64,000 nucleotides of DNA from an uncultured bacterium (GTDB lineage Bacteria; Verrucomicrobiota; Kiritimatiellia; PWTM01). The stretch lies in assembly GCA_938010045.1 (NCBI GenBank), contig CALLFZ010000018.1:1-64000 (forward strand). Reading direction: 5' to 3'. A model generated the notes under the pieces. It was not told the origin of the DNA, did not search any database, and worked only from the letters and a program-made list of their open reading frames with translations. Positions 1-64,000 of the stretch are shown in pieces. Numbering within the stretch: position 1 is the first letter of the stretch; each line of letters begins with the position of its first letter. The translations under genes and the position numbers were made by a program.

Positions 1-591
1 TTGTCCGGGCATTTGCCGATCGTAGCCTTGCGTCAGCCTCCCTGGCTTCGTCAAGGAGACAGGCACCTCTTTCTTTGTCTCTCTGGGCGGAGTGGGCGCT
101 GAAAGCCCAAGGAGTTGCCAGGTGCATCTCCCCGTCGGACCGTCCCCGTTGGGCCGCGTCCGATTCTTGCCGCCTTTTCCGCATGGCGACCCAAACGACG
201 TACACGCGCACAGCCGAGTGTAACGGTCGAGCTCTGCTTTCGGACGAGCGCTCGTCGCCAGTCCGGTCCCCAGTCCGCAATTCAGGACGGGCACAAGGGC
301 ACTCCTACTCGCATCCAACCCCTCGTCTCCCCCCTCAAAACAATCGCCAGCGCCACGGGCTACGTGCGGTCCGGCCGTTTCGTCCGGCACGAGACGGCGC
401 GTATGACTGTCTCACACATTGCTACGGTCCGCGTGGGCGCGGCCCTCGTGAGTAGCCATGTCGTTGTGGTCTGCGCGTGGACGGCGCGAATGGCGGCGGC
501 GCACACGGGCGAAGTAATTCAGCCGGGATGATGGCCCCCAGCTCGCGGCGAGGTTGCGGGACGAACCGCCGCAGCCTAGAGTTAGTGATGG
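1..591. other. Gene-free left edge with one stray copy of the 12-mer repeat
   Basis: I see no convincing gene here: the frames that stay open have no recognisable protein and no good ribosome-binding site. At 55-66 there is GGAGACAGGCAC, one mismatch from the repeat 12-mer that is clustered at 23.3-24.2 kb (GGGGACAGGCAC), followed by the same CT continuation seen in several copies there. The rest appears to be intergenic DNA leading to the macro-domain gene at 592. Confidence 0.5.
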
Positions 592-1161
<570 letters not shown>

Positions 1162-1165
1162 GAGC

Positions 1166-1540
1166 ATGAACCTGCGCACCCTCACCCTCCCGGCCCTAGC
1201 CGTCGCGCTGGCGCTCGCCGGAGCTGCCGCGGCCGCCGACCCAAAGAAAAAAGAAAAGAAAAAGACACCGCCACCGCCGCGCAATGCGGTTGCTGAACTC
1301 GCGACGAAGGCCAACCGCCCCACCCTTGTCGGCGTGATCGAAGTCACGAAAAACGAGAAGGGATTTTTGCGGGCGATTCTGACGGCCGAGAACGGCGAGA
1401 AATATACGATCGTGAATCCGGCCATCGTCGAAGAGCTGAACGGCCAAACGGCAAAGATCGTTTACGCCGACCTCAAGACGGATCCAAAGTCCACGGCGAA
1501 GTCGCTGCGGGTGGAAGAGGCACAGAAGCTGGCGCGCTAG
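1166..1540 (+). CDS. Small exported protein, unknown function
   Basis: A 124-residue protein with a signal peptide at residues 1-23 (hydrophobic Leu/Ala stretch ending in AAAAADP), then a short Lys/Pro-rich linker and a compact domain of about 85 residues (TLVGVIEVTKNEKG, YTIVNP, AKIVYADL) that looks like a small beta-rich fold. I do not recognise the family. The start at 1166 is supported by an AAGGAG ribosome-binding site that overlaps the stop region of the macro-domain gene, and the two genes are nearly contiguous. It probably acts in the periplasm or at the outer membrane; no function can be assigned. Confidence 0.75.
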   Translation: MNLRTLTLPALAVALALAGAAAAADPKKKEKKKTPPPPRNAVAELATKANRPTLVGVIEVTKNEKGFLRAILTAENGEKYTIVNPAIVEELNGQTAKIVYADLKTDPKSTAKSLRVEEAQKLAR

Positions 1541-1551
1541 CGGGTCACCGC

Positions 1552-1821
1552 ATGGACACCGCGCGCAACACGTGGGGCGCGAAACTGCGCCGAACCCTCA
1601 CCAGCTGGCTGCCGGTGGCCCGCACACGTCGCGGCGAATGCCGCTCCTGCGGCCTCTGTTGCGAACTGCCGAACGTCTGCCCGTTTCTGAGGTTCCGGCC
1701 GGACGGCCGCTCGATGTGTGCGATCTACCGGTGGCGGCCGCTCAACTGTCGAAAGTATCCGCGGACCCCGGCCGAACACATCACGCGGCCCGAGTGCGGG
1801 TTCGACTTCATCGAGCCGTGA
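1552..1821 (+). CDS. YkgJ-type cysteine-rich cluster protein
   Basis: An 89-residue protein with the cysteine pattern of the YkgJ/UPF0153 family: CRSCGLCC near residue 30, then C in NVCPF, C in MCAIY, C in LNCRKYP and a last C in PECGF. The family is thought to bind zinc or an iron-sulfur cluster, but its biochemical role is not settled. It starts 11 bases after the preceding small exported protein, so it probably ends that three-gene unit. Its 3' end overlaps the convergent DUF3108 gene by 14 bases. Confidence 0.85.
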   Translation: MDTARNTWGAKLRRTLTSWLPVARTRRGECRSCGLCCELPNVCPFLRFRPDGRSMCAIYRWRPLNCRKYPRTPAEHITRPECGFDFIEP

Positions 1822-2650
1822 CCTTGTCGCTGGGCGGCTCCGTCGCTGTCGCCACAAGGGTTGCGTAGGGCGAAGTCACCTGGATCCGCAGCAGCGGGTG
1901 GGGCGGACCGGCGCCGAACCAGATGAGGTACCGGTTACGTTCGATTCGCTGGCCATCCCGCCACACCTCGGGCTCAAACCGAAGCGCGCGCACGGTTCGG
2001 CCGGCCAACGTCAGCCACTCCTCGCCGCGCGGTGTCGTCCGGATCTGGACCAGATCGCGACCCACCGCCACGCAGAGGCGCAAAGGCGGACCGCCTCGCG
2101 CCAGCTCACTGCGAAACCACCAAACCGCCGCCCCAAGATCGCGAAGCTCGCCGTCCAGGGGTACGTCGGCCAGAGCCCCCCCGCCCGCCACCGCTCGCCG
2201 TACCACACCCGCCGTCCGATCGAAGCTCAGCCATTCCGCGAACACGTGCCTGCGCTCGATGCACGACCAGGTCGCGCGCCATGATTCGAACCCCTCGGAT
2301 GTCATGAGGGACTCGAAAAAACCATCCATGGAAAACACCGCAGAGAGCACGCGGTTGGACCTCACCCGAGCGCGCAGCGCAAGCCACCGTTGCCCGCCCT
2401 CGTCGCGCGCCCACTCTGTCCACATGTGAACCTCGCCGACGGGCAGCAGTCCCCAGCGCACCACCAGCACCTGCTCCTCGCCCACCGGCGGCATGAGCGG
2501 CGGTGTCGCGGCCGCATCCTCCACGGGGGCCGCCGGCCCCTCCCGAATCAGCGGCGCCATCGGCCATTCTTCGCCGGCCGCCGTGGCCATGGCCATCAAC
2601 AGCGCGCCGTAGGCCGGCCAGCCCACGCGGCGCCCCCGCGGCCATCGCAT
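1808..2650 (-). CDS. Exported DUF3108-like protein
   Basis: A 280-residue protein with a signal peptide (MRWPRGRRVGWPAYGALLMAM, cleavage near AAGEE) and a body resembling DUF3108 proteins: VVRWGLLPVGEVHMW, repeated amphipathic strands and a C-terminal strand pair ending in TLVATATEP. DUF3108 proteins are periplasmic beta-rich proteins of unknown function. The reading frame stays open upstream into proA, but starting there would put the signal peptide in the interior; the ATG at 2650, 50 bases after the proA stop, is the sensible start. It follows proB-proA in the same direction, so read-through from that operon is likely. Confidence 0.75.
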   Translation of the reverse strand: MRWPRGRRVGWPAYGALLMAMATAAGEEWPMAPLIREGPAAPVEDAAATPPLMPPVGEEQVLVVRWGLLPVGEVHMWTEWARDEGGQRWLALRARVRSNRVLSAVFSMDGFFESLMTSEGFESWRATWSCIERRHVFAEWLSFDRTAGVVRRAVAGGGALADVPLDGELRDLGAAVWWFRSELARGGPPLRLCVAVGRDLVQIRTTPRGEEWLTLAGRTVRALRFEPEVWRDGQRIERNRYLIWFGAGPPHPLLRIQVTSPYATLVATATEPPSDKVTAR

Positions 2651-2699
2651 GGAATGCCAGCCCGCGGAACCGATCGTCCGCCCCCTCCGAAGAGGCCGG

Positions 2700-3956
2700 T
2701 CATTCCCGCACCTGGCCATTACCGAGCACGACGTATTTGTAACTGGTGAGCTCCTCGAGGCCCATCGGGCCGCGGGCGTGAATCTTGTCGGTGCTGATGC
2801 CGATCTCCGCGCCCATGCCGAATTCGCCGCCGTCGGTGAAGCGCGTCGAGGCATTGACGTAGACGGCGGCGGAGTCCACCTCGTCGCAGAACCGCCGCGC
2901 GGCATCTTCATCGGCCGTGACGATCGCATCGGAGTGGTGCGATCCCCACGTTTCGATGTGATGGATCGCCTCGGCGATGCTCGGCACCACGCGCACAGCG
3001 AGGATGAGGTCGTTGTATTCAGCAGCCCAATCTTCGTCGGTGGCGGCCTTCATGTTGGGGACTAGTTCGCGGGAACGGGGGCAGCCGCGCAGCTCAACGC
3101 CGCGCGCGCGCAGCATCTCGGCGCACCGCGGGAGAAACGCGGGCGCGACGGCCTCATCCACCAGCAGCGTTTCCATCGCATTGCAAACCGAAGGCATCTG
3201 GCATTTCGCGTTCTCGACGATGCGCAGCGCCATCTCGACATCAGCCTTCTCATGGACGTAGACGTGGCACACACCTTTGTAGTGCTTGATCACGGGCACA
3301 CGCGCCTGCTCGGTCACCGCCCGGATGAGGCCCTCGCCGCCGCGCGGGATCACGAGGTCCACGCGCCCCTCGAGCTGTACGAGTTCTCGAATGGCATCGC
3401 GATCAGGGGTTTCAATCAACTGGATCGCGTGAGGCGGCAAGCCTTTCCGCGCCCCACCCTCAACCATCGCACGCGCGATCGCAGCGTTCGAACGCATCGC
3501 CTCCTTGCCACCACGAAGGATCACCGCGTTGGAGGTCTTCACGCAGAGTACGGCCGTGTCGGCGGTGACGTTCGGGCGTGACTCATAAATGATCGCGATG
3601 ACGCCGATCGGCACACGTATCTTCTGAATGATCAGTCCATTAGGACGAATCCAACGGCTGATGCGGCTTCCGATCGGGTCCTTCAAAGCCACGACCCTCC
3701 GAATGCCGCGGATCATCGAGGCCATGCGTTTTTCGGTGAGACGCAACCGGTCCACCATCGCGGCGGATAGACCGGCGGACTGGGCGGCCTCGACATCTTG
3801 GCGGTTTGCCTCTTCGATCTCCGCCTGCCTCGCCTCGATCTCGGCGGCCATGGCCTCGAGAATCGCGTTCTTGCGCCGCGAGGTCAGTTGGGCCAGCTCG
3901 CGCGCGGCGACTCTCGCTTGATCACCGATTCGAACGATTTCGTCATGAAGGCTCAT
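2700..3956 (-). CDS. proA: Glutamate-5-semialdehyde dehydrogenase (gamma-glutamyl phosphate reductase)
   Basis: A 418-residue enzyme of proline synthesis that reduces gamma-glutamyl phosphate to glutamate-5-semialdehyde with NADPH. The ProA signatures are all present: IYESRPNVTADTAVLCVKTSNAVILRGG, the catalytic-cysteine region NAKCQMPSVCNAMETLLV (Cys in VCNA), and the C-terminal VNASTRFTDGGEFGMGAEIGISTDK. Length matches the family. The ATG at 3956 overlaps the proB stop by four bases, giving a coupled proB-proA operon in which kinase and reductase are made together. Confidence 0.97.
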   Translation of the reverse strand: MSLHDEIVRIGDQARVAARELAQLTSRRKNAILEAMAAEIEARQAEIEEANRQDVEAAQSAGLSAAMVDRLRLTEKRMASMIRGIRRVVALKDPIGSRISRWIRPNGLIIQKIRVPIGVIAIIYESRPNVTADTAVLCVKTSNAVILRGGKEAMRSNAAIARAMVEGGARKGLPPHAIQLIETPDRDAIRELVQLEGRVDLVIPRGGEGLIRAVTEQARVPVIKHYKGVCHVYVHEKADVEMALRIVENAKCQMPSVCNAMETLLVDEAVAPAFLPRCAEMLRARGVELRGCPRSRELVPNMKAATDEDWAAEYNDLILAVRVVPSIAEAIHHIETWGSHHSDAIVTADEDAARRFCDEVDSAAVYVNASTRFTDGGEFGMGAEIGISTDKIHARGPMGLEELTSYKYVVLGNGQVRE

Positions 3957-5122
3957 GGTCGGCTCGCTCCCGTGTCGCCGGCCAGCACGATCATGTGATC
4001 GCGGTGGACGGCCTCTTCGTAGGGACAGGATCCGAGAACAGCAGCAATGTCACGCGTCGGGCGCCCCTGAATGCGCCGCAGGTCGTCGGAACTGTACGAA
4101 CTGAGGCCGCGCGCAAGCGTCTCTCCTGCCGTGTTTCGGATGTCGATGACGGCACCCGCCTTGAATTGGCCATGGACGGCGCGGATCCCAACGGGTAGGA
4201 GGCTCCGTTTGTGCTGCATAATCGCCCGACAGGCCCCTTCATCCACCTCGACCGCGCCGGATGGCCGGTGGAAGAACCCAATCCAACGGTCCCGCGCGGT
4301 CCACCGCCGGGCACGCCCGGGTCGGCCGACGAGCGTCCCCACGTCCTCGCCCGAGGCCGCTCGCACCACGTGGCCGGCCACACGGCCGTCGGCAATCACG
4401 ACGGGAATGCCGGCGCGGGCCACATTGTGGGCGGACTTCAATTTCGACTCCATCCCTCCGGTCGAGAGCTCATTGGCCGAGCCGAACACGAACTTCAGGT
4501 GCGCGGGCGTCACCGATGGCAGCCAAGGAACCCGGCGCATCGTGCCGTCGGCCTGGGGCGCCTGGAGACCGTCCGCGGTGGTGAGAAGGATCAATAGGTC
4601 CGCATCCACGAGAAGAGCAACCAGCGCGGCGAGCAGATCGTTGTCGCCGAATTTGATCTCTTCCACGGCGACCGTGTCGTTCTCGTTGATGATCGGAATA
4701 ATACGATGCCGCAACAGATTCGCGAGCGTGCGCCGGGCGTTGAGATGCCGCTCGCGGGCGGCCAGTGCGTCGTGCGTGAGGAGGATCTGAGCGATCGTGC
4801 AGCCGTGACGCGCAAAGGCGCGTTCGTACAGCGCCATCAGCCGGAGCTGCCCAACGGCGGCAGCTGCCTGAAGGTCGGGCAGAAATCGGGGGCGGCGCTT
4901 CCAGCCAAGAACCTCCATGCCTGAGGCGATCGCGCCGGAGCTGACCACCACCATCTCCCGCCCTTCGGCATGCAGCGCGGCGATGTCCTTCGCCAGCGAA
5001 CGGAACCGATGGGGATTGGGCCGGCCATCGTCCTTCACCAGCACGCGGCTGCCGATTTTGACAACAATACGCCTGGCCCGCTGGAGCGGCGTGCGGTCGA
5101 CGGTTTGAAGTTCGGATGACAC
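3953..5122 (-). CDS. proB: Glutamate 5-kinase with C-terminal PUA domain
   Basis: A 389-residue ProB that phosphorylates glutamate at the gamma position, the first and usually feedback-controlled step of proline synthesis. An amino-acid-kinase domain fills about residues 15-270 (VVKIGSRVLVKDDG, VVSSGAIASGMEVLGW, IINENDTV, FGDNDLLAALVA, STGGMESKLKSA), and a PUA domain follows to the C-terminus. The next gene, proA, overlaps its stop by four bases. Upstream at 5144-5170 there is an imperfect hairpin (CCGCC-AACA-GGCGG) before a 280-base stretch with no gene; whether it regulates proBA cannot be told. Confidence 0.97.
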   Translation of the reverse strand: MSSELQTVDRTPLQRARRIVVKIGSRVLVKDDGRPNPHRFRSLAKDIAALHAEGREMVVVSSGAIASGMEVLGWKRRPRFLPDLQAAAAVGQLRLMALYERAFARHGCTIAQILLTHDALAARERHLNARRTLANLLRHRIIPIINENDTVAVEEIKFGDNDLLAALVALLVDADLLILLTTADGLQAPQADGTMRRVPWLPSVTPAHLKFVFGSANELSTGGMESKLKSAHNVARAGIPVVIADGRVAGHVVRAASGEDVGTLVGRPGRARRWTARDRWIGFFHRPSGAVEVDEGACRAIMQHKRSLLPVGIRAVHGQFKAGAVIDIRNTAGETLARGLSSYSSDDLRRIQGRPTRDIAAVLGSCPYEEAVHRDHMIVLAGDTGASRP

Positions 5123-5400
5123 AGTTTCAAAATTCTACCACGTTGGACCTCCCGCCAACAGGCGGAGAACACGGCCGCGGCCCCCCCGGATCGGAAACAC
5201 CGACGACGATCAGCCACTCACAAATGGCTCGGTGCCACGACTACGCCTGCGTACGCCGTTCGAGCGCAGAGCGCCGGAGCGACCGCATCCGTCGGTTGAG
5301 CCGGACAGGTTTGAGCCGTCGCTCGGCTCGCTCCAACCAGCTGATCCGGGCGGCATGGCTACGCCCGGCCGAATCGTACGCGGTCAGAATCCGATCGCCG

Positions 5401-8400
5401 TCACGCCCTCGGCCCGCCGGTGGCCAACCCGAGTTTCAATACCTGCCCAGCTCTGAGGCTCAGCGGTTTGTCCCAGCCCAACGCGACTCGTCCGTCGTCG
5501 AGCCGGAGAGCGACCGGCGCGGCTATCGGGCGGCCATCCACCTCGGCCGTGGCCCTTTCGACGCCGGGCAACGCCAGACGCAATTCGGCCAGACGCAGTC
5601 GCCCCTCGCGCAGAATGAGCTCGACCGCCCACCCGCCATCCTGACGCCGCTGCTCATATGTGCCCCACCCTTCGGCCGCCGTGAAAGGACAGCGGAAGTG
5701 GTCCGGAGAAAGCCGCGGCGCAAAACCGAGCCGGCCGGCCGGGCCATCGTGCTCGAAGCCCGAGATGGCCAGCAACAACGAGTAGGCGGCCATCGCCCGC
5801 GCGTAATGGTCGCCGCATTCGATCTCGTTGTAGGGATTCCGCTTCGCCGGCGCATATCGATCATGAACCGCCCGCGCCAGGGCAAGCCCCTCGGTCACGA
5901 GACCCTCGAAGATCATGTGGGCGGCGGCTTGGTACTCAAAGCCGGTCATGCATTCATTGAAGTAGCCGGCAAAACCCGGCGGTCGCCCTGCCCCGCCCTT
6001 CGCGCGGTCGAAGTCCCAATCGTCCCGCGGAAACGTACACATCACCAGTCCCGCCTCGCCCGCCAGCGCGAACCAGCGGCCGGCGCGATTGAGCTCCCGC
6101 CACGGGCCGACGTCGGGCACGAAGTTGTAGCGCCAGAGCGCCCGAAGCGCCGAAACCGTCTCGTCGCGGGGTAACACGCGCGGCAGACCGAGCTGCCACG
6201 CCCACCACTGGCCGAGCACCTGGTCAATGTGGCAACCGGTACCGGAGTTCACGGTATCGGCATGCGCGGGATCAGGCCGGTTGATGAAGTATTCGCCATC
6301 GAACAGCTCACGGACGAGCGCAGCGGTACCCTGCTCGGCCAGGCCGCGGTAACGAACGGCCGCGGCCTCGTCGCCGACGTCGCGAGCCATCGCCTCGCCG
6401 GCCCGCAGTGCGGCCACCCGCAGTCCACTGAGCCAGGCCACCGGTCCGTACCAGTCCGCGTCGAGCGTGTTGTGCTGGGCTCCCTCCATCAGGCCGTCGC
6501 CGTCCCGATCCTGCGCAATCAGCCACTCGATCGCCCGCTTCACGCGCGGCCAGATTCGTCGCAGCCACTCCCCGTTCGCGCTCGTCTGGTGCTCGCGGAG
6601 CGCGCGGAGGATGGAGCCGGCCTGGCCGTCAACCGCCGGGCCACGGTTGTACTCGCCCCGGAAACGGATCTCGCCGGACTCCCCCATCGCGAGGCCGAAG
6701 TCCACCATCTCCCGGCCGGCTCGCTCGAGCGCGGGGAACAGCCGGCCCACGGCTTGCGCGTAGTGCCAGACATGCGTGCAGGTGCCCGGACAACAGCCCA
6801 CACCTTCCCAACCGTAGAACCGCCCGTCATCGAACCAGTGGCAGGTCGAGGTGGCCAGATTACAAGTCGTCGCGCCGATGCGGTCCATCAGCCACCGCGG
6901 CAGCGTCGTGTCGTACCATGTGTCGCGCCAGAGACGTGTGCGGCGGGTCAGCTCGTCGAGCTGGGTCGCCACATGCTCCGCAACGGCCAGTGCATCGGCA
7001 AATCGCCGCGCATACTCTCGGCGCCGCGAGGTCGTCAGAGAGCCGAACGCCTTTGGCTCGGTGTTGGGGAAATACCACGACAGAATCGCCACCACCTCCG
7101 CCTTCCCACCCGGAGCCAGTGTGAGGCGTCGTGAGAGCGCCCCCACCGGCCGTGCCACGCCCGTTGATGCATCGGCGATGCCGTCCGCCTCGAAGGCGGA
7201 GACCGCCGGCGCTTCGGGGGCAATCGAAGCCGCCGCGCGTTCGACCCCGCCCACCAACGCCAGCACCATGGTGCCGGCGTCGTGCCTTTGGTCGAGCGGC
7301 GGTGGCTGCGGACCGACATCCGTGAACACGATATGGTCCACGCCGATGTTGCCCCAGCCGCCGGTCGCGCGGTCGGCAATTCGGAGACGCGCCTCGCGCC
7401 CCTCAACATCACCGGTCGGCATGAAGACCGGTGCCATGCGGTTGGCGTTGCGGCCGGCAACCCGTCGGACGACCTGGCCGTCCACCAGCAACTCCACGCA
7501 GGTGCGTTCGGTATCCGCGCCACCGCCCACGAGCAGACGGATCCATCGCCGCTGCACCCGGAACGGCCGGCTGGTCAGCGTACCGGTTGCCGCGTCGCGC
7601 GCCGCTACGTCGCCCCCCGGAGCCGCGGCATGGGAATTGATGGCGCGGTTGCCCTCCATTCCAAGGTCGCCCTGATAGGCGGGCACATCCGCGGCGCGAA
7701 CCGGCCCCGCGCCAAACGCAGTCCCACCCACCATCCAGTCCCCGTGCGTCTCGCGCTCAAAGTCGTCAAACAGAATGTCCGGCCGCTCCGGCGAAGATGA
7801 CCTCGCCGGCTGTGTCTCGACACTGCAGACCAAACACCTCCCCCATGCGCGCGCCTCCACACGGTTGCGCCAGACCTCGTCACGTGCGAGCTGGCTCAGC
7901 AAACTCACCGGGTTCTGAAGCCAGCCGGCAAACGCGACGGTCAACGGCACACCACCCTTGTTGTGCAACGTATACCGCAGCACTGTCGCCGGCAGCGCGG
8001 AGCTCTCCACGTCGAGAGGGATGAACGGGCTGAATGCCTCAAGATCCACCTCCAGCGGCTCGTCCGCGGCTCGGAACGCGATCCGTCCGATCGGATATTC
8101 ACCCGTGAACTCAATCCGTTCCCAGCCGCGATGGTCCAGCGGACGAGTCCTCGGATTCTCTCCCTCGACGCGCACCGCAAACCCCTGCTCAATCGGAGAG
8201 TTGGGCGGCACCGGGTTCCTGTAGTGTTCTCCCCGTGTGACCTGCACCTGATTGAGCACGTCCCACAACCACAGCCGCCCGTCGCCGCCCAGGTACACCT
8301 GCCCGCAGCAGATCCCACCGATCGGCATGCCGATCCATTTCGACTCCGGCCAGCTCACCCGCAGCGGTTCGCGGTGCGCCGTCAATGAGGCAACCCAGTC

Positions 8401-8559
8401 CGGATCGAGCTTCTTATCGGCCGGCACCAGCCGATCGAAGTCCGGTCGGATTCGCCGGGTTGTCCGCGCAGAGGCGCTCTGCCCACGGGTACGGCCGGCA
8501 CCCACCCACACGCCCGCCGTACCCATCAGGCCGGCGGTCAGCCATTGGCGTCGTTTCAT
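5401..8559 (-). CDS. GH116-family glycosidase with an inserted beta-sandwich domain, exported
   Basis: A 1052-residue exported enzyme of glycoside hydrolase family 116 (beta-glucosidase/glucosylceramidase type). The N-terminus MKRRQWLTAGLMGTAGVWVG is Tat-like. An N-terminal GBA2-like beta domain begins with GMPIGGICCGQVYLGGDG; the (alpha/alpha)6 catalytic domain carries FYGWEGVGCCPGTCTHVW and EGAQHNTLDADWYGP. By alignment with human GBA2, E585 (in WEG) is the likely nucleophile and D700 (in HNTLD) the acid/base. Residues about 260-415 are an extra module (FDDFERETHGDW ... GGWGNIGVDHIVF) like the beta-sandwich seen in some GH32-type proteins. The start at 8559 overlaps the preceding gene by four bases; the frame is open further upstream, but that would bury the signal. 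Confidence 0.88.
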   Translation of the reverse strand: MKRRQWLTAGLMGTAGVWVGAGRTRGQSASARTTRRIRPDFDRLVPADKKLDPDWVASLTAHREPLRVSWPESKWIGMPIGGICCGQVYLGGDGRLWLWDVLNQVQVTRGEHYRNPVPPNSPIEQGFAVRVEGENPRTRPLDHRGWERIEFTGEYPIGRIAFRAADEPLEVDLEAFSPFIPLDVESSALPATVLRYTLHNKGGVPLTVAFAGWLQNPVSLLSQLARDEVWRNRVEARAWGRCLVCSVETQPARSSSPERPDILFDDFERETHGDWMVGGTAFGAGPVRAADVPAYQGDLGMEGNRAINSHAAAPGGDVAARDAATGTLTSRPFRVQRRWIRLLVGGGADTERTCVELLVDGQVVRRVAGRNANRMAPVFMPTGDVEGREARLRIADRATGGWGNIGVDHIVFTDVGPQPPPLDQRHDAGTMVLALVGGVERAAASIAPEAPAVSAFEADGIADASTGVARPVGALSRRLTLAPGGKAEVVAILSWYFPNTEPKAFGSLTTSRRREYARRFADALAVAEHVATQLDELTRRTRLWRDTWYDTTLPRWLMDRIGATTCNLATSTCHWFDDGRFYGWEGVGCCPGTCTHVWHYAQAVGRLFPALERAGREMVDFGLAMGESGEIRFRGEYNRGPAVDGQAGSILRALREHQTSANGEWLRRIWPRVKRAIEWLIAQDRDGDGLMEGAQHNTLDADWYGPVAWLSGLRVAALRAGEAMARDVGDEAAAVRYRGLAEQGTAALVRELFDGEYFINRPDPAHADTVNSGTGCHIDQVLGQWWAWQLGLPRVLPRDETVSALRALWRYNFVPDVGPWRELNRAGRWFALAGEAGLVMCTFPRDDWDFDRAKGGAGRPPGFAGYFNECMTGFEYQAAAHMIFEGLVTEGLALARAVHDRYAPAKRNPYNEIECGDHYARAMAAYSLLLAISGFEHDGPAGRLGFAPRLSPDHFRCPFTAAEGWGTYEQRRQDGGWAVELILREGRLRLAELRLALPGVERATAEVDGRPIAAPVALRLDDGRVALGWDKPLSLRAGQVLKLGLATGGPRA

Positions 8560-9539
8560 GATCTGCCTCCGTTCGTGGTGTGAGGGGAGAATGCTTGAGC
8601 CCCCTCTGGGGCCGGCGCCATCTTGGCGTCCATGGTCAAGCCGCGGATCTGCGCTTCGACGTCGAACGGCCCCGTCAGCTCCCAACCCAAATTAAGGGAC
8701 CGGACAGTGTGGTCCTCCGCGGCCAGTCCGCTCTGTAGAAAACCTCGCTCCCGCGCCTCGGCCACCGCCCGCAGCATCAGGGGGCGGAGGTCCGCCCGGT
8801 AGCGGCACCACTGTCCGTCGTGAGGGCTCCGGTCGGTGAAGGCATTGGCCGGTGCCGTCCAAATGAATTTGCCGGTGCCCGTGTCTGGCGCGCGATACAG
8901 GGCCGGGTGGCGGTGGCGGCTGTCGAACAAGGGAATCCCGAACCAGAGATAGTCGCCGAACGCCGGCGAGGCTCGATCGCGATTCTGAACGGTGAAGAAC
9001 ATCAGCAGTTGCGCGGCGTGCAGTTTCGGATTGAGTGAGGCGTTGACGGCCGGGACACATCGGTTGACTCGCACCTCCGCCGAGAACTCGATCGCCGACA
9101 GATCCCTCAAACGGAACTCACGCGAGAACAACTGCTGGACCAAAAGATGGGGCCAGGGCTCGCCTCGTTCCCGTAGCCGGCCACCGTATTCGAGGATCGC
9201 GTTGGCGGCGAGCGTCAGCGTGCCATCGGCCTCCACCCGCACGCAGCGCGCGGCGTTGCTCGCACCCCACGCGGTCGGCGTTCGCACACCGTCCGAGGGC
9301 TTCAGCGGAACCTGGCTATTCCACTGCGCGATATGCCACAACGGCGCCCCGCCGGCCGGGCCGGGGATGGTGCCGATCACAACCCGCCGCCCCGGCTCGG
9401 GTGCGAGCAGTGCAAAGCCGCGCTCGAACCGTGGATCATCGGGCCAGAGCACCCGATCCTCTGCGCTGTCCCCCGCGGCCGCCACGCCAACCCAGCACAC
9501 GACCGCAACGACCGCGACCACTCGCCCGGCTCGTTTCAC
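8556..9539 (-). CDS. Exported protein of unknown function, GH116 operon
   Basis: A 327-residue protein with an N-terminal signal peptide (residues 1-22, ending VGVAAAGD). I do not recognise a named family. The body is rich in alternating hydrophobic strands and aromatic residues (LSAIEFSAEVRVN, LLMFFTVQNRD, YLWFGIPLFDSRHR, SLNLGWELTGPFDVEAQI), which suggests a jelly-roll or concanavalin-like beta-sandwich, as found in carbohydrate-binding or lyase domains; this is inference from pattern only. It is bracketed by four-base overlaps with the 602-residue protein upstream and GH116 downstream, so all three are expected to be produced together for the same secreted substrate. Confidence 0.7.
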   Translation of the reverse strand: MKRAGRVVAVVAVVCWVGVAAAGDSAEDRVLWPDDPRFERGFALLAPEPGRRVVIGTIPGPAGGAPLWHIAQWNSQVPLKPSDGVRTPTAWGASNAARCVRVEADGTLTLAANAILEYGGRLRERGEPWPHLLVQQLFSREFRLRDLSAIEFSAEVRVNRCVPAVNASLNPKLHAAQLLMFFTVQNRDRASPAFGDYLWFGIPLFDSRHRHPALYRAPDTGTGKFIWTAPANAFTDRSPHDGQWCRYRADLRPLMLRAVAEARERGFLQSGLAAEDHTVRSLNLGWELTGPFDVEAQIRGLTMDAKMAPAPEGAQAFSPHTTNGGRS

Positions 9540-11344
9540 GGCTCTGCGACGTGAAGCGCCCGTTCGAGAACCGGCGCGCCGAGCTCAACACCATCGATCG
9601 CAAGCAGAGCGCTGGCCGCCCACGGTTCAGCGCCCACCAACTCCCGGCGCTCCTCCTTCGAAAGGTCCGCACGAATCCGCAACACGTCATTTCCCGAGCC
9701 CACTTGAACCAGCACCATATCCCCCGTCGTCTCGGCCTTGACGGGCCGCGAACTAAACTGCCGGCGAAAACGTGCAAAGCTGTCGTCGTCGAGGCCGTCC
9801 GCCACGTGCGCGAACACGGCGACGGAATGTCGCCCCACCGGCGGTGATCGCGAATGCACCCACGTGAAGCGCCGCGCGCCATATCGCCGGCCGTCCTCCA
9901 CGATCTCCACCTCGCCGCCGTCAGCCGCTGCTGTTCCCCAAATAAATCGGAATCCGGCCGCCACATCGCCATCGCGCAGAAACACCGCCGTGGTCGGCTC
10001 GGGCAGACGCAGAGACTCTTTCACCACGGCCGGCCCGCCGTCCGCCCCTAGGTAGAGGGGCAGATCCGCCGGCAGCACCCAGTGCGAGAACCAGCTCGTT
10101 AGATTTGTGCCGGACAACCGAAACGCCCGTGTGCCGGCCTGCGCACTGGCCAGCAGAAGCGCTGCGGGCCCCCGCTGGACACTGGCAACGAAGGGGTACA
10201 CATGGAACGCCTTGGAATGACCGCCCGGCGCCGGCTCACGCCGCACCCCGTATGGATCGCCGCGCGCGTCCATGAGAAAGGAGGCCGTCACCCGATCGAA
10301 CCCTGGGAACTGCACCACGAACACCTTGTCCATCGAATCCGGATACGCGGCGCCCGCGGTGCCGATGGCAATCCGACGGCCGATCCATTGGGCGATCGTA
10401 TGTCCCGGATGGGCGCTCCACCGCCCGCGCACCATCCGCGGCACACGGTACACAAGCGCGCTCGCCGCCGCAGAAGGGGGTACCCAACAGGCCTCGTCGA
10501 ACCACGGTGTGCGCGATGGCCGCGGGTCCTCGAACGATGGCCACCCCGCGCGGCCGGCCCAACGGTTGAGTCCGCCCAACCCGCGCAGGTAGTCGTAGTC
10601 GCGGCTATGTGGCCCCCCCAGCCGTCCAGCCGCCGCCACCCAGTGCGCGGCCGACTCAAGCCATAGAAACTCCATTCCGGCCCGCGCACGCGCCCGCGCC
10701 ACCTCGGAGGTCGAATGCCGCGCGATCAACCCCAGGTTTTCGAAGTCCACCGCGTAGTACGTCGGGCTCAGATACTCCGAAACACCGTTGCTCCATGTGT
10801 GGCGAAGCCAGCGCCCCAGCATCTCCGTGCCCTCCGCGGCGAGGTCGGCCCGCCCCAGCCTCTCGCCAAGCGCGAGGCAATTCCATGCCTTCTTAAGATA
10901 AATGTTGGAGTAGCTCGGCGCCACAGCGTGCCGACGGACGCCCTCCACAGCGTGGTCCAACGTCGCCCGCAGAATCTCGACCGCGCGGGGTGTGAGGCGA
11001 TCTCGAAAGTGCATCCAGATGAGCGAGGCGCGCTGCATCGAGAACTGCACGCAGTTGCGGTCCACCGGCGCCGGGTCTTCCCAGTACCAAGCGAAGTTTC
11101 CGTAGGTCCGCGACTCGCGGTGGCGGTCCTGTTTGCTCGCCCCCAGCTCAAGAGCGCGCTCGGTCCACTCGACCGGGGCCCCGGCCGCCACGGCCTCGAG
11201 CGCAAACGCATAGAAATCTCGCGTGCCGAACCTCGGCGCAGGGTTCGACACCGACCGCCACCACCCCGCCAAGTCGGGCGTGGCGTCGCCCGCCGCCCCC
11301 GCAAGCACGGCGCCGATCAAACCGATGGCCCCCCATCCGTGCAT
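9536..11344 (-). CDS. Exported helical-toroid protein, possible polysaccharide lyase
   Basis: A 602-residue exported protein (signal residues 1-20, ending AAGDATP). The N-terminal 300 residues are helical with Trp/Tyr-rich turns (YGNFAWYWEDPAPVDRNCVQF, NIYLKKAWNCLALGERLG, VSEYLSPTYYAVDFENLG), resembling the (alpha/alpha) toroid of heparinase-type lyases and related enzymes; the second half is strand-rich (FVVQFPGFDRVTASF, VPADLPLYLGADGG), like the beta-sheet domain that follows in those enzymes. Family assignment is inference. It is the first gene of the operon leading to the 327-residue protein and GH116, each joined by a four-base overlap. Confidence 0.65.
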   Translation of the reverse strand: MHGWGAIGLIGAVLAGAAGDATPDLAGWWRSVSNPAPRFGTRDFYAFALEAVAAGAPVEWTERALELGASKQDRHRESRTYGNFAWYWEDPAPVDRNCVQFSMQRASLIWMHFRDRLTPRAVEILRATLDHAVEGVRRHAVAPSYSNIYLKKAWNCLALGERLGRADLAAEGTEMLGRWLRHTWSNGVSEYLSPTYYAVDFENLGLIARHSTSEVARARARAGMEFLWLESAAHWVAAAGRLGGPHSRDYDYLRGLGGLNRWAGRAGWPSFEDPRPSRTPWFDEACWVPPSAAASALVYRVPRMVRGRWSAHPGHTIAQWIGRRIAIGTAGAAYPDSMDKVFVVQFPGFDRVTASFLMDARGDPYGVRREPAPGGHSKAFHVYPFVASVQRGPAALLLASAQAGTRAFRLSGTNLTSWFSHWVLPADLPLYLGADGGPAVVKESLRLPEPTTAVFLRDGDVAAGFRFIWGTAAADGGEVEIVEDGRRYGARRFTWVHSRSPPVGRHSVAVFAHVADGLDDDSFARFRRQFSSRPVKAETTGDMVLVQVGSGNDVLRIRADLSKEERRELVGAEPWAASALLAIDGVELGAPVLERALHVAEP

Positions 11345-11385
11345 GAGTCACCTCGCTGTTCTGGGCTGCGACAACCGTCCACCGC

Positions 11386-11982
11386 TCAGCGCGCAGACGG
11401 AGAGGCCGCCTCCGGCTCGAACTTCAGCGCGGCCGAATTGATGCAGTACCGCAAACCCGTCGGCGCAGGGCCGTCGGGGAACACGTGGCCCATGTGGGCG
11501 TCGCACCGCGCGCACCGAATCTCGGTCCGGATCATGCCGTGGCTCCGGTCCTCCAGCTCGCGCAAGTTCGCGCGGTGAACCGGTCGGACGAAGCTCGGCC
11601 AGCCGGTGCCGGATTCGAATTTGTCATCAGATCGGAACAGCGCCAGTCCGCAACCCACACAGCGGTATAACCCGCGCCCTTTGTGCCGATAATATTCGCC
11701 CGTGAACGCGCACTCGGTGCCGCCCTGTCGCGTAACACGATACTGTTCGGGAGTCAGCCGCCGTCGCCACTCGTCGTCACTCAGCCGCACCGCGGGCACC
11801 TTCACCAACGCGTTCGACTCCACAAGAAACACCTCGACGGTTTCTGGCATTGGATCTTTCCCATCGTTCGCCTGCGCGCCGGCGCCCCTCGCGCGGCCGG
11901 CACTCGCCACCACCAGGGTGCCCAGAGCGATCAGCAACGCCGGACCTGCGCCCGCCAGCCTCTCTCTACCTCGCATCTCCAT
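11386..11982 (-). CDS. msrB: Peptide-methionine (R)-S-oxide reductase, exported
   Basis: A 198-residue MsrB that repairs R-methionine sulfoxide in proteins. The catalytic domain carries the two zinc CxxC pairs (CVGCG and CARCD), [23 protein letters not shown] and the reactive-cysteine motif [11 protein letters not shown] near the C-terminus. An N-terminal hydrophobic stretch ([22 protein letters not shown]) indicates export, which is less common for this family and points to repair of envelope proteins. The start is uncertain: ATG at 11982 or 11976 both place the signal peptide first; the frame is open further upstream without a good signal. It lies 42 bases upstream of the start of the GH116 operon, same strand, and could be co-transcribed with it. 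Confidence 0.9.
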
Positions 11983-12390
11983 GCTCGAACTATCCGGATC
12001 GCCGCCAACTTCGTCAAGTGAGCGCGCGACGAGAAAACCGATGGCATCGGGCGAAGAGAGCGGCCAACCACGGTCGTCGGCGAGATGTGGCACGGGTTTC
12101 GTTCCCGTCGCTCCGGCGCCCTCCGCACCGCACCGCGCTGCACTCGGCACCACCCCTCGACATGCCGCGCTCACCACGCGCAGCGAAAGCATGGGCGTGA
12201 TCGCCGCCGCCGACCGCGCCCAACGCAGACCGCGGCCGTTCGACGGCCTACACATCGCCGCTCACCCCGCGCAGGTACCGAGCTCGCCGCTGTGATCCCA
12301 ATCCTATCGGCCGAGATAGAGCGGCCGCCCGACATTCGTGGTAGCAGCGCTCATAGGATCGGGCTGGAAGCCGGCCCTCCAACGGCCGCT

Positions 12391-12458
12391 GTAGTTCCGC
12401 CGGTCCCCCGGCGGAAGGAATGGGCGGAAAATCTCCGGCGGCAGAGCGCCGGAGCTAC
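12391..12458. repeat. REP-like hairpin pair in inverted orientation (BIME-like)
   Basis: The first element has GTAG at 12391-12394 followed directly by a perfect 9-bp stem, TTCCGCCGG/CCGGCGGAA, with a 4-base loop (12395-12416). The second is in the opposite orientation: an 8-bp stem CTCCGGCG/CGCCGGAG with a 6-base loop at 12433-12454, followed by CTAC (12455-12458), which is GTAG on the other strand. A conserved GTAG or GTGG at the foot of an imperfect palindrome is the known mark of REP sequences processed by RAYT (TnpA-REP) transposases, and head-to-head pairs are known as BIMEs. The same second hairpin recurs at 23.3 and 23.77 kb. Confidence 0.7.
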
Positions 12459-12479
12459 AGCAGAGCGCCGGAGCTACAG
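12442..12479. repeat. 19-bp tandem duplication of a REP half
   Basis: CAGAGCGCCGGAGCTACAG is present twice head to tail, 12442-12460 and 12461-12479. The unit is the right half of the REP-like hairpin plus its CTAC foot, so the second copy is a half-element. Confidence 0.8.
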
Positions 12480-12818
12480 CACACCTCCCTCCTCGCTCGT
12501 GTGCTCCGCGTTCCGGCCTGCGCTATACCGGTTGAGATCTCGCGTGCCCTGCGATCGCCGCGCCGTAGGATCGGAGTGGAAGGCGACTCTCAACGGCCTA
12601 ACTTTATAGCCGCGTCGAGACCTGAAGGGTCGAACACTTCGTGTCTTGGCGGCGCGGCGAGACAAACCGGGTGAATGGCTCGGCGGTCGATGGGGCCAAC
12701 GATGTTCGCCACCCTTCGCCGGCACTTTTCTTTGCTGCTCCTCCCCGCCACGCTATCGGCTCAGCGCGCCTGCTCTCGAATTGATGTGATGGCGTTGTTC
12801 CGTAGAGTTCGTTGGATC

Positions 12819-14576
12819 ATGAACGGTCCGCGAATTTTCCGGTTCACTCTCGTCCTCGAGCTAGCCACCCACGGCATCGCATCCGCCGTCCACGTCGCGC
12901 CTAGCTCTTCCGAGACTCTCGTGCGCCCACCACCCATCCGGGTCGTCTACTTCGTGCCCTCCGATGTCGAGCCGCTCTCCAACCGGGTGGAGCGCCTCGA
13001 CCGCACGCTCGAGGAGGTTCGGCGCTTCTACCGCGACGGCATGGCGGCGGCGGGGTACGGGCCGGTGACGTTCGAGTTAGAGCGGGACTCCGCTGGTCGC
13101 CTTGTGCTGCACGAGATACGCGGCCGATATCCGATGGAGGCGTACGGCCGCAACGATGCCGCCAAGGTCCGACGCGAAGTCGCGGCCGCGCTGGCATCAC
13201 GCGGTATCGATGCCGACCGTGAGTTGCTTCTGATCGTACAGGTCCTGCTGAGATGGGAGAATGGCCGCGCCATCGAGGTCGGCCCGTATGTCGGCTCCGG
13301 CGACGGGCGCTTCGGCACCGCCCATGTCTACGATGACGAGCGGCTCGATGCGGCCCTGCTCAGCTCAACCGAGCCTGGCGGCTGGTACGGCGGGCGCCCC
13401 TGCTCGATCGGTCGCTTCAACACCCACTACATCGGCGGCATCGCCCACGAGCTCGGCCACGCGTTCGGTCTGCCGCACGATTGCGAAACCGAGGCCGACC
13501 GTCGCACGCGCGGCCGCTCGCTGATGGGCGGCGGTAATCACACCTATGGCGAGGAGCGACGTGGCGAGGGTCGGGGAACGTTTCTGAGCTCGATCAGTGC
13601 CATGCAACTTCGCTTCGCGCGCCCGTTCGCGGGCGACGTGCCGAATGCCGATCGGACGGCCGTTGCGGACGTTCCAGAGATCCGCGCCGCTGTCACGAAC
13701 GAGCGGCTCGTGATCTCCGGCGTCGTCACGGGTTCTCCACCCGTGTGGGGGCTGGCCGCATGGAATGACCCAGCGTGGATCTCCGGCGATTACGATGCCG
13801 TCGGCTGGGTCGCACGCGTCGCGCCGGACGGGCGGTTCACCCTCGAAATCGGCGACCTGAAGCCGGGCCGTTATGAACTGCGGCTGCGCACGATCCACTC
13901 CAACGGACGCCGCACCACGCTCCGGCTGAACTACGCCGTCGACACGAACGGCACGCCGGATACCGCATCCATCGTCGGCTCGGTGAAACTGGCCCGCGCG
14001 GTGGCGGCGCGCGCGCGGGGCGACGCCGCCGCCGCCCGGCGACTGGCCTCCGACGTGCTGGCCGAATCGCCGCCCCAACACATCATGTGCCAGAAGGCCG
14101 CCCACCTGATCCGGCTGCTGGATCCGCCGCCACCTGGCCCCTCGCCCGCCGAGTTGCCCGAGACCGAACGGTCCGCGGAACTCTCCACGCTGGCCTTCCA
14201 CCACGCATCGGTGGGATGGGACCGCGTGATGCGCGACGAAGCGCCCGAAGGCGCCTTTATCGAAATCGGGGGTGACTTTTTCCCGCGGGGCCTCTGGGCC
14301 CACGCCAATGCGCTCCATCGCTTCGACCTCGGCGGCCGGTGGAGCCGCTTCCGCGCGCGGTACGGCCTACACGACATTGGCCACGGCTCGGTGGTCTTCG
14401 TGGTTCGCGGCGACGGGCGCGAACTCTTCCGCTCGGAGATCGTGCGGGACCATCGCGCGCGGTCGGTGGAGCTGGACGTGCGCGGACTACGAGAACTCGA
14501 GTTGATCGTCGAGGACGCAGGCGACGGTCGTTCATCCGACTGGGGTATCTGGGCCGAACCGACACTTGAACGCTGA
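12819..14576 (+). CDS. Exported metzincin-type metalloprotease with NPCBM domain
   Basis: A 585-residue exported protein. The zinc-site motif HELGHAFGLPHD is at residues 210-221 and matches the metzincin pattern HExxHxxGxxH/D, preceded by IGGIA as in that clan. About residues 300-410 are strand-rich, a helical linker follows, and the last 130 residues form an NPCBM-type carbohydrate-binding module (FHHASVGWDRVMRD, GLWAHANALHRFDL, ELDVRGLRELELIVEDAGDGRSSDW). The protein is therefore likely a glycan-targeted secreted protease acting on glycoproteins. I chose the ATG at 12819 because it begins a signal peptide (MNGPRIFRFTLVLEL); the frame remains open to 12675, which would give a poor leader. 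Confidence 0.82.
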   Translation: MNGPRIFRFTLVLELATHGIASAVHVAPSSSETLVRPPPIRVVYFVPSDVEPLSNRVERLDRTLEEVRRFYRDGMAAAGYGPVTFELERDSAGRLVLHEIRGRYPMEAYGRNDAAKVRREVAAALASRGIDADRELLLIVQVLLRWENGRAIEVGPYVGSGDGRFGTAHVYDDERLDAALLSSTEPGGWYGGRPCSIGRFNTHYIGGIAHELGHAFGLPHDCETEADRRTRGRSLMGGGNHTYGEERRGEGRGTFLSSISAMQLRFARPFAGDVPNADRTAVADVPEIRAAVTNERLVISGVVTGSPPVWGLAAWNDPAWISGDYDAVGWVARVAPDGRFTLEIGDLKPGRYELRLRTIHSNGRRTTLRLNYAVDTNGTPDTASIVGSVKLARAVAARARGDAAAARRLASDVLAESPPQHIMCQKAAHLIRLLDPPPPGPSPAELPETERSAELSTLAFHHASVGWDRVMRDEAPEGAFIEIGGDFFPRGLWAHANALHRFDLGGRWSRFRARYGLHDIGHGSVVFVVRGDGRELFRSEIVRDHRARSVELDVRGLRELELIVEDAGDGRSSDWGIWAEPTLER

Positions 14577-14661
14577 TCACGATCCTGGGACGACGCCTCG
14601 GCAGAGGCATCACCACGCTTGCCGTCATTTGCCCGCCGGACTAGGTTGAGGCGACCTTCCG

Positions 14662-17600
14662 ATGACCGAGAGCGGCCATGGGGCGTCCGCGAGGACCACC
14701 GCTGACAGCGCGGCGGCACCCGACCTGCGGCTGCCACGTTCGTTCCATTGGTTCAATGCGACGCAATTCCTCGGCGCCCTCAACGACAACCTCTTCAAGC
14801 TGCTCGTGACGTTCGCGGTGATCCGCGCGCTCGGGGAACAGGCCAGCGAGCTGGCGGCGGGCGCGGGGGGGATCTTGTTCGCCCTGCCGTTCCTGATGTT
14901 CACACCCGCCGCGGGTGTTCTCGCCGACCGCTTTAGCAAGCGCACAATCCTCGTGCTCGCAAAGGCCGCCGAAGTGGTCATCATGCTGGCCGGCGCGATC
15001 GCTCTGGCTTGGGGCCATCCCACGACTCTATTCGCGGTGCTGTTCTTGATGGCGACGCAGAGCGCGCTGTTCGGCCCGGCGAAGTACGGCATCATTCCGG
15101 AAATCGCCGACCGCCACCGCCTGTCGCGTGCGAACAGCCAGATCGTGATGGCCACGTATCTCGCGATCATCATCGGGACCTTCGCGGCGCCCGGGTCGGT
15201 CCGTCTGTTTGGCGACCGCATCGCGCCCGCCGGTTGGATATGCGTTGGGGTGGCGCTGGCAGGTTTCGCGACGTCGTTCGGCATTCCGCCGACGCCCCCC
15301 GCCGGCGTGCGACGCCGCCCCTCTTGGTTCGTTTGGAATGACGTGATCCGGCCGCTGCGGTCAGTCGCGAGCGACCGTTACTTGCTCTTGGCCATCGCAG
15401 GTCTCGCCTATTTCTCGATGATCGGCGCCTACCTTCAGTTAAACCTCATCCCCTATGGTATCCGTCACCTCGGCTGGAACGAGGTGGATAGCGGCTTCTT
15501 GTTCGTGGGCGCAGCCCTCGGAATCGGCGTCGGGGCGTGGATGGCGGGGCGGTGGTCGGGACGGAACGTCGAATTCGGCATCGTGCCGCTCGGAGCCGCC
15601 GTGCTGGCCGCAAGTGCCATCGTGATCGGTACCACGACCCGGCCAACGCTCGCCGCGGCATGCGCCGTGACCGCCGGCGTCGGAGCAGGATTGTTCGTGG
15701 TGCCGCTGGAAGCGTTCGTTCAGATGCGATGTCCGCGCGACCGACTCGGCGGCGTGCTCGCGGCCAATAACTTTCTGAGCTGGGTTGGCGTGCTGGCCGG
15801 TTCGGGCCTGCTGCTGGCCATGCACCGGTGGGCCCAACTTCCGGTGGCGCGCGGATTTCAGGCGGTCGGCGCACTCACGCTTCTGCTGACGATCATCGCG
15901 CTGACAGTCTTGCCGGATTTCGTGGTCCGATTCGTCGGGGTCTTGATCACGCGCACGATCTATCGGGTGCGCGCCATCGGACTGGACCACCTTCCGATGG
16001 AGGGTGGCGCGCTGCTGGTCGCCAATCATGTGACGTACCTCGATGCGCTTCATCTGCTCGCCGTGCAGCAGCGACGCATTCGATTCCTCATGCACCGACC
16101 GATCTACGAGCGGCATCCGCTGCGTCCGATCTTCCGGCTCATGGGGTGCATACCGATCGCGCCGGACGATCCGCCTCGCCGGCTCGCGACCGCCCTGCGC
16201 GAGGCCGGCGAGGCGCTCGATCGAGGATATCTGGTCGGCGTGTTCGCGGAAGGTTCGCTGACCCGTTCCGGCTTCATGACCGCTTTCCACCCGGGATTCG
16301 AACGCATCGTCCGCGATCGCCCCCACCCGATCATCCCGGTGTACATCGGCGGCACGTGGGGCAGCGTGTTCAGCCGATACAATCCGCGCCGACATGCTCG
16401 CGTGCCCGGCCGCTTTCCACGCCGCGTGACGGTCGTGTTCGGTTCGCCGATGCCGCCAGGCGTCAGCGCCGGGGAGGTTCGGCAAGCGGTGCAAGAGCTC
16501 TCGGTCGAGTATTTCAACGACTTGAAGCCGTTTCGCCGCCCGTTGGGCGTCGCCTGGGTCCGCGCCGCCCGCCGCAACTGGCGGCGGACCGTCATGACCG
16601 ACACCACCGGTCGTCGTCTCACGGGCGGCCGCGCGCTGATCGGCTCGATTCTCCTCGCCCGACGGCTCGCGCCGATCGTGCGAGGTGATCCCGCCGTGGG
16701 TGTGCTCCTGCCGCCGAGTGTCGGCGGTGCGCTCGCGAATCTCGCCCTTGCGCTGTTGCGCATTCCGTCGGTCAACCTCAATTTCACGGTCTCAGCCGAC
16801 ACGTTTCGATCCACGATCCGCCAGGCGGGACTGCGGAGGGTCGTCACCTCCCGCGCCGTTTTGGAGAAAATCCGGCGGCCGGCTGAGCTGCCGGACCCGT
16901 TGTACGTGGAAGACCTCCTCGGCGGCACTACCACGATCCAGCGGTGGTGGGCGGCGCTGCGGGCGATCGCGGCGCCGGCGGGCTGGCTCGGGCGGGCCCG
17001 AGGTTTTTACGCCGACGAACCTGCGACCATCATCTTTTCCTCCGGCACCACGGGCGAGCCCAAGGGCGTCGTGCTGAGCCACCACAACCTGCTCTCGAAC
17101 GTCGAGGGCCTCATGCTTGCCTTCCGCGCCCAGCACGACGAGGCACTGGCGGCCACGCTCCCGCTGTTTCACTCCTTCGGCTATACCTGCGGCATCTGGT
17201 TCCCGCTCCTGGCCGGCATTTGCGCGCACTACCATCCCAATCCGCTCGACTCCGCCCGCATCGCGCAGATGATCCGTGAAGAGCGATGCACCGCGCTGTT
17301 CGCCACGCCGACCTTCCTGCTCGGCTATCTGCGACGCGCGCAGCCCGACGACCTGCGCACCCTTCGCTGGCTCATCACCGGCGCAGAGAAGCTGCGCCCG
17401 CAGGTCGCGGACGCCTTCGAGCAGCGGTTCGGCATCCGCCCCCTCGAGGGCTACGGCACCACCGAACTCTCCCCGGTCGTGTCGCTGAGCATCCCGCACG
17501 TCGTCGACGGCGATCTGGTCGAGACCGGGTGGAAGCCCGGCAGCGTGGGGCGCCCAATCGCCGGCGTCGCGCTGCGCATTGTGGACCCCTCCACCGGCGC

Positions 17601-18120
17601 ACCTCGGCCTCCCGGCGAGGCCGGCCTGCTGCGGGTCCGCGGCCCGAACGTCATGACCGGCTATCTCGGCCGCCCGGACCTCACCGCCGACGTCCTTCGC
17701 GATGGCTGGTACAACACCGGCGACATCGCCTCGGTGGACGAGGACGGTTTCCTCTTCATCACGGACCGCCTCGCGCGCTTCAGCAAGATCGGCGGCGAGA
17801 TGGTGCCGCACATGGTGATCGAGCAAATCTATCAGAGCGCGCTCGGCGACCTGACCGAACTCGCGGTGGCGGTGACCTCCGTCGCCGACGAGCGCCGCGG
17901 CGAACGACTGATCGTGCTCTACACCGAGGCGGCCGGCGATCCCACGCGCCTGCACCTGATCATCGAGCAGTCCAACCTGCCGAATCTTTGGAAGCCTTCG
18001 CCCACCGACTACGTCCGCGTGGAACAGATCCCGGTCACCGCCACCGGCAAGCTGGACGTGCGCCAGTTGCGCCGGATTGCCGCAGAGCGCTGGCGGCCGC
18101 CCAGCGGCCCAGCCAGGTGA
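14662..18120 (+). CDS. LplT-PlsC-Aas fusion: lysophospholipid flippase, acyltransferase and acyl-ACP synthetase
   Basis: A 1152-residue three-domain membrane protein for recycling lysophospholipids. Residues about 25-420 are an MFS transporter of the LplT type (FHWFNATQFLGALNDNLFKLL, ADRFSKRTIL). Residues about 425-620 are a PlsC acyltransferase with NHVTYLD near 454 and FAEGSLTRSG. Residues about 640-1150 are an AMP-forming acyl-ACP/CoA synthetase with IIFSSGTTGEPKGVVLSHHN near 791, GYGTTELSP and NTGDIASVDEDGFLFITDR. In E. coli LplT and Aas are separate neighbouring genes; here flipping, fatty-acid activation and re-acylation are joined in one chain. The ATG at 14662 starts just before the first membrane helix. 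It lies alone between the protease and an exported-protein operon. Confidence 0.92.
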   Translation: MTESGHGASARTTADSAAAPDLRLPRSFHWFNATQFLGALNDNLFKLLVTFAVIRALGEQASELAAGAGGILFALPFLMFTPAAGVLADRFSKRTILVLAKAAEVVIMLAGAIALAWGHPTTLFAVLFLMATQSALFGPAKYGIIPEIADRHRLSRANSQIVMATYLAIIIGTFAAPGSVRLFGDRIAPAGWICVGVALAGFATSFGIPPTPPAGVRRRPSWFVWNDVIRPLRSVASDRYLLLAIAGLAYFSMIGAYLQLNLIPYGIRHLGWNEVDSGFLFVGAALGIGVGAWMAGRWSGRNVEFGIVPLGAAVLAASAIVIGTTTRPTLAAACAVTAGVGAGLFVVPLEAFVQMRCPRDRLGGVLAANNFLSWVGVLAGSGLLLAMHRWAQLPVARGFQAVGALTLLLTIIALTVLPDFVVRFVGVLITRTIYRVRAIGLDHLPMEGGALLVANHVTYLDALHLLAVQQRRIRFLMHRPIYERHPLRPIFRLMGCIPIAPDDPPRRLATALREAGEALDRGYLVGVFAEGSLTRSGFMTAFHPGFERIVRDRPHPIIPVYIGGTWGSVFSRYNPRRHARVPGRFPRRVTVVFGSPMPPGVSAGEVRQAVQELSVEYFNDLKPFRRPLGVAWVRAARRNWRRTVMTDTTGRRLTGGRALIGSILLARRLAPIVRGDPAVGVLLPPSVGGALANLALALLRIPSVNLNFTVSADTFRSTIRQAGLRRVVTSRAVLEKIRRPAELPDPLYVEDLLGGTTTIQRWWAALRAIAAPAGWLGRARGFYADEPATIIFSSGTTGEPKGVVLSHHNLLSNVEGLMLAFRAQHDEALAATLPLFHSFGYTCGIWFPLLAGICAHYHPNPLDSARIAQMIREERCTALFATPTFLLGYLRRAQPDDLRTLRWLITGAEKLRPQVADAFEQRFGIRPLEGYGTTELSPVVSLSIPHVVDGDLVETGWKPGSVGRPIAGVALRIVDPSTGAPRPPGEAGLLRVRGPNVMTGYLGRPDLTADVLRDGWYNTGDIASVDEDGFLFITDRLARFSKIGGEMVPHMVIEQIYQSALGDLTELAVAVTSVADERRGERLIVLYTEAAGDPTRLHLIIEQSNLPNLWKPSPTDYVRVEQIPVTATGKLDVRQLRRIAAERWRPPSGPAR

Positions 18121-18179
18121 CCCCCGCGCGGTTTGGAGGGCGCCCGCCCCTTGGATACGATGGCTCATGGAGAATCGCT

Positions 18180-18743
18180 ATGAAACGAACGCTCTCGTGC
18201 GCCGCGTGGCTCGCCGCCGCGCTCGCCGCGTCCTCGCCGGCGGCCGATCCATTGCCGCCCCGCGAATTCGAAGTGAAGCTGGATGGCGAACCGGTATCGG
18301 GGAAGCAGGTGGTCAGTGTTCGGTTCACTCCGATGCAAACACGTACCTACGAAATGCTAACCTTCGAGTGCGTGCTACGGCAGGAATACATGCAGACCGA
18401 CTCCGCCGGCCGTACGCGCCGACGCGTAGTCGAGCCCGCCGTGTTCACCCACCGCGAGCGCGGCGTGAAGTTCGTCGAGGCGCTCGACAAGCACATCAGC
18501 TTCTGGGTGCCGATCGCGGTGGACAAGCTGAAAGAGGCCTTCGGGGACACGCTGTTCGTCGCCAATGCGCCGGTCACGATCCGAAACGTGATCATCCGCG
18601 CGTATGACGGTGGCGAGGTGGTCTGGACCGTCGAGAGCCCGCCCGGCGCCGGACCGAAAACCCCGCCAGCTGGCGCGGCCGGCGCCGCACCGAAGCGCGA
18701 CAAGTACGGGCTGCCCGAGTATCGGGGAGGCCCCAAGCCATGA
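18180..18743 (+). CDS. Exported protein, unknown, first of a three-gene module
   Basis: A 187-residue protein with a signal peptide (MKRTLSCAAWLAAALAASSPA). The mature part begins with FEVKLDGEPVSGKQVVSVRF and has a central helix-strand region (KFVEALDKHISFWVPIAVDKLKEAFGDTLF), then a Pro/Gly/Ala-rich tail ending GLPEYRGGPKP. I do not recognise the family. A GGAG lies eight bases before the ATG at 18180. The stop overlaps the start of the coiled-coil/PEGA protein by four bases, and a third gene follows the same way, so the three are one unit. Confidence 0.75.
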   Translation: MKRTLSCAAWLAAALAASSPAADPLPPREFEVKLDGEPVSGKQVVSVRFTPMQTRTYEMLTFECVLRQEYMQTDSAGRTRRRVVEPAVFTHRERGVKFVEALDKHISFWVPIAVDKLKEAFGDTLFVANAPVTIRNVIIRAYDGGEVVWTVESPPGAGPKTPPAGAAGAAPKRDKYGLPEYRGGPKP

Positions 18744-20380
18744 TCGCGCGGGCGCTCGCGCAGACGATCGGCTGGGCGGCGCTCGCCGCAGGGGCGCTCG
18801 CCGCCGCGCCGGACCGCGCGCTGTACACGGCGGAAATGCTGGCGCTGCGGACCGCGCTCTCGAATGAGCTGGCCGCCGCCGAAGCCCGCGTGCGCGAGCT
18901 GCAGGCGGACACATTGCGCCAGGCGCAGCGGGACTGGGACGCCGAACTGGCTGAGCGCCGGCGTACGCGGAATATTCGGGGCATCGCGGTGGCCGAGGAT
19001 GCGCGCGCCGCGATCCAGCGCATGCTCGACGGGCTGGCCTCCACCGGACGTCTCGAGTGGCCGACGAACCTTCGTCGCGAACTTAACGAGGCATTCGAAC
19101 AGTTGCGGGCCAAACTGGATGCTGCCGAACGCCGCGCGCGCGAATCGGCAGCCACGAGCGAGGCCGCCGCGATCGAGCGGTTTCGCACTGCCGCCACCCG
19201 CGCGGGCGCCCAACTGCCGCCCGATCCGGAGGCGCTCCGCTCCCAATTCCACGCGTGGCTGCGAGACCCCCTACCCGCTCACGAACCTCAACCGGCAGCC
19301 AGTGCAACTGCGGCGCGCCGCACCTCCGCCGCCCCGACCGGAGCCACCGTCGCCGACCAGCCCCCCGCAGCCCGTCCAGAACCGCCGGAGTTCTTCGCAC
19401 AGTCCCGCGCCGGCACCGACTGGATCCCCATCGGCACCTGGCGCGCGGAATCCCGCGGACCCGATGTGTTCGAAATCAACGTGTTTGGCGCGCCGGGCGA
19501 ACGGCGGGGCGAACAGCCGAATCCGATCCTCGGCCGCGCCACGACGTGGACCTGGCGGCAGGAGCACGAGGTGAAGCCGGGCGTCTACTCTTGGCGGCTG
19601 CGGCGACTGGGCACATCGGATGTGGTGGACGTAGTGGAATGGCCATCGCCGGCCAATGAAGGACGGCTCGTGTTTCGAACGCGCATGCCCCAACGCCTTC
19701 CCGCGCAGACGGCCTTCGAGGTCCAGTATTCTGTCGCCAAACTGATCGCGCTCGAGATCAAGACCGACCCGCCGGGCGCCCTCGTCGAGATCAACGGGCA
19801 GCCCTGGCGTGATGGTCTGCGTGACGTGCGCACCCCCTGCACCGTCCATGTCCCACCGGGCACGATCTCGATGAAACTCTCCCTCGATGGCTACGAGGAC
19901 GCCGTCGCGCCCAGCCTGCGAGTGGACTCGAACCGCGTGATCGCCGTGAAACTGGCCCCCCTGAAAGATGCGCCGGGGCGGACCGTCACCGTCAATCCCC
20001 AAGAGATTTGGGCCAACTCCGGCATTACGGTCAAACGCGGCGACCGGATCCGACTAGCGGTCGAAGGCGAATGGAGCTGCGGCGCGCGAGGTGAAATGAC
20101 GGGCCCTCAGGGCTACGATCCGCGAGACCTGAGGTTCAGCCATTATTACCTCGACGAACAGGGTTCTCCCAAACAACTCGACTCGGCGCCGTACGGCGCG
20201 TTGCTCGCCCGCATCGGCACCAACCCAATCGTCGCGGTCGGCAAATCGGCAGGCTTTATCGCCGGCGCCGACGGTCCGCTGTTGTTCGACATCAACGAGA
20301 AGCCCGAACCTGCACTGCGTCGCAACAACCGCGGCGCGCTCAAGGTCAACGTACTCGTGCAGCCAGGCGGCGGACTGTGA
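18740..20380 (+). CDS. Exported coiled-coil, PEGA and lectin-like protein
   Basis: A 546-residue exported protein (signal residues 1-23, GALAAAP). Residues about 25-165 are charged and helical with Glu/Arg/Ala heptads, consistent with a coiled coil. A Pro/Ala/Thr linker follows. Residues about 336-405 form a PEGA-type beta domain (IALEIKTDPPGALVEINGQPW ... LSLDGYEDAV), typical of surface proteins. The last 135 residues (NPQEIWANSGITVKRGDRIRLAVEGEWSCG, YGALLARIG, AGFIAGADGPLLFDINE) resemble the LecA/PA-IL galactose-binding fold. The architecture suggests a cell-surface adhesin or glycan-binding scaffold; function is inferred. It overlaps both neighbours by four bases. Confidence 0.75.
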   Translation: MIARALAQTIGWAALAAGALAAAPDRALYTAEMLALRTALSNELAAAEARVRELQADTLRQAQRDWDAELAERRRTRNIRGIAVAEDARAAIQRMLDGLASTGRLEWPTNLRRELNEAFEQLRAKLDAAERRARESAATSEAAAIERFRTAATRAGAQLPPDPEALRSQFHAWLRDPLPAHEPQPAASATAARRTSAAPTGATVADQPPAARPEPPEFFAQSRAGTDWIPIGTWRAESRGPDVFEINVFGAPGERRGEQPNPILGRATTWTWRQEHEVKPGVYSWRLRRLGTSDVVDVVEWPSPANEGRLVFRTRMPQRLPAQTAFEVQYSVAKLIALEIKTDPPGALVEINGQPWRDGLRDVRTPCTVHVPPGTISMKLSLDGYEDAVAPSLRVDSNRVIAVKLAPLKDAPGRTVTVNPQEIWANSGITVKRGDRIRLAVEGEWSCGARGEMTGPQGYDPRDLRFSHYYLDEQGSPKQLDSAPYGALLARIGTNPIVAVGKSAGFIAGADGPLLFDINEKPEPALRRNNRGALKVNVLVQPGGGL

Positions 20381-21483
20381 CGGACGTATGCCGCAAGCGT
20401 GCGCTGCTGTTGGTAGCCGCGTACGCGGTGGCGTCTCCAACTGTGAAGGCGATGGCGGCGTCGAATCCGTCCCCCTCTGCCTTCAGCGGCGACGCGCGGT
20501 TGCGCATCGAGCTGCGCGAGTCTGACGCCGCCCACGAGACGCTTCGTGGCCGCTTACGCCTGCGCGAGGAGCTTCGTGTGGACGGCGAGGGGGGCTGGGC
20601 GCTCGCACTCGGCTTGAGCACCGGACGCCGCGGAGATCCTCGTGATCCGGATTGGTGGCTAGGCAACGGCGCACCCGAAGCCATCGTCCGCCCCAGTCCG
20701 GCTTGGCTGCGCTGGCGCGCATCGGAGGGCGACCATACGGCGTCCATCACAGCGGGACGCCTACCGATGCCCTGTTTGCGCGTTCACGATCTCGTGTTCG
20801 ACGGTGACTGGCATCCGATCGGTCTCTCCGCCGACGGTTCCCTGGGCCCCGGCAACGCGATGGTACGCGCGCACGTCGGCACGTTCTGGCTGATGGACAT
20901 GGGCGAGCCGGCCTGGCGTCTGCACACCGCCCAGGTGGCCTGGGATTGGATGCCGTCCCGCGAATGGCGGGGACTCTTCGGCGGCTCGCTGTTTTGGCAC
21001 TCGCACGGAGATGGACAGTTGCCCCCGCTTTCACCGGCCCGGGCACTCGGCAACTGGTTATCCCGGGATCCGGCCGACGGGCGCGAACGGCTCACGACGG
21101 ACTTTCATCTGGTCGAAGGCTTTGCGCTCCTCACATGGGATCCATGGCTGCCGCTGACGGGGTTCGGGCAAACCGTGGCGAATGCCGCGGCATCGTCGCA
21201 GCGGACCGGCTGGCTGGTGGGTGTATCTGTGGGCGCCGTGCGCGCCGTGGGAGGCGTCGAGCTCGGCTGGTCGTACCGCGAGCTACAGGCCGATGCTGCG
21301 CTCGCGTCGCTGGCCGACTCCGATTTTGGCGGCACGGCGTTGCATGCTCATCGCGTCCACCTGCGCTGGCAGCCCATTCGCAATGTATGGCTGTCGTGTT
21401 CGTGGCGCACCGTCCATCCCCTCGGCGCCAGCGGCCCCACCCCCTTCGCCCTCTGGCAGGCCGACCTCCTCTGGCGCTTCTGA
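20377..21483 (+). CDS. Putative outer-membrane porin
   Basis: A 368-residue exported protein with repeated amphipathic strands and aromatic girdles (WALALGLSTGRRG, HTASITAGRLPMP, MVRAHVGTFWLMDM, VHLRWQPIRNVWLSCSWRTV) and a C-terminal aromatic residue, DLLWRF, the usual signal for insertion by the BAM machinery. It is thus a likely beta-barrel of about 14-16 strands, of no recognised substrate. The start is a GTG at 20377 that overlaps the previous stop (GTGA); the signal peptide KRALLLVAAYAVASPTVKAMA follows. As the last gene of the module it may be the membrane channel or anchor for the lectin-like protein. Confidence 0.7.
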   Translation: MTDVCRKRALLLVAAYAVASPTVKAMAASNPSPSAFSGDARLRIELRESDAAHETLRGRLRLREELRVDGEGGWALALGLSTGRRGDPRDPDWWLGNGAPEAIVRPSPAWLRWRASEGDHTASITAGRLPMPCLRVHDLVFDGDWHPIGLSADGSLGPGNAMVRAHVGTFWLMDMGEPAWRLHTAQVAWDWMPSREWRGLFGGSLFWHSHGDGQLPPLSPARALGNWLSRDPADGRERLTTDFHLVEGFALLTWDPWLPLTGFGQTVANAAASSQRTGWLVGVSVGAVRAVGGVELGWSYRELQADAALASLADSDFGGTALHAHRVHLRWQPIRNVWLSCSWRTVHPLGASGPTPFALWQADLLWRF

Positions 21484-22142
21484 TTTCGTACCCACTAATT
21501 TCCGACTTTGCGGTTGAGGAGAGTCTGGGTTGAACACGTCTCTCATGCATCTCGGCGTTGCAACCGAATCACAGAAGCTCTAAAGCTGCAGTACGATCAA
21601 TTGGAAACACGAGCGGCTCGGCTAGCGTCACATTCAGATTGCGTTCACCGAGCAACAGTTCACGGCACGGGCGTGGCGTGTTCGGTGGCATCGAAGTTTC
21701 TATAGCGAATTCGGTTTCGAGCACGGGCGCCAGCACATCGGCCGGGCAGGAGCAGGCGCCGAACGCGAACGGCACCCCCGAAAAGGCGCCCGCGATCCCC
21801 AGACGTCGCTCGCCGCAGCGCCCGGCGCACTGCATGAGGGCGCCGCGTGCGGGACCGCCGCCCGCCCTCGAACATCCGCTAGGGATGGGAGGCGTAGTCG
21901 GCGCCGCAATCAGCAGCCGTTCAATCGCCCTGCGGTGGCCCCAAAGGACTCAACGTCAAGGTGGAATCGAGGTGGGCGCAGACAATGAAATGACCGCCCT
22001 ACCATGGATCGAAGATGAACACCACCTCACTTGATCGCATAGTGAGCCCGCATCGGTCTGCCCCAACGCCGAGGTGGCACGAAGGATGGCGCAGTCCGCG
22101 AGCTTGGATGGCCATCAAGTCCGGAACAGTCGTTGGCTCACA
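21484..22142. other. Gene-free interval, possible gene relic
   Basis: No gene is supported in these 660 bases. On the minus strand at 21569-21835 an 88-codon frame stays open with a non-random looking composition (ERNLNVTLAEPLVFPIDRTAALELL), but it lacks a ribosome-binding site and I recognise no family; it could be the remnant of a decayed gene. The 3' end of the tRNA-Pro gene faces this interval. Confidence 0.4.
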
Positions 22143-22220
22143 TGGTCGGGGCGACGGGATTTGAACCCGTGACCTCTTGCACCCCAAGCAAGCGCGCTAG
22201 CCAGTCTGCGCCACGCCCCG
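22143..22220 (-). tRNA. tRNA-Pro, anticodon GGG, CCA encoded
   Basis: On the minus strand the sequence folds into a full cloverleaf: acceptor CGGGGCG (22220-22214) pairs with CGCCCCG at the 3' end, the T arm contains GGTTCAAATCC, and the anticodon stem CTTGC/GCAAG encloses the loop TTGGGGT, giving anticodon GGG, which reads proline CCC codons. The discriminator A (22146) is followed by an encoded CCA at 22145-22143. The gene sits at the edge of the repeat- and IS-rich patch. Confidence 0.95.
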
Positions 22221-22633
22221 AACTCCAACGCTTGAAGCTATCACGGCGCCCCCGCCGCGGTCAACGAGAAGCCTCATCATTCGCTGCCGATTGCGCTGTG
22301 GAAAATGAGCGGCAAATACAGGCGCCGGCGAAGTGAGGCGAACAGCGTTCGCCCCAACGACCCCGCACCATTCCCTGTCAGTCATGTGGTCTTGCGAGAG
22401 AGGTGGACATCATGGTGTCGCGGGGCATCGTTCGGGCCAGTGAGTGGCAGTGAGCAACCGACTGGCGGCGACACGGGAGAGGCTCGGAGAGACGCATGGG
22501 GGTATTATCCCCTTCTCTGTCTGAGCGACGGTGAGCGACGAGGGACCTCACTCCCGTGGGGCTCCACCCCCCGGATGCCTGGATGCAGCGTGGCCGCCTG
22601 CCCCCGCAGACACCAATGCTTAAGGACGACACG
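22221..22633. other. Gene-free interval between tRNA-Pro and IS110 relic
   Basis: No gene or recognisable RNA. The composition is mixed and short frames are unrelated to known proteins. The left boundary of the IS110-like remnant is probably within this stretch, but I see no inverted repeats, as expected for IS110-type elements, which lack them. Confidence 0.4.
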
Positions 22634-23215
22634 ATGAGCGAAGAAAAACAGGCACAGAGAGTGATCGAGCTGGACGCGCACCCGTACCTGTTCAGCACCG
22701 CAGCGTTGCCGGGGGCGGATGCGCTCGAGGCCCGAGAAGAGTGGGTGCTGGATCGAGTACCGCTGCAACGGCTGTAGGCGGCGCTGCGCCCGAGGGTTCG
22801 TCCGGGGGACGGGGTGGTGTTGGAGGCCAGCGGCGATTCGTTCGCGATAGCCGAACGGCTGGCCGTCTTGGGCCTCCTCGTCCAAGTCCTCGACAGCGAG
22901 TCGGTGAGGCGGTTCGGTTGGCCGTACTGCGCGACCAACCGGTTGGTCGCAGTGAAACTACTGGCGTACGTGTATCTCAGCGGCTTTGTCCACGTCGTTT
23001 GGCCCCCCGACGCCCAAAGCCAGGAGCGCCCGGAGTTGTTCTTTGCTCATCGCAACGCGGTTTGTGACGCGGTGTGCGCCGCACCGGTTCTGGGCATGGT
23101 GCAACGAACACGAGGCCGCGCGAGTCCGCAGGTTTCGTTTGAGCGCTCCCAACGCCCCGAAAATCGTATTGGGTTGGAAAAACTGGACTCCGACCCCACA
23201 GATGATCCTCGATTT
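22634..23215 (+). pseudogene. Broken IS110-family transposase
   Basis: The first frame opens at ATG 22634 with RVIELDAHPYLFSTAALPG, the region of the first catalytic Asp of the DEDD domain, and after an in-frame TAG at 22775-22777 continues with GDGVVLEASGDSFAIAERLAVLG, FGWPYCATNRLVAVKL and the VYLSGFVHVVWPPDAQSQERPELFFAHRNAV block typical of IS110 transposases. Near 23076 the match shifts to another frame (RFWAWCNEH, RLSAPNAPKIVLGWKNWTPTPQMILDLV). It then stops at 23216, exactly where a 150-bp repeat begins; the C-terminal serine-containing domain is missing. One stop, one frameshift and truncation make it non-functional. Confidence 0.85.
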
Positions 23216-23365
23216 GGTGCCTCTGCGCTGAGGCTGGCGATCTGCGAAGCCGCCATCTGAGGCGTGCACGGCTGGCCTGCTCGTTTCCACGACGCTGTGG
23301 CTCCGGCGCTCCGCCGCCGGAGCGCTGCATGTCAGCCGGCAGGGTTGCCAAATGCCTGTCCCCAT
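23216..23365. repeat. 150-bp repeat, copy 1
   Basis: Identical in length to 23681-23830 with only about eight differences. It begins GGTGCCTCTGCGCTGAGGCT and ends in TGCCTGTCCCCAT. Inside is a REP-like hairpin with foot GTGG (23297-23300), stem CTCCGGCG/CGCCGGAG and loop CTCCGC (23301-23322). It abuts the truncated IS110 transposase with no intervening base. Confidence 0.9.
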
Positions 23366-24205
23366 TGGCGCCGCACGGGCTAGGGCTCGCAGGTGCCTGT
23401 CCCCATGGCTAGGGCTAGTGGGGACGGCTAGTGGGGACAGGCACGTAACTTTGGCACGTAACTTTCTCTGGGGGCGCAGAGTCATCGTGGGGAGCGTCGT
23501 GGGGACAGGCACCTCTCTGGACCAGTACCCGTCCCCGGTCTTCCTCAACGGTCTTCGAATGGGGACTGGCAGAAGCGCAGAATACGCAACAATATCGTCT
23601 TCAATCCACTGCGGCTTCGTGCCTGGTGCCTGTCCGCATCGTGTTTGGTGTCTGCGTGTCTGGTGCCTGTCCCCATTTGGGGTGCCTCTGCGCTGAGGCT
23701 GGCGATCTGCGAAGCCGCCATCTGCGGCGGGCACGGCTGGCCTGCTCGTTTCCACGACGCTGTAGCTCCGGCGCTCCGCCGCCGGAGCGCTGCATGTGAG
23801 CCGGCAGGGTCGCCCAGTGCCTGTCCCCATGGGCCCCGCAGGTGCCTGTCCCCATTGGGCCCCATTGGGCCCCTGGTTCTGGATTGGGGACGGGCACATG
23901 CGCAGGCAACACAATGATCGCGCCTTCAATTGTAACTTCTTGATCTACTGTGAAATTTTGTCGGGCGCCTGTCCCTGTCCGGTGCCTCGATCGATACCCT
24001 GATGTTGGGGACAGGCACCTCGGCTGGCCATTGGGGTCAGGCAACTCGCGGGCTTCTGGGCACAGGCACGTCGTGTCGGCGGTGTACCTAGCGTTGGGTG
24101 CTTCCCCTCAGCCGGCATGGGGACAGGCACCTCCCTCTCGCATGGGGACAGGCACCTCTCTCCTATCGGAACGCAGGGTGGCTGGCTTGTGCCTGTCCCC
24201 GGTCC
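23346..24205. repeat. Cluster of GTGCCTGTCCCC 12-mers in both orientations
   Basis: Ten exact copies: plus orientation at 23393, 23663, 23817, 23842 and 24189; minus orientation (GGGGACAGGCAC) at 23433, 23501, 24007, 24119 and 24144. One-mismatch copies start at 23352, 23626, 23886 and 24058. Most are extended on the same side by A or G before GTGCC and by CAT or CT outside. Spacing is irregular (25 to 160 bases). A 45-bp block beginning with this motif is repeated at 23561 and 23886. No gene is supported in this interval. Similar GGGGACAGGCAC-type repeats are, as far as I recall, common in environmental bacterial genomes near Y1 transposases, but none is present here. Confidence 0.9.
23681..23830. 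repeat. 150-bp repeat, copy 2
   Basis: Second copy of the unit at 23216-23365, same orientation, 465 bases downstream. The REP-like hairpin here has the foot GTAG (23762-23765), stem CTCCGGCG/CGCCGGAG and loop CTCCGC (23766-23787). Differences from copy 1 are scattered and include GTAG for GTGG and GTGAGCC for GTCAGCC. Confidence 0.9.
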
Positions 24206-24651
24206 GCTGCTTCCGTCCGCGATTGGGGACTCGCCCAAGCGCAACATCAGCGAGGGGCAACCTGGACTATGGGCACGCTGGGCCCCGTGAATCGCCGATG
24301 CCAGCCACCATCATGGTGGTCAAGTCCTGCTGGCATCCGATCCGCCCCCCTCACCCGAATCCGCAGTTTAGATGCCACCCCGGCCCGCCTGTAGCGTCGG
24401 TGCTCCACCGAGCCACTCGTACCCCATGCCCCTCGATGCGTTCACGCTTCGCCGCCGGACGGATGCACCTTCCCATCCCCGGGGACCAACGCCTCCCGTC
24501 TCTAACCCACCGAGTCCCCGGCAAGTCAATGAGACGGGCACACCGCCATATTCATCTGCCGGCTTTTCAATCCCTTTTCCTGTCAGTATCTTGTTTTCGC
24601 GATCGCGGCGGTGGCAGAACGGGCGCCGCGGCCGGCAAGGAGGACCACAGC
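24206..24651. other. Gene-free interval upstream of the barrel gene
   Basis: No gene. Apart from a partial copy near 24225 of the block that follows the repeat 12-mer (GGGGACT...AAGCGCAAC), it holds only the likely promoter and ribosome-binding site of the barrel gene at 24652. Confidence 0.5.
24564..24592 (+). promoter_or_regulatory. Possible sigma70-type promoter of the barrel gene
   Basis: TTTTCA (24564-24569), a 17-base spacer and TATCTT (24587-24592) lie 60 bases upstream of the ATG at 24652, in an AT-richer patch than the surroundings. The ribosome-binding site AAGGAGG is at 24638-24644. Confidence 0.35.
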
Positions 24652-25425
24652 ATGAGCAAGAAACTCGTGAGAACGTTCGTTGCACTGACATGGATTGCGC
24701 TGTTCGGCGTCGCCAGGGCGGACGACTGGCGGGTCGGAATTCGCGGCGGACTCGCGGTTCCACGCCTGCGCGGCGGCGGCAACGAGATTAGCCGCGGCTA
24801 CGAATCCATTCTGGCGCCCAACCTCGGGGTGCTCGTCGAGCGTGACCTCGACCCGCATTGGTCGCTCACCCTCGAAGCGGTCTACAGTGTGCAGGGCGGA
24901 GAGCGTGATGAGCTGCAACCGATCACCGCCGACCTGCCCGGTCTGCCGCCGATGCCGCCGGGACGCTACCTCTACGCCGATATCAAGAACCGCAGTGAAC
25001 TCCAATACCTTGAAATCCCGCTCCTCGCGAAGTGGCGGACGAAGCTCGCGGAGGATTGGCACTTCGTGGTGCTGGGCGGCCCCTATGCGGGCTTTCTGCT
25101 GCACGCCGAGCAGAAAACGCGCGGCACCAGCCGGATTGCTCTCGATCAGAATGGCACTCCCTTGGTCATTGGCCGTCAGCCTTTGCCGCCGGTCTCGTTC
25201 GATCGCGACACCGACGTCACCGACGAACTCCACACCTTCAACTGGGGACTCACCGGCGGGATCGGTCTGCTTTGGGATGTCGCCGACGGCCATCGGCTGA
25301 CGTTCGAAGTACGGGGGCAGTACGGGTTCCGCGAGGTACAAAAAGACAAGACCAACGGCGAGAGCCACACCGGCGCGGCCCTCTTCCTGATCGGCTATCA
25401 ATACCGCTTCACGTCGCACCCCTAA
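24652..25425 (+). CDS. Outer-membrane beta-barrel protein (PorT-like)
   Basis: A 257-residue exported protein (signal MSKKLVRTFVALTWIALFGVARA) of the small outer-membrane beta-barrel type. The strands alternate as in eight-stranded barrels: WRVGIRGGLAVPRL, APNLGVLVERDL, WSLTLEAVYSVQGG, LQYLEIPLLAKWRTKL, WHFVVLGGPYAGFLL, FNWGLTGGIGLLW, LTFEVRGQYGF, ending GAALFLIGYQYRFTSHP. The phrase LEIPLLAKW is characteristic of PorT-type domains. A strong AAGGAGG seven bases before the ATG fixes the start although the frame is open further upstream through the repeat cluster. No substrate or partner can be inferred; it stands alone. Confidence 0.85.
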   Translation: MSKKLVRTFVALTWIALFGVARADDWRVGIRGGLAVPRLRGGGNEISRGYESILAPNLGVLVERDLDPHWSLTLEAVYSVQGGERDELQPITADLPGLPPMPPGRYLYADIKNRSELQYLEIPLLAKWRTKLAEDWHFVVLGGPYAGFLLHAEQKTRGTSRIALDQNGTPLVIGRQPLPPVSFDRDTDVTDELHTFNWGLTGGIGLLWDVADGHRLTFEVRGQYGFREVQKDKTNGESHTGAALFLIGYQYRFTSHP

Positions 25426-25838
25426 AACGCAGCGCGGCGCGGTTCCGGCTGTCCTCTGCGGCAACATGCGTCTGGCCGGCTGAGGTTCCTCAAGCGCACG
25501 TGGGGATACGTGAGCGTTCGCGCGGGCCTTGGGGAGCCGAAGGCCGAAGCGGAGCCGCAGCGGTGTGCAGTCGCCACCGTCGCTGACTGCGGTCCGTAGG
25601 GGCGTGCCCCACTCGGGGGTGAGATCGGCCGAGTAAGGCCGCCGCCGTCCAACAACGGCCGGCGGAGACGCGCAACCCTCCGCACGCCCGCCTCATCACG
25701 TCGGGGAACACGCCGCTGTGGTTGCGGCAGCCCCGGGCTGCCCGGTGCAGGGGCCATGTTTGCAATTGGACCAGGGCGCTCGGTACGAACGATGCGCTTG
25801 CCCGAAGACCGTCCGCCGCTCTGTGCCGGAGCGACCCT
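25426..25838. other. Gene-free interval with strong hairpins, possible structured RNA
   Basis: No gene. It contains several GC-rich palindromes: GGGGC-GT-GCCCC (25599-25610), an imperfect stem around 25640-25665 (CCGCCGCCGT with AACGGCCGGCGG) and a perfect 8-bp arm palindrome with a one-base centre, GGCAGCCC/GGGCTGCC (25726-25742). Two genes converge here (barrel from the left, rtcB from the right), so terminators are expected, yet no T-run follows any of the stems. I tested the idea of RNase P, tmRNA or SRP RNA by eye and found none of their conserved blocks. Confidence 0.4.
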
Positions 25839-27041
25839 TCAGCCCTTCACGACGCCAAGCGGGCGCAGTCGAACGACCGGTTCGACCAAGTCGGATTGCG
25901 CGGCCATCACTTCGTCGATCGGTTTGTAGGCCTGCGGCGCCTCCTCGAGGTCGTAGCGGCCCGCGAGATCGCGATGACGCCCGCCCCCCAGCCGTCGCCA
26001 GCCGTCGAAGATGATGCCCTGCATCGCGGCGTCGGCCTCCTCTTTCGAGAGCCGACGGCAGGCCTCAAGCCGGCCCATGCGGCGGCCGGCGCCATGGGAG
26101 GAGGACATGAACGAGTCGGGATGGCCGAGGCCGCGCACGATGTAGGACGGCGTACCCATACTGCCGGGAATGATGCCGAGTTCGCCGGCGCGCGCGGCCG
26201 TGGCCCCCTTGCGGTGAACCCAGACCCGCCGGCCAAAGTGGGGCTCCTCGACCGCGTAATTGTGGTGCACGTCAATATCGGGCTCGAATTCGGTGTCGGG
26301 CACGTGATGTGCCAACGCCTCACGGAAGCGCTCGGCCAGGCGGCGTCGGTTCTCCTTCGCGTACTGCAGCGCGAACTGCATGTCTTGCAGATAGGCGCGC
26401 CCTTCGTCGCTTTCGATGGGCAGGCACGCGAGATCCTGGTCCGGCAGATCCAGCCGTCGGCGGCGGCACAGATCCCGGGCGAGCCGGTGGTAGTGATTCG
26501 CGATCTTCAGTCCGAGGTTCCGCGAGCCCGAGTGCACCATCAGCCAAACGCGGCCGTCGTCGCCGCCCTGCAGCTCGAGGAAGTGATTGCCGCCCCCCAG
26601 CGTGCCGAGGTTGCGTTGAGCGAGATCCCAGGCTTCCCGGTCCACGCCGCCGGGCGGCCGATCGATCGCGTCGAAGCCCTCCCACATTTGCCGCTGCCGG
26701 TGTGCGTGACCCTCGCCCACCGGCACGCGGCGGCGCAGATCATTGAGCACCGCGCGAATGAGGGAGGGGTTCAGACGTTCGACCGACACATTCGTGCGCA
26801 CCGCGCGCATGCCGCAACCGATGTCCACGCCGACCGCGTTCGGAATGACCTCTTCGGGGCACGCGATCACGCCGCCGATCGGCATGCCGAAGCCGACGTG
26901 GCAGTCGGGCATGAGCGCGACATGTTTCCAGACGGCCGGATGCCGGGCGAGATTCGCGGCCTGGCGGGCGGCCGCCTCGTCGAGCGGATCGCACCACGAC
27001 AGAACCGGCACGCGGCCCCAGTCGGTCCGGATCCACTTCAT
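25839..27041 (-). CDS. rtcB: RtcB-family RNA ligase
   Basis: A 400-residue GTP- and Mn-dependent RNA ligase that joins 2',3'-cyclic phosphate and 5'-OH ends. Metal and active-site motifs are complete: MPDCHVGFGMPIGGV, VGVDIGCGM, NLGTLGGGNHFLEL, HSGSRNLG, HRKGATAARAGE, IIPGSMGTPSYIVRG and SSHGAGR, with H316 as the guanylylated histidine by analogy. The length fits the short bacterial form. It is the last gene of a minus-strand operon behind the aminotransferase, 19 bases after its stop. There is no RtcA, RtcR or archease next to it, so its control and role (tRNA or rRNA repair) are open. Confidence 0.95.
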   Translation of the reverse strand: MKWIRTDWGRVPVLSWCDPLDEAAARQAANLARHPAVWKHVALMPDCHVGFGMPIGGVIACPEEVIPNAVGVDIGCGMRAVRTNVSVERLNPSLIRAVLNDLRRRVPVGEGHAHRQRQMWEGFDAIDRPPGGVDREAWDLAQRNLGTLGGGNHFLELQGGDDGRVWLMVHSGSRNLGLKIANHYHRLARDLCRRRRLDLPDQDLACLPIESDEGRAYLQDMQFALQYAKENRRRLAERFREALAHHVPDTEFEPDIDVHHNYAVEEPHFGRRVWVHRKGATAARAGELGIIPGSMGTPSYIVRGLGHPDSFMSSSHGAGRRMGRLEACRRLSKEEADAAMQGIIFDGWRRLGGGRHRDLAGRYDLEEAPQAYKPIDEVMAAQSDLVEPVVRLRPLGVVKG

Positions 27042-27060
27042 TCGATCGGCCCGTCGCGCC

Positions 27061-28275
27061 TCACGACGGCCGCACCGTCTGCAGCGCCTCGGCGATCGAG
27101 TCGCACACGTAGTCCAGGTTGACCGGAGTGAGCCCCACGACGTTCACGCGGCCGTCGCCGGTCATGTAAATCGAACGCTGCTCGCGCAGCCACTCCGCGT
27201 GGGCGCGCGTCAAACCGGTGTAGGAAAACATCCCGCGCTGGCGCCGGATGAAGGACCAGTCGCGGTCGGGGAGGCGAACGGTGAGGGCCTCGGCGAACGA
27301 CTCGCGCGCGCGGGCGAGGCGCTCGCGCATCGCCGCGACCTCGCGCGTCCACATCTCGCGGAGCAATCGGTCGCCGAGGATGCGCATGGCGATCTGCGGT
27401 CCGTGCGCGGGCGGATTCGAGTAGAGCACGCGCGCGGCCGCGCGGGCGTGGCTGAGCAGCGCCTCGGCCGTCGCCGCATCGCGCGCGACGATCGCCAGCG
27501 CGCCGACTCGGTCGCGATAGAGGCCCATGTTTTTCGAGAAGGACACTGCCACCAGAAAGTCCACGCCCGTTTCAAGCAGCGCGCGCAGCGGGGCGGCGTC
27601 CTCCTCGATCGTTCCACCGAAACCGAGGTAGGCTGCGTCCACCACCGGCAACCATCCTTGGTCCAGCGCAACGGCGGCGATCCGGCGCCAGTCTTCGAGC
27701 TCGAGGTCGGTACCGGTCGGGTTGTGGCAGCCGGCGTGGAGCACGACCGCGTCGCCCGGCCTCGCCTGTTGTAGCGCCGCGAACATCGCCTCGCGGTCCA
27801 CACCGCCGCGCGCGGCCTCGTAGTACGCATACTCGCGCACTGCGAAGCCCGCGGCGGCGAAGATGCCCCGGTGGTTTGGCCACGTCGGACGGCTGAGCCA
27901 CGCCGTGCGTCCGCGGCCGGCCACCGTCGCGATCAGCTCCGCGCCCACCCGTAGCGCACCCGTTCCGCCCGGCGCGCAGATCACCCGCACGCGCGCGACA
28001 CCCTCCACATCGCCCCACATCATCTCGGCCACGCGACGGCCATATTCAGGATCGCCAGCGATCGGCCAGTAGTTCTTCGTCGTCTCCGCCGCGACGAGCG
28101 CGGTCTCGGCAGCCTTCACGGAGGGCAGCACGGGTGTGCGGCCGTGTTCATCTTGGAAAACCCCCACGCCCAGATTGACCTTGCGCGGATTCGGATCCGC
28201 ACGCCAGGCCTCGGTGAGGCCGAGGATCGGATCCGCTGGCGCGGGTTGAACTGAGGGCCAACTCATTGGCGTCAT
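27061..28275 (-). CDS. Aromatic amino acid/aspartate aminotransferase (class I, TyrB/AspC type)
   Basis: A 404-residue PLP enzyme of the subgroup Ia aminotransferases: VNLGVGVFQDEHGRTPVLPSV, NYWPIAGDPEY, PTWPNHRGIFAAAGF, HAGCHNPTGTDLELEDW, VDAAYLGFGG and the PLP-lysine segment VSFSKNMGLYRDRVGAL, then YSNPPAHG and the C-terminal VNVVGLTPVNLDYV. It transfers amino groups between aspartate or aromatic amino acids and 2-oxoglutarate; specificity cannot be read from sequence alone. The ATG at 28275 overlaps the NDK stop by four bases; a second ATG at 28266 is possible. It sits between NDK and rtcB in one operon with no obvious functional link. Confidence 0.94.
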   Translation of the reverse strand: MTPMSWPSVQPAPADPILGLTEAWRADPNPRKVNLGVGVFQDEHGRTPVLPSVKAAETALVAAETTKNYWPIAGDPEYGRRVAEMMWGDVEGVARVRVICAPGGTGALRVGAELIATVAGRGRTAWLSRPTWPNHRGIFAAAGFAVREYAYYEAARGGVDREAMFAALQQARPGDAVVLHAGCHNPTGTDLELEDWRRIAAVALDQGWLPVVDAAYLGFGGTIEEDAAPLRALLETGVDFLVAVSFSKNMGLYRDRVGALAIVARDAATAEALLSHARAAARVLYSNPPAHGPQIAMRILGDRLLREMWTREVAAMRERLARARESFAEALTVRLPDRDWSFIRRQRGMFSYTGLTRAHAEWLREQRSIYMTGDGRVNVVGLTPVNLDYVCDSIAEALQTVRPS

Positions 28276-29435
28276 CCTCCGTAGTAGCGGCGGACCCACG
28301 GGGTCACGAGGTCTTCGTCAATGCGGATGATCGCCGACTCCCGGGCGGCGTTCTCCCGCGAATCCGAGGCGTGGGCCGCATTCACCATCACGTCTTGGCC
28401 CAGTTCACGGCGAACGGTGCCGGGCGCCGCTTTGCTCGGATCGGTCGGCCCCAGCAGGCCGCGGATTTTCGCGACCGCGTCGGGGCCAGCATACATCAGC
28501 ACAAGACATCGCTCGAGCCCCGGTTCCATCTTCGCCTCGGGCGCGCACTTTTGCGGCCAACGGCCGGTCATGAAGTGCACGATGCTGAAGAACTGCTGAT
28601 CGCCGTAGTAGGGGCCGACAAGCTCGCCGAGGCGCACGCGCAGCTCCTCGGGCACCTCCATGCCCAGCTCCGTTTCGATGAGGTGCGCGAGCTTCTGCAT
28701 CACCACGCCCTTCATTTTTTCCCGCAGCACCGGGCGCACTGGCGCGTAGAACTCCTCGGCCTCCGCTACGCTCATGCGGTGCACCTTCGCGGCCACGATG
28801 CGCAGGCCGGAGCGCGACAAGATGTCCACGACGCTGCCGGGCCGCGCGCTCGGATAGCGGAAATTGTCGGGCTTGATGAGCACGAGCGTGCGCTCGATGC
28901 CGCCGGCATCCACATCCGCCGCATGCTCCACGATGCCGCCATCGCGCGGGCTGTGGTCGGCCCAGAGCCGCAGCGTGCGCGCGGCCGATTCGATCGTCGG
29001 GGCCACCATGACCGCGGGCTCCATGTACCGCACCTCACCGTCGGCACCGACGATGAAGTCGCCGTATGTGTCGCGCACGGTCTCACCGCTGACGCTGTTC
29101 GCGCGCACCGGTCCGGCGGTGGCCGCGATCTTCGCAATGGCATCCTCGCCCTCGAACAGCAACAGCATGACCCGGCGGCGGCGGCCGGTGGCCGGATCGG
29201 GCCCGAATGAACGGCGAACGTAGTCGGCCAGCAGAGGGGCAGCCTGACGGCCGGGCTGAGCCTCCTCTTCGATTTGGCGCGCATACGACTCGACGAGCTC
29301 CGCACTGGGGGCGAACATCCGCGCGGCGACCAGATCGAGTCCCGTTCGGCTTAGAAAGCGACCGAGAATTCCCCCCGTACGCGACTTCGCCAGTGAATAC
29401 GGGGTAATCATGGCAAACGCCAGTTCTTTCGCCAT
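28272..29435 (-). CDS. Tandem nucleoside-diphosphate kinase, N-terminal domain degenerate
   Basis: A 387-residue protein, over twice the usual NDK length of about 140. The second half (about residues 185-385) is a recognisable NDK: ERTLVLIKPDNF, GLRIVAAKVHRMS, CLVLMYAGPDAVAKIRGLLGPTDPSKAAPGTVRRELG and the catalytic motif NAAHASDS with H355, plus an insertion between helices. The first half repeats the fold (LAFAMITPYSLA, GLDLVAARMFAPS, VMLLLFEGEDAIAKIAATAGPVRA, ETVRDTYGD) but the segment aligned with the catalytic motif reads VMVAPTIESAARTLRLW, without the histidine. The N-terminal copy is probably regulatory or structural. The frame is open upstream, but ATG 29435 begins the domain. Confidence 0.88.
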   Translation of the reverse strand: MAKELAFAMITPYSLAKSRTGGILGRFLSRTGLDLVAARMFAPSAELVESYARQIEEEAQPGRQAAPLLADYVRRSFGPDPATGRRRRVMLLLFEGEDAIAKIAATAGPVRANSVSGETVRDTYGDFIVGADGEVRYMEPAVMVAPTIESAARTLRLWADHSPRDGGIVEHAADVDAGGIERTLVLIKPDNFRYPSARPGSVVDILSRSGLRIVAAKVHRMSVAEAEEFYAPVRPVLREKMKGVVMQKLAHLIETELGMEVPEELRVRLGELVGPYYGDQQFFSIVHFMTGRWPQKCAPEAKMEPGLERCLVLMYAGPDAVAKIRGLLGPTDPSKAAPGTVRRELGQDVMVNAAHASDSRENAARESAIIRIDEDLVTPWVRRYYGG

Positions 29436-29511
29436 GGCCACACACCTCACCCTGCGCCGCGACGGGGTTGGATCGCCCCCACCGCGGGGGCGCGGTACTC
29501 TAGGCAACCTG

Positions 29512-30852
29512 ATGAACGAAGACAAGCGCGTTGCCGGTGATGCGGCGGACGACGCTCGCTGGCCACCTAGCCGGATCGCACGGCAGGCCGCTGTGCTCGC
29601 GGAGGCGGTGGAGACGGTCGAGACGGCCGTCGCGGCGCGCCAGCCGGCGGACGAAACCGTGAACCGCTTCTTTCGCGAGCGACGCGCGCTGGGCGCGCGC
29701 GACCGCCGCATGATCTCGGGGCTGGTGTTCGCCCTCTGGCGATGGCGCGGCTGGTGCGGCGCGCCCGGCCAGCGGCTCGGAGCGGTGCTCGGCGTCGCCC
29801 ACCGGCTCGAGTGCGGCGCGGGTGACCCCCCGGCGGCTGTGAAGATCTTGCCGGGTGGAACGCCGCTCCCGCCGCCGCCGGAGGGCGAAGTCCAAGGTTT
29901 GGACGAGCGGCGGCTCTGGGTATCCAAGCATTGGAAGCCCGATGCCCAGATCGAGGACCTCGTCCCCTCGTGGGTGCTCGCCGCGCTCGCCGTCCCCCCA
30001 AACGCGGATCCCGTCGAGTGGCGTCGGCGTTGGATTGCCTCGATCCAGCAGCGCCCGCCGCTATGGTTGCGAGCCACGGATCGCAATGGTGCCGCGTTCG
30101 CGCGGCGAATGGAGGCCCTGGGCATGGCGGCCGAGACGCCGTTCGCCCGGTTACCCGCCGCCGTTCGCGTGCCGAGCCCCGTGCCGATGCCCGAACTCGA
30201 GCGCGCGCTGGGACCGGCCTTTGAAATTCAGGACGTCGCGTCGCAAGCGGTCGGCGCGTGGTGCGATCCCCAGCCGGGTGAGCAGTGGTGGGACGCGTGC
30301 GTGGGTGCAGGCGGTAAGGCGCTGGATCTGGCCGCCCGCACTGGCGGTCGCGCCGACATCTTCGGCACCGACGTGCGCCCGTCAGCGCTCAACGAGGCGC
30401 GCCGCAGAATCCGACGACTTGACGCGAAGGGCATCCGATTGGCCCTGCACGACGCGCGGCGCGCCCTGCCGGGCTCGCCCTTGTTCGATGGTGTGCTCGT
30501 GGACGCACCGTGTACGGGCACGGGCACGTGGGGACGCGCGCCGGACGCCCGCTGGCGGGCCTCGCCGGAGGATCTCGCCGAGGCGGTGGCCCTCCAACGC
30601 GCCATCCTCGCCGCGGCAGCGGCCGCGGTGAAGCCGGGTGGCCGGCTCGTTTACGCAGTGTGCTCGCTGACCCGGGCCGAGACCGACGAGGTCACCTCGG
30701 AGTTCACCCGGCAGCACCCGCAGTTCGAACCCGAGCCGGGGCTCCATCCGATGCGGGAGGATCCGGAACCGCAGCCCGCGCTGTGGGTGTGGCCGTGGAT
30801 GGGACCGGGCACCGGCATGTACGCGATGCGGTGGCGTCGCCGCGGTGTATGA
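29512..30852 (+). CDS. RsmB/NOP2-type rRNA (cytosine-C5) methyltransferase
   Basis: A 446-residue SAM-dependent methyltransferase of the RsmB (Sun/Fmu) group that methylates a cytosine in rRNA. The N-terminal 130 residues form the NusB-like RNA-binding domain (ADETVNRFFRERRALGARDRRMISGLVFALWRW); the catalytic domain has WWDACVGAGGKALDLAA for SAM binding, VDAPCTGTGTWGRAPDARW near residue 331 and AVCSLTRAETDEV, where C383 or so is the attacking cysteine. The ATG at 29512 is chosen because the upstream open extension is Pro/Arg-rich and lies in the divergent promoter region shared with the NDK gene; only 76 bases separate the two starts. Confidence 0.9.
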   Translation: MNEDKRVAGDAADDARWPPSRIARQAAVLAEAVETVETAVAARQPADETVNRFFRERRALGARDRRMISGLVFALWRWRGWCGAPGQRLGAVLGVAHRLECGAGDPPAAVKILPGGTPLPPPPEGEVQGLDERRLWVSKHWKPDAQIEDLVPSWVLAALAVPPNADPVEWRRRWIASIQQRPPLWLRATDRNGAAFARRMEALGMAAETPFARLPAAVRVPSPVPMPELERALGPAFEIQDVASQAVGAWCDPQPGEQWWDACVGAGGKALDLAARTGGRADIFGTDVRPSALNEARRRIRRLDAKGIRLALHDARRALPGSPLFDGVLVDAPCTGTGTWGRAPDARWRASPEDLAEAVALQRAILAAAAAAVKPGGRLVYAVCSLTRAETDEVTSEFTRQHPQFEPEPGLHPMREDPEPQPALWVWPWMGPGTGMYAMRWRRRGV

Positions 30853-31007
30853 GTGCCCTTCGCGGCGCCGGGCGATGAAACGCGCGACACCCCTCGTCGT
30901 TGGGGCATCGCTTGGCTCGGGCCGACACCCCGACGTGCACGCTCGCCTCCCTGAGTCCGGGAAGACGGATGATTGACTTTGTGCTCGAGGGCGGCGATCC
31001 TATACCA

Positions 31008-32111
31008 ATGAAAATTTCGTGGCTCCGTTGGATTGGGCACCCGCTCATGATCGCGTGGGCGGGTGTAAGTATGATGGCCGCGGCCCGCACCAATTCGCCA
31101 TCGGGCGGGTCGGCGTTGATCCCGGATGATCTGTTCGAACGTCCCGCCGTCGCCGTGGTTGCGCCCACCACGGTGGTCGCGATCGTGGAAGGCCACACGA
31201 TCACTCAAGGCGACGTGGAGCGGCTCGTGGAACGGGCGATTGCGATGCATGGCCGCCAGATCCCCCCCGAGCGCCTCGAGGACGTACGGCGGCAGTTGTC
31301 GGTTCAGGCGCGCGAGGAATTGATCGTCCAGACTCTGCTCGAGGCTGAAGCCGAGAAACAGAAGGTCGAAGTTCGCGAGGCGGACATCAAGACGATGAAG
31401 GAGTCCATTTCGCTGCCGCCAGGCCAAACGCTCGAAGCAGCGCTCGCGACACAGAACATCCCGATGGCCCAGCTGGAGGCGGACATTCGCCGGGAGCTTC
31501 GGCGTCGCGCCCTGCTCGAAAAGAACGTTCCGAAGCCGGAGGTCAGCCACGAGGAGGTGAAGGCGTTTTACGAAGGCCAGCCGGACTTGTTCCGGGTTCC
31601 GGAGACGGTGACGGCGCGGCACATTTTGATCGCCGTGCCCTCCGACGCGACGCCCGAGGAGCGCGCGAAGAAACGGCAGAAGGCCGAGAAAGTGCGCGCA
31701 GAGTTGTTGGCCGGCGGAGACTTTGCGGAGTTGGCGAAGAGGTATTCCGACGATCCGGGCAGCCGCGACCGCGGCGGTGTGTATGAGTTTGCGCGGGGCC
31801 GAATGGTGCCGCCATTCGAGGAGGCCGCGTTCACGCAGACGATCGGCGAGATCGGACCGCTCGTCGAGACCCAGTTTGGCTACCACATCATTCAGACGAC
31901 GAACCGCTCGCCGGCCCACACGATCAGCCTTGAAGAGGCGACGCCCCGGATTCGACAGCATCTGGAGCGCGCGAAGTGGGCCCAGGCGGTGGGCGAGTAC
32001 ATTCGGCGGCTTCAGGCGGGCGCGAACATCGTTCGACCCGGCGCCCCACCGATGCCCGCTGCCCCCACCGGCGCCGGAGCGCCCGGGGTTCAGTTGCCGT
32101 CGTCGCGTTAG
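31008..32111 (+). CDS. Exported peptidyl-prolyl isomerase (SurA/PrsA-like, parvulin)
   Basis: A 367-residue exported chaperone-isomerase. Signal peptide MKISWLRWIGHPLMIAWAGVSMMAAA; then a SurA-like N-domain of helices (VEGHTITQGDVERLVERAIA ... RREELIVQTLLEAEAEKQKVEV); a parvulin (rotamase) domain at about residues 200-300 (TARHILIAVPSD, GGDFAELAKRYSDDPGSRDRGGVYEFARGRMVPPFEEAAF, GYHIIQTTNR); and a Pro/Ala-rich tail. It probably helps fold outer-membrane barrels, several of which are encoded here. A TTGACT at 30973 could be a -35 box, but no good -10 is found at the right distance. The 3' end overlaps the convergent GT2 gene by four bases. Confidence 0.9.
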   Translation: MKISWLRWIGHPLMIAWAGVSMMAAARTNSPSGGSALIPDDLFERPAVAVVAPTTVVAIVEGHTITQGDVERLVERAIAMHGRQIPPERLEDVRRQLSVQAREELIVQTLLEAEAEKQKVEVREADIKTMKESISLPPGQTLEAALATQNIPMAQLEADIRRELRRRALLEKNVPKPEVSHEEVKAFYEGQPDLFRVPETVTARHILIAVPSDATPEERAKKRQKAEKVRAELLAGGDFAELAKRYSDDPGSRDRGGVYEFARGRMVPPFEEAAFTQTIGEIGPLVETQFGYHIIQTTNRSPAHTISLEEATPRIRQHLERAKWAQAVGEYIRRLQAGANIVRPGAPPMPAAPTGAGAPGVQLPSSR

Positions 32112-32818
32112 ACCGCCCTGCGCCCGCGGCGCCAGCGGCGCAACATCCGCCAGAATCGGATGGTGTCGGCGAGGGGCCGGATCTTGCTGCGCTCAGTGCC
32201 GTAGATGGTCTGGATGCGGACAGAGTCCATGCGCAGCCCTCGCGCGGCCAGCCGCAGCAGAATTTCGGATTCGGCCGCGAAACGGTCAGACTCGGTTTCG
32301 ACGAAACGCAGCAGATCCGTCCGGAACAGCCGATACCCGCACTGCGTGTCGGGCAGGTAGCGCCCCATCTCGCGGCTGAGCAGCCAGCTCATGAAACGGT
32401 TCGTGAGGCGGCGAACGAGCGGCATGCCGCGCTGGTTCCACATGCGGTTGCCAATCAGCACGGGGATGCGTGTTCGCTCGTACGCCTCAATGAACCGTGG
32501 GATCTCGGCCGGATCGTGCTGCCCATCGCCATCGAGCGTGATCACGGCTTCGCAGCCGAGCTCCTCGGCGCGATGGAAACCGGTTCGCAGCGCCTGCCCC
32601 TTGCCGCGGTTTTCGAGATGCCGGATCACCTCGGCGCCGGCGGCGCGGGCGACCTCCGCGGTGCGGTCGGGCGAGCCGTCGTCCACGACGATCACGTGCA
32701 CTCCCTGGGCGCGTGCGGCGGCGACGACGGGGCCGATACGTTCCGCCTCGGCGAAGGCGGGAATCACCGCGCAGTAGCGCGGCGGGGACGTCGTTTGCCC
32801 TGTGGGTGTTTCGTTCAC
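32108..32818 (-). CDS. Glycosyltransferase family 2 (polyprenyl-phosphate glycosyltransferase-like)
   Basis: A 236-residue GT-A fold transferase: YCAVIPAFAEAERIGPVV, IVVDDGSPDRTAEVA, the acceptor-side ENRGKGQALRTGF, the DxD-type metal site ITLDGDGQHDP, and DTQCGYRLFRTDLL. The set matches dolichol/undecaprenyl-phosphate mannose synthase-like enzymes without C-terminal membrane helices. The start is a GTG at 32818 overlapping the stop of the upstream acyltransferase (GTGA), which indicates translational coupling; the frame is open upstream within that gene. Together with the LpxL-like enzyme it suggests envelope lipid or glycolipid synthesis. Confidence 0.9.
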   Translation of the reverse strand: MNETPTGQTTSPPRYCAVIPAFAEAERIGPVVAAARAQGVHVIVVDDGSPDRTAEVARAAGAEVIRHLENRGKGQALRTGFHRAEELGCEAVITLDGDGQHDPAEIPRFIEAYERTRIPVLIGNRMWNQRGMPLVRRLTNRFMSWLLSREMGRYLPDTQCGYRLFRTDLLRFVETESDRFAAESEILLRLAARGLRMDSVRIQTIYGTERSKIRPLADTIRFWRMLRRWRRGRRAV

Positions 32819-33708
32819 GCGGCGGACTCGGTGGCCGGTTCGACGGTGGCCCAGAAGTCGCGAAAGACAAACCACTGGGTGGGATGGTCGCCGATGACCT
32901 CCTCAAGCACGCGGACCAAGCGGGCATGCAGGGCGGCGACGCCGGCGTAGTCCTCCGGCCAGATCGGTTCATGGAACTGCAGCACGAAGCGGTCGTCCAC
33001 CTGCCGGAGCATGAAGCCCGGGAGGATCGGCGCGCGGCAACGCGCGGAGAGGACGGCCGGGCCGATCGGCAGTTTCACGGGCGCGCCGAAGAAGTTCACC
33101 GGACGGCCGTGGCCGGTGAAGTCACGATCGGTCAGCAGGGCGACGATCTCGCCGCGGGCAAGGGCGCGGCGCAGTCCGGCGGCGGCCTCGCCGAGCGGGA
33201 GGATCCGGATCCCACGCTGAAGTCGGTGGTTGCGCCACAAGCGGTCCAAATGTGGCACGCCGGTGGGCCGGTAGACGGCGGTCACGCGGTGACCGCGCAT
33301 CGCGAGGTAGAGACCGCCCATTTCCCAACTACCGAGGTGGGCGGTGGCGATGATCACGCCGCGGCCAGCCGCGAGGGCTCGCTCGAGGCAATCCATGCGC
33401 TCGACGCCCACCTTATGTTCAATTTCCGAGCAAAAGGCGCGCGAGTAGCGGTAGAAGTCCACGATGTACTTTCCAAAGGCCTGGTAGGTCTTGCGCGCGA
33501 GGGTGCGGATCGCGCCGCGCGCTGGGTGGATTCCGCGGGCCGTTAGGATGCGCCGCAGGTTCGCGCGCACGCCGCGCCGACCGGCCGGATCGCACAGGTA
33601 GAACAGGTCGGCGACGCGCATGCCGAGCCAATAGGAGAACGGCAGGGGCAGACGTCGGCTGAGGAACGCCGCCGCACGGTTTGCCCAGTAACCCACCACG
33701 TCTCGCAC
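32815..33708 (-). CDS. LpxL/HtrB-type lysophospholipid acyltransferase
   Basis: A 297-residue membrane-associated acyltransferase of the lipid A late-acyltransferase family. It carries the catalytic HxxxxE motif in ATAHLGSWEMGG, the substrate-side block DRDFTGHGRPVNFFGAPVKLPIGPA, and the N-terminal amphipathic hydrophobic segment before it (YWLGMRVADLFYL). It probably transfers a secondary acyl chain onto lipid A or a similar lipid, implying an LPS-bearing outer membrane. It precedes the GT2 gene by overlap. The 70 bases between it and the GH140 gene contain a perfect inverted repeat CGGCGA-CA-TCGCCG, which could be part of a terminator without a T-run. Confidence 0.92.
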   Translation of the reverse strand: MRDVVGYWANRAAAFLSRRLPLPFSYWLGMRVADLFYLCDPAGRRGVRANLRRILTARGIHPARGAIRTLARKTYQAFGKYIVDFYRYSRAFCSEIEHKVGVERMDCLERALAAGRGVIIATAHLGSWEMGGLYLAMRGHRVTAVYRPTGVPHLDRLWRNHRLQRGIRILPLGEAAAGLRRALARGEIVALLTDRDFTGHGRPVNFFGAPVKLPIGPAVLSARCRAPILPGFMLRQVDDRFVLQFHEPIWPEDYAGVAALHARLVRVLEEVIGDHPTQWFVFRDFWATVEPATESAA

Positions 33709-33778
33709 GCCTCCGCCGTGCCGGCCACCTCAGCCTATGAACGGCACCCCCATCCCCTAACTGCGGCGATGTCGCCGT

Positions 33779-35209
33779 TCACCGCGACCGTCCAGGCGGC
33801 GGCCAACCCTGGGCCGCCTCGTCCAGCACGAGCACCCAGTCGAGCATTTCACCCGGCGTCGGCGGCGTGAAGACCGGCAACGCCGACCGGTCGAACTCGC
33901 CGATCCGGGCCGCCTCGCCGGTGCGCGGATCGTACCACCATGCGACCCATCGTCCGTTGCGGAGCGGCGCCGGATTGACGCGGAACGGCCGCGCGCACGG
34001 CACGTAGACCATCGCCCAGCGCCCATCGCGGTCGCGTGTTGCGGCCAACCGCCGCAGGCCGGCCCCGGGCACCGCGTTGGTATTGTGCGGATGCGGTTCG
34101 ATCAGGGAATCGTCCGGGATGCGCGTGAAGAACGGCCGCGACTCGAACAGCCGCCGCGCATGCCGCATCTGGTCCGCCCCGGGTTCGTGGATCGCCTCGC
34201 GCCATTCGAGGATCGGAGCGTTGATCGGCCTGCGCCCGGCCGACCACATCTGCCAGACCGAATGGTGCCCATAGGTATGCCCGAATGCGCCGGCGCACAG
34301 GTTCCAGTACAGCGCGCGCCGCACGTCCGCCGCGAGCGACACCCCGTGCTCGTTCGCGCGGAAGCCAACGGGATGTCCCTCGTAGATTGGCTCGCCATCG
34401 AGCACCGGCTTCACCGGTCGCCGATGGTAGTCGAGCGCGGTCCGCGCATACGCCGGCCAGACCGCGTCGTGGCCATTCTGGCGCATATTGAAATCGAGCC
34501 AGTCCGCGGTGTGGAACCACTCGGAGGAGCTGCGGCCGCCCCGCGGGTGAAATGTGATCAGATGGGCTCCGCCGTCGCCCTCGCGCAGGCCGTTCGCCAT
34601 CGCGGCAATGATCGCGCGGTGCTCCGGCGTGTCGACCGTCCGATCGCCGCCGAGGATCCAGACGAGGCCGGCCTCGCGGTACCGGCGGCCAAGCCAGCGA
34701 CCGTAGGCCAGCGCGTTGGTCGGGTGGAAAATCACCGGTCCCGCGCCGCCGGCCGCGCTGGTCCACTTGTCGCCCCAGGTCGGCAGAAACCCGATGTAGA
34801 TGCCGCGCTCGTTCGCCGCGCGCACGATGAAGTCGACGTGATCCCAGTAATCGTTGTCGGGTCCCGGCCGCTCGGCTGGACGGGTGGGGTCGAGGCCCTC
34901 GAACGGCACATGCCCGTAGGCGTTCGGAACTCGGAGTCCATCGAGCTCGGCCAGCGCGACCGCCTGCACGACATTGAACTCTTGCCGGGCGCGGGTCTCA
35001 AGATAGTGAATGGCCTCCTCGCGGTTAAGGCGGTGGAACAGCTCCCACGCGGTGTCGCCAAGCCAGAAAAAAGGCCGCCCGTCGTCGGTTTGCAGGAATC
35101 GGCCCTCGGCATGCACCCGGAGCCGCGGCAGTGCCCCCGCGCTCGCGACGCCCACCACGCCCGCCACCCCCGTCGCCAAGACGGTGTTTGCGATCCATCG
35201 CCCCATCAT
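33779..35209 (-). CDS. Exported GH140-like glycosidase (DUF4038 family)
   Basis: A 476-residue exported enzyme (signal [24 protein letters not shown]) of the DUF4038/GH140 group, a family that includes apiosidases acting on pectin RG-II. The TIM-barrel begins at [32 protein letters not shown] and contains [53 protein letters not shown] (with a conserved catalytic-type glutamate) and [24 protein letters not shown]-terminal strand domain ([29 protein letters not shown]) is typical of this family. The gene is the last of a minus-strand operon whose members overlap or nearly do; it overlaps the MscS stop by four bases. Confidence 0.88.
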
Positions 35210-36258
35210 GCGCGTTGTCCCCCACTCGCCGTCCCTCCGGCCAGATACACCGTCTGGGTCGGAAACGCGAACTGGAGACCGGCCTGCGAAAACCGCCGCA
35301 GGATCTCAAGGTTGAGCCGGTGCTGGTAATCGAGATAGGCCCACCAGTCGCCCGGATGGTACCAGTACACGAGCTGCAGATTCAGCGAGTACGGACCGTA
35401 TTCGCGGAAGTGAACGCGGGGCGGGCGCTCCGGATTCCATCCCTCGTGGTGCTCAAGCAGTTCGCGCAGGATCGCAATGGCGAGTTCCACGCGCTCGGGC
35501 GGCGTGTCGTAGGTGAGGCCGATCACCGACTGACTGCGGATGAAGCTCCGCCGGCCATAGTTGCGGATCGCGCGCGACGCCAACTCGCCGTTCGGAATCG
35601 TCACCAGTTCCCCGTCGAGCGTCCGCAGCCGAGTGGACCGCAAGCCCATGGCTTCGACCACGCCGTCCAGATCGCCCGCCTGGATGCGATCGCCCAGCCC
35701 GAAGGGCTTGTCGGCGAGCAACACGATGGACCCGAAAAAATGCTTCAGTGTATCCTGCGCCGCCAGCGCCACGGCGAGACCGCCGATGCCGAGGCCGGCC
35801 AGAATCGAGGTGACTGGCTTGTTGGAGAGGGTCTGGGCGATCTGCACCAACACCAGCACCGCCACGGTCGCTCGCAGACTGTGGCCGATGATCGGCACGA
35901 GCATCTCATCGAACCGGCTGCGGCTGCGGCGCGCGGCCAGCTCGAGCCAGCGCACCGCCACTGCGACCAACGCCCAGGCGAGCCAGCCGACCGCGAAAAT
36001 GTCGAGCACCGATGCGACCGCCAACACGCCGGACCGCAGCGACTCCGGCCACGGCAGTTGTGGCAGGATGCGGGCCACAGCGATGGCGCCGATCACGCCG
36101 GGGGCGCAGCGGGCGAGTGCGCGAGCCGTGCTCTCCCTCAGTGGACGACCCCGGCGGCCGGCGAGCTCTGCCCAACGCTCCAAGTAGAACTTTGCCACGC
36201 GCGCGCCCAGCAGCGCTCCCAGCGCCACCCCGCCGATCCATCCGAGACGCCAGCTCAT
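35206..36258 (-). CDS. MscS-family mechanosensitive channel
   Basis: A 350-residue small-conductance mechanosensitive channel. It has three or more N-terminal membrane helices, then the pore helix region with the glycine-alanine packing typical of MscS ([41 protein letters not shown]), the beta domain ([30 protein letters not shown]) and the C-terminal alpha-beta domain. It lets solutes out during hypo-osmotic shock. I chose ATG 36258; the open frame upstream lies inside the PHP-like gene. It lies between a glycan-related hydrolase pair and GH140, an unusual neighbourhood for such a channel. Confidence 0.93.
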
Positions 36259-36275
36259 CGCTCGATCGGTGCCCT

Positions 36276-37178
36276 TCAGCCGGACGCTGGCGGTCGCGCC
36301 AGAGCGCGAGCGGCCGCGTCCGGGAACAAGTGGCGGCGCCGGTCCGCCGCGCGCGCACCGGCGGGTCGCGGCACAAACAGATCGCCCGGTCCCAATCCAA
36401 GTTCGTGCGCGACGTCCAGACAGTAGTCCAGGCCGCCGATGTCTTCGTCGCGGTTGTTGGTGCCGAACGAAAACTTCGCGCCCGCCGCATGCGCCAGCCG
36501 CAGAAACGCGCGACCGGGCAAACGGGTGCGCCCGTTGATTTCGATCGCGACGCCATTCCGCACCGCCGCGTCGATCACGCGTCGCATGCGGTCCCGCGTC
36601 CACAGCTCGTCGTAGCGGTCGGCCAGCACCGCTGGCAGGTAGGTCGGGTTCGCGAAGAGATCGATCGGCTCGCGTTCGAGGATCTCAACCGTCCGCTGCA
36701 CGAGCGTATCCATGAATTCCTCCGGGTGGTCCACGTGCACCTCGGCGGGAATCCACAGTCGCATTCGACGCCCATGGCGGTCGGTCCAGGTCATCGCATC
36801 AGTGAACACATAGTCGAAGCGCGCCACCGTGTCGGGCGACAGCAGCGTCATCCATTCGCGCCCCTCGGCCTGGATCGCCGCGTACGCCGCGCCGTGGCGT
36901 CGCACCTCGTCGAGCCACGCCAGCGCGGCCGCGTCATTCGTGGTTGGAAACCCGAGACCCACGTTGACCGCGAAGCCGAACTGCACGCCCGTGGCGCGAG
37001 AGATTTCGAGAGCGCGTTCGATCGTGAGGCCCCCTTTCAGGTGCACATGGAGATTGCGCAGCGGTGTACCGTCGGCCAACAGCTTCTCGAGTGCGGGATG
37101 GGGCGCCGGCGATTCGGCCGCGCCGGTGGCGAGTACGCCGGCGACCACCACCACCGCGGCGTATGCGCGGAACCTCAT
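36276..37178 (-). CDS. Exported PHP-like metal-dependent hydrolase
   Basis: A 300-residue protein with a signal peptide (MRFRAYAAVVVVAGVLATGAA). The mature part looks like a PHP-type TIM-like barrel with metal-binding histidines and acidic residues: LRNLHVHLKGGLTIERAL, IPAEVHVDHPEEFMDTLV, FANPTYLPAVLADRYDELWTRDRM, IEINGRTRLPGR, KFSFGTNNRDEDIGGLDYCLDVAHELGLG. Such folds include phosphatases and phosphoesterases; being exported is less usual and the substrate is not evident. Its start overlaps the esterase stop by four bases, and MscS begins 17 bases after its own stop. Confidence 0.78.
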   Translation of the reverse strand: MRFRAYAAVVVVAGVLATGAAESPAPHPALEKLLADGTPLRNLHVHLKGGLTIERALEISRATGVQFGFAVNVGLGFPTTNDAAALAWLDEVRRHGAAYAAIQAEGREWMTLLSPDTVARFDYVFTDAMTWTDRHGRRMRLWIPAEVHVDHPEEFMDTLVQRTVEILEREPIDLFANPTYLPAVLADRYDELWTRDRMRRVIDAAVRNGVAIEINGRTRLPGRAFLRLAHAAGAKFSFGTNNRDEDIGGLDYCLDVAHELGLGPGDLFVPRPAGARAADRRRHLFPDAAARALARPPASG

Positions 37179-37957
37179 GGGCCCGAGCCCGCCGCCGGTG
37201 CGCCTCGACGGTGCCGCAGAAACCACTCATAGAGCTCAGCATTGTCGTAGGTCGCGGTCCAGGCGTCATGGCCGGTGTTCGGGTACACCGTGAACCGCGG
37301 ATCCGCCCCCGCGCGCTTCAGCGCCTCGACCATCGTTTCGGACTCGCGGAGCGGCACCACCGGATCATCGGCACCATGAAACACCCAGACCGGAACGCGG
37401 CGCAGCACGTTCGCGCGATACCAGGGGCCGCCGCCGCAAATCGGTGCGATCGCCGCGAACAAGTCTGGGTATTCGGCGGCCAGTCGCCATGTGCCGAACC
37501 CACCCATGCTCAGGCCGGTCACATACATCCGATCTCGATCCACGCGGTGCGCCGCGATCACGTCGTCGAGCAGTGTGCGCAACGCGAGAATCTGCCGCGC
37601 GCTGTCCCACCAATCGTCGGCCGGGCACTGCGGCGCGACCACCAGAAACGGAAACACCCGCCCCGAGGCGATCAGCTTCGGTGGGCCGTGTTTCTTCACC
37701 AACTCGAGATCGTCGCCGCGCTCGCCCGCGCCATGCAGGAACAGCAGCAACGGCCATCGGGTCGGCCCCTCGCGGTCATAGCCGGGCGGACACGCCAGCC
37801 AATAGCGCAGCCGCACCCGCACGCTGGCCGTTCCCTCGAGCACCTTCGGGTCCATCGTCATTGAGTTTGTCATGGTGGAATCGGCCGCGGCGCCCTGCAG
37901 TGCCGCGAACGCCGCGATTGCCCATGCCGCCTCGCAAGCTCGCCAACGTCCGCTCAT
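37175..37957 (-). CDS. Exported alpha/beta-hydrolase, esterase/phospholipase-like
   Basis: A 260-residue exported serine hydrolase (signal SGRWRACEAAWAIAAFAALQGAAA). The nucleophile elbow GLSMGGFG places the serine at residue 150; LLFLHGAGERGDD carries the oxyanion-hole glycines, FHGADDPVVPLRES the acid and NTGHDAW the histidine. It belongs to the group of predicted peptidase/phospholipase or feruloyl/acetyl-esterase-like secreted hydrolases found beside glycan-degrading enzymes. As first gene of the operon with the PHP-like protein, MscS and GH140 it may remove acyl groups from the same plant or algal glycan. The start at 37957 follows a cluster of Arg-rich open frame that lacks a signal. 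Confidence 0.85.
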   Translation of the reverse strand: MSGRWRACEAAWAIAAFAALQGAAADSTMTNSMTMDPKVLEGTASVRVRLRYWLACPPGYDREGPTRWPLLLFLHGAGERGDDLELVKKHGPPKLIASGRVFPFLVVAPQCPADDWWDSARQILALRTLLDDVIAAHRVDRDRMYVTGLSMGGFGTWRLAAEYPDLFAAIAPICGGGPWYRANVLRRVPVWVFHGADDPVVPLRESETMVEALKRAGADPRFTVYPNTGHDAWTATYDNAELYEWFLRHRRGAPAAGSGP

Positions 37958-38213
37958 GGCGGCAGTGTATCGGCGGCGCGCCCGTTTGCCAATGCTCGAG
38001 AGCCCGTGGGCGTCGCTCGAACAGCGCAGATCCGGCTGGTTCGAAACCGCCGGGCGCCCGGCCACCTGCGCCCAATGGCGCTCGGTATCCTGGATCCTCC
38101 CCATGGGCGCCGCGCCCGTCCGGGTGGCCGGTACGCCGAGCGAGAACGCCACCCCTTGACGAGAGGCGCCGAGTGTGGGTCACTTGGGCCGAGCCCCGGC
38201 GGAGTCCGGCTCC

Positions 38214-38729
38214 ATGGAGCAGGCGGTCACTGTGATCAAAATTCGGGACGGGTGCCGGTCAGATCTCGCCGAGATCACGCGGTTGGAGCGCGATCTCACA
38301 CGCTTCGACCGCGCGTTTGATCCGACGCTCGACCCCGACTGGCCGGCGAGCCCGGCGGGTCGCGAGTTTTACGAGGCCCGGCTTTCGCGCACGGAAGGCC
38401 TAGCGCTGGTGGCGGAGGAGGATGGACGGGTCGTCGGCTACCTGCTGGGGTGCCTAGGGAAAGCGGCTGAGTACTCGACCCCTGAGCTCACCGCCGAGGT
38501 CGAATGCCTCTATGTGGATCCGACGCGACGGGGAGAAGGCATCGGTGGCCGATTGGTAGCGCGCTTCGAGGAATGGGCGCGAGCGGCCGGCGCCCGTCGG
38601 CTACGCGTCACCGTGTCCGCGGCGAACCGGCGCGCGCTGCGGTTCTATCGCCACCGGGGTTTCCGGTTGTTTGACGTCCTACTCGACAAGCCGTTGGTCA
38701 ACGCCGGCGGTCCCGCGGCCGGCGACTAG
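38214..38729 (+). CDS. GNAT-family N-acetyltransferase
   Basis: A 171-residue GNAT fold protein: IRDGCRSDLAEITRLERDL, ALVAEEDGRVVGYLLGCL, the acetyl-CoA loop LYVDPTRRGEGIGGRLVARF (RxxGxG/A pattern), VSAANRRALRFYRHRGFRLFDV. The substrate cannot be predicted. I chose ATG 38214 because a GGAG lies nine bases before it; a GTG at 38175 would add 13 residues. It overlaps the convergent site-2 protease gene by four bases at the 3' end. Confidence 0.9.
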   Translation: MEQAVTVIKIRDGCRSDLAEITRLERDLTRFDRAFDPTLDPDWPASPAGREFYEARLSRTEGLALVAEEDGRVVGYLLGCLGKAAEYSTPELTAEVECLYVDPTRRGEGIGGRLVARFEEWARAAGARRLRVTVSAANRRALRFYRHRGFRLFDVLLDKPLVNAGGPAAGD

Positions 38730-39355
38730 AGCAGCCATCCGATCGCCGCCGTCGCCAGCCGGTCGCCACCGAGCCACACGAGCGTTCCGGCGGGCGTGAA
38801 AAAGATCACGAACAGCGTCACCCAGAACAAGGCGCCCCCCGCCCGCTCCGCGATCGTTTCCACGCTGGGCGCCAACGACTGCAGTGCGCTCCAGCCATCG
38901 AGACCCGGCAGCGGTATGAGGTTGAGCAGCGCAAGCGTGGCGTTCGCGCGCGCCGCGTAGGCCATCAGCCACGGCGCCCCCTCCACCCGCACGTTCGGCC
39001 ACAGGCGCAAGAACGCCGCGGCGCCCAGCGCGAACGCGGCCATGAGCAGAAGGTTCGCCGCCGGACCGGACAGCGCCGCCACGAGCCGCCCTTTCCGGCT
39101 CAGGCGACGCGGCATGATCGGGACGGCGCCCCACGCCAATCCGAAGAGCAAGAGCATGAGAATGGAGCGGCCGCCCATCTGGCGGACGGGATCCAGCGTG
39201 AGGTGCCCCAAATCGGCCGATGTGGAATCCCCCATCCGGACGGCCGCCCATGCGTGCGCGAATTCGTGCACGCAAATCGAGAACATCACGATCAGCACCC
39301 ACGCGACGTAGTCCCACGGCGATTCGAACAGGCGCGTCAGAAATAGACCACTCAT
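38726..39355 (-). CDS. Site-2 protease family membrane metalloprotease (M50)
   Basis: A 209-residue integral membrane protease. The zinc motif HEFAH is at residues 30-34 in the first helix, and the second conserved motif, LNLIPLPGLDGWSAL, is in a later helix (Asp as third zinc ligand). The short form without PDZ domains matches the bacterial S2P subgroup whose substrates are mostly unknown. The ATG at 39355 overlaps the rhodanese stop by four bases, so the two are co-expressed. Confidence 0.92.
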   Translation of the reverse strand: MSGLFLTRLFESPWDYVAWVLIVMFSICVHEFAHAWAAVRMGDSTSADLGHLTLDPVRQMGGRSILMLLLFGLAWGAVPIMPRRLSRKGRLVAALSGPAANLLLMAAFALGAAAFLRLWPNVRVEGAPWLMAYAARANATLALLNLIPLPGLDGWSALQSLAPSVETIAERAGGALFWVTLFVIFFTPAGTLVWLGGDRLATAAIGWLL

Positions 39356-39711
39356 CCGGCAGGCCCCCGGGCCAGCGGACGTCCCTCCGCGCACCAGCGG
39401 CTCATGTGTCCGTCGAGCAGGAGGATGTCGCGACAGCCCATCTCGCGCAGGATCGCCGCGGCCGTCCGCGCACGCCCGCCGCTTGCACAGGTCACGACGA
39501 TCCGTCTGTCCGCTCCGCCGATCTCGTCGAGGCCGCGCGATCGAAGCTCGGTGTGCGGAATGTTGATCGCTCCCGGAATGTGGCCACCGGCGAATTCGGC
39601 CGGCGTGCGAACATCGAGGATCCGAACTGGAACGCCACCGGTCCGTGCCGCCTCCAGCTCATCGGGACTGATCGCCGCGAAGGCGGGCGGGGAACGTCGA
39701 AACGGCCACAT
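39352..39711 (-). CDS. Rhodanese-like sulfurtransferase domain protein
   Basis: A 119-residue single rhodanese domain: ISPDELEAARTGGVPVRILDVRTPAEFAGGHIPGAINIP, the active-site loop CASGGRAR with the catalytic cysteine, then AAAILREMGC and ILLLDGHMSRW. It can carry sulfur as a persulfide; partner unknown. It starts at 39711 (MWPFRRS), eleven bases after the preceding GYF-DUF975 gene ends, and overlaps the next gene. The short loop suggests small anionic sulfur substrates. Confidence 0.9.
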   Translation of the reverse strand: MWPFRRSPPAFAAISPDELEAARTGGVPVRILDVRTPAEFAGGHIPGAINIPHTELRSRGLDEIGGADRRIVVTCASGGRARTAAAILREMGCRDILLLDGHMSRWCAEGRPLARGPAG

Positions 39712-39721
39712 GTGCAGTCTC

Positions 39722-40639
39722 CTACATTTCGGGCGGCAGCGCGTCGCGGTACCAAAGGGCGGTCGCCACGCCCACGTACGGCACAAGGAACAGGAACCCC
39801 AGCCCGCACGTCAAAATGGCGAGCAATCCCCATCCGACGAAGCGAAGTTGAAAACAAATGAACTTCCATATTCGTCCGCGCATCAGTTGAACGCTGCGGC
39901 GAATCGCCATGACCGGCCCCACCTCTGGATCGTCGGCGATGATCCAAAACGTCCAGTAATATCGCAACACGAAGAGCGCAGACAACACGCAGATCACGAG
40001 TGCGGCGAGGGTTACCGGTAACGACGGAGTTACTCGCGCGCCCAGCACACCCACGACTGCGCCGGTGATCAAGACGATCAACGCCATCGCGGCAAGGAAC
40101 AACACAACCATAACCGAGATCAGGATCTGGGCGACCACCCCCACACCCCACCGTCGAAAGCCGATGAACAACCGACTGAGGTGCGGGGATTCCCCATCGG
40201 CAACCGCCAACAGAACCCGCCCCAGTCCAATATTGAGCCACACCATCAGTAGGAACGATGCGGGGGATCCCAAGGGGGCCGCATATCTATCGAGGATTAC
40301 ACGGACACCCACGACCGCCAAGTACAAGGCGCACGCAACCAGCGTAATGCCGAGCATTTTGGCCCAATGACCTTTCAGGGCCTGACGCGCCCGGCGCGTG
40401 ATCTCACCATTCGGCGTTGTGGCCGCCGTTCCACCTCGTGCCGGTGTGGTCACTGGAAACGCGGCCGCCAAGGCCTCGACCGTCCGCGCCGGACGCCATT
40501 CGGGGCCGAAGTCGGGATGCCACACGAGCTGGCCGGGCTGAAGGTGACCCTCCCGCGCCCAGGCCAGCATGTCCTCGGCGGAGAAGGGGCCGGTGGGCTG
40601 TCCGTCCTGTTCGATGTACCATTGACCTATTGATTCCAT
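39722..40639 (-). CDS. GYF-domain membrane protein (DUF975-like)
   Basis: A 305-residue protein. Residues 1-55 form a GYF_2 domain (QWYIEQDGQPTGPFSAEDMLAWAREGHLQPGQLVW), probably for peptide binding. A linker of Thr/Gly/Pro follows, then six or so membrane helices of the DUF975 type (LGITLVACALYLAVVGV, VAQILISVMVVLFLAAMALIVLITGAVVG, LAALVICVLSALFVL, GWGLLAILTCGLGFLFLVPY). The gene is divergent from prmA; its start ATG at 40639 lies on the opposite strand in the same CATG as an apparent prmA ATG, which argues for a later prmA start. Function unknown. Confidence 0.85.
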   Translation of the reverse strand: MESIGQWYIEQDGQPTGPFSAEDMLAWAREGHLQPGQLVWHPDFGPEWRPARTVEALAAAFPVTTPARGGTAATTPNGEITRRARQALKGHWAKMLGITLVACALYLAVVGVRVILDRYAAPLGSPASFLLMVWLNIGLGRVLLAVADGESPHLSRLFIGFRRWGVGVVAQILISVMVVLFLAAMALIVLITGAVVGVLGARVTPSLPVTLAALVICVLSALFVLRYYWTFWIIADDPEVGPVMAIRRSVQLMRGRIWKFICFQLRFVGWGLLAILTCGLGFLFLVPYVGVATALWYRDALPPEM

Positions 40640-40715
40640 GTCACGACTAGACCACGTTGACGACCGAAACGCAAAACTGAGGCGAGGCGAACCACCCACC
40701 ACGGAGGCCAACCGG

Positions 40716-41594
40716 GTGTGGAGTGTCGTGACGCTTGCGACTTCGGCGGCGCGGGCCTCCGCCGTCGCGCGCTGGGCACGCTCTGCCAGCGGCGTCGAAC
40801 CCGTCACGTTCACCCGTCCCCGTGATCCGCGGGCGTGGGTGGAACTGTACTTTCCCGAGCCGGAACCGGCGGAGGAGTTCCGCCAAGCCGCGGCGCGCCA
40901 GGCGGGCATCGCGGCCGTCGGGCTGCGCTCGGGCCGTGTGCGAGACTGGTCGCGCGCCTGGCAGGAGAGGTTTGAACCCATCCAGATCGGCCAACAATTG
41001 ATGGTGATCCCTGCGCTCCAGGGCCACCGAACACGCGAACGCAGGCCGACACTGCGCATCGAACCCGGGCTGGGATTCGGTACTGGCCGGCACTTCACCA
41101 CGCGATTTTGCCTCGAACGGATCGCCGCCAAATGCAGCGCACGCCCCCGCCCCCGAAGCCTGCTCGATCTTGGCACCGGCAGCGGCATCCTCGCGCTGGC
41201 CGCGGCGCGACTCGGTGTCCGCCGCGTCCTCGGCACGGATCACGATCCCGTGGCGCTGGCGGCGGCCGCGGAGAACGCGCGCCGCAACCGGCTGTCTCAT
41301 CGTGTGCAGTGGATCGCGGACGACCTCGAACGAAGTTGTCTGACCGGCCGGTTCGACCTGGTTGCAGCCAATCTGTACGGTGCTGTGCTCATCCGGTGCG
41401 CGGAACGGCTGGCGCGGCTCGCAGGCCGAACGCTGATCGTCAGCGGCGTTCAGGAGGCCGAAGCCGATGCGGTGGGCAGCGCGCTCACGGCCGCAGGGCT
41501 TGAGGAGGTCCTGCGCGATGGCGACGGCGAGTGGTGCGGGATGGAGTTTGTGCCGCGACGCCGAAGGCTCAGCGCGAGGCGGCCGGACAAATGA
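40716..41594 (+). CDS. prmA: Ribosomal protein L11 methyltransferase
   Basis: A 292-residue SAM-dependent methyltransferase that trimethylates ribosomal protein L11. The SAM-binding motif LLDLGTGSGILALAAARLG, the acidic VLGTDHDPVALAAAAENA and the AANLYGAVLIRCAERLA block match PrmA, after the N-terminal domain (VWSVVTLATSAARASA...EPGLGFGTGRHFTT). I set the start at GTG 40716: GGAGG at 40703-40707 lies eight bases before it and the first residues align with the family. The ATG at 40638 would overlap, base for base, the start of the divergent GYF gene and has no ribosome-binding site. It overlaps the convergent GH16 gene by 26 bases. Confidence 0.92.
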   Translation: MWSVVTLATSAARASAVARWARSASGVEPVTFTRPRDPRAWVELYFPEPEPAEEFRQAAARQAGIAAVGLRSGRVRDWSRAWQERFEPIQIGQQLMVIPALQGHRTRERRPTLRIEPGLGFGTGRHFTTRFCLERIAAKCSARPRPRSLLDLGTGSGILALAAARLGVRRVLGTDHDPVALAAAAENARRNRLSHRVQWIADDLERSCLTGRFDLVAANLYGAVLIRCAERLARLAGRTLIVSGVQEAEADAVGSALTAAGLEEVLRDGDGEWCGMEFVPRRRRLSARRPDK

Positions 41595-42399
41595 CCTCGC
41601 TCGTCGGCACGGCTCGATCGGTGTAGACCCGGACAAAGTCCACCTCCATGATCGCCGAACGGAGTTGCTCATCAATGCCCTTCTGCCCGCCCCACGTCCC
41701 GCCGATCGCAATGTTCATCAGCAGATACTGCGGCGCGTCGAACGGCCACGACTCAAGACCAGCGCCGGGTTCCTTCGCATACACGAAACGGATTTGTCCA
41801 TCCACCTCGAACTCGATGCGGTCGGGCCGCACATTGACCGCGTAGTCATGGAACTCTTCCGAAGCGCGGGGCACCCGGAACTTTGCGCTGCGGTGGTTTC
41901 CCCGTCGGTGATTGTAGGCTTCGGTGTGGACGGTGGTGTGAATAATCTCGGGATCGAATCCGACCATCTCCATGATGTCAATCTCGCCGCAGCGCGGCCA
42001 CGGCAGCATCGGGTCGTGCACCCCGAGTGTCCAGAGGGCGGGCCACGTGCCGCGACCGGACGGCAGCTTGGCGCGGATCAGGATCCGCCCATGCCGCACG
42101 TGCATGCGGCCCAGCGTGGTCACGCTCGCCGAGGTCCACTCTCGGCCTTCCCACGCCTCGCGGCGCGCCTCAATCACTAACCGGCCGCCCTCGACCCGCG
42201 CGTTCTCGAGCCGGGCGCGCGTGTAGTACTGCGCCTCGCGGTTGCGGATGACGCCCACCTCATAGGTCCACCGCGACGGATCCGGCAGGCCGTCGCGATC
42301 GAACTCGTCGGCCCAGGCCAGTTGCCATTCCGCACGCGCTGCACAGGACGCCCCCACCAGGAGGGCCATCCCGATGGTCTTCACGGTTGATCGGTTCAT
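41569..42399 (-). CDS. Exported GH16 endo-beta-glucanase/laminarinase-like enzyme
   Basis: A 276-residue exported enzyme (signal MNRSTVKTIGMALLVGASCAARA) of glycoside hydrolase family 16. The catalytic core CGEIDIMEMVG gives nucleophile E139, D141 and acid/base E144, and the surrounding jelly-roll motifs are standard (WTYEVG, RARLENARVEGGRLVIEARRE, GRGTWPALWTLG, TTVHTEAYNH, HDYAVNVRPDRIEFEVDG, FLLMNIAIGGTWGG-like). It cleaves internal beta-1,3 or beta-1,4 linkages; laminarin is the likeliest target for the marine/algal-type set. Its 5' neighbour upstream is the barrel protein 22 bases away, so the two may share a transcript. Confidence 0.95.
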   Translation of the reverse strand: MNRSTVKTIGMALLVGASCAARAEWQLAWADEFDRDGLPDPSRWTYEVGVIRNREAQYYTRARLENARVEGGRLVIEARREAWEGREWTSASVTTLGRMHVRHGRILIRAKLPSGRGTWPALWTLGVHDPMLPWPRCGEIDIMEMVGFDPEIIHTTVHTEAYNHRRGNHRSAKFRVPRASEEFHDYAVNVRPDRIEFEVDGQIRFVYAKEPGAGLESWPFDAPQYLLMNIAIGGTWGGQKGIDEQLRSAIMEVDFVRVYTDRAVPTSEVICPAASR

Positions 42400-42421
42400 C
42401 TATTGGCCTCCGCTCTTCCCC

Positions 42422-43423
42422 TCACCACAGCCACGTCAGTGCGGCATGGATGCCGACGTCCGCGCTGTTCGTGAAGCGAACCACGTTCTCGACCACCGCC
42501 ACCTCGATGATCGCGTGTTCGCCCATCCGATGCTTTACGCCAATCTGCACCTCGTGGGTATAGTCCGAGAACGTGTAGTAGTCGCGGGCCACCGGAGAGG
42601 TCAGCAGATACTGCGCGAGCAAGGCGGTGCGCTCGGAGATCTCGAACCGGAGCCCCCCCAGGGCACCGAATTCCGCCTCCCGCAGTTCGATGCCCGCCAG
42701 CTCGCGGGTGCGCGCGTACGACACGCTGCCGCCCCCGTAGGCCACCCAGTTCGAACGGCCGATCCGTTGAAACAGCAAGAGCGAACCGCCCCAGAGCGGC
42801 CGCCCCAACCCCGCAAGACGCTGCTCATCGCCCGTCGGCAGCGTCAGGCCGATGTTCGCGAACACCACCGGATCGGCCGCGTCCGTGGGTCGCCGGATCA
42901 CCGTGGCGTACAACGGCACGTCGCCGATGCCCCACCATTCCTCGTCGTCCTGAACCACCTCACCCTCGGGGCCGACGATGCGGATGTGGAATTGGTTTCG
43001 AGGAACGTCCTCGCGGTGGGCGTTGCCGATCCGGGTGGTTCGATGAAACCATTCAATCGCCCCATCGCCGAATCCACCGAACCGACCGATGATCGGTAGA
43101 CCTGCCGAAACTCGGAAGCTTTCCGTGACCGCGTGGGTCAGCACCAGATCCGCGACCAGCCACTCGCCATCCATCAGGTACGCCCCCTCCCGACGCAGCC
43201 AGACATTCCCGAGGGTCAGCGCGGTTCGAAAGGCCATACCGCCGGCACGGATCGGTTCCGTGTTCGCATAGCCGACATTCGGCCGCACGAGGTGCCCGGG
43301 CGAGACCGTCCGTAGCGCGAGGTGCCCCCAGCCCTCCGCCGAGCCGCGGTCCGTCGGCCCGGACCGCGCCGTCGCGGAGGCCACGCACACCAACAGCACA
43401 AGAGGACGTAAACGCCGCTGCAT
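42422..43423 (-). CDS. Putative outer-membrane beta-barrel protein (DUF3187-like)
   Basis: A 333-residue exported protein (signal MQRRLRPLVLLVCVASATA) with long alternating strands: AFRTALTLGNVWLRREG, GEWLVADLVLTHAVTESFRVSAGLPIIGRFGGFGDG, LYATVIRRPTD, GGSLLLFQRIG, LTWLW at the C-terminus. This is the pattern of DUF3187 and related outer-membrane proteins. Aromatic C-terminus LW fits BAM recognition. It is upstream of GH16 in the same direction, consistent with a role in uptake or display of GH16 products, although no direct evidence exists. Confidence 0.7.
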   Translation of the reverse strand: MQRRLRPLVLLVCVASATARSGPTDRGSAEGWGHLALRTVSPGHLVRPNVGYANTEPIRAGGMAFRTALTLGNVWLRREGAYLMDGEWLVADLVLTHAVTESFRVSAGLPIIGRFGGFGDGAIEWFHRTTRIGNAHREDVPRNQFHIRIVGPEGEVVQDDEEWWGIGDVPLYATVIRRPTDAADPVVFANIGLTLPTGDEQRLAGLGRPLWGGSLLLFQRIGRSNWVAYGGGSVSYARTRELAGIELREAEFGALGGLRFEISERTALLAQYLLTSPVARDYYTFSDYTHEVQIGVKHRMGEHAIIEVAVVENVVRFTNSADVGIHAALTWLW

Positions 43424-43626
43424 CCGGACTCCTCACTCTACGCGTCGAGCCCTCATCCAACCAGTCCGTCCCGCCAGCCCAAGACCCGCCAGCGGTCCAG
43501 GCGGCGGCGCTCCACAGTGTCGTTCGAGCGACGACTCGGCGGCAGACCAGCATGGCGGATGGACATGGACAAGCCCACCTCGCGCCAGTATGTTGAACGT
43601 TTCATGAGCAACGCTCAAGGTGCCCA

Positions 43627-44292
43627 GTGAGAATCGTCCGCGAGGGCTGGTCCTTCATCGGGGTGGCAGCGGCGCCCGGCGCAATCATCGCCTTGGTCGG
43701 CGGACTGACGGGATCGACCGCGTGGGCGGCGGCGGGTGGTGTTCTCGCGCTCGGGGGCGCCGGCGCGATGGCGTTGTTCTTCCGTGACCCCCCGCGGCAG
43801 GTCCCATCGGATCCCGACGCGCTGCTCTCGGGCGCGGATGGGCGGGTGATGGAGATCGTCGAGGACAACGAGCCAGAGTTCATTGGTGGGCCCGCCGTGC
43901 GCATCAGCGTGTTTTTGAGCATCTTTAATGTACACGTCAACCGTGCCCCGATCAGCGGCCGGGTGGTGGCGCTGCGATACGAGCCCGGACAATTCCGTTT
44001 CGCGTTCACCTCCGAGGCCTCACGCGTGAACGAGCGCAACACCATCGTGCTGGAGGGGGCCCACGGACTGTGCGTGGTGCGCCAGATCGTCGGACCAGTC
44101 GCGCGGCGGGTGGTTCACTGGCTCGAGATCGGTCAGCACGTCGGCGCCGGTCAGCGGATCGGGATGATGAAGTTCGGTTCCCGCCTCGATGTTCTGGTCC
44201 CGTTCAATACTCTTGAGATTCTCGTTCGGCCCGGTATGATGGTGCGCGCTGGCGAGAGCGTGCTGGGGCGGTATCGGAGTGTAAGCGGATGA
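43627..44292 (+). CDS. psd: Phosphatidylserine decarboxylase, proenzyme (short type)
   Basis: A 221-residue, single-chain decarboxylase of the short, archaeal/alphaproteobacterial-like type that makes phosphatidylethanolamine. FFRDPPRQVPSDPDALLSGADGRV, SVFLSIFNVHVNRAPISGRV and the self-cleavage site MMKFGSR match; the cut between G184 and S185 would create the pyruvoyl group. The N-terminal 50 residues hold membrane helices. The start is GTG 43627 with no better alternative. Its stop overlaps the start of pssA by four bases, so synthesis of PE from phosphatidylserine is encoded by one unit. Confidence 0.94.
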   Translation: MRIVREGWSFIGVAAAPGAIIALVGGLTGSTAWAAAGGVLALGGAGAMALFFRDPPRQVPSDPDALLSGADGRVMEIVEDNEPEFIGGPAVRISVFLSIFNVHVNRAPISGRVVALRYEPGQFRFAFTSEASRVNERNTIVLEGAHGLCVVRQIVGPVARRVVHWLEIGQHVGAGQRIGMMKFGSRLDVLVPFNTLEILVRPGMMVRAGESVLGRYRSVSG

Positions 44293-45038
44293 ATTTGCGG
44301 TTTCGAAGGTTTTTGGTCAATTCCATGACCTTCGCGGTGCTGGCGGCGGGAGTGGCCGCGCTGTTGGCCGGCCTGGCGGAGAACGTCTCGCTGGCGGCCG
44401 AACTGATCCTGCTGGCCGCCATCCTCGACGGCCTGGACGGGACCTTGGCCCGCGCGCTCCGGGCGACCTCGGACTTTGGGGAACGTCTCGATACCTACGT
44501 GGATACGGTGACCTTCGGCGTGGTGCCGGCGGTGGTCGGCTACCAGACGCTCTGGGCGGACTTCGGCGTTTGGGGCGCTGGAGCAACCGGCATGCTGATC
44601 GCGATGGCCGTGCTCAGGTTCTCGCGCGGCTGCTCGTTTCCCTCCAGCAGCGGTCGCCACGTCTTCCGCGGCCTGCCGATCCCGGTCAGCGCCAGCTGGA
44701 TTGCGATTTTGCTGTTGGTCACCGACAAGGACCTTTTTGGCGTCATGTCGTTCGCCGCTGATCGCGGCGCCGTGATCGGCGGCTACACCGTGGTGGCGCT
44801 GGCCCTCTCGCTGCTGCAAATCTCCAACGTGCGGTATGTGAAGCCCTCCCGCCGACAGCTCCGAACCGCGATGTGGGCGGTCTTGATCCTCGGGCTTCTG
44901 ACCCGCTTGCCGCTGACCTCGTTTTGTGTAGTGGCCACCGCGAGCCTCCTCGTGTACGTCGCAGATGGCCTCCGACGACACCGGCCCCGCGCGCTCCTCA
45001 GCCGCGGCGAGGAACAGGAGGCGGCCATCCGGCGCTGA
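44289..45038 (+). CDS. pssA: CDP-diacylglycerol-serine O-phosphatidyltransferase
   Basis: A 249-residue polytopic membrane protein of the CDP-alcohol phosphatidyltransferase family. The signature DG(x)2AR(x)8G(x)3D(x)3D is present at D50-D72 (DGTLARALRATSDFGERLDTYVD). With the adjacent psd, synthesis of phosphatidylserine is the best assignment, since related enzymes add other head groups. ATG 44289 overlaps the psd stop. A basic tail (RRHRPRALLSRGEEQ) ends the protein. Confidence 0.93.
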   Translation: MNLRFRRFLVNSMTFAVLAAGVAALLAGLAENVSLAAELILLAAILDGLDGTLARALRATSDFGERLDTYVDTVTFGVVPAVVGYQTLWADFGVWGAGATGMLIAMAVLRFSRGCSFPSSSGRHVFRGLPIPVSASWIAILLLVTDKDLFGVMSFAADRGAVIGGYTVVALALSLLQISNVRYVKPSRRQLRTAMWAVLILGLLTRLPLTSFCVVATASLLVYVADGLRRHRPRALLSRGEEQEAAIRR

Positions 45039-45096
45039 TGAACCGATCCTTCGGCCGCAAGTCCCTCCGCGCACCGTTCGCGAAGCGGCAGGCCTC

Positions 45097-46338
45097 TTAT
45101 CCGGCCTCCCATGCGCCGAGTCGGTCCAGCAGATGTCGCTTTTCGCGCTCGAAGACCTGCGCCTGATACTCGACGACTTCGTCCGCTTGCGCAGTGGTCA
45201 GTTCGGCCGTTTCCTCGATGAACGAAGCGATCCGGCCGTAGTAGATCGGCGTCATGATCTCGACCAGCTTGTATCGGTCGCGCGACCACCGCAGGTAACA
45301 GTAGGCGAAGTCGTACACGATCCGCGCCCACAAGTCCGGCGTGAATCCCCCTGGAATCGCGCTCGGCTTCGCGAGCCGCGCGAGCTCTTCGAACGCCGCG
45401 GTCGACAGAATCTCGCGCCAGAGCGCCGCGAAGTGCTCGAACCCCGTGCGGAAGTTCGCCCGCAGCCGCTCCAGCGACGGCGTCACAGGCGGCGGCTCGC
45501 CCGGCGTCGGTTCGCCAATGGCCGGGACCGGCTCGCTGCCGCGGACGGACCGCCAGATGTGCTCGTAGCGGGGCATCATACCGAACAGCGTGCCGACGAC
45601 CTGGCGAAACATCGGCCCCAGATCGGCCGCGGGGTCCTTCGGCGCGTGGATCTTCTGCCCGAGGTACGCCTCGGCAATGCGAAATCCTTCGCAGATCGCG
45701 ACGGTGGTCAGCCAAATGTCCACGCCGAATTTCGCGACATCCGAATCCCAGACGTCCGCGTGCGTGAAGAACTCGATCGCGCGGCGAGAAAATGCGAAAT
45801 CGCCTCCAATCGGCTGGCGAATGCGTTTTCCGTACAGCGCGCGCGTCATCGCATAGGCAATATGGTTCGTGATGGTGCCGTCGTACTTGTGCCGCACGTA
45901 GCAGGGGGAGATGTAGTCGTATCCCTGTTCGAGGACGGGCCGAAACAGCCGCTCAACCCAAAACGGCTCGATGCTCCGCAAGTCCGAATCAAACACCGCA
46001 CAGGCCTTGACGCCCAGCCGTTCCGCGGCCTGGAAAATCGCGCGCAGCGCCGTGCCCTTGCCGGCCAGGCCGCGATAGATCGCGACGATTTTCGGGACCT
46101 TCTCGGACTTCGTCTTCTGTGCGAGCTCGCGCGTGTAGTCGAGCGAACCGCCGTCGGAAACAAACAACACACTCCGCCGATCCGGGAAGTAGCGTTCCAA
46201 ACCCGTATACACGGCCTGCATCACGCCGACGATCGTTTCCTCCGCGTTGTAGGCCGGAATCCCCACCAGCAATTCCGCGCCGCCGATCTCCGCAATCCGG
46301 TTCAGCACATATTCCCGGAGCGCCGTATCAAATTTCAT
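45097..46338 (-). CDS. GT-A glycosyltransferase, glucosylglycerate/glucosyl-phosphoglycerate synthase-like
   Basis: A 413-residue transferase with nucleotide-sugar binding motifs VGIPAYNAEETIVGVM, FVSDGGSLDYT and the metal DxD region AVFDSDLRSIEPFW, followed by PCYVRHKYDGTITNHIAYAMTRALYGKRIRQPIGGDFAFS, which is typical of glucosylglycerate synthase and GpgS-like enzymes. The C-terminal 130 residues are an all-helical domain (LWREILSTAAFEELARLAK, IVYDFAYCYLRWSRD). Divergent from a glycerate kinase across 96 bases, it probably makes glucosylglycerate, a compatible solute, or its phosphate. ATG 46338 (MKFDTALREY) is chosen; the upstream frame is open but adds nothing recognisable. Confidence 0.82.
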   Translation of the reverse strand: MKFDTALREYVLNRIAEIGGAELLVGIPAYNAEETIVGVMQAVYTGLERYFPDRRSVLFVSDGGSLDYTRELAQKTKSEKVPKIVAIYRGLAGKGTALRAIFQAAERLGVKACAVFDSDLRSIEPFWVERLFRPVLEQGYDYISPCYVRHKYDGTITNHIAYAMTRALYGKRIRQPIGGDFAFSRRAIEFFTHADVWDSDVAKFGVDIWLTTVAICEGFRIAEAYLGQKIHAPKDPAADLGPMFRQVVGTLFGMMPRYEHIWRSVRGSEPVPAIGEPTPGEPPPVTPSLERLRANFRTGFEHFAALWREILSTAAFEELARLAKPSAIPGGFTPDLWARIVYDFAYCYLRWSRDRYKLVEIMTPIYYGRIASFIEETAELTTAQADEVVEYQAQVFEREKRHLLDRLGAWEAG

Positions 46339-46434
46339 GATGTCACCCGCCGGTTTGCTCGCGCCCGACCGATCCGGTATCCCGTGTAATCTCATGCGTG
46401 CACAACGTCAACCGTCGGTGAGGCTGCTGGAGTC

Positions 46435-47772
46435 GTGAACGAGACGCCCGCCCTGCGCGAGATCGCTGGCCGTGTGTGGCGCGCCGCATTGGAGGCGGTC
46501 CGCCCCGAACGGGTGGTGCCGAGATTTCTCCGGCGACAGGGGGACGCGGTCGAAATTGCCGGCCTCGAATGGTCCGCCTCCGGTCGTGGCCGACTGCGCC
46601 TGCTGGCGATCGGCAAGGCAGCCGACTCCATGGCACGCGCGGTCGTTGCGCGGGTCGGCGATCTCATCCACGAGGGGCTCATTGTCACGAAAACCGGCCA
46701 CGCCCGCCGCCCGCCACCTCCCCGGTTCGAATCGCTCGAAGCCGCGCACCCGATTCCCGACGAACGCAGCCTCGCCGCGGCCGCGCGCGTCCGCGCGTTT
46801 CTCTCGGGCGGCCGGGCCGATGATCTGGTTCTGCTGCTTCTCTCCGGCGGCGCCTCCGCGCTGGTCGCGGATCCGCGACCCTCCCTCACGCTCGACGATC
46901 TCGTAGCGGTGACCGGCAGTCTGATGCGCGCGGGCGCCACGATCTATGAACTCAACACCGTCCGAAAACATCTCGAGCGGCTGAAAGGCGGCGGCCTACT
47001 GCTCGGCGCCGCGCCCGCACAAGTGGTCGCATTGCTTCTCTCCGATGTGATCGGCGATTCTCCCGCGATCATCGGCGGCGGAATCGCTGCGCCGGATCCC
47101 ACGACCTTCGATGACGCCATCCGCATCCTCAACGAACGGAGGATGTGGGACACGGCGCCCCGGGCGGTGCGCGCGCTGCTCGAGCGCGGGCGTCGAGGGA
47201 TGGAACCCGAAACGTTGAAACCCGGTGATCCCCGTGCGCGTTCGGCGCTCTGCGCGATCGTGGCGTCGGGACGCGACGCGGCCGAAGCCGCCGCCGCATC
47301 GTGTACGAGTCACGGATTGACAGCGGCGATTCTGACCACAGAGCTCGCGGGCGAAGCCCGGGAGGCCGCCCGTGTGATCGCTGCGATGGCACGCGAAGTG
47401 TCCGCCCGCAACCGCCCCTGGCCACGTCCCGTGGCGATCATCGCGGCCGGCGAAACCACGGTCACCGTAGGGGGCCCCGGCCGCGGCGGACGTAACCAAG
47501 AAGCTGCCCTCGCCGCCGCGATCGAGCTGGATGGCCAGCCGGACGCGGTATGGACATCGCTGGGGACGGATGGAACCGATGGTCCCACGGACGCCGCAGG
47601 CGCCATGGTGGATGGGTCCACCGCCAACACCGCCCGGCGACTCGGCCTCAACCTCGCCGAGGCGCTTCGCGACAACGATTCCCATACAGCGCTCGACCGG
47701 CTCGGATGCCTCATCCGAACCGGCCCCACCGGCACTCACGTGAACGATCTCTGGTTCGTTCTTCTCCGATGA
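46435..47772 (+). CDS. Glycerate 2-kinase (MOFRL/DUF4147 type)
   Basis: A 445-residue enzyme phosphorylating D-glycerate. The N-terminal DUF4147 domain (LLAIGKAADSMARAV, LIVTKTGHARR, LLLSGGASALVADPRP, NTVRKHLERLKGGGLL, LLLSDVIGDSPAIIGGGIAAPDPTTF) and the C-terminal MOFRL domain (IIAAGETTVTVGGPGRGGRNQEAALAAAI, SLGTDGTDGPTDAAGAMVDG, RTGPTGTHVNDLWFVLLR) are complete. The start is GTG 46435. Its divergent partner is a glucosylglycerate-synthase-like GT, so the pair probably supplies or recycles glycerate for that solute. Confidence 0.93.
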   Translation: MNETPALREIAGRVWRAALEAVRPERVVPRFLRRQGDAVEIAGLEWSASGRGRLRLLAIGKAADSMARAVVARVGDLIHEGLIVTKTGHARRPPPPRFESLEAAHPIPDERSLAAAARVRAFLSGGRADDLVLLLLSGGASALVADPRPSLTLDDLVAVTGSLMRAGATIYELNTVRKHLERLKGGGLLLGAAPAQVVALLLSDVIGDSPAIIGGGIAAPDPTTFDDAIRILNERRMWDTAPRAVRALLERGRRGMEPETLKPGDPRARSALCAIVASGRDAAEAAAASCTSHGLTAAILTTELAGEAREAARVIAAMAREVSARNRPWPRPVAIIAAGETTVTVGGPGRGGRNQEAALAAAIELDGQPDAVWTSLGTDGTDGPTDAAGAMVDGSTANTARRLGLNLAEALRDNDSHTALDRLGCLIRTGPTGTHVNDLWFVLLR

Positions 47773-47859
47773 CCGCTGAGGCGCCACGCCGTATGTTTGT
47801 TTTTGTGACAGATCGGTCTTTTTTCGCGCTTTCATGGCATATTGACCTGGAGAGCGTGT

Positions 47860-47887
47860 TTGACGAGCGGGATACATCGGCTATATT
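47860..47887 (+). promoter_or_regulatory. Sigma70-type promoter of the nqr operon
   Basis: TTGACG (47860-47865), a 16-base spacer and TATATT (47882-47887) match the sigma70 consensus in an AT-rich patch unusual for this genome. Transcription would start near 47894, leaving only about nine untranslated bases before ATG 47903, which has no Shine-Dalgarno sequence; translation may be nearly leaderless. Confidence 0.55.
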
Positions 47888-47902
47888 GACGCATTTCATC
47901 GC

Positions 47903-49291
47903 ATGAGCGCATCGATCGGCCAGACACAAGTGGGCCGGAACTTTTCGCTCCGGTATGGGTTCGATATCCCGTTGGCGGGGCGCCCTGCTGCGGGCATTGA
48001 GGCGCTCCCCGGCGGCCCGCGCGTCGCCGTCATGCCGGCCGAGATCGCCGAGATGAAAGCACGGGTGCGAATCGCCGTTGGCGACCGAGTAAAGCGCGGG
48101 ACACCGCTGGTGGCCGACAAACGCAATCCGGCATTCCGGTTGTGCGCACCCGCGGCGGGACGTGTCATTTCGGTGGAGCTCGGCCCGCGCCGGGTGGTCG
48201 AACGAATCGTAATCGAGCGCGAGAGCGACGAGGCCGAGGACTTTGGTACAGCCGGCCGCTCCATCGAATCCCTTTCGCGCGAAGAGCTCCTGGGTGTGCT
48301 TCAGGCATCGGGTCTTCTGACATTGATCGAACAGCGGCCTTACGGGACCATTGCGAACCCGCAAGCGAAGCCCAAATCCATCTTCGTCAATGCGATGGCC
48401 ACGGCGCCCTTCAGCGTGGATGCGGGAGTGGCGTTGTTCGGGCGCGTCGCGGAGTTTCACGCCGGGTTGCGGGCGCTCGGCCGCCTCACGGATGGTCCCG
48501 TACATCTGGTGGCGCCGGCCAGCGGCGTGCTGCCAGAGGCCATCGCCACGATCGGATCGCTGGCCCGTCTTCACACGGTGTTGGGCCCTCACCCCGCCGG
48601 CAACACGAGCGTTCATATTCACCACATTGATCCTATTCGCCCGGGGGATGTGGTCTGGGCGGTCAAGGCGGCGGATGTGGCGGCGATCGGCACGCTCCTT
48701 CTAAGCGGCCGTTTTCCGCCGGAGCGCGTGGTCGCCCTCGGCGGCCCGGCGGTCGCCGACGGCAAGGCACGCCACTACCGGGTACCGTGGGGATGCTCGC
48801 TGGCGGATCTATTGACCGGGCGGATCCTGGAAGATGCGCGCGTCATCGCGGGCGACGTTCTCTCGGGTGCCGCGGTGCCGCGCGATGGCTACCTCCCACT
48901 GCGCGCCACGTCCATTACCGTGATCCCGGAGGATCGGTCCCGGCACCTGCTCGCGTGGGCCAATCCGTTCGCGACGGGTGTCAGTGCCTCGCGCCTGTTC
49001 CTCTCCTCCTGGCGGCGGCCGAAGCCGCAGGTGCTCGGCACGAACCGCCATGGTGCAGTGCGCGCCATGATTGTGACCGGATTGTATGATCGGTTTTTGC
49101 CCATGCGTGTGCGGCTCGATTTCCTCATCCGCGCGATTCTCGCGCGCGACTGGGAAGAGGCCGTACAGCTCGGACTGCTCGAGATTGTTCCGGAGGATGT
49201 GGCGTTGGCGGCGTATGCGTGCCCGTCGAAGATGGACCTCGTGGGTATTGTGCGCGAAGGGCTGCGGCTCGCCGCGGCGGAGGGCATTTGA
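47903..49291 (+). CDS. nqrA: Na+-translocating NADH-quinone reductase subunit A
   Basis: A 462-residue peripheral subunit of the sodium-pumping NADH:quinone oxidoreductase. NqrA motifs include the N-terminal GFDIPLAGRPAAGIEALPGGPRVAVMPAEIAEMKARVRIAVGDRVKRGTPL type of region, NPQAKPKSIFVNAMATAPFSVD, LGPHPAGNTSVHIHHIDPI and GWRLYDRFLPMRVRLDFLIRAIL-like C-terminus. It binds the cytoplasmic face near the quinone site. First gene of nqrABCDEF-apbE, followed directly by nqrB at 49292. Length is slightly above the typical 445. Confidence 0.93.
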   Translation: MSASIGQTQVGRNFSLRYGFDIPLAGRPAAGIEALPGGPRVAVMPAEIAEMKARVRIAVGDRVKRGTPLVADKRNPAFRLCAPAAGRVISVELGPRRVVERIVIERESDEAEDFGTAGRSIESLSREELLGVLQASGLLTLIEQRPYGTIANPQAKPKSIFVNAMATAPFSVDAGVALFGRVAEFHAGLRALGRLTDGPVHLVAPASGVLPEAIATIGSLARLHTVLGPHPAGNTSVHIHHIDPIRPGDVVWAVKAADVAAIGTLLLSGRFPPERVVALGGPAVADGKARHYRVPWGCSLADLLTGRILEDARVIAGDVLSGAAVPRDGYLPLRATSITVIPEDRSRHLLAWANPFATGVSASRLFLSSWRRPKPQVLGTNRHGAVRAMIVTGLYDRFLPMRVRLDFLIRAILARDWEEAVQLGLLEIVPEDVALAAYACPSKMDLVGIVREGLRLAAAEGI

Positions 49292-50497
49292 ATGCACCCG
49301 CTGCTGAACGCGTTCGATCGAGTGCGGCCGGCCTTTGAGAGGGGGCCGCTGCGACCGCTGTGGCCCGTCTACGAAGCGCTCGAAACCTTTCTCTTCACGC
49401 CCGACCACACGACCGATGGCCCGCCGCACATCCGTGACCATCTCGACATTAAGCGCTACATGATCACGGTCCTGTACGCGCTGATTCCCTGCATCCTGTT
49501 CGGCATGTACAACGCCGGCGTGCAAGCCTTCCGCGCGGCGGGCGCCGGCCCCCAACCGTTCGGGCCGACCTTTGCGCTCGGCGCGCGCCTTGTGCTGCCG
49601 ATCATCATCACGTCGTATGCAGTCGGCGGCGTCTGGGAGGTCCTGTTCGCCGCGGTCCGCAAGCACGAGATCAACGAGGGGTTTTTGATCACCGGGATTC
49701 TCTTCCCCCTCACCCTTCCGCCGACGATCCCGCTGTGGCAGGTTGCGGCCGGCATCACCTTCGGCGTCGTGATCGCCAAAGAGATTTTCGGCGGCGTCGG
49801 CTTCAACGTGCTGAACCCCGCTCTCGCCGCCCGCGCCTTCCTGTACTTTGCATATCCGGCCCAGATTTCGGGCGACCGCGTCTGGGCCGCGTTGCCGCCG
49901 GGCGCCGCGCTGGCCGACGGGTTCAGCAGCGCAACCTCGCTGGCGATCGCGAAGGCGACGCCGGCCGGCGCGGCGGCGGCCGCGCACCTCGCCGACGCCG
50001 GCCTCTCATGGCGCGCCATGCTGGTGGGCCTTGAAACCGGAAGCATCGGCGAAACATCCGTGATCGCGGTGCTGCTCGGTGCCTTGATCCTCCTGATCAC
50101 CGGCACCGCCGCCTGGCGGATCATGGCCGGCGGTGTGCTGGGCCTGGTCGGGACGGCATGGCTACTCGGCCGATTGCCCGCCGCAGTTCTGGCCGCCCAC
50201 CCTTTCCTCGGCCTGCCGGCCCATTACCACCTGCTGATGGGCAGCTCGCTCTTCGGAATCGTGTTCATGGCCACCGATCCGGTGTCCGCGGCCGCCACCA
50301 ACGAGGGGAAGTGGATCTACGGCGCACTCATCGGCGCCCTCACCGTCGTCGTCCGCGCCTTCAACCCGGCCTACCCCGAAGGCGTGATGCTCGCGATTTT
50401 GTTTATGAACGTCATGGCTCCGCTCGTGGACTACCTCGTCATCCGCGTCCACATCCGCCACCGGCGACGCTATCTGGAGAGTTTCGCCCGTGCCTAG
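49292..50497 (+). CDS. nqrB: Na+-translocating NADH-quinone reductase subunit B
   Basis: A 401-residue membrane subunit with about ten helices carrying a covalent FMN and a riboflavin. The flavinylation motif DGFSSAT has D209 and the probable FMN-attachment threonine T215. Conserved segments include PDHTTDGPPHIRDHLDIKRYMITV, VLNPALAARAFLYFAYP, HYHLLMGSSLFGIVFMATDPVSA and PAYPEGVMLAILFMNVMAPLVDYLV. It forms the sodium channel part with NqrD and NqrE. The start follows the nqrA stop at once; the end overlaps nqrC by eight bases. Confidence 0.94.
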   Translation: MHPLLNAFDRVRPAFERGPLRPLWPVYEALETFLFTPDHTTDGPPHIRDHLDIKRYMITVLYALIPCILFGMYNAGVQAFRAAGAGPQPFGPTFALGARLVLPIIITSYAVGGVWEVLFAAVRKHEINEGFLITGILFPLTLPPTIPLWQVAAGITFGVVIAKEIFGGVGFNVLNPALAARAFLYFAYPAQISGDRVWAALPPGAALADGFSSATSLAIAKATPAGAAAAAHLADAGLSWRAMLVGLETGSIGETSVIAVLLGALILLITGTAAWRIMAGGVLGLVGTAWLLGRLPAAVLAAHPFLGLPAHYHLLMGSSLFGIVFMATDPVSAAATNEGKWIYGALIGALTVVVRAFNPAYPEGVMLAILFMNVMAPLVDYLVIRVHIRHRRRYLESFARA

Positions 50498-51197
50498 GAC
50501 CAGCGAACGCTACGTTCTCATCTACGCGGCGGTGGTCTGCCTGCTCGCCAGCGCGGTTCTGACGACCGCGGCCGTGGGCCTGCGTCGGCGACAGGAGCAG
50601 GCGGCGGAACTGGACCGAAAATTCAACGTACTGAAGGCCTTTCGGGCCGAGGTCCTCGGCGCCGACGGCCGGCGAATCCGTGCCGACCAGATCGAGGCGC
50701 TGTACCGCGCCCACGTCCGCGAGCTCCACATCGCAACCGGCACCGGGGCCGTTGTGACGAATGACACTGGCCGTCGCAGCGAAACTCTGCCCCTCTACCA
50801 GTGGGTCGAAAACGGCCGCGTCGTGAAAACCGCAATTCCGGTGTCCGGCAAGGGGCTGTGGTCCACCATCTACGGTTTCCTGGCGCTCGACGCCCAGCTC
50901 GAGGAGATCATCGGCCTCACGTTCTACCGCCACGGCGAAACGCCTGGCCTCGGCGGCGAAATCGAGCAGCCCTGGTTCCAAGAGCAGTTCCGCGGCCGGC
51001 GCATCGTCCACAACGACGAGCTGCGGCCGATCGTCGTCGCGAAAGGCCCGGCCACGGCCGAGGCCAAGGCCGACCCCACCCGCGTGGTCGTCGATGGCAT
51101 CAGCGGCGCCACGCTGACCGGTCAGGGCGTGACCCGCTTCCTGAACGAGTGTTTGAAGCAGTACGAGCCGTACCTGCGGGCCGCACGAAAGGGATGA
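50490..51197 (+). CDS. nqrC: Na+-translocating NADH-quinone reductase subunit C
   Basis: A 235-residue subunit with an N-terminal membrane helix ([20 protein letters not shown]) and a periplasmic FMN-binding domain. The covalent FMN site [13 protein letters not shown] places T208 as attachment residue; [15 protein letters not shown] is the other NqrC hallmark. The start is GTG 50490, overlapping nqrB by eight bases, and the stop overlaps nqrD by four. ApbE at the end of the operon is expected to attach the FMN. Confidence 0.94.
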
Positions 51198-51823
51198 GTG
51201 CGATGGCGGCGTCTTGGAAACACTTCCGCGATCCGTTGTCCGAGAATAATCCGATCACTGTGCAGATCCTCGGGATCTGTTCGGCGCTGGCGGTGACCGT
51301 CAAACTCGAGACCGCGCTCGTGATGGCGCTGGCGCTGACACTCGTGACGACCGGCTCGAACCTCGTCATCTCGCTGATCCGCAACACCGTGCCGCCCCGC
51401 ATCCGGATGATCGTCGAAATGGTCGTGGTGTCCTCGCTCGTGATTCTCGCCGACCAGCTTCTGCGCGCCTACGCGTATGACATCAGCCGCCAGCTCAGCG
51501 TGTTTGTCGGCCTGATCATTACAAACTGCATCGTGATGGGGCGTCTCGAGGCGTTCGCGCTCAAGAATTCGCCGCTGCCGTCCGTGCTCGACGGGCTCGG
51601 TAATGGTCTTGGCTACGGCTCGGTCCTGGTGCTGGTCGCGCTCGTGCGCGAGCTCTTCGGGTCCGGCCGGCTGCTCGGCCGTGCGGTGGTGCCGGCCTCG
51701 CTGTACGAGCGCGGGTATGTGAACAATGGTCTGATGCTGCTGGCGCCGGGGGCGTTCATCGTGCTCGGACTGCTGATCTGGGTCCAGCGAACCCTGATCC
51801 GCCGAGTGGAGCCGGAAGGGTAG
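51194..51823 (+). CDS. nqrD: Na+-translocating NADH-quinone reductase subunit D
   Basis: A 209-residue integral membrane subunit with six helices; [39 protein letters not shown] is the typical start of NqrD, followed by [49 protein letters not shown] and [36 protein letters not shown] 51194 overlaps the nqrC stop; a second ATG at 51203 is also possible. It lines the sodium path together with NqrE and NqrB. Confidence 0.94.
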
Positions 51824-51832
51824 GTGCGCGCC

Positions 51833-52447
51833 ATGGACCTGCTGAGCCTTGCCGTCAAGTCCGTCTTTATCGAGAACATCCTGCTGGCCTCGTTCCTCGG
51901 GATGTGCTCCTTCCTCGCGATCTCGAAGCGCATCGACACCGCGATGGGCCTGGGGCTGGCCGTCATCGTGGTCCAGACGATCACGGTGCCCACGAACTGG
52001 CTGCTGCGGCGATTCTTCCTTGCGCCGGGCGCGCTCGCGTGGACCGGTATCGAGCCGCTCGCTGGCCTCGATCTATCCTTCCTGACCTTCGTCGTGTTCA
52101 TCGCGACGATCGCCTCGATGGTCCAGCTCGTCGAGATGACGCTCGACCGATTCTTCCCACGGCTCTACCAGTCGCTCGGCATCTTCCTGCCGCTCATCAC
52201 AGTCAACTGCGCGATCCTCGGCGGCTCGCTGTTCATGGTGGAACGCAACTACAACGCCGCGCAGGCTCTGGTGTTCGGCGTGTCGTCGGGCGCGGGATGG
52301 GCGCTGGCGATCATCGCGATGGGGGCGGTGCGCCGGAAGCTGCGCTACTCGAATGTGCCGCCCGCCCTCCGTGGGCTCGGCATCACGATGATCATGACGG
52401 GGCTCATGGCCATGACGTTCATGATGTTCTCGGGCATCCAGCTGTGA
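51833..52447 (+). CDS. nqrE: Na+-translocating NADH-quinone reductase subunit E
   Basis: A 204-residue membrane subunit with six helices: [73 protein letters not shown] and [19 protein letters not shown] are NqrE blocks. The conserved cysteine in the first helix (MCSF) and another in VNCAI match the iron site formed with NqrD. ATG 51833 is chosen over GTG 51824 because it aligns with the family start. Confidence 0.94.
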
Positions 52448-52466
52448 GCCCCTCGGGACCGCGTGT

Positions 52467-53699
52467 ATGAATGACTGGATTCTGCTGCTGCTCGTCAGCG
52501 CCGCGGTGTTCACCGGGCTGATCATCGTCTTCGTCGCCGGGCTGAACGCCGCCTCGCGCCGGCTGGCACCCGCCGGCCCCGTCACGATCGACATCAACGA
52601 CGGCGAGAAGCGGCTCACCGTGGACAGCGGCTCATCGCTGCTGGCCGCACTTGCCGCGCAGAAGATCTTCCTCCCCTCCGCCTGTGGGGGCGGCGGCACC
52701 TGCGCGATGTGCAAGTGCATCGTGCTCGAGGGCGGCGGTGAGCTCCTCCCCACCGAAGCCGGCCACATCTCCCGCGCCGAGGCGAAACAGGGTTGGCGGC
52801 TGGCCTGCCAGCTCAAGGTGAAGCGCGACCTCAAAATCCGCGTGCCCGCCGAAGTGCTTGAGATCCGCAAGTTCGAGGGCACGGTGCGATCCAACCGAAA
52901 CGTCGCAACGTTCATCAAAGAGCTCATCGTGGACCTCCCGCCGGGCATGACGCTCAACTTCCGCGCCGGCGGTTACATCCAACTCGACATCCCTCCCTAC
53001 AAGGAGATCTCGTTCCGCTCGTTCGACATTGATGAGCGGTTCCGCGACGCCTGGGACCGCTACAACCTCTGGGACCTCGCGGCCTCCAACCCAGAGCCGA
53101 TTTTCCGCGCCTATTCGATGGCCAACCATCCGGCCGAGGGCAACATGGTGATGCTGAACGTCCGCATCGCGACGCCGCCGCCCGGCATGAACGTCCCGCC
53201 CGGCATTGCCTCAACCTACATCTTTAGCTTGAAACCGGGCGATACCGTCGTCATGAGCGGCCCCTTCGGCGAGTTTTTCGCGAAGGACACCGACCGCGAG
53301 ATGGTCTACATCGGCGGCGGCGCTGGCATGGCCCCGATGCGCAGCCACATCTTCGATCTGTTCAAGACCCGGCGGACTACTCGCAGGGTGAGCTTCTGGT
53401 ACGGCGCCCGTTCGCGCCGCGAGATGTTTTACGATGAGGAATTTCGGGCCATCGCGGCCGAGTTCCCGAACTTTCGGTACACGGTCGCCCTCAGCGAGCC
53501 GCTGCCCGAAGACAATTGGGACGGCCCGACCGGCTTCATCCACAAGGTCGTGTACGAGATGTACCTGAAGGATCATCCCGATCCGACTGAGATCGAGTAC
53601 TACCTCTGCGGCCCCCCCATGATGATCGCGGCGGTCAACCGGATGCTCGACGACCTCGGCGTCGAGAAGGAGATGATTGCCTACGACGAGTTCGGCTGA
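52467..53699 (+). CDS. nqrF: Na+-translocating NADH-quinone reductase subunit F
   Basis: A 410-residue subunit that accepts electrons from NADH. An N-terminal membrane helix (WILLLLVSAAVFTGLIIVFVAGL) precedes a 2Fe-2S ferredoxin domain with cysteines C73, C79, C82 and C114 (SACGGGGTCAMCKC), then an FAD domain (RAYSMANHPAE) and an NADH domain (YIGGGAGMAPMRSHIFDL, SFWYGARSRREMFY, EYYLCGPPMMIAAVNRML). The Rossmann parts are complete. It starts 19 bases after the nqrE stop and overlaps the probable apbE start. Confidence 0.96.
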   Translation: MNDWILLLLVSAAVFTGLIIVFVAGLNAASRRLAPAGPVTIDINDGEKRLTVDSGSSLLAALAAQKIFLPSACGGGGTCAMCKCIVLEGGGELLPTEAGHISRAEAKQGWRLACQLKVKRDLKIRVPAEVLEIRKFEGTVRSNRNVATFIKELIVDLPPGMTLNFRAGGYIQLDIPPYKEISFRSFDIDERFRDAWDRYNLWDLAASNPEPIFRAYSMANHPAEGNMVMLNVRIATPPPGMNVPPGIASTYIFSLKPGDTVVMSGPFGEFFAKDTDREMVYIGGGAGMAPMRSHIFDLFKTRRTTRRVSFWYGARSRREMFYDEEFRAIAAEFPNFRYTVALSEPLPEDNWDGPTGFIHKVVYEMYLKDHPDPTEIEYYLCGPPMMIAAVNRMLDDLGVEKEMIAYDEFG

Positions 53700-54819
53700 G
53701 CGGCCTCCCGCGCGCTGCGTTCAACCGCGTCGCGTCTCGCCGGTGTCCATGCTGGTCACCGCCGGTGTGCTGGTCGCCTTCACGCTTTGGACGAGCCGCC
53801 GCGCGCCCCCCAGCCTCCGAACCATCTCGTGGAGCGGAGAAACCCAGGGCACCCAGTACCACCTTCGGATGACCGAACCGCCCGCGAACGTGTCGCCGGA
53901 GGAGTGGCGCCGGATCGTTGCGGAAGTTCTCGATCGGATCGACCGCACATTCTCCCGCTGGCGCGCGGACAGCGAGATCAGCCGCATCAACGCCACAACG
54001 AACCCCATTGCGCACATCGAGGACGTTGCGCTCGCCAACGTGACCGCCTTCGCACTCCGGCTCGCCGAACAGTCCGGCGGCGCCTTCGATCCGACGCTCG
54101 CCCCGCTGTTGCGTCTTTGGGGATTCGGCCCCGGCCCCGTCGGCGCTGTCCCCCCCTCCGACGAGGCGCTCGCCGAGGCGCGCCGACGGGTCGGGTGGCG
54201 ATGGCTCGAGCTGCGCCGCGAGGCGGATGGATGGGTGATGCGCCGTCTGAACGCCGTGGAGCTCGATCTCGACGCGCTCGCCCAGGGATTTACGGCCGAT
54301 GCGATCGCGGACACACTGCGCGCGCGCGGCGCGACGAATTTCATGGTCGAGATCGGCGGCGAGGTCGTCGTCTCCGGCTACAACGCCGAACGCCGGCCCT
54401 GGCGCATCGGCATCGACCTGCCTCTGCCCGACACGCGGCCCGGCGAACAGCTGGCCGGCGTGATGCACGTGACCGATTGCGGCATGGCGACCTCGGGTGG
54501 GTATCGCCGTCGCCGAGCGGGCGGCGAGCCGGCGATCCATATTTTCGACGGCCGGCTAGGCCGCCCGCTCACTCGCGAGCGGATGAGCGTGACCGTTGTC
54601 GCCCGTGACGGCCTGACGGCAGACGGCCTCGCCACCGCAGCCTTCATTCTGGGACCCGACGAGGGTCTCGCCTGGCTCGCGAACTACTGGCCCGATGCCG
54701 ACGCGCTGTTTCTCGAGGTGGGGCCCGACGGAACCGTGCGCGAAACAACCACGCCCGGTTTTGCAGCGCGGACCCGCTATGAACGCCTGGCCGGCGCGCC
54801 CACACCGGCCACGAGGTGA
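53677..54819 (+). CDS. apbE: FAD:protein FMN transferase, probably maturing NqrB and NqrC
   Basis: A 380-residue exported enzyme that attaches FMN covalently to threonine in Dxx(S/T)xAT motifs such as those of NqrB and NqrC. Motifs: GETQGTQYHLRM, FSRWRADSEISRIN, AEQSGGAFDPTLAPLLRLWGFG, NAVELDLDALAQGFTADAIAD, FMVEIGGEVVVSGYN, DGLTADGLATAAFILG. The start is uncertain: a TTG at 53677 has AAGGAG four bases upstream and gives an Arg-containing leader before the helix; ATG 53749 begins inside that helix. The gene overlaps nqrF by 23 bases and the convergent argF by 43. Confidence 0.9.
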   Translation: MPTTSSAERPPARCVQPRRVSPVSMLVTAGVLVAFTLWTSRRAPPSLRTISWSGETQGTQYHLRMTEPPANVSPEEWRRIVAEVLDRIDRTFSRWRADSEISRINATTNPIAHIEDVALANVTAFALRLAEQSGGAFDPTLAPLLRLWGFGPGPVGAVPPSDEALAEARRRVGWRWLELRREADGWVMRRLNAVELDLDALAQGFTADAIADTLRARGATNFMVEIGGEVVVSGYNAERRPWRIGIDLPLPDTRPGEQLAGVMHVTDCGMATSGGYRRRRAGGEPAIHIFDGRLGRPLTRERMSVTVVARDGLTADGLATAAFILGPDEGLAWLANYWPDADALFLEVGPDGTVRETTTPGFAARTRYERLAGAPTPATR

Positions 54820-55730
54820 AGCAACACCGCCTTGTGCACATGCAAGCGGTTTTCGGCCTCGTCCAGCACCACGGACTGCGGGCCGTCAATGACCTCGTCG
54901 GTCACCTCGTAGCCGCGCGTGGCGGGAAGGCAATGAAGGAAGATCGCGCCGGCACGCGCGCGCCGCATCAGCGCCGCCGTCACCTGATAGGGGGCAAATC
55001 GCGCACGCCGTTCCTCCAGCTGATCGGCCGGGATGTGGTAGGACATCCAAGAGTCGGTATAGACGACATCCGCCCCGCGCACCGCCGCCCGGGCGTCGGC
55101 GGTAATCGCGATCTGCGCGCCGGTGCGGCGGGCGATTTGCCGGGCGCGGGCCACGACCGCCGGATCGGGGCGGTAGGCCGGATCGTCCGGGCACCCGACG
55201 CGCATGTGCAGCCCCACACGCGCGGCGGCCAGCAGTAGCGAGTGGGTGACATTGTTCAACCCGTCGCCCAGGTACGCGAGGGTCAGCCCGCGCAGTTTGC
55301 GCTTGTGTTCCAGGATCGTCATGAGGTCCGCGAGGATCTGGGTCGGGTGCTCGTCGTTCGTCAGCCCATTGATGACCGGCACGGTCGCGTGGCGCGCGAG
55401 CGCCACAATGTCCGCGTGGCGATACAGCCGAGCCATAATCGCGTCGGCGTAGCGGCTCAGCACGCGCGCGGTGTCTTCGAGGGTCTCCTTTCCCTTCCCC
55501 AGCGGCGACGTCCCCAGCTCGTAGTAGATCGCATGGCCGCCCAACTGCGTCATCGCCGCCTCGAATGACACGCGCGTGCGCAGGCTGGGTTTCTCGAAGA
55601 GCATCACGAGCGTCCGGTCCGCGAGCGCCAAGCGATACTCCCGCGAACGGCGCTTCACATCCACCGCCAGCTCGAGCACCCGCTCGATCCGATCGGCAGT
55701 CCACTGCGAAATCGAGATCAAATCGTTCAT
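54777..55730 (-). CDS. argF: Ornithine carbamoyltransferase
   Basis: A 317-residue enzyme of arginine synthesis joining carbamoyl phosphate and ornithine to citrulline. The carbamoyl-phosphate motif FEKPSLRTRVSFEAA, TNDEHPTQILADLMTI and FLHCLPATRGYEV (ornithine-site HCLP) are intact, with the SMG-loop region VYTDSWMSYH in between (DSWMS type for ornithine). It directly follows pyrB (24 bases apart, same strand), so two paralogous carbamoyltransferases are adjacent. Confidence 0.96.
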   Translation of the reverse strand: MNDLISISQWTADRIERVLELAVDVKRRSREYRLALADRTLVMLFEKPSLRTRVSFEAAMTQLGGHAIYYELGTSPLGKGKETLEDTARVLSRYADAIMARLYRHADIVALARHATVPVINGLTNDEHPTQILADLMTILEHKRKLRGLTLAYLGDGLNNVTHSLLLAAARVGLHMRVGCPDDPAYRPDPAVVARARQIARRTGAQIAITADARAAVRGADVVYTDSWMSYHIPADQLEERRARFAPYQVTAALMRRARAGAIFLHCLPATRGYEVTDEVIDGPQSVVLDEAENRLHVHKAVLLHLVAGVGAPARRS

Positions 55731-55754
55731 GGAGTCACCCCCGCCCCGCCCGGC

Positions 55755-56834
55755 CTATCGAACCAGATCGTCGTAGTACTGGTGGACCTCCGCCTCGCGC
55801 GCGAACATGGTCAGGATCAGCGCCACGCGAATCCACATGCCATTGCGTACCTGCCGCCAGTACATCGCCCGCGGATCGCGATCCACTTCGACCGCGATCT
55901 CCTGACGGCGCGGCAGCGGATGCATCAAGATCGCGTCGGGACGCAGGATCGAGAGATGGCGCACCCCGAACGCGAAGCGGTCGGCTTCGCCCGCGGTGCG
56001 CTCCCCCGGCGCGTCCCACTCGTCCTGGATGCGCGTCATGTACACCGCGTCCGCGGTGGCCACCGCCGCATCGAAGTCCTCCGTGAGCTCGTACGGCACT
56101 CCGGCCGCCGTCAGACACTCGAGGATGTCTTGGCCGATCTGAAGCCGCGGCGGCGCCACGAACAGGATTCGAACACCGGGATAGAGCGAAAGCACCTGGG
56201 CCAGCGACCGTACCGTGCGGCCGCGCCGCAAATCGCCGACGAAGGCCACTGTCTTGCCCTCAATTCCGCCGCGGGTCTCGAAACTGCGCTGGAGCGTGTA
56301 CACATCGAGCAGCGCCTGGGTGGGATGCTCGTCTTTTCCCGATCCGGCGTTGATCACCGGCACCGCCCGCTCGGTCGTCGAGAGCAGCCACGCGATCCGT
56401 TCCGCGAAGCCGCCTTCGGGGTGGCGCATGATGATGAGATCGAAATACGAGCTGAACGTGCGCACCGAGTCCTCCGGCGACTCCCCCTTCAGCTCGCTCG
56501 AGGTTTGGGTGTCGCGCACCTCGGCCGGATGTAGCCCGAGGATCTGGCAGGCGGCATAGAACGAGAGAAACGTACGCGTCGAAGGCTGGGCGAAGTACAA
56601 CATCGCGCGCCGATCAGCGAGTAGACTTTGAAGAAACAGCCGACCGCCCTTCGTTTTCGCGATGCGTCGTGTCCGGGTCGCCAACTCGCACAACCGGTCC
56701 AGAAACGGCCGGTCAAACTGCTGGGCGAATAGCACGTGATACGGCCGACCGTCCGTGCCGCGCAACCGCGCGGCCTTTTCAGACGGACTCAGCGCACGAT
56801 ATACCTCCCAGGGGGGCAGCGTCGGGGCGTCCAT
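55755..56834 (-). CDS. pyrB: Aspartate carbamoyltransferase, catalytic subunit, long form
   Basis: A 359-residue enzyme committing to pyrimidine synthesis. FAQPSTRTFLSFYAA (carbamoyl phosphate), MRHPEGGFAERIAW, GSGKDEHPTQALLDVYTL and ILMHPLPRRQEIAVEVD (aspartate loop) identify it as PyrB rather than ArgF. It is about 45 residues longer than E. coli PyrB at the N-terminus (PWEVYRALSPSEKAARLRG), as in the long-type bacterial enzymes. I start at ATG 56834. No pyrI regulatory subunit lies nearby. It probably shares a transcript with argF. Confidence 0.95.
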   Translation of the reverse strand: MDAPTLPPWEVYRALSPSEKAARLRGTDGRPYHVLFAQQFDRPFLDRLCELATRTRRIAKTKGGRLFLQSLLADRRAMLYFAQPSTRTFLSFYAACQILGLHPAEVRDTQTSSELKGESPEDSVRTFSSYFDLIIMRHPEGGFAERIAWLLSTTERAVPVINAGSGKDEHPTQALLDVYTLQRSFETRGGIEGKTVAFVGDLRRGRTVRSLAQVLSLYPGVRILFVAPPRLQIGQDILECLTAAGVPYELTEDFDAAVATADAVYMTRIQDEWDAPGERTAGEADRFAFGVRHLSILRPDAILMHPLPRRQEIAVEVDRDPRAMYWRQVRNGMWIRVALILTMFAREAEVHQYYDDLVR

Positions 56835-57103
56835 CGTCGACCACGTCCTCGTATTCGCCGCGATGCTAGTCCGCCGCCCCCACACGGGCAAGCCACCCCC
56901 ACCGCTCCCCCGAGCTGAGTCGTGCCGTCCGGCACCCCCTCAAACCGAGTCGTGCAGCCAACATCACATCGAAGAGCATGGGGCCGGGGGCATGCGCAGG
57001 GATGGGGCGCGAGGCGAGGAGGGCCGCGTCCTGCCCAGCCCGCCCACGCACGTGCAGGCCCGGTGGTGCGGAACGCTGCCAGCCGCGACGAAACACCAGC
57101 AGG

Positions 57104-59194
57104 TCAGTCGCAGACCTTCAGGTTTCGGAACCCTGCCGAAGCCCCGAACACCAGGAAGTTCATCCGGGGTTTCGGCAGCGCCATGATCTCATGCGCGGCG
57201 CGGAGGACGGCGCCACCAACGTACACGGTCGTCTCGGCGCCTTGAAACAGGATCCGGACCGTGTGCCACTGGCCGTTCGCCAGCTCCAGCGCCGTGCGGG
57301 CCAGCGCCTCGGTCTTGGACCGATCCTCTCCGGCAGAGGGGTTTTTCGTGATGGCGGCATAGGATCGCGCGAGTTCCACTCGGAAGCTGTGCGCCCCGCC
57401 GGCGCACTCGATTCGCAGCGAATGCCGGTTGGCGCCAGCAAAACAGATTTGGAACTCGACCGCCCCGTTCGTAATTCCGCAAGGTGCTCGCAGACAGGCA
57501 CCTTGGTCGTCGGCGCGGCTCTGTGCTCCCCAAAGGCCGCCGTCGCGGGGGGTCCATGTTCCGCGCACGACCGACCAGGGCGAGCCGGGCAGTCGGGCGA
57601 ATGTCTCTTCGTATCGCACCGGACGGTTGAGCGGTGGCAGCGCCGCAGCGGTCGGAGCGCTCGGGGGGGCCTCCGGCGGCAGCTCGCGGCTGTAACCGCC
57701 GTCGCGGTATCGGCGGAGGAGTGCCGCCATCTCGCGGACGATGTCCGGATGCGCGGCGGCCACATCGTTCGTTTCGGCGGGGTCGCTCGCGAGGTGGTAG
57801 AGCTGGGGCCGGTTCTGGTCGGTCCGGGCCCTCACCCCCTTGGCGCTAGCCGCCGGCACTCCTTCGATCCACTTCCACGGTCCGCGGCGGAGGGCGAAGA
57901 CGCCATCGGCGTTGTGCTCGATGACATCGTCGCGGCCGGCCGCATCCGCCTGTCCGAGCAGCGCGGGCAGGAAGCTCCGGCTGTCTTCGGCAGCGACAGA
58001 GGGCGGCGGCAGCGGTTCGCCGAGCAGGGCCGCCGTCGTCGCGAGGACGTCCACGAGGCTGATCGTCGCGTGGCAGGTTGTGCCGGCCGGAATCCGGCCT
58101 GGCCAACGCGCAAGAAACGGCACCCGGAATCCGCCTTCCCAGATGTCGTGCTTGCCGCCGCGCAGGTCGCCGTTGATGCGCAGTCCTGCGCGGTATGCGG
58201 CGGTCTGAACGGAATTGGTGTTCGTCGGCCGGACGACGCCGCCATTGTCGCTGGTGAACATGACCAGAGTCGTCCGGGCGGCGCCCGTCCGATCGAGGGC
58301 GTCGAGGATGCGGCCAACGCTACGATCGAGCTCGTGGATCCAGTCGCCGTAGGGGCCGGCGGCGCTGTGGCCGGCGAGGTCGTCACTCGGCGTGACCGGA
58401 TTGTGAACGGCGACGGGGGCGAAGTAGAGGAAGAACGGTTCGTCCGCGGTCCGTTTCTCCAGCCACGCGACGGCCCGATCGGTCAGCACCTTCATCACGC
58501 GCTGGTTTCTGCGTCGGGGCGCGTCCAGACTGAGGATTGGGCCGCGGCCGCGCTCGGTGTCCTCGGGCCCGTAGGTCGGCTGGAAATCCTCGTCGTCGTC
58601 CGCCGGGCCGGGGATCCGCAGACCGGGCGGAATGCGGCCGGCGCGCAATCCGAACACGAAGCGGTTTTCGACGAAGACGCCGGTGATGTCGCCGTGGTTG
58701 GACGGCACGCCGAAATGGTAGTCGAAGCCAATGTCGAGCGGCCCGGGGGAGAGTTCGGCGGCGTAGTCCACGCGCCAGGCGGGCGAGGAACCGGCGACAC
58801 CGTAGCCGAGGTGCCACTTGCCGATGGCGGCGGTCGCATAGCCGTGCCGTTTCAGCAACGAGGCCAAGGTCAGGCGGTTGGTCTCGATGTGCAGCGGCGA
58901 GAAGACGCCGAGTACCTCGCTCTTCAGCGCGGTCCGCCAGCAGTAGCGGCCGGTCAGCAGCGAGTACCGCGTCGGCGAGCAGACCGACGAGGTCGTCAAC
59001 GCGTCGGTGAAGCGGCGGCCCTCGCGGGCGAGTCGGTCGATCGCCGGCGTGCGGATCAGCCGGGGGTCGGCGCCGTAACAGCCGGCGCTGCCGTAGCCGT
59101 AGTCGTCCGCGAGAATGATGACGATGTTCGGCCGCTCGGCGGCGGCAAGGCCTGACGCCAGCGCGAGCAGGGTTGATGCGAAGCGAGCGTTCAT
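57104..59194 (-). CDS. Exported S1-type sulfatase with C-terminal LamG-like domain
   Basis: A 696-residue exported arylsulfatase-family enzyme (signal MNARFASTLLALASGLAAA). The metal site begins ILADDYGYG, and the formylglycine motif CSPTR has C72, so a sulfatase-maturing enzyme encoded elsewhere is needed. GKWHLGYG, AVHNPVTPSDD and FTSDNGGVVRP complete the active site. After about residue 520 a Pro-rich linker leads to a strand-rich domain (WTPRDGGLWGAQ, VEFQICFAGANRHSLRIE, HTVRILFQGAETTVYVG) like DUF1080/LamG glycan-binding modules. Likely target: a sulfated polysaccharide. It diverges from the GH43/117-like gene at 59443, 248 bases away. Confidence 0.93.
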   Translation of the reverse strand: MNARFASTLLALASGLAAAERPNIVIILADDYGYGSAGCYGADPRLIRTPAIDRLAREGRRFTDALTTSSVCSPTRYSLLTGRYCWRTALKSEVLGVFSPLHIETNRLTLASLLKRHGYATAAIGKWHLGYGVAGSSPAWRVDYAAELSPGPLDIGFDYHFGVPSNHGDITGVFVENRFVFGLRAGRIPPGLRIPGPADDDEDFQPTYGPEDTERGRGPILSLDAPRRRNQRVMKVLTDRAVAWLEKRTADEPFFLYFAPVAVHNPVTPSDDLAGHSAAGPYGDWIHELDRSVGRILDALDRTGAARTTLVMFTSDNGGVVRPTNTNSVQTAAYRAGLRINGDLRGGKHDIWEGGFRVPFLARWPGRIPAGTTCHATISLVDVLATTAALLGEPLPPPSVAAEDSRSFLPALLGQADAAGRDDVIEHNADGVFALRRGPWKWIEGVPAASAKGVRARTDQNRPQLYHLASDPAETNDVAAAHPDIVREMAALLRRYRDGGYSRELPPEAPPSAPTAAALPPLNRPVRYEETFARLPGSPWSVVRGTWTPRDGGLWGAQSRADDQGACLRAPCGITNGAVEFQICFAGANRHSLRIECAGGAHSFRVELARSYAAITKNPSAGEDRSKTEALARTALELANGQWHTVRILFQGAETTVYVGGAVLRAAHEIMALPKPRMNFLVFGASAGFRNLKVCD

Positions 59195-59442
59195 GCCTGC
59201 AGTGTTGCGCGCCGCGCCTCGCCGTTCAACTCCGACGTCGCGTCACGCCGTCTGGTTCGCTTCGCGAACCCAGGCAACCCACGCACTGGATTGATTGGGT
59301 GCGTTGATTCGGCTTCGGAACCGCACGTGCTCGCCACCTGGTCGCGTATGCGCGAAGAGCGTGCAGGGCGCCCCTGGCGGCAGCGACATTCCCCCTCGCC
59401 GTCCGTGTTGCCGGCGGCCTCAACCACGTGTAGATCTGGGCT

Positions 59443-60528
59443 ATGAGATCCATGCCGTTCTCCGCCTTGTGGGCAGGGCGACACCCGCGCTCGCGAACGA
59501 GGGTGCGGGCTGCCTTACGCTGGATTCAGACGGCGGGATGCGTCTGCGCCATCGGTGGCTCGGCTGAAGTTGCGCCCCCTTCTCCCGTTCGCAACGCCCC
59601 GATGCGGTTCGCCGATGAATCGCGCCTGGGCCGTCCGTTTGCGAAGGACCCATCGGTGATTCGCTTCGGTGACCGGTATCTGATGTATGTTTCCCTGCCG
59701 CCCTGGAGCCCCAATCGTGCTCCGCCCGGCGCCCCGACCGGCTGGGGCATCGGCATCGCGGAGAGCCACGATCTGATCCGATGGCGCACAATCGGCGAGG
59801 TGGCGCCTGTACAGGCTTGCGAACGCAACGGCATCTGTGCGCCCGGCGCACGCGTGATCGAAGGACGCGTTCACCTCGTGTATCAGACCTACGGGAACGG
59901 CCGTTTCGATGCCATTTGTCACGCGGTTTCCTCGGACGGTCTTCACTTCGAGCGACACCCAGACAACCCAGTCTTTCGGCCAACCGGAGACTGGACCGCC
60001 GGCCGCGCGATCGACGCCGAACTGATGCCCTTTCGCGGCCGACTGTGGCTCTGGTTCGCGACCCGGGACCCAACGATGACCACCCAGATGATCGGCGTAG
60101 CGAGTGCGGATCCGGCGTCGAACCTTGGCCGCGACGCCTGGAGGCTCGAACACGACGGCCCTGTGCTCGCGCCCGAACTGCCGTGGGAGCGCCGCTGCAT
60201 CGAAGCGCCGTCCGTGATCGAGCGACAGGGGCGACTCTACATGTTCTATGCCGGCGGCTACAACAACGAGCCGCAGCAGATCGGTGTGGCGGTGAGTGAG
60301 GACGGCCGTCGGTGGCGTCGCTTGTCCGACCGACCCTTCCTCTCGAATGGCGCCCCGGGCGACTGGAATGCAAGCGAAAGCGGACATCCTGCGATGTTCA
60401 TGGATTCAAACGGGCGCACTTATCTGTTCTTCCAGGGCAATTGCGATCGGGGGCGAACGTGGTGGATCTCATGGGTGGGCGTCGAGTGGACCGCAGACGG
60501 GCCGCGGATCGTACCGTTCGATCGCTGA
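59443..60528 (+). CDS. GH43/GH117-like five-bladed propeller glycosidase
   Basis: A 361-residue protein. After a short Arg-rich leader (export is uncertain), a repetitive beta-propeller follows: FAKDPSVIRFGDRYLMYVSLPP, GWGIGIAESHDLIRWRTIGEV, APGARVIEGRVHLVYQTYG, IDAELMPFRGRLWLWFATRDP, IEAPSVIERQGRLYMFYAGGYNN and AMFMDSNGRTYLFFQG. The AKDPSV Asp and IEAPSV Glu occupy the positions of the catalytic acid residues of GH43/GH117-type enzymes. Substrate unknown; together with the divergent sulfatase it may act on a sulfated glycan. The ATG at 59443 is assumed. Confidence 0.8.
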   Translation: MRSMPFSALWAGRHPRSRTRVRAALRWIQTAGCVCAIGGSAEVAPPSPVRNAPMRFADESRLGRPFAKDPSVIRFGDRYLMYVSLPPWSPNRAPPGAPTGWGIGIAESHDLIRWRTIGEVAPVQACERNGICAPGARVIEGRVHLVYQTYGNGRFDAICHAVSSDGLHFERHPDNPVFRPTGDWTAGRAIDAELMPFRGRLWLWFATRDPTMTTQMIGVASADPASNLGRDAWRLEHDGPVLAPELPWERRCIEAPSVIERQGRLYMFYAGGYNNEPQQIGVAVSEDGRRWRRLSDRPFLSNGAPGDWNASESGHPAMFMDSNGRTYLFFQGNCDRGRTWWISWVGVEWTADGPRIVPFDR

Positions 60529-60566
60529 CCCTCCGCTGAGGACGACAGCGGCCGATCACGGCCCGT

Positions 60567-61559
60567 TCAGCGCTGCGGCGGTGGAGCCCAAAGATCCACG
60601 CCGGGCCCCGTCATTTCCAGGATGGGCTTGGTGACGCGCGCAAGCTCGTCGCACACAGCAGGCGGCAGCACCAAATTGCCCGCGCGCGCGTTGCGACGCA
60701 CCTGGATCGTGCTCGACGCGCTCACCGCCACCGCCGTCACAGAGGGTCGGGAGAGCAACCACGAGAGCGCGACATCGCCCAGCGGCTCCTCCAGTTCCGC
60801 GGCGATGCGCCGGATTTCGCGCAACGCCTCCACCACCGCGTCCCGGAGATCGCCGCGCCGCCTCCCCGGATCGCTGGCCGGCGTGGCCCGCAGATGCGGA
60901 AGGCGGGCCACATGTGGGGGGAGCTCGCCGGACAGGTCATAGCGCCCCGCGAGCAGACCCAGCAGCAGGGGGGAGGTCGCGATCAACGGCAGCCGTGCCT
61001 TTCGACAGACCGGTTCGAGCTCCCGTTCCACGCCACGGAACAGAAGGTTGTAGTCGGCAGCCACGCACATGGGCGGTGCGGACGCCCGAAGCGCCAGTCC
61101 GAGCGTTGTCGCATCGTACCGGCTCACTCCGAATGCCTTAATTTTCTGTTCGTCGCGCAGCTTCGCGAGCGTCGGCAGGATTTCCCGCGGTTCCAGATGC
61201 GGATGGCGCCGATCCAACAGCACGAGGTCGAGGTGATCCGAACTCAGCGTCCGCAGGCTCTCTTCCACTGCCCGAACGATCTCGCGGGGATGCTGGTGCT
61301 CCGGACCCAATCGCTTCGCGACCACAATTCGATCGCGGACGTCGCCGAGCGACGCCGCGATGCATTCCTCGGCCACATGCTCGACGTCGTCCTCGCACGT
61401 CAAGAAGAAATTGATCCCGTTGTCCCACGCGGTACGGATGATCGCCTGGGCATCGGAGGTCGACAGCGCAGTGCCATCGGGACGCCCCGTGATTGCACAG
61501 GTCGCGAGCGCAATTTGCGACACTTCACAACCGGTCGCGCCCAACTGGACGGTTTTCAT
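60567..61559 (-). CDS. Aldo/keto-reductase-like protein lacking most catalytic residues
   Basis: A 330-residue AKR fold: QLGATGCEVSQIALATCAITG, the alpha/beta barrel repeats, IVRAVEESLRTLSSDHLDLVLLD, IKAFGVSRYDATTL, the NADPH-binding loops SPLLLGLLAGRYDL and AVSASSTIQVRRNA. Aligned with typical AKRs, the tetrad residue Asp of FFDT is L53, Tyr of DVYG is D58 and the His is D116; only the Lys (K82) remains. A reductase mechanism is therefore unlikely, though binding of NADPH might persist. A fold-only or changed function, or an atypical chemistry, are the possibilities. It sits between the GH43-like and RluA genes on opposite strands. Confidence 0.85.
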   Translation of the reverse strand: MKTVQLGATGCEVSQIALATCAITGRPDGTALSTSDAQAIIRTAWDNGINFFLTCEDDVEHVAEECIAASLGDVRDRIVVAKRLGPEHQHPREIVRAVEESLRTLSSDHLDLVLLDRRHPHLEPREILPTLAKLRDEQKIKAFGVSRYDATTLGLALRASAPPMCVAADYNLLFRGVERELEPVCRKARLPLIATSPLLLGLLAGRYDLSGELPPHVARLPHLRATPASDPGRRRGDLRDAVVEALREIRRIAAELEEPLGDVALSWLLSRPSVTAVAVSASSTIQVRRNARAGNLVLPPAVCDELARVTKPILEMTGPGVDLWAPPPQR

Positions 61560-61617
61560 ACGTTCACCACCCGAGTCCGCAGTCTATCACACCGGCCGGT
61601 GGCGGGCGATTGGGCGG

Positions 61618-62610
61618 CTAGCCGTCGTCGGTTCGATGATGTAACACCTGCCATAATTCGGCCGGCGGGGGAGAGACCAACCGGCGCCGTGTACCGTCAT
61701 CGGGATCCTGAAATTCGGTTTCGGCGGCGTGAAGCCAATGTCGTGTGGGACGGTCCGCGCCGGTCACTCGTCCACGGCCGTACCGCACGTCCCCCACCAC
61801 GGGGTAGCCCAGATGGGCGAGCTGACACCGGATCTGGTGAGTGACGCCAGTGCGAATTGTCACGCGCAAGAGTGTTCGGTCGCGTCCGCGCTCGACTGGC
61901 TCGAACTCGGTCACCGCCCACATCGCGCGTGCGCCCCCCACTGCGGGACGTTGGTCGCACACCCGCATGTACCCCGGCCGCCCTGGCGTATGCATCAGCC
62001 ACGACGCGAGGCGCCCCGGCGAGGACACGATCCCATCGACCACCGCCAGATAGACCTTCTCGACGGATCCTGCCTCGAACTGTTCACGCAGCCGGCGCCA
62101 GGCTTCGTTCGTCCGTGCAATGAGCACCACCCCGGAGGTGTTGGTATCGAGCCGGTGCAGAATACCACCCATGCCAGTTTCGATATCTCCGATGGTCATG
62201 CAGATGGGCACGTGGGCGGCCAGGGCATTGGCGAGCGTGCCCATCTCATCGAGCCGGAGGGGATACACCGGCATACCGGCCGGCTTGCTCACGGCCAACC
62301 ACGAAGCTCCCTCCGCAAGGATCTCGAGGTGCAGCGAAGGATCCGGACGCACCCAGGGTTCTCCGCGCTCGGGCAGCGCGAGAACTTCGATGGTCTCTCC
62401 GAGGCGGACCGACCTCCCTTTTCGTCGCGCGACGGCACCGTTCACCTTGACGAACCCGGCCTCGATCGCGCGGCGCACCAACCCCTTCGAGCTTGTAGAG
62501 CCGAGGGAGAGCACGAACCGATCCAGCCGCAGTCCGGCCGTGTCACTCGTCACCGTCCCGCGGAGGTTCCGGAGCACGATCGCGGCCGTTCCAAAGCGGC
62601 CGGTCCGCAC
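61618..62610 (-). CDS. RluA-family pseudouridine synthase with S4 domain
   Basis: A 330-residue RNA-modifying enzyme. An N-terminal S4 RNA-binding domain (LRLDRFVLSLGSTSSKGLVRRAIEAGFVKVNGAVAR) precedes the synthase domain with the catalytic aspartate motif HRLDTNTSGVVLIARTNE, VEKVYLAVVDG, TGVTHQIRCQLAHLGYPVVGDVRYG. The RNA target (23S or tRNA) is not evident. I chose the GTG at 62610, just after the preceding gene's stop, since the family start lies here; internal GTGs (62577, 62553) are alternatives. Confidence 0.9.
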   Translation of the reverse strand: MRTGRFGTAAIVLRNLRGTVTSDTAGLRLDRFVLSLGSTSSKGLVRRAIEAGFVKVNGAVARRKGRSVRLGETIEVLALPERGEPWVRPDPSLHLEILAEGASWLAVSKPAGMPVYPLRLDEMGTLANALAAHVPICMTIGDIETGMGGILHRLDTNTSGVVLIARTNEAWRRLREQFEAGSVEKVYLAVVDGIVSSPGRLASWLMHTPGRPGYMRVCDQRPAVGGARAMWAVTEFEPVERGRDRTLLRVTIRTGVTHQIRCQLAHLGYPVVGDVRYGRGRVTGADRPTRHWLHAAETEFQDPDDGTRRRLVSPPPAELWQVLHHRTDDG

Positions 62611-62611
62611 A

Positions 62612-63949
62612 TCATCCGCCGGCGTGGGGCGGAGTGTTCGTCGGAGCCGACTCAGGAGTGGGCGTCCCGCCCTGCCCACCAGCGGGCGCCGACTCGGCGG
62701 TTGGGTTCGTGGTGTCGGTGGCCGCCGGCGAGCTCGCGGCGGCTGGCGGCGCGTTCGTCGCCTCCGTTGGGGCAGATGTGGCGGGCGGCGCCTGAAGAAG
62801 GTCCTTGCGCTCCTGCGGCAAATTCTCGAAACGCGATCCTTCGACGAGATACACCCAGCGCCCCACGCGTTCGTTCAGCTCGCGGATCTCCGTCTCGATC
62901 TTCTCGTTTTCCTCGCGGACTTTCTTCGTCTCCTCCTCATGCTTTTTCTTCTCGTCCTCCGAGGCGTTCTCCGCAGGCGCGGGTGGCAGAGGCTTCGGCG
63001 CGACAAAGGCGGCGGAGACCGTCACATACCGTTGCGCGTTCGTGCCGGCCTCTTTGCCGATCTTCACCGTGAACTCGCGGCCGTTCTTCGCGCGCACCAC
63101 AAGGACGGCGGGCTGGTCCAATCCCGTATCCGACGGGGACAGAGCAGGATCCGCGACCTGCGCAAAACGGAGCCAGCTGACGATCCCACTCAAGCGGCTG
63201 ACCTTGAGCGAGTCCATCGTCTCGTTGGTTTCAAGGTTCGTCAGTTTGAGCTCGCCGGCGGTGTTCGTCAGCGTCAGCGGCGGCTTGTTGGGCGGCGTCC
63301 AGGTCAGCGTGTCAATGTCCGAGCTGAAGAGATCCACCAGTTGGGTGTTCATCCAATCTTCTGGCCGCGTTGGGAGGCTCGAGAAGGTTTCTCCCACCAG
63401 CGCCGGCTTGCCATTCGCCCGCACGAACCGGCCATCCGCGAATCCGCTCTCGCCTCCGCGCCGGCGCGTCTTGCCCAACACCAGCTTCGCCACGACGGCG
63501 CCGTTCGTATCCGCCAGGCGGACGAGGGTGCCGCTGCCCTCCCGCGGTCGGCCGTTCGTGTCGGGGGCCGGTTCGAGCAGCTCGAGCGCGGAGAGCACCT
63601 TCGTTTGATCATCCCCTTTCGCCCCGGTTGGCACCGCCTGGCCCACCCGCAGATCGGCGAGCGCGAGCAGGAACTTGCGAACCTCGTCGGCTTTGACCGG
63701 GTGGTCGTAGCGGTCTGGCGCCACCCAGCGGCCGGACACACGCGTCACCCGTACGGTCGAATCCGCGCGCACGAACTCGATCGAGGCGACCGAATTGAGC
63801 GTCTCCGGTTTTTGCAGCGCTGGCATCACGATGGCGCCGACCTCGCTCGGCGGCCGCCGACGGGCCGCGCGGCTGTATCGCACCCCCATGGCGACCGCGA
63901 TCAACGCCAGCGCGATCGCTAGCAAACGCAGCAGTTTGTCCGTCTTCAT
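62612..63949 (-). CDS. DUF4340 domain protein, membrane-anchored with acidic Pro/Thr-rich tail
   Basis: A 445-residue protein anchored by one N-terminal helix (LLRLLAIALALIAVAMGV). The body is a DUF4340 domain (SVASIEFVRADSTVRVTRVSGRWVAPDR ... LVRLADTNGAVVAKLVLGKTR, FVRANGKPALVGE), known mostly next to Gld-type ABC transporter genes (GldG, GldF). A central coiled-coil stretch (EDEKKKHEEETKKVREENEKIETEI) and a low-complexity Ala/Pro/Thr/Asn tail of about 60 residues follow. GGAG lies eight bases before ATG 63949. The upstream gene's stop overlaps its start, suggesting the same Gld-type context just outside the window. Confidence 0.85.
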   Translation of the reverse strand: MKTDKLLRLLAIALALIAVAMGVRYSRAARRRPPSEVGAIVMPALQKPETLNSVASIEFVRADSTVRVTRVSGRWVAPDRYDHPVKADEVRKFLLALADLRVGQAVPTGAKGDDQTKVLSALELLEPAPDTNGRPREGSGTLVRLADTNGAVVAKLVLGKTRRRGGESGFADGRFVRANGKPALVGETFSSLPTRPEDWMNTQLVDLFSSDIDTLTWTPPNKPPLTLTNTAGELKLTNLETNETMDSLKVSRLSGIVSWLRFAQVADPALSPSDTGLDQPAVLVVRAKNGREFTVKIGKEAGTNAQRYVTVSAAFVAPKPLPPAPAENASEDEKKKHEEETKKVREENEKIETEIRELNERVGRWVYLVEGSRFENLPQERKDLLQAPPATSAPTEATNAPPAAASSPAATDTTNPTAESAPAGGQGGTPTPESAPTNTPPHAGG

Positions 63950-64000
63950 CGCGATGTCTCCGCTTCCGACAACACCCACCGTCTCACCGCCGGTTGCGGC
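63946..64000 (-). CDS. C-terminal end of an upstream gene, partial
   Basis: Read from the right edge, the last 17 codons (PQPAVRRWVLSEAETSR) end in a TGA that overlaps the DUF4340 ATG by four bases, the same overlap used throughout this window. Too little is present to identify the protein; a Gld-type ABC component is likely from the family context of DUF4340. Confidence 0.45.
   Translation of the reverse strand, partial: PQPAVRRWVLSEAETSR

Follow-up and report, generated by a model that had tools for sequence, protein, structure and literature searches.

What has gathered so many copies of one 12-mer, GTGCCTGTCCCC (GGGGACAGGCAC as read on the other strand), into a single intergenic region of the window (the whole stretch of DNA analysed, 64,000 nucleotides)? 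An earlier note on this DNA, made from the sequence alone, had proposed either a site at which a mobile short repeat lands or a protein-binding array. Here, we report that the cluster belongs to a set of dozens of such intergenic arrays, the 12-mer being hugely expanded in this genome, and we describe the Y1 transposase genes that related motifs flank elsewhere, the duplications by which the arrays may have grown, and the repeat systems that they resemble.

The array and its copies across the genome

The cluster at 23352-24200 contained 10 exact and four one-mismatch copies of the 12-mer, a recount that agreed with the earlier one, and all exact copies in the window (10/10) lay inside it; a degenerate copy at 55-66 was also found again. 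Four further copies with two mismatches (23525, 23561 on the minus strand, 23965, and 24033 on the minus strand) also lay in the array (Table 1), and the window as a whole held 22 copies with two mismatches or fewer, against 9.5 expected. Predicted genes at 20377-21480 and 24652-25422 flanked the array, and a tRNA gene lay nearby (22146-22220). Copies occurred on both strands at irregular spacings (1 to >170 bases), as the earlier note had described, which rules out a CRISPR array; orientation and spacing, together with the avoidance of genes described below, also rule out a simple tandem repeat. Two 13-bp half-unit duplications stood on either side of one motif.

Table 1. Positions of the array, its motif copies, and its duplicated or recurring units in the window.
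Feature	Position	Strand	Remark
Whole array, intergenic	23346..24243		14 copies with one mismatch or none, four with two
Motif, one mismatch	23352..23363	+	
Motif, exact	23393..23404	+	
Motif, exact	23433..23444	-	
Motif, exact	23501..23512	-	
Motif, one mismatch	23626..23637	+	
Motif, exact	23663..23674	+	
Motif, exact	23817..23828	+	
Motif, exact	23842..23853	+	25 bp past the copy at 23817
Motif, one mismatch	23886..23897	-	
Motif, exact	24007..24018	-	
Motif, one mismatch	24058..24069	-	
Motif, exact	24119..24130	-	
Motif, exact	24144..24155	-	25 bp past the copy at 24119
Motif, exact	24189..24200	+	
Half-unit tandem duplication, GGCTAGTGGGGAC twice	23413..23438	-	Breaks at GGGGAC|AGGCAC of motif 23433
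Half-unit tandem duplication, GGCACGTAACTTT twice	23440..23465	-	Other half of motif 23433; breaks GTGCC|TGTCCCC
10-bp tandem duplication, CCCCATTGGG	23850..23873	+	At the 3' half of motif 23842
77-bp unit	23561..23637		Inverted pair of degenerate motifs, 53-nt core between; core recurs at other arrays
48-bp unit	23525..23572		Two inverted motifs, 24 nt between; relatives at other arrays
Further copy of 48-55 bp unit	24189..24243	+	
160-bp segment, copy one	23216..23375	+	Runs into motif
160-bp segment, copy two	23681..23840	+	94% identical to 23216-23375; runs into motif

A genome-wide count, which the earlier note had proposed, gave 460 exact copies in the 3.2-Mb assembly (232 + 228; reversed-pattern control, 0), in intergenic arrays. 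Copies, genes, and duplications were counted in 935 kb of the assembly, a sample picked partly because it bore the motif. This sample held 64 clusters, each with 1-18 copies, which added up to 236 exact copies and 105 with one mismatch. Not one of the 236 lay inside a predicted gene, though simple codon-usage calls predicted 78% of that DNA to be coding; the uniform frequency, genes included, that the earlier note had named as speaking against its reading was thus not what we found. Exact copies made up 69% of those with at most one mismatch. In aligned copies, the 12 conserved bases were followed by A in 86 of 105 cases, with weak preferences farther out. A single unit formed no hairpin, its folding energies being those obtained with flanks exchanged between copies, and the aligned copies showed neither a conserved larger palindromic REP around the motif nor a GT[AG]G tag. 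A literature search for the 12-mer found no paper.

Unit cores recurred across loci (77-bp core at 11, 48-bp at 5, 68-bp at 4), and the motif probably disperses as inverted pairs. Of the contig ends seen in the assembly, 22 of 56 adjoined a motif, and arrays thus explain some of the fragmentation of assemblies of this kind.

Relatives of the genome and Y1 genes linked to the motif

Within the genus, exact copies numbered 460 in this genome, 30 in G002, 1 in G001, and 0 in G003, and among 58 near relatives only G002 had many. Across 388 genomes from this phylum (Verrucomicrobiota broadly defined; matches that carry names were mostly assemblies of Kiritimatiellae and Lentisphaerae), at least 10 copies were present in five (this genome, G002, G305 with 29, G389 with 14, and G395 with 10), and the remainder had 0-4 each. 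The distribution is patchy, as the enriched genomes come from different families. Some motif sites (L181/L039) seem common to G002 and this genome; others (L109/L150) do not (proteins ~60-80% identical). No empty site was seen, genus relatives being ~70-77% identical and the window region rearranged in G001, so movement of copies to new places is something that we infer. As to mobile carriers, a two-motif array was absent from the viral contigs searched, and the cluster had no match in plasmids or phages. Synteny with G001 broke at window positions 21480-24652, where the upstream gene and tRNA matched its contig C20 and the downstream membrane-protein gene matched C17.

A Y1 transposase gene lay on the same contig as motif copies in G395 and G305. 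A protein search with this transposase found relatives in 64 of the 388 phylum genomes; exact motifs were within ~2 kb of the transposase in G305, G389, and G033, and near-exact ones in G395. A scan of named genomes yielded 80 transposase loci, and of the 39 loci tested, 28 had a repeated 10-mer (.GGGAC[AG]...) in their flanks (0.2 in shuffles; 1/32 at a distance of 1.5-2.5 kb). In these other genomes, motif copies pointed inward both upstream (62/66) and downstream (38/44) and flanked both sides at 14 of 32 transposase loci; with copies facing inward on both sides, the loci have the layout of terminal inverted repeats. The motif varied by gene (GGGGACAGGCA, GGGACAGGTAC, GGGACAGGTGAA, GGGACACAGAAA, GGGACAGAGA, GGGACAGACAC, GGGACGGGCT), and the tree of the transposases grouped like variants together (22 changes, where shuffling gave a mean of 29.0), a pattern to which host kinship may contribute. 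The motif itself, or a relative with GGGAC[AG] in common, recurs as inward repeats around genes of a divergent Y1 (HUH) family in unrelated genomes.

H61xH63, Y159, and N163 (HUH and Tyr motifs) were invariant in 14 sequences of the transposase family. The NCBIfam model NF047646 (REP_Tyr_transpos) matched with 56 and 42.9 bits, below its curated cut-off of 80. TnpAY1 subclass 2.1 is marked by a C-terminal helix-turn-helix/DnaA-like domain; for the two intact members examined here, Pfam returned only Y1_Tnp, and the predicted model of the transposase had a helical C-terminal part. The best sequence-profile match was 4er8, the E. coli TnpA-REP, which was also the best Foldseek match of the predicted fold (E value, 9.6e-5). 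Judged by its sequence, the transposase is a divergent relative of RAYT.

The sole family member in our own genome (G000) was a pseudogene (C1:3555-4117; L072 1024-1770) with an in-frame TAG stop and one frameshift, beside a tRNA-like stretch (L072 1880-1957). It had no motif copies nearby and sat on a long tree branch, grouped with relatives bearing other motifs; we rejected it as a candidate, and it is probably not the cognate enzyme. The assembly held no intact family member, and G002 held no family member. The check for Y1 adjacency that the earlier note had suggested was therefore borne out in other genomes, where the motif adjoins Y1 genes, and failed in this one, where no copy stood beside an intact Y1 gene. 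With a pseudogene only, the active enzyme of this genome is therefore lost, unassembled, or different; given how many contig ends adjoin a motif, the assembly may have missed a short gene flanked by arrays.

Two further sets of Y1 genes were seen. Thermodesulfatator autotrophicus S606, from another phylum, had nine loci (L263-L271) of a distant family member, and GGGACAGGCA copies adjoined both of the loci examined. Another Y1 family of the same class (~335-350 aa; L061, L062, L064, L065, L067, and L070) was flanked by inverted GGGGTCAG.. or GGTGTCAG.. motifs, a sister case with the same architecture; the 350-aa genes of GGGGTCAG type were considered as partners of our motif and rejected, the architecture being alike and the motif different.

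Breakpoints and the growth of arrays

Tandem duplications were many in the arrays, with 79 distinct events in the 935 kb, and were 12-15 bp or ~25 bp long (21 left half-units, 21 right half-units, 12 full units of mostly 22-28 bp, and 25 others). Their breakpoints formed three peaks, at the motif centre, ~13 bp before it, and ~13 bp after it, and 38 of the 79 events broke at the centre against 9.1 expected under a null of simple repositioning of events. All unambiguous left half-units (8/8) ended exactly at GTGCC|TGTCCCC, and 6 of 11 unambiguous right half-units started where the opposite strand reads GGGGAC|AGGCAC; in both kinds, the duplicated 12-15 nt sat 5' of the step, which was C|T or C|A. 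The outer breakpoint was fuzzy and had no sequence specificity. Junctions of half-units had no homology in 19 of 42 cases and at least 2 bp of it in about a third. At transposase loci of other genomes, which bear other motif variants, centre breaks were again in excess (20/46 against 8.2 expected) and the outer peak recurred; the G305/G389/G395 array set taken alone gave 8/18 against 5.0, which was not significant.

TnpA-REP enzymes cut C|T in vitro, and one also cuts C|A (PMC8266576). That breakpoints fall on a single, exact position in the motif suggests where the enzyme cuts; the fuzzy outer breakpoint gives no sign of direct double cleavage by it. We hold with fair confidence that the motif marks the termini recognised by a divergent RAYT/TIRYT family, through whose nicking and rejoining the arrays expanded. 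The transposase would nick single-stranded motif DNA at the central C|T or C|A step, and the 3'-OH end would be rejoined or repaired to a site ~13 nt upstream, which would duplicate half a motif with its flank; duplication across both sides (~25 bp) would add whole motifs. Inverted pairs (48, 68, and 77 bp) would be REPIN-like units that transfer to new sites, and in this genome the enzyme would have come from a gene copy that has since been lost or that escaped assembly. The narrower proposal, that this is hairpin-less REP-like DNA amplifying in place as a Y1 enzyme nicks either strand and duplicates 12-15 nt or ~25 bp, has in our view an even chance of being right. If it is, arrays grow by transposase-driven tandem duplication, beyond insertion alone, and preserve a record of the cut site to the single base. 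The earlier idea of a mobile short repeat landing here is thus upheld in that the motif is a Y1 terminal repeat elsewhere, and needs amending in that the arrays also appear to grow in place, by internal duplications.

The arrays could instead be relics of a vanished transposase, repeat-rich intergenic DNA in which only ordinary slippage during replication and unequal recombination now bring change. Neither G000 nor G002 has an intact family transposase, as this account would have it, and slippage favours junctions with homology such as the third noted above; but it leaves a breakpoint at one exact motif step unexplained, the same pattern accompanies other motif variants in other genomes, many half-unit junctions (19/42) are free of homology, and the arrays are not old, since 69% of copies with one mismatch or none are exact. 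We judge relic arrays of this kind unlikely. Still less probable is an array kept by selection for protein binding or regulation (chromosome organisation, transcription end, or a supercoiling signal): it would suit the strictly intergenic location and the sharp conservation of 12 bases, and fits poorly with 460 copies in one species against 30, 1, and 0 in its genus, with patchiness in the phylum, with irregular spacing in both orientations, and with motifs that flank transposase genes in other genomes. The protein-binding array of the earlier note accordingly found no support, though the motif may have such a role secondarily. A DNA uptake signal like the 12-base DUS of Neisseria, which the length, the hundreds of copies, and some inverted pairs might recall, deserves almost no credence, as DNA uptake sequences also spread through genes, whereas orientation, spacing, dense arrays, and the avoidance of predicted genes (0/236) rule it out here.

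The preferred reading, expansion by a transposase that recognises the motif, matters beyond this genome. The mechanisms by which REP-like repeats spread are poorly understood (PMC8266576). Natural arrays would yield a sharp prediction of the cut site for the whole transposase family, and co-varying pairs of transposase and motif open cutting, motif choice, and array growth to direct testing.

Comparison with known repeat systems

In the TIRtron/TIRYT system, Y1 genes are flanked by inverted repeats with the consensus GGGGWSAS, and the repeat families are moderately abundant and clustered (Di Nocera et al. 2013, PMC3733652); TnpAY1 subclass 2.1 holds 20 of 26 TIRYTs (Quentin et al. 2018, PMC6006769). 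The likeness lies in a Y1/HUH gene within inverted GGGGWSAS-type repeats, with copies elsewhere as dimers or clusters, and GGGGACAG, present in all exact copies, fits the consensus. The differences are the 460 exact copies in dense arrays, where TIRtron families are "moderately abundant"; the centre-breaking 13/25-bp duplications, which we did not find described for TIRtrons (PMC3733652, PMC6006769); and a genome whose assembly has no intact cognate transposase. We class the repeats as behaving like those of a TIRtron family and do not claim a complete TIRtron.

With REP/BIME/REPIN sequences and their RAYTs, the motif shares an intergenic location, high copy number, both orientations, inverted pairs, a related HUH transposase (4er8 being the best fold match), and breakpoints at C|T or C|A. 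It differs in having no hairpin and no GTAG tag, in conserving only 12-13 bases, and in a predicted cut that lies inside the motif and not next to a hairpin. The HUH/Y1 catalytic fold is the same as that of IS200/IS605; unlike those elements, the present family has no terminal hairpins, has end motifs in large excess over the gene, and showed no mobile whole-element copies. On sequence grounds, the arrays are a hugely expanded, hairpin-less, REP-like family that fits the TIRYT/TIRtron class.

A second repeat, CTGTAGCTCCGGCGCTCCGCCGCCGGAGCG, resembles a canonical GTAG-tagged REP hairpin. It occurred in the window at 23293-23324, 23758-23789, and 12433-12461 and had 56 matches in the examined loci of this genome, 49 of them within 300 bp of an exact motif (such DNA being only 5.3% of the total), so that two kinds of repeat occupy the same intergenic sites.
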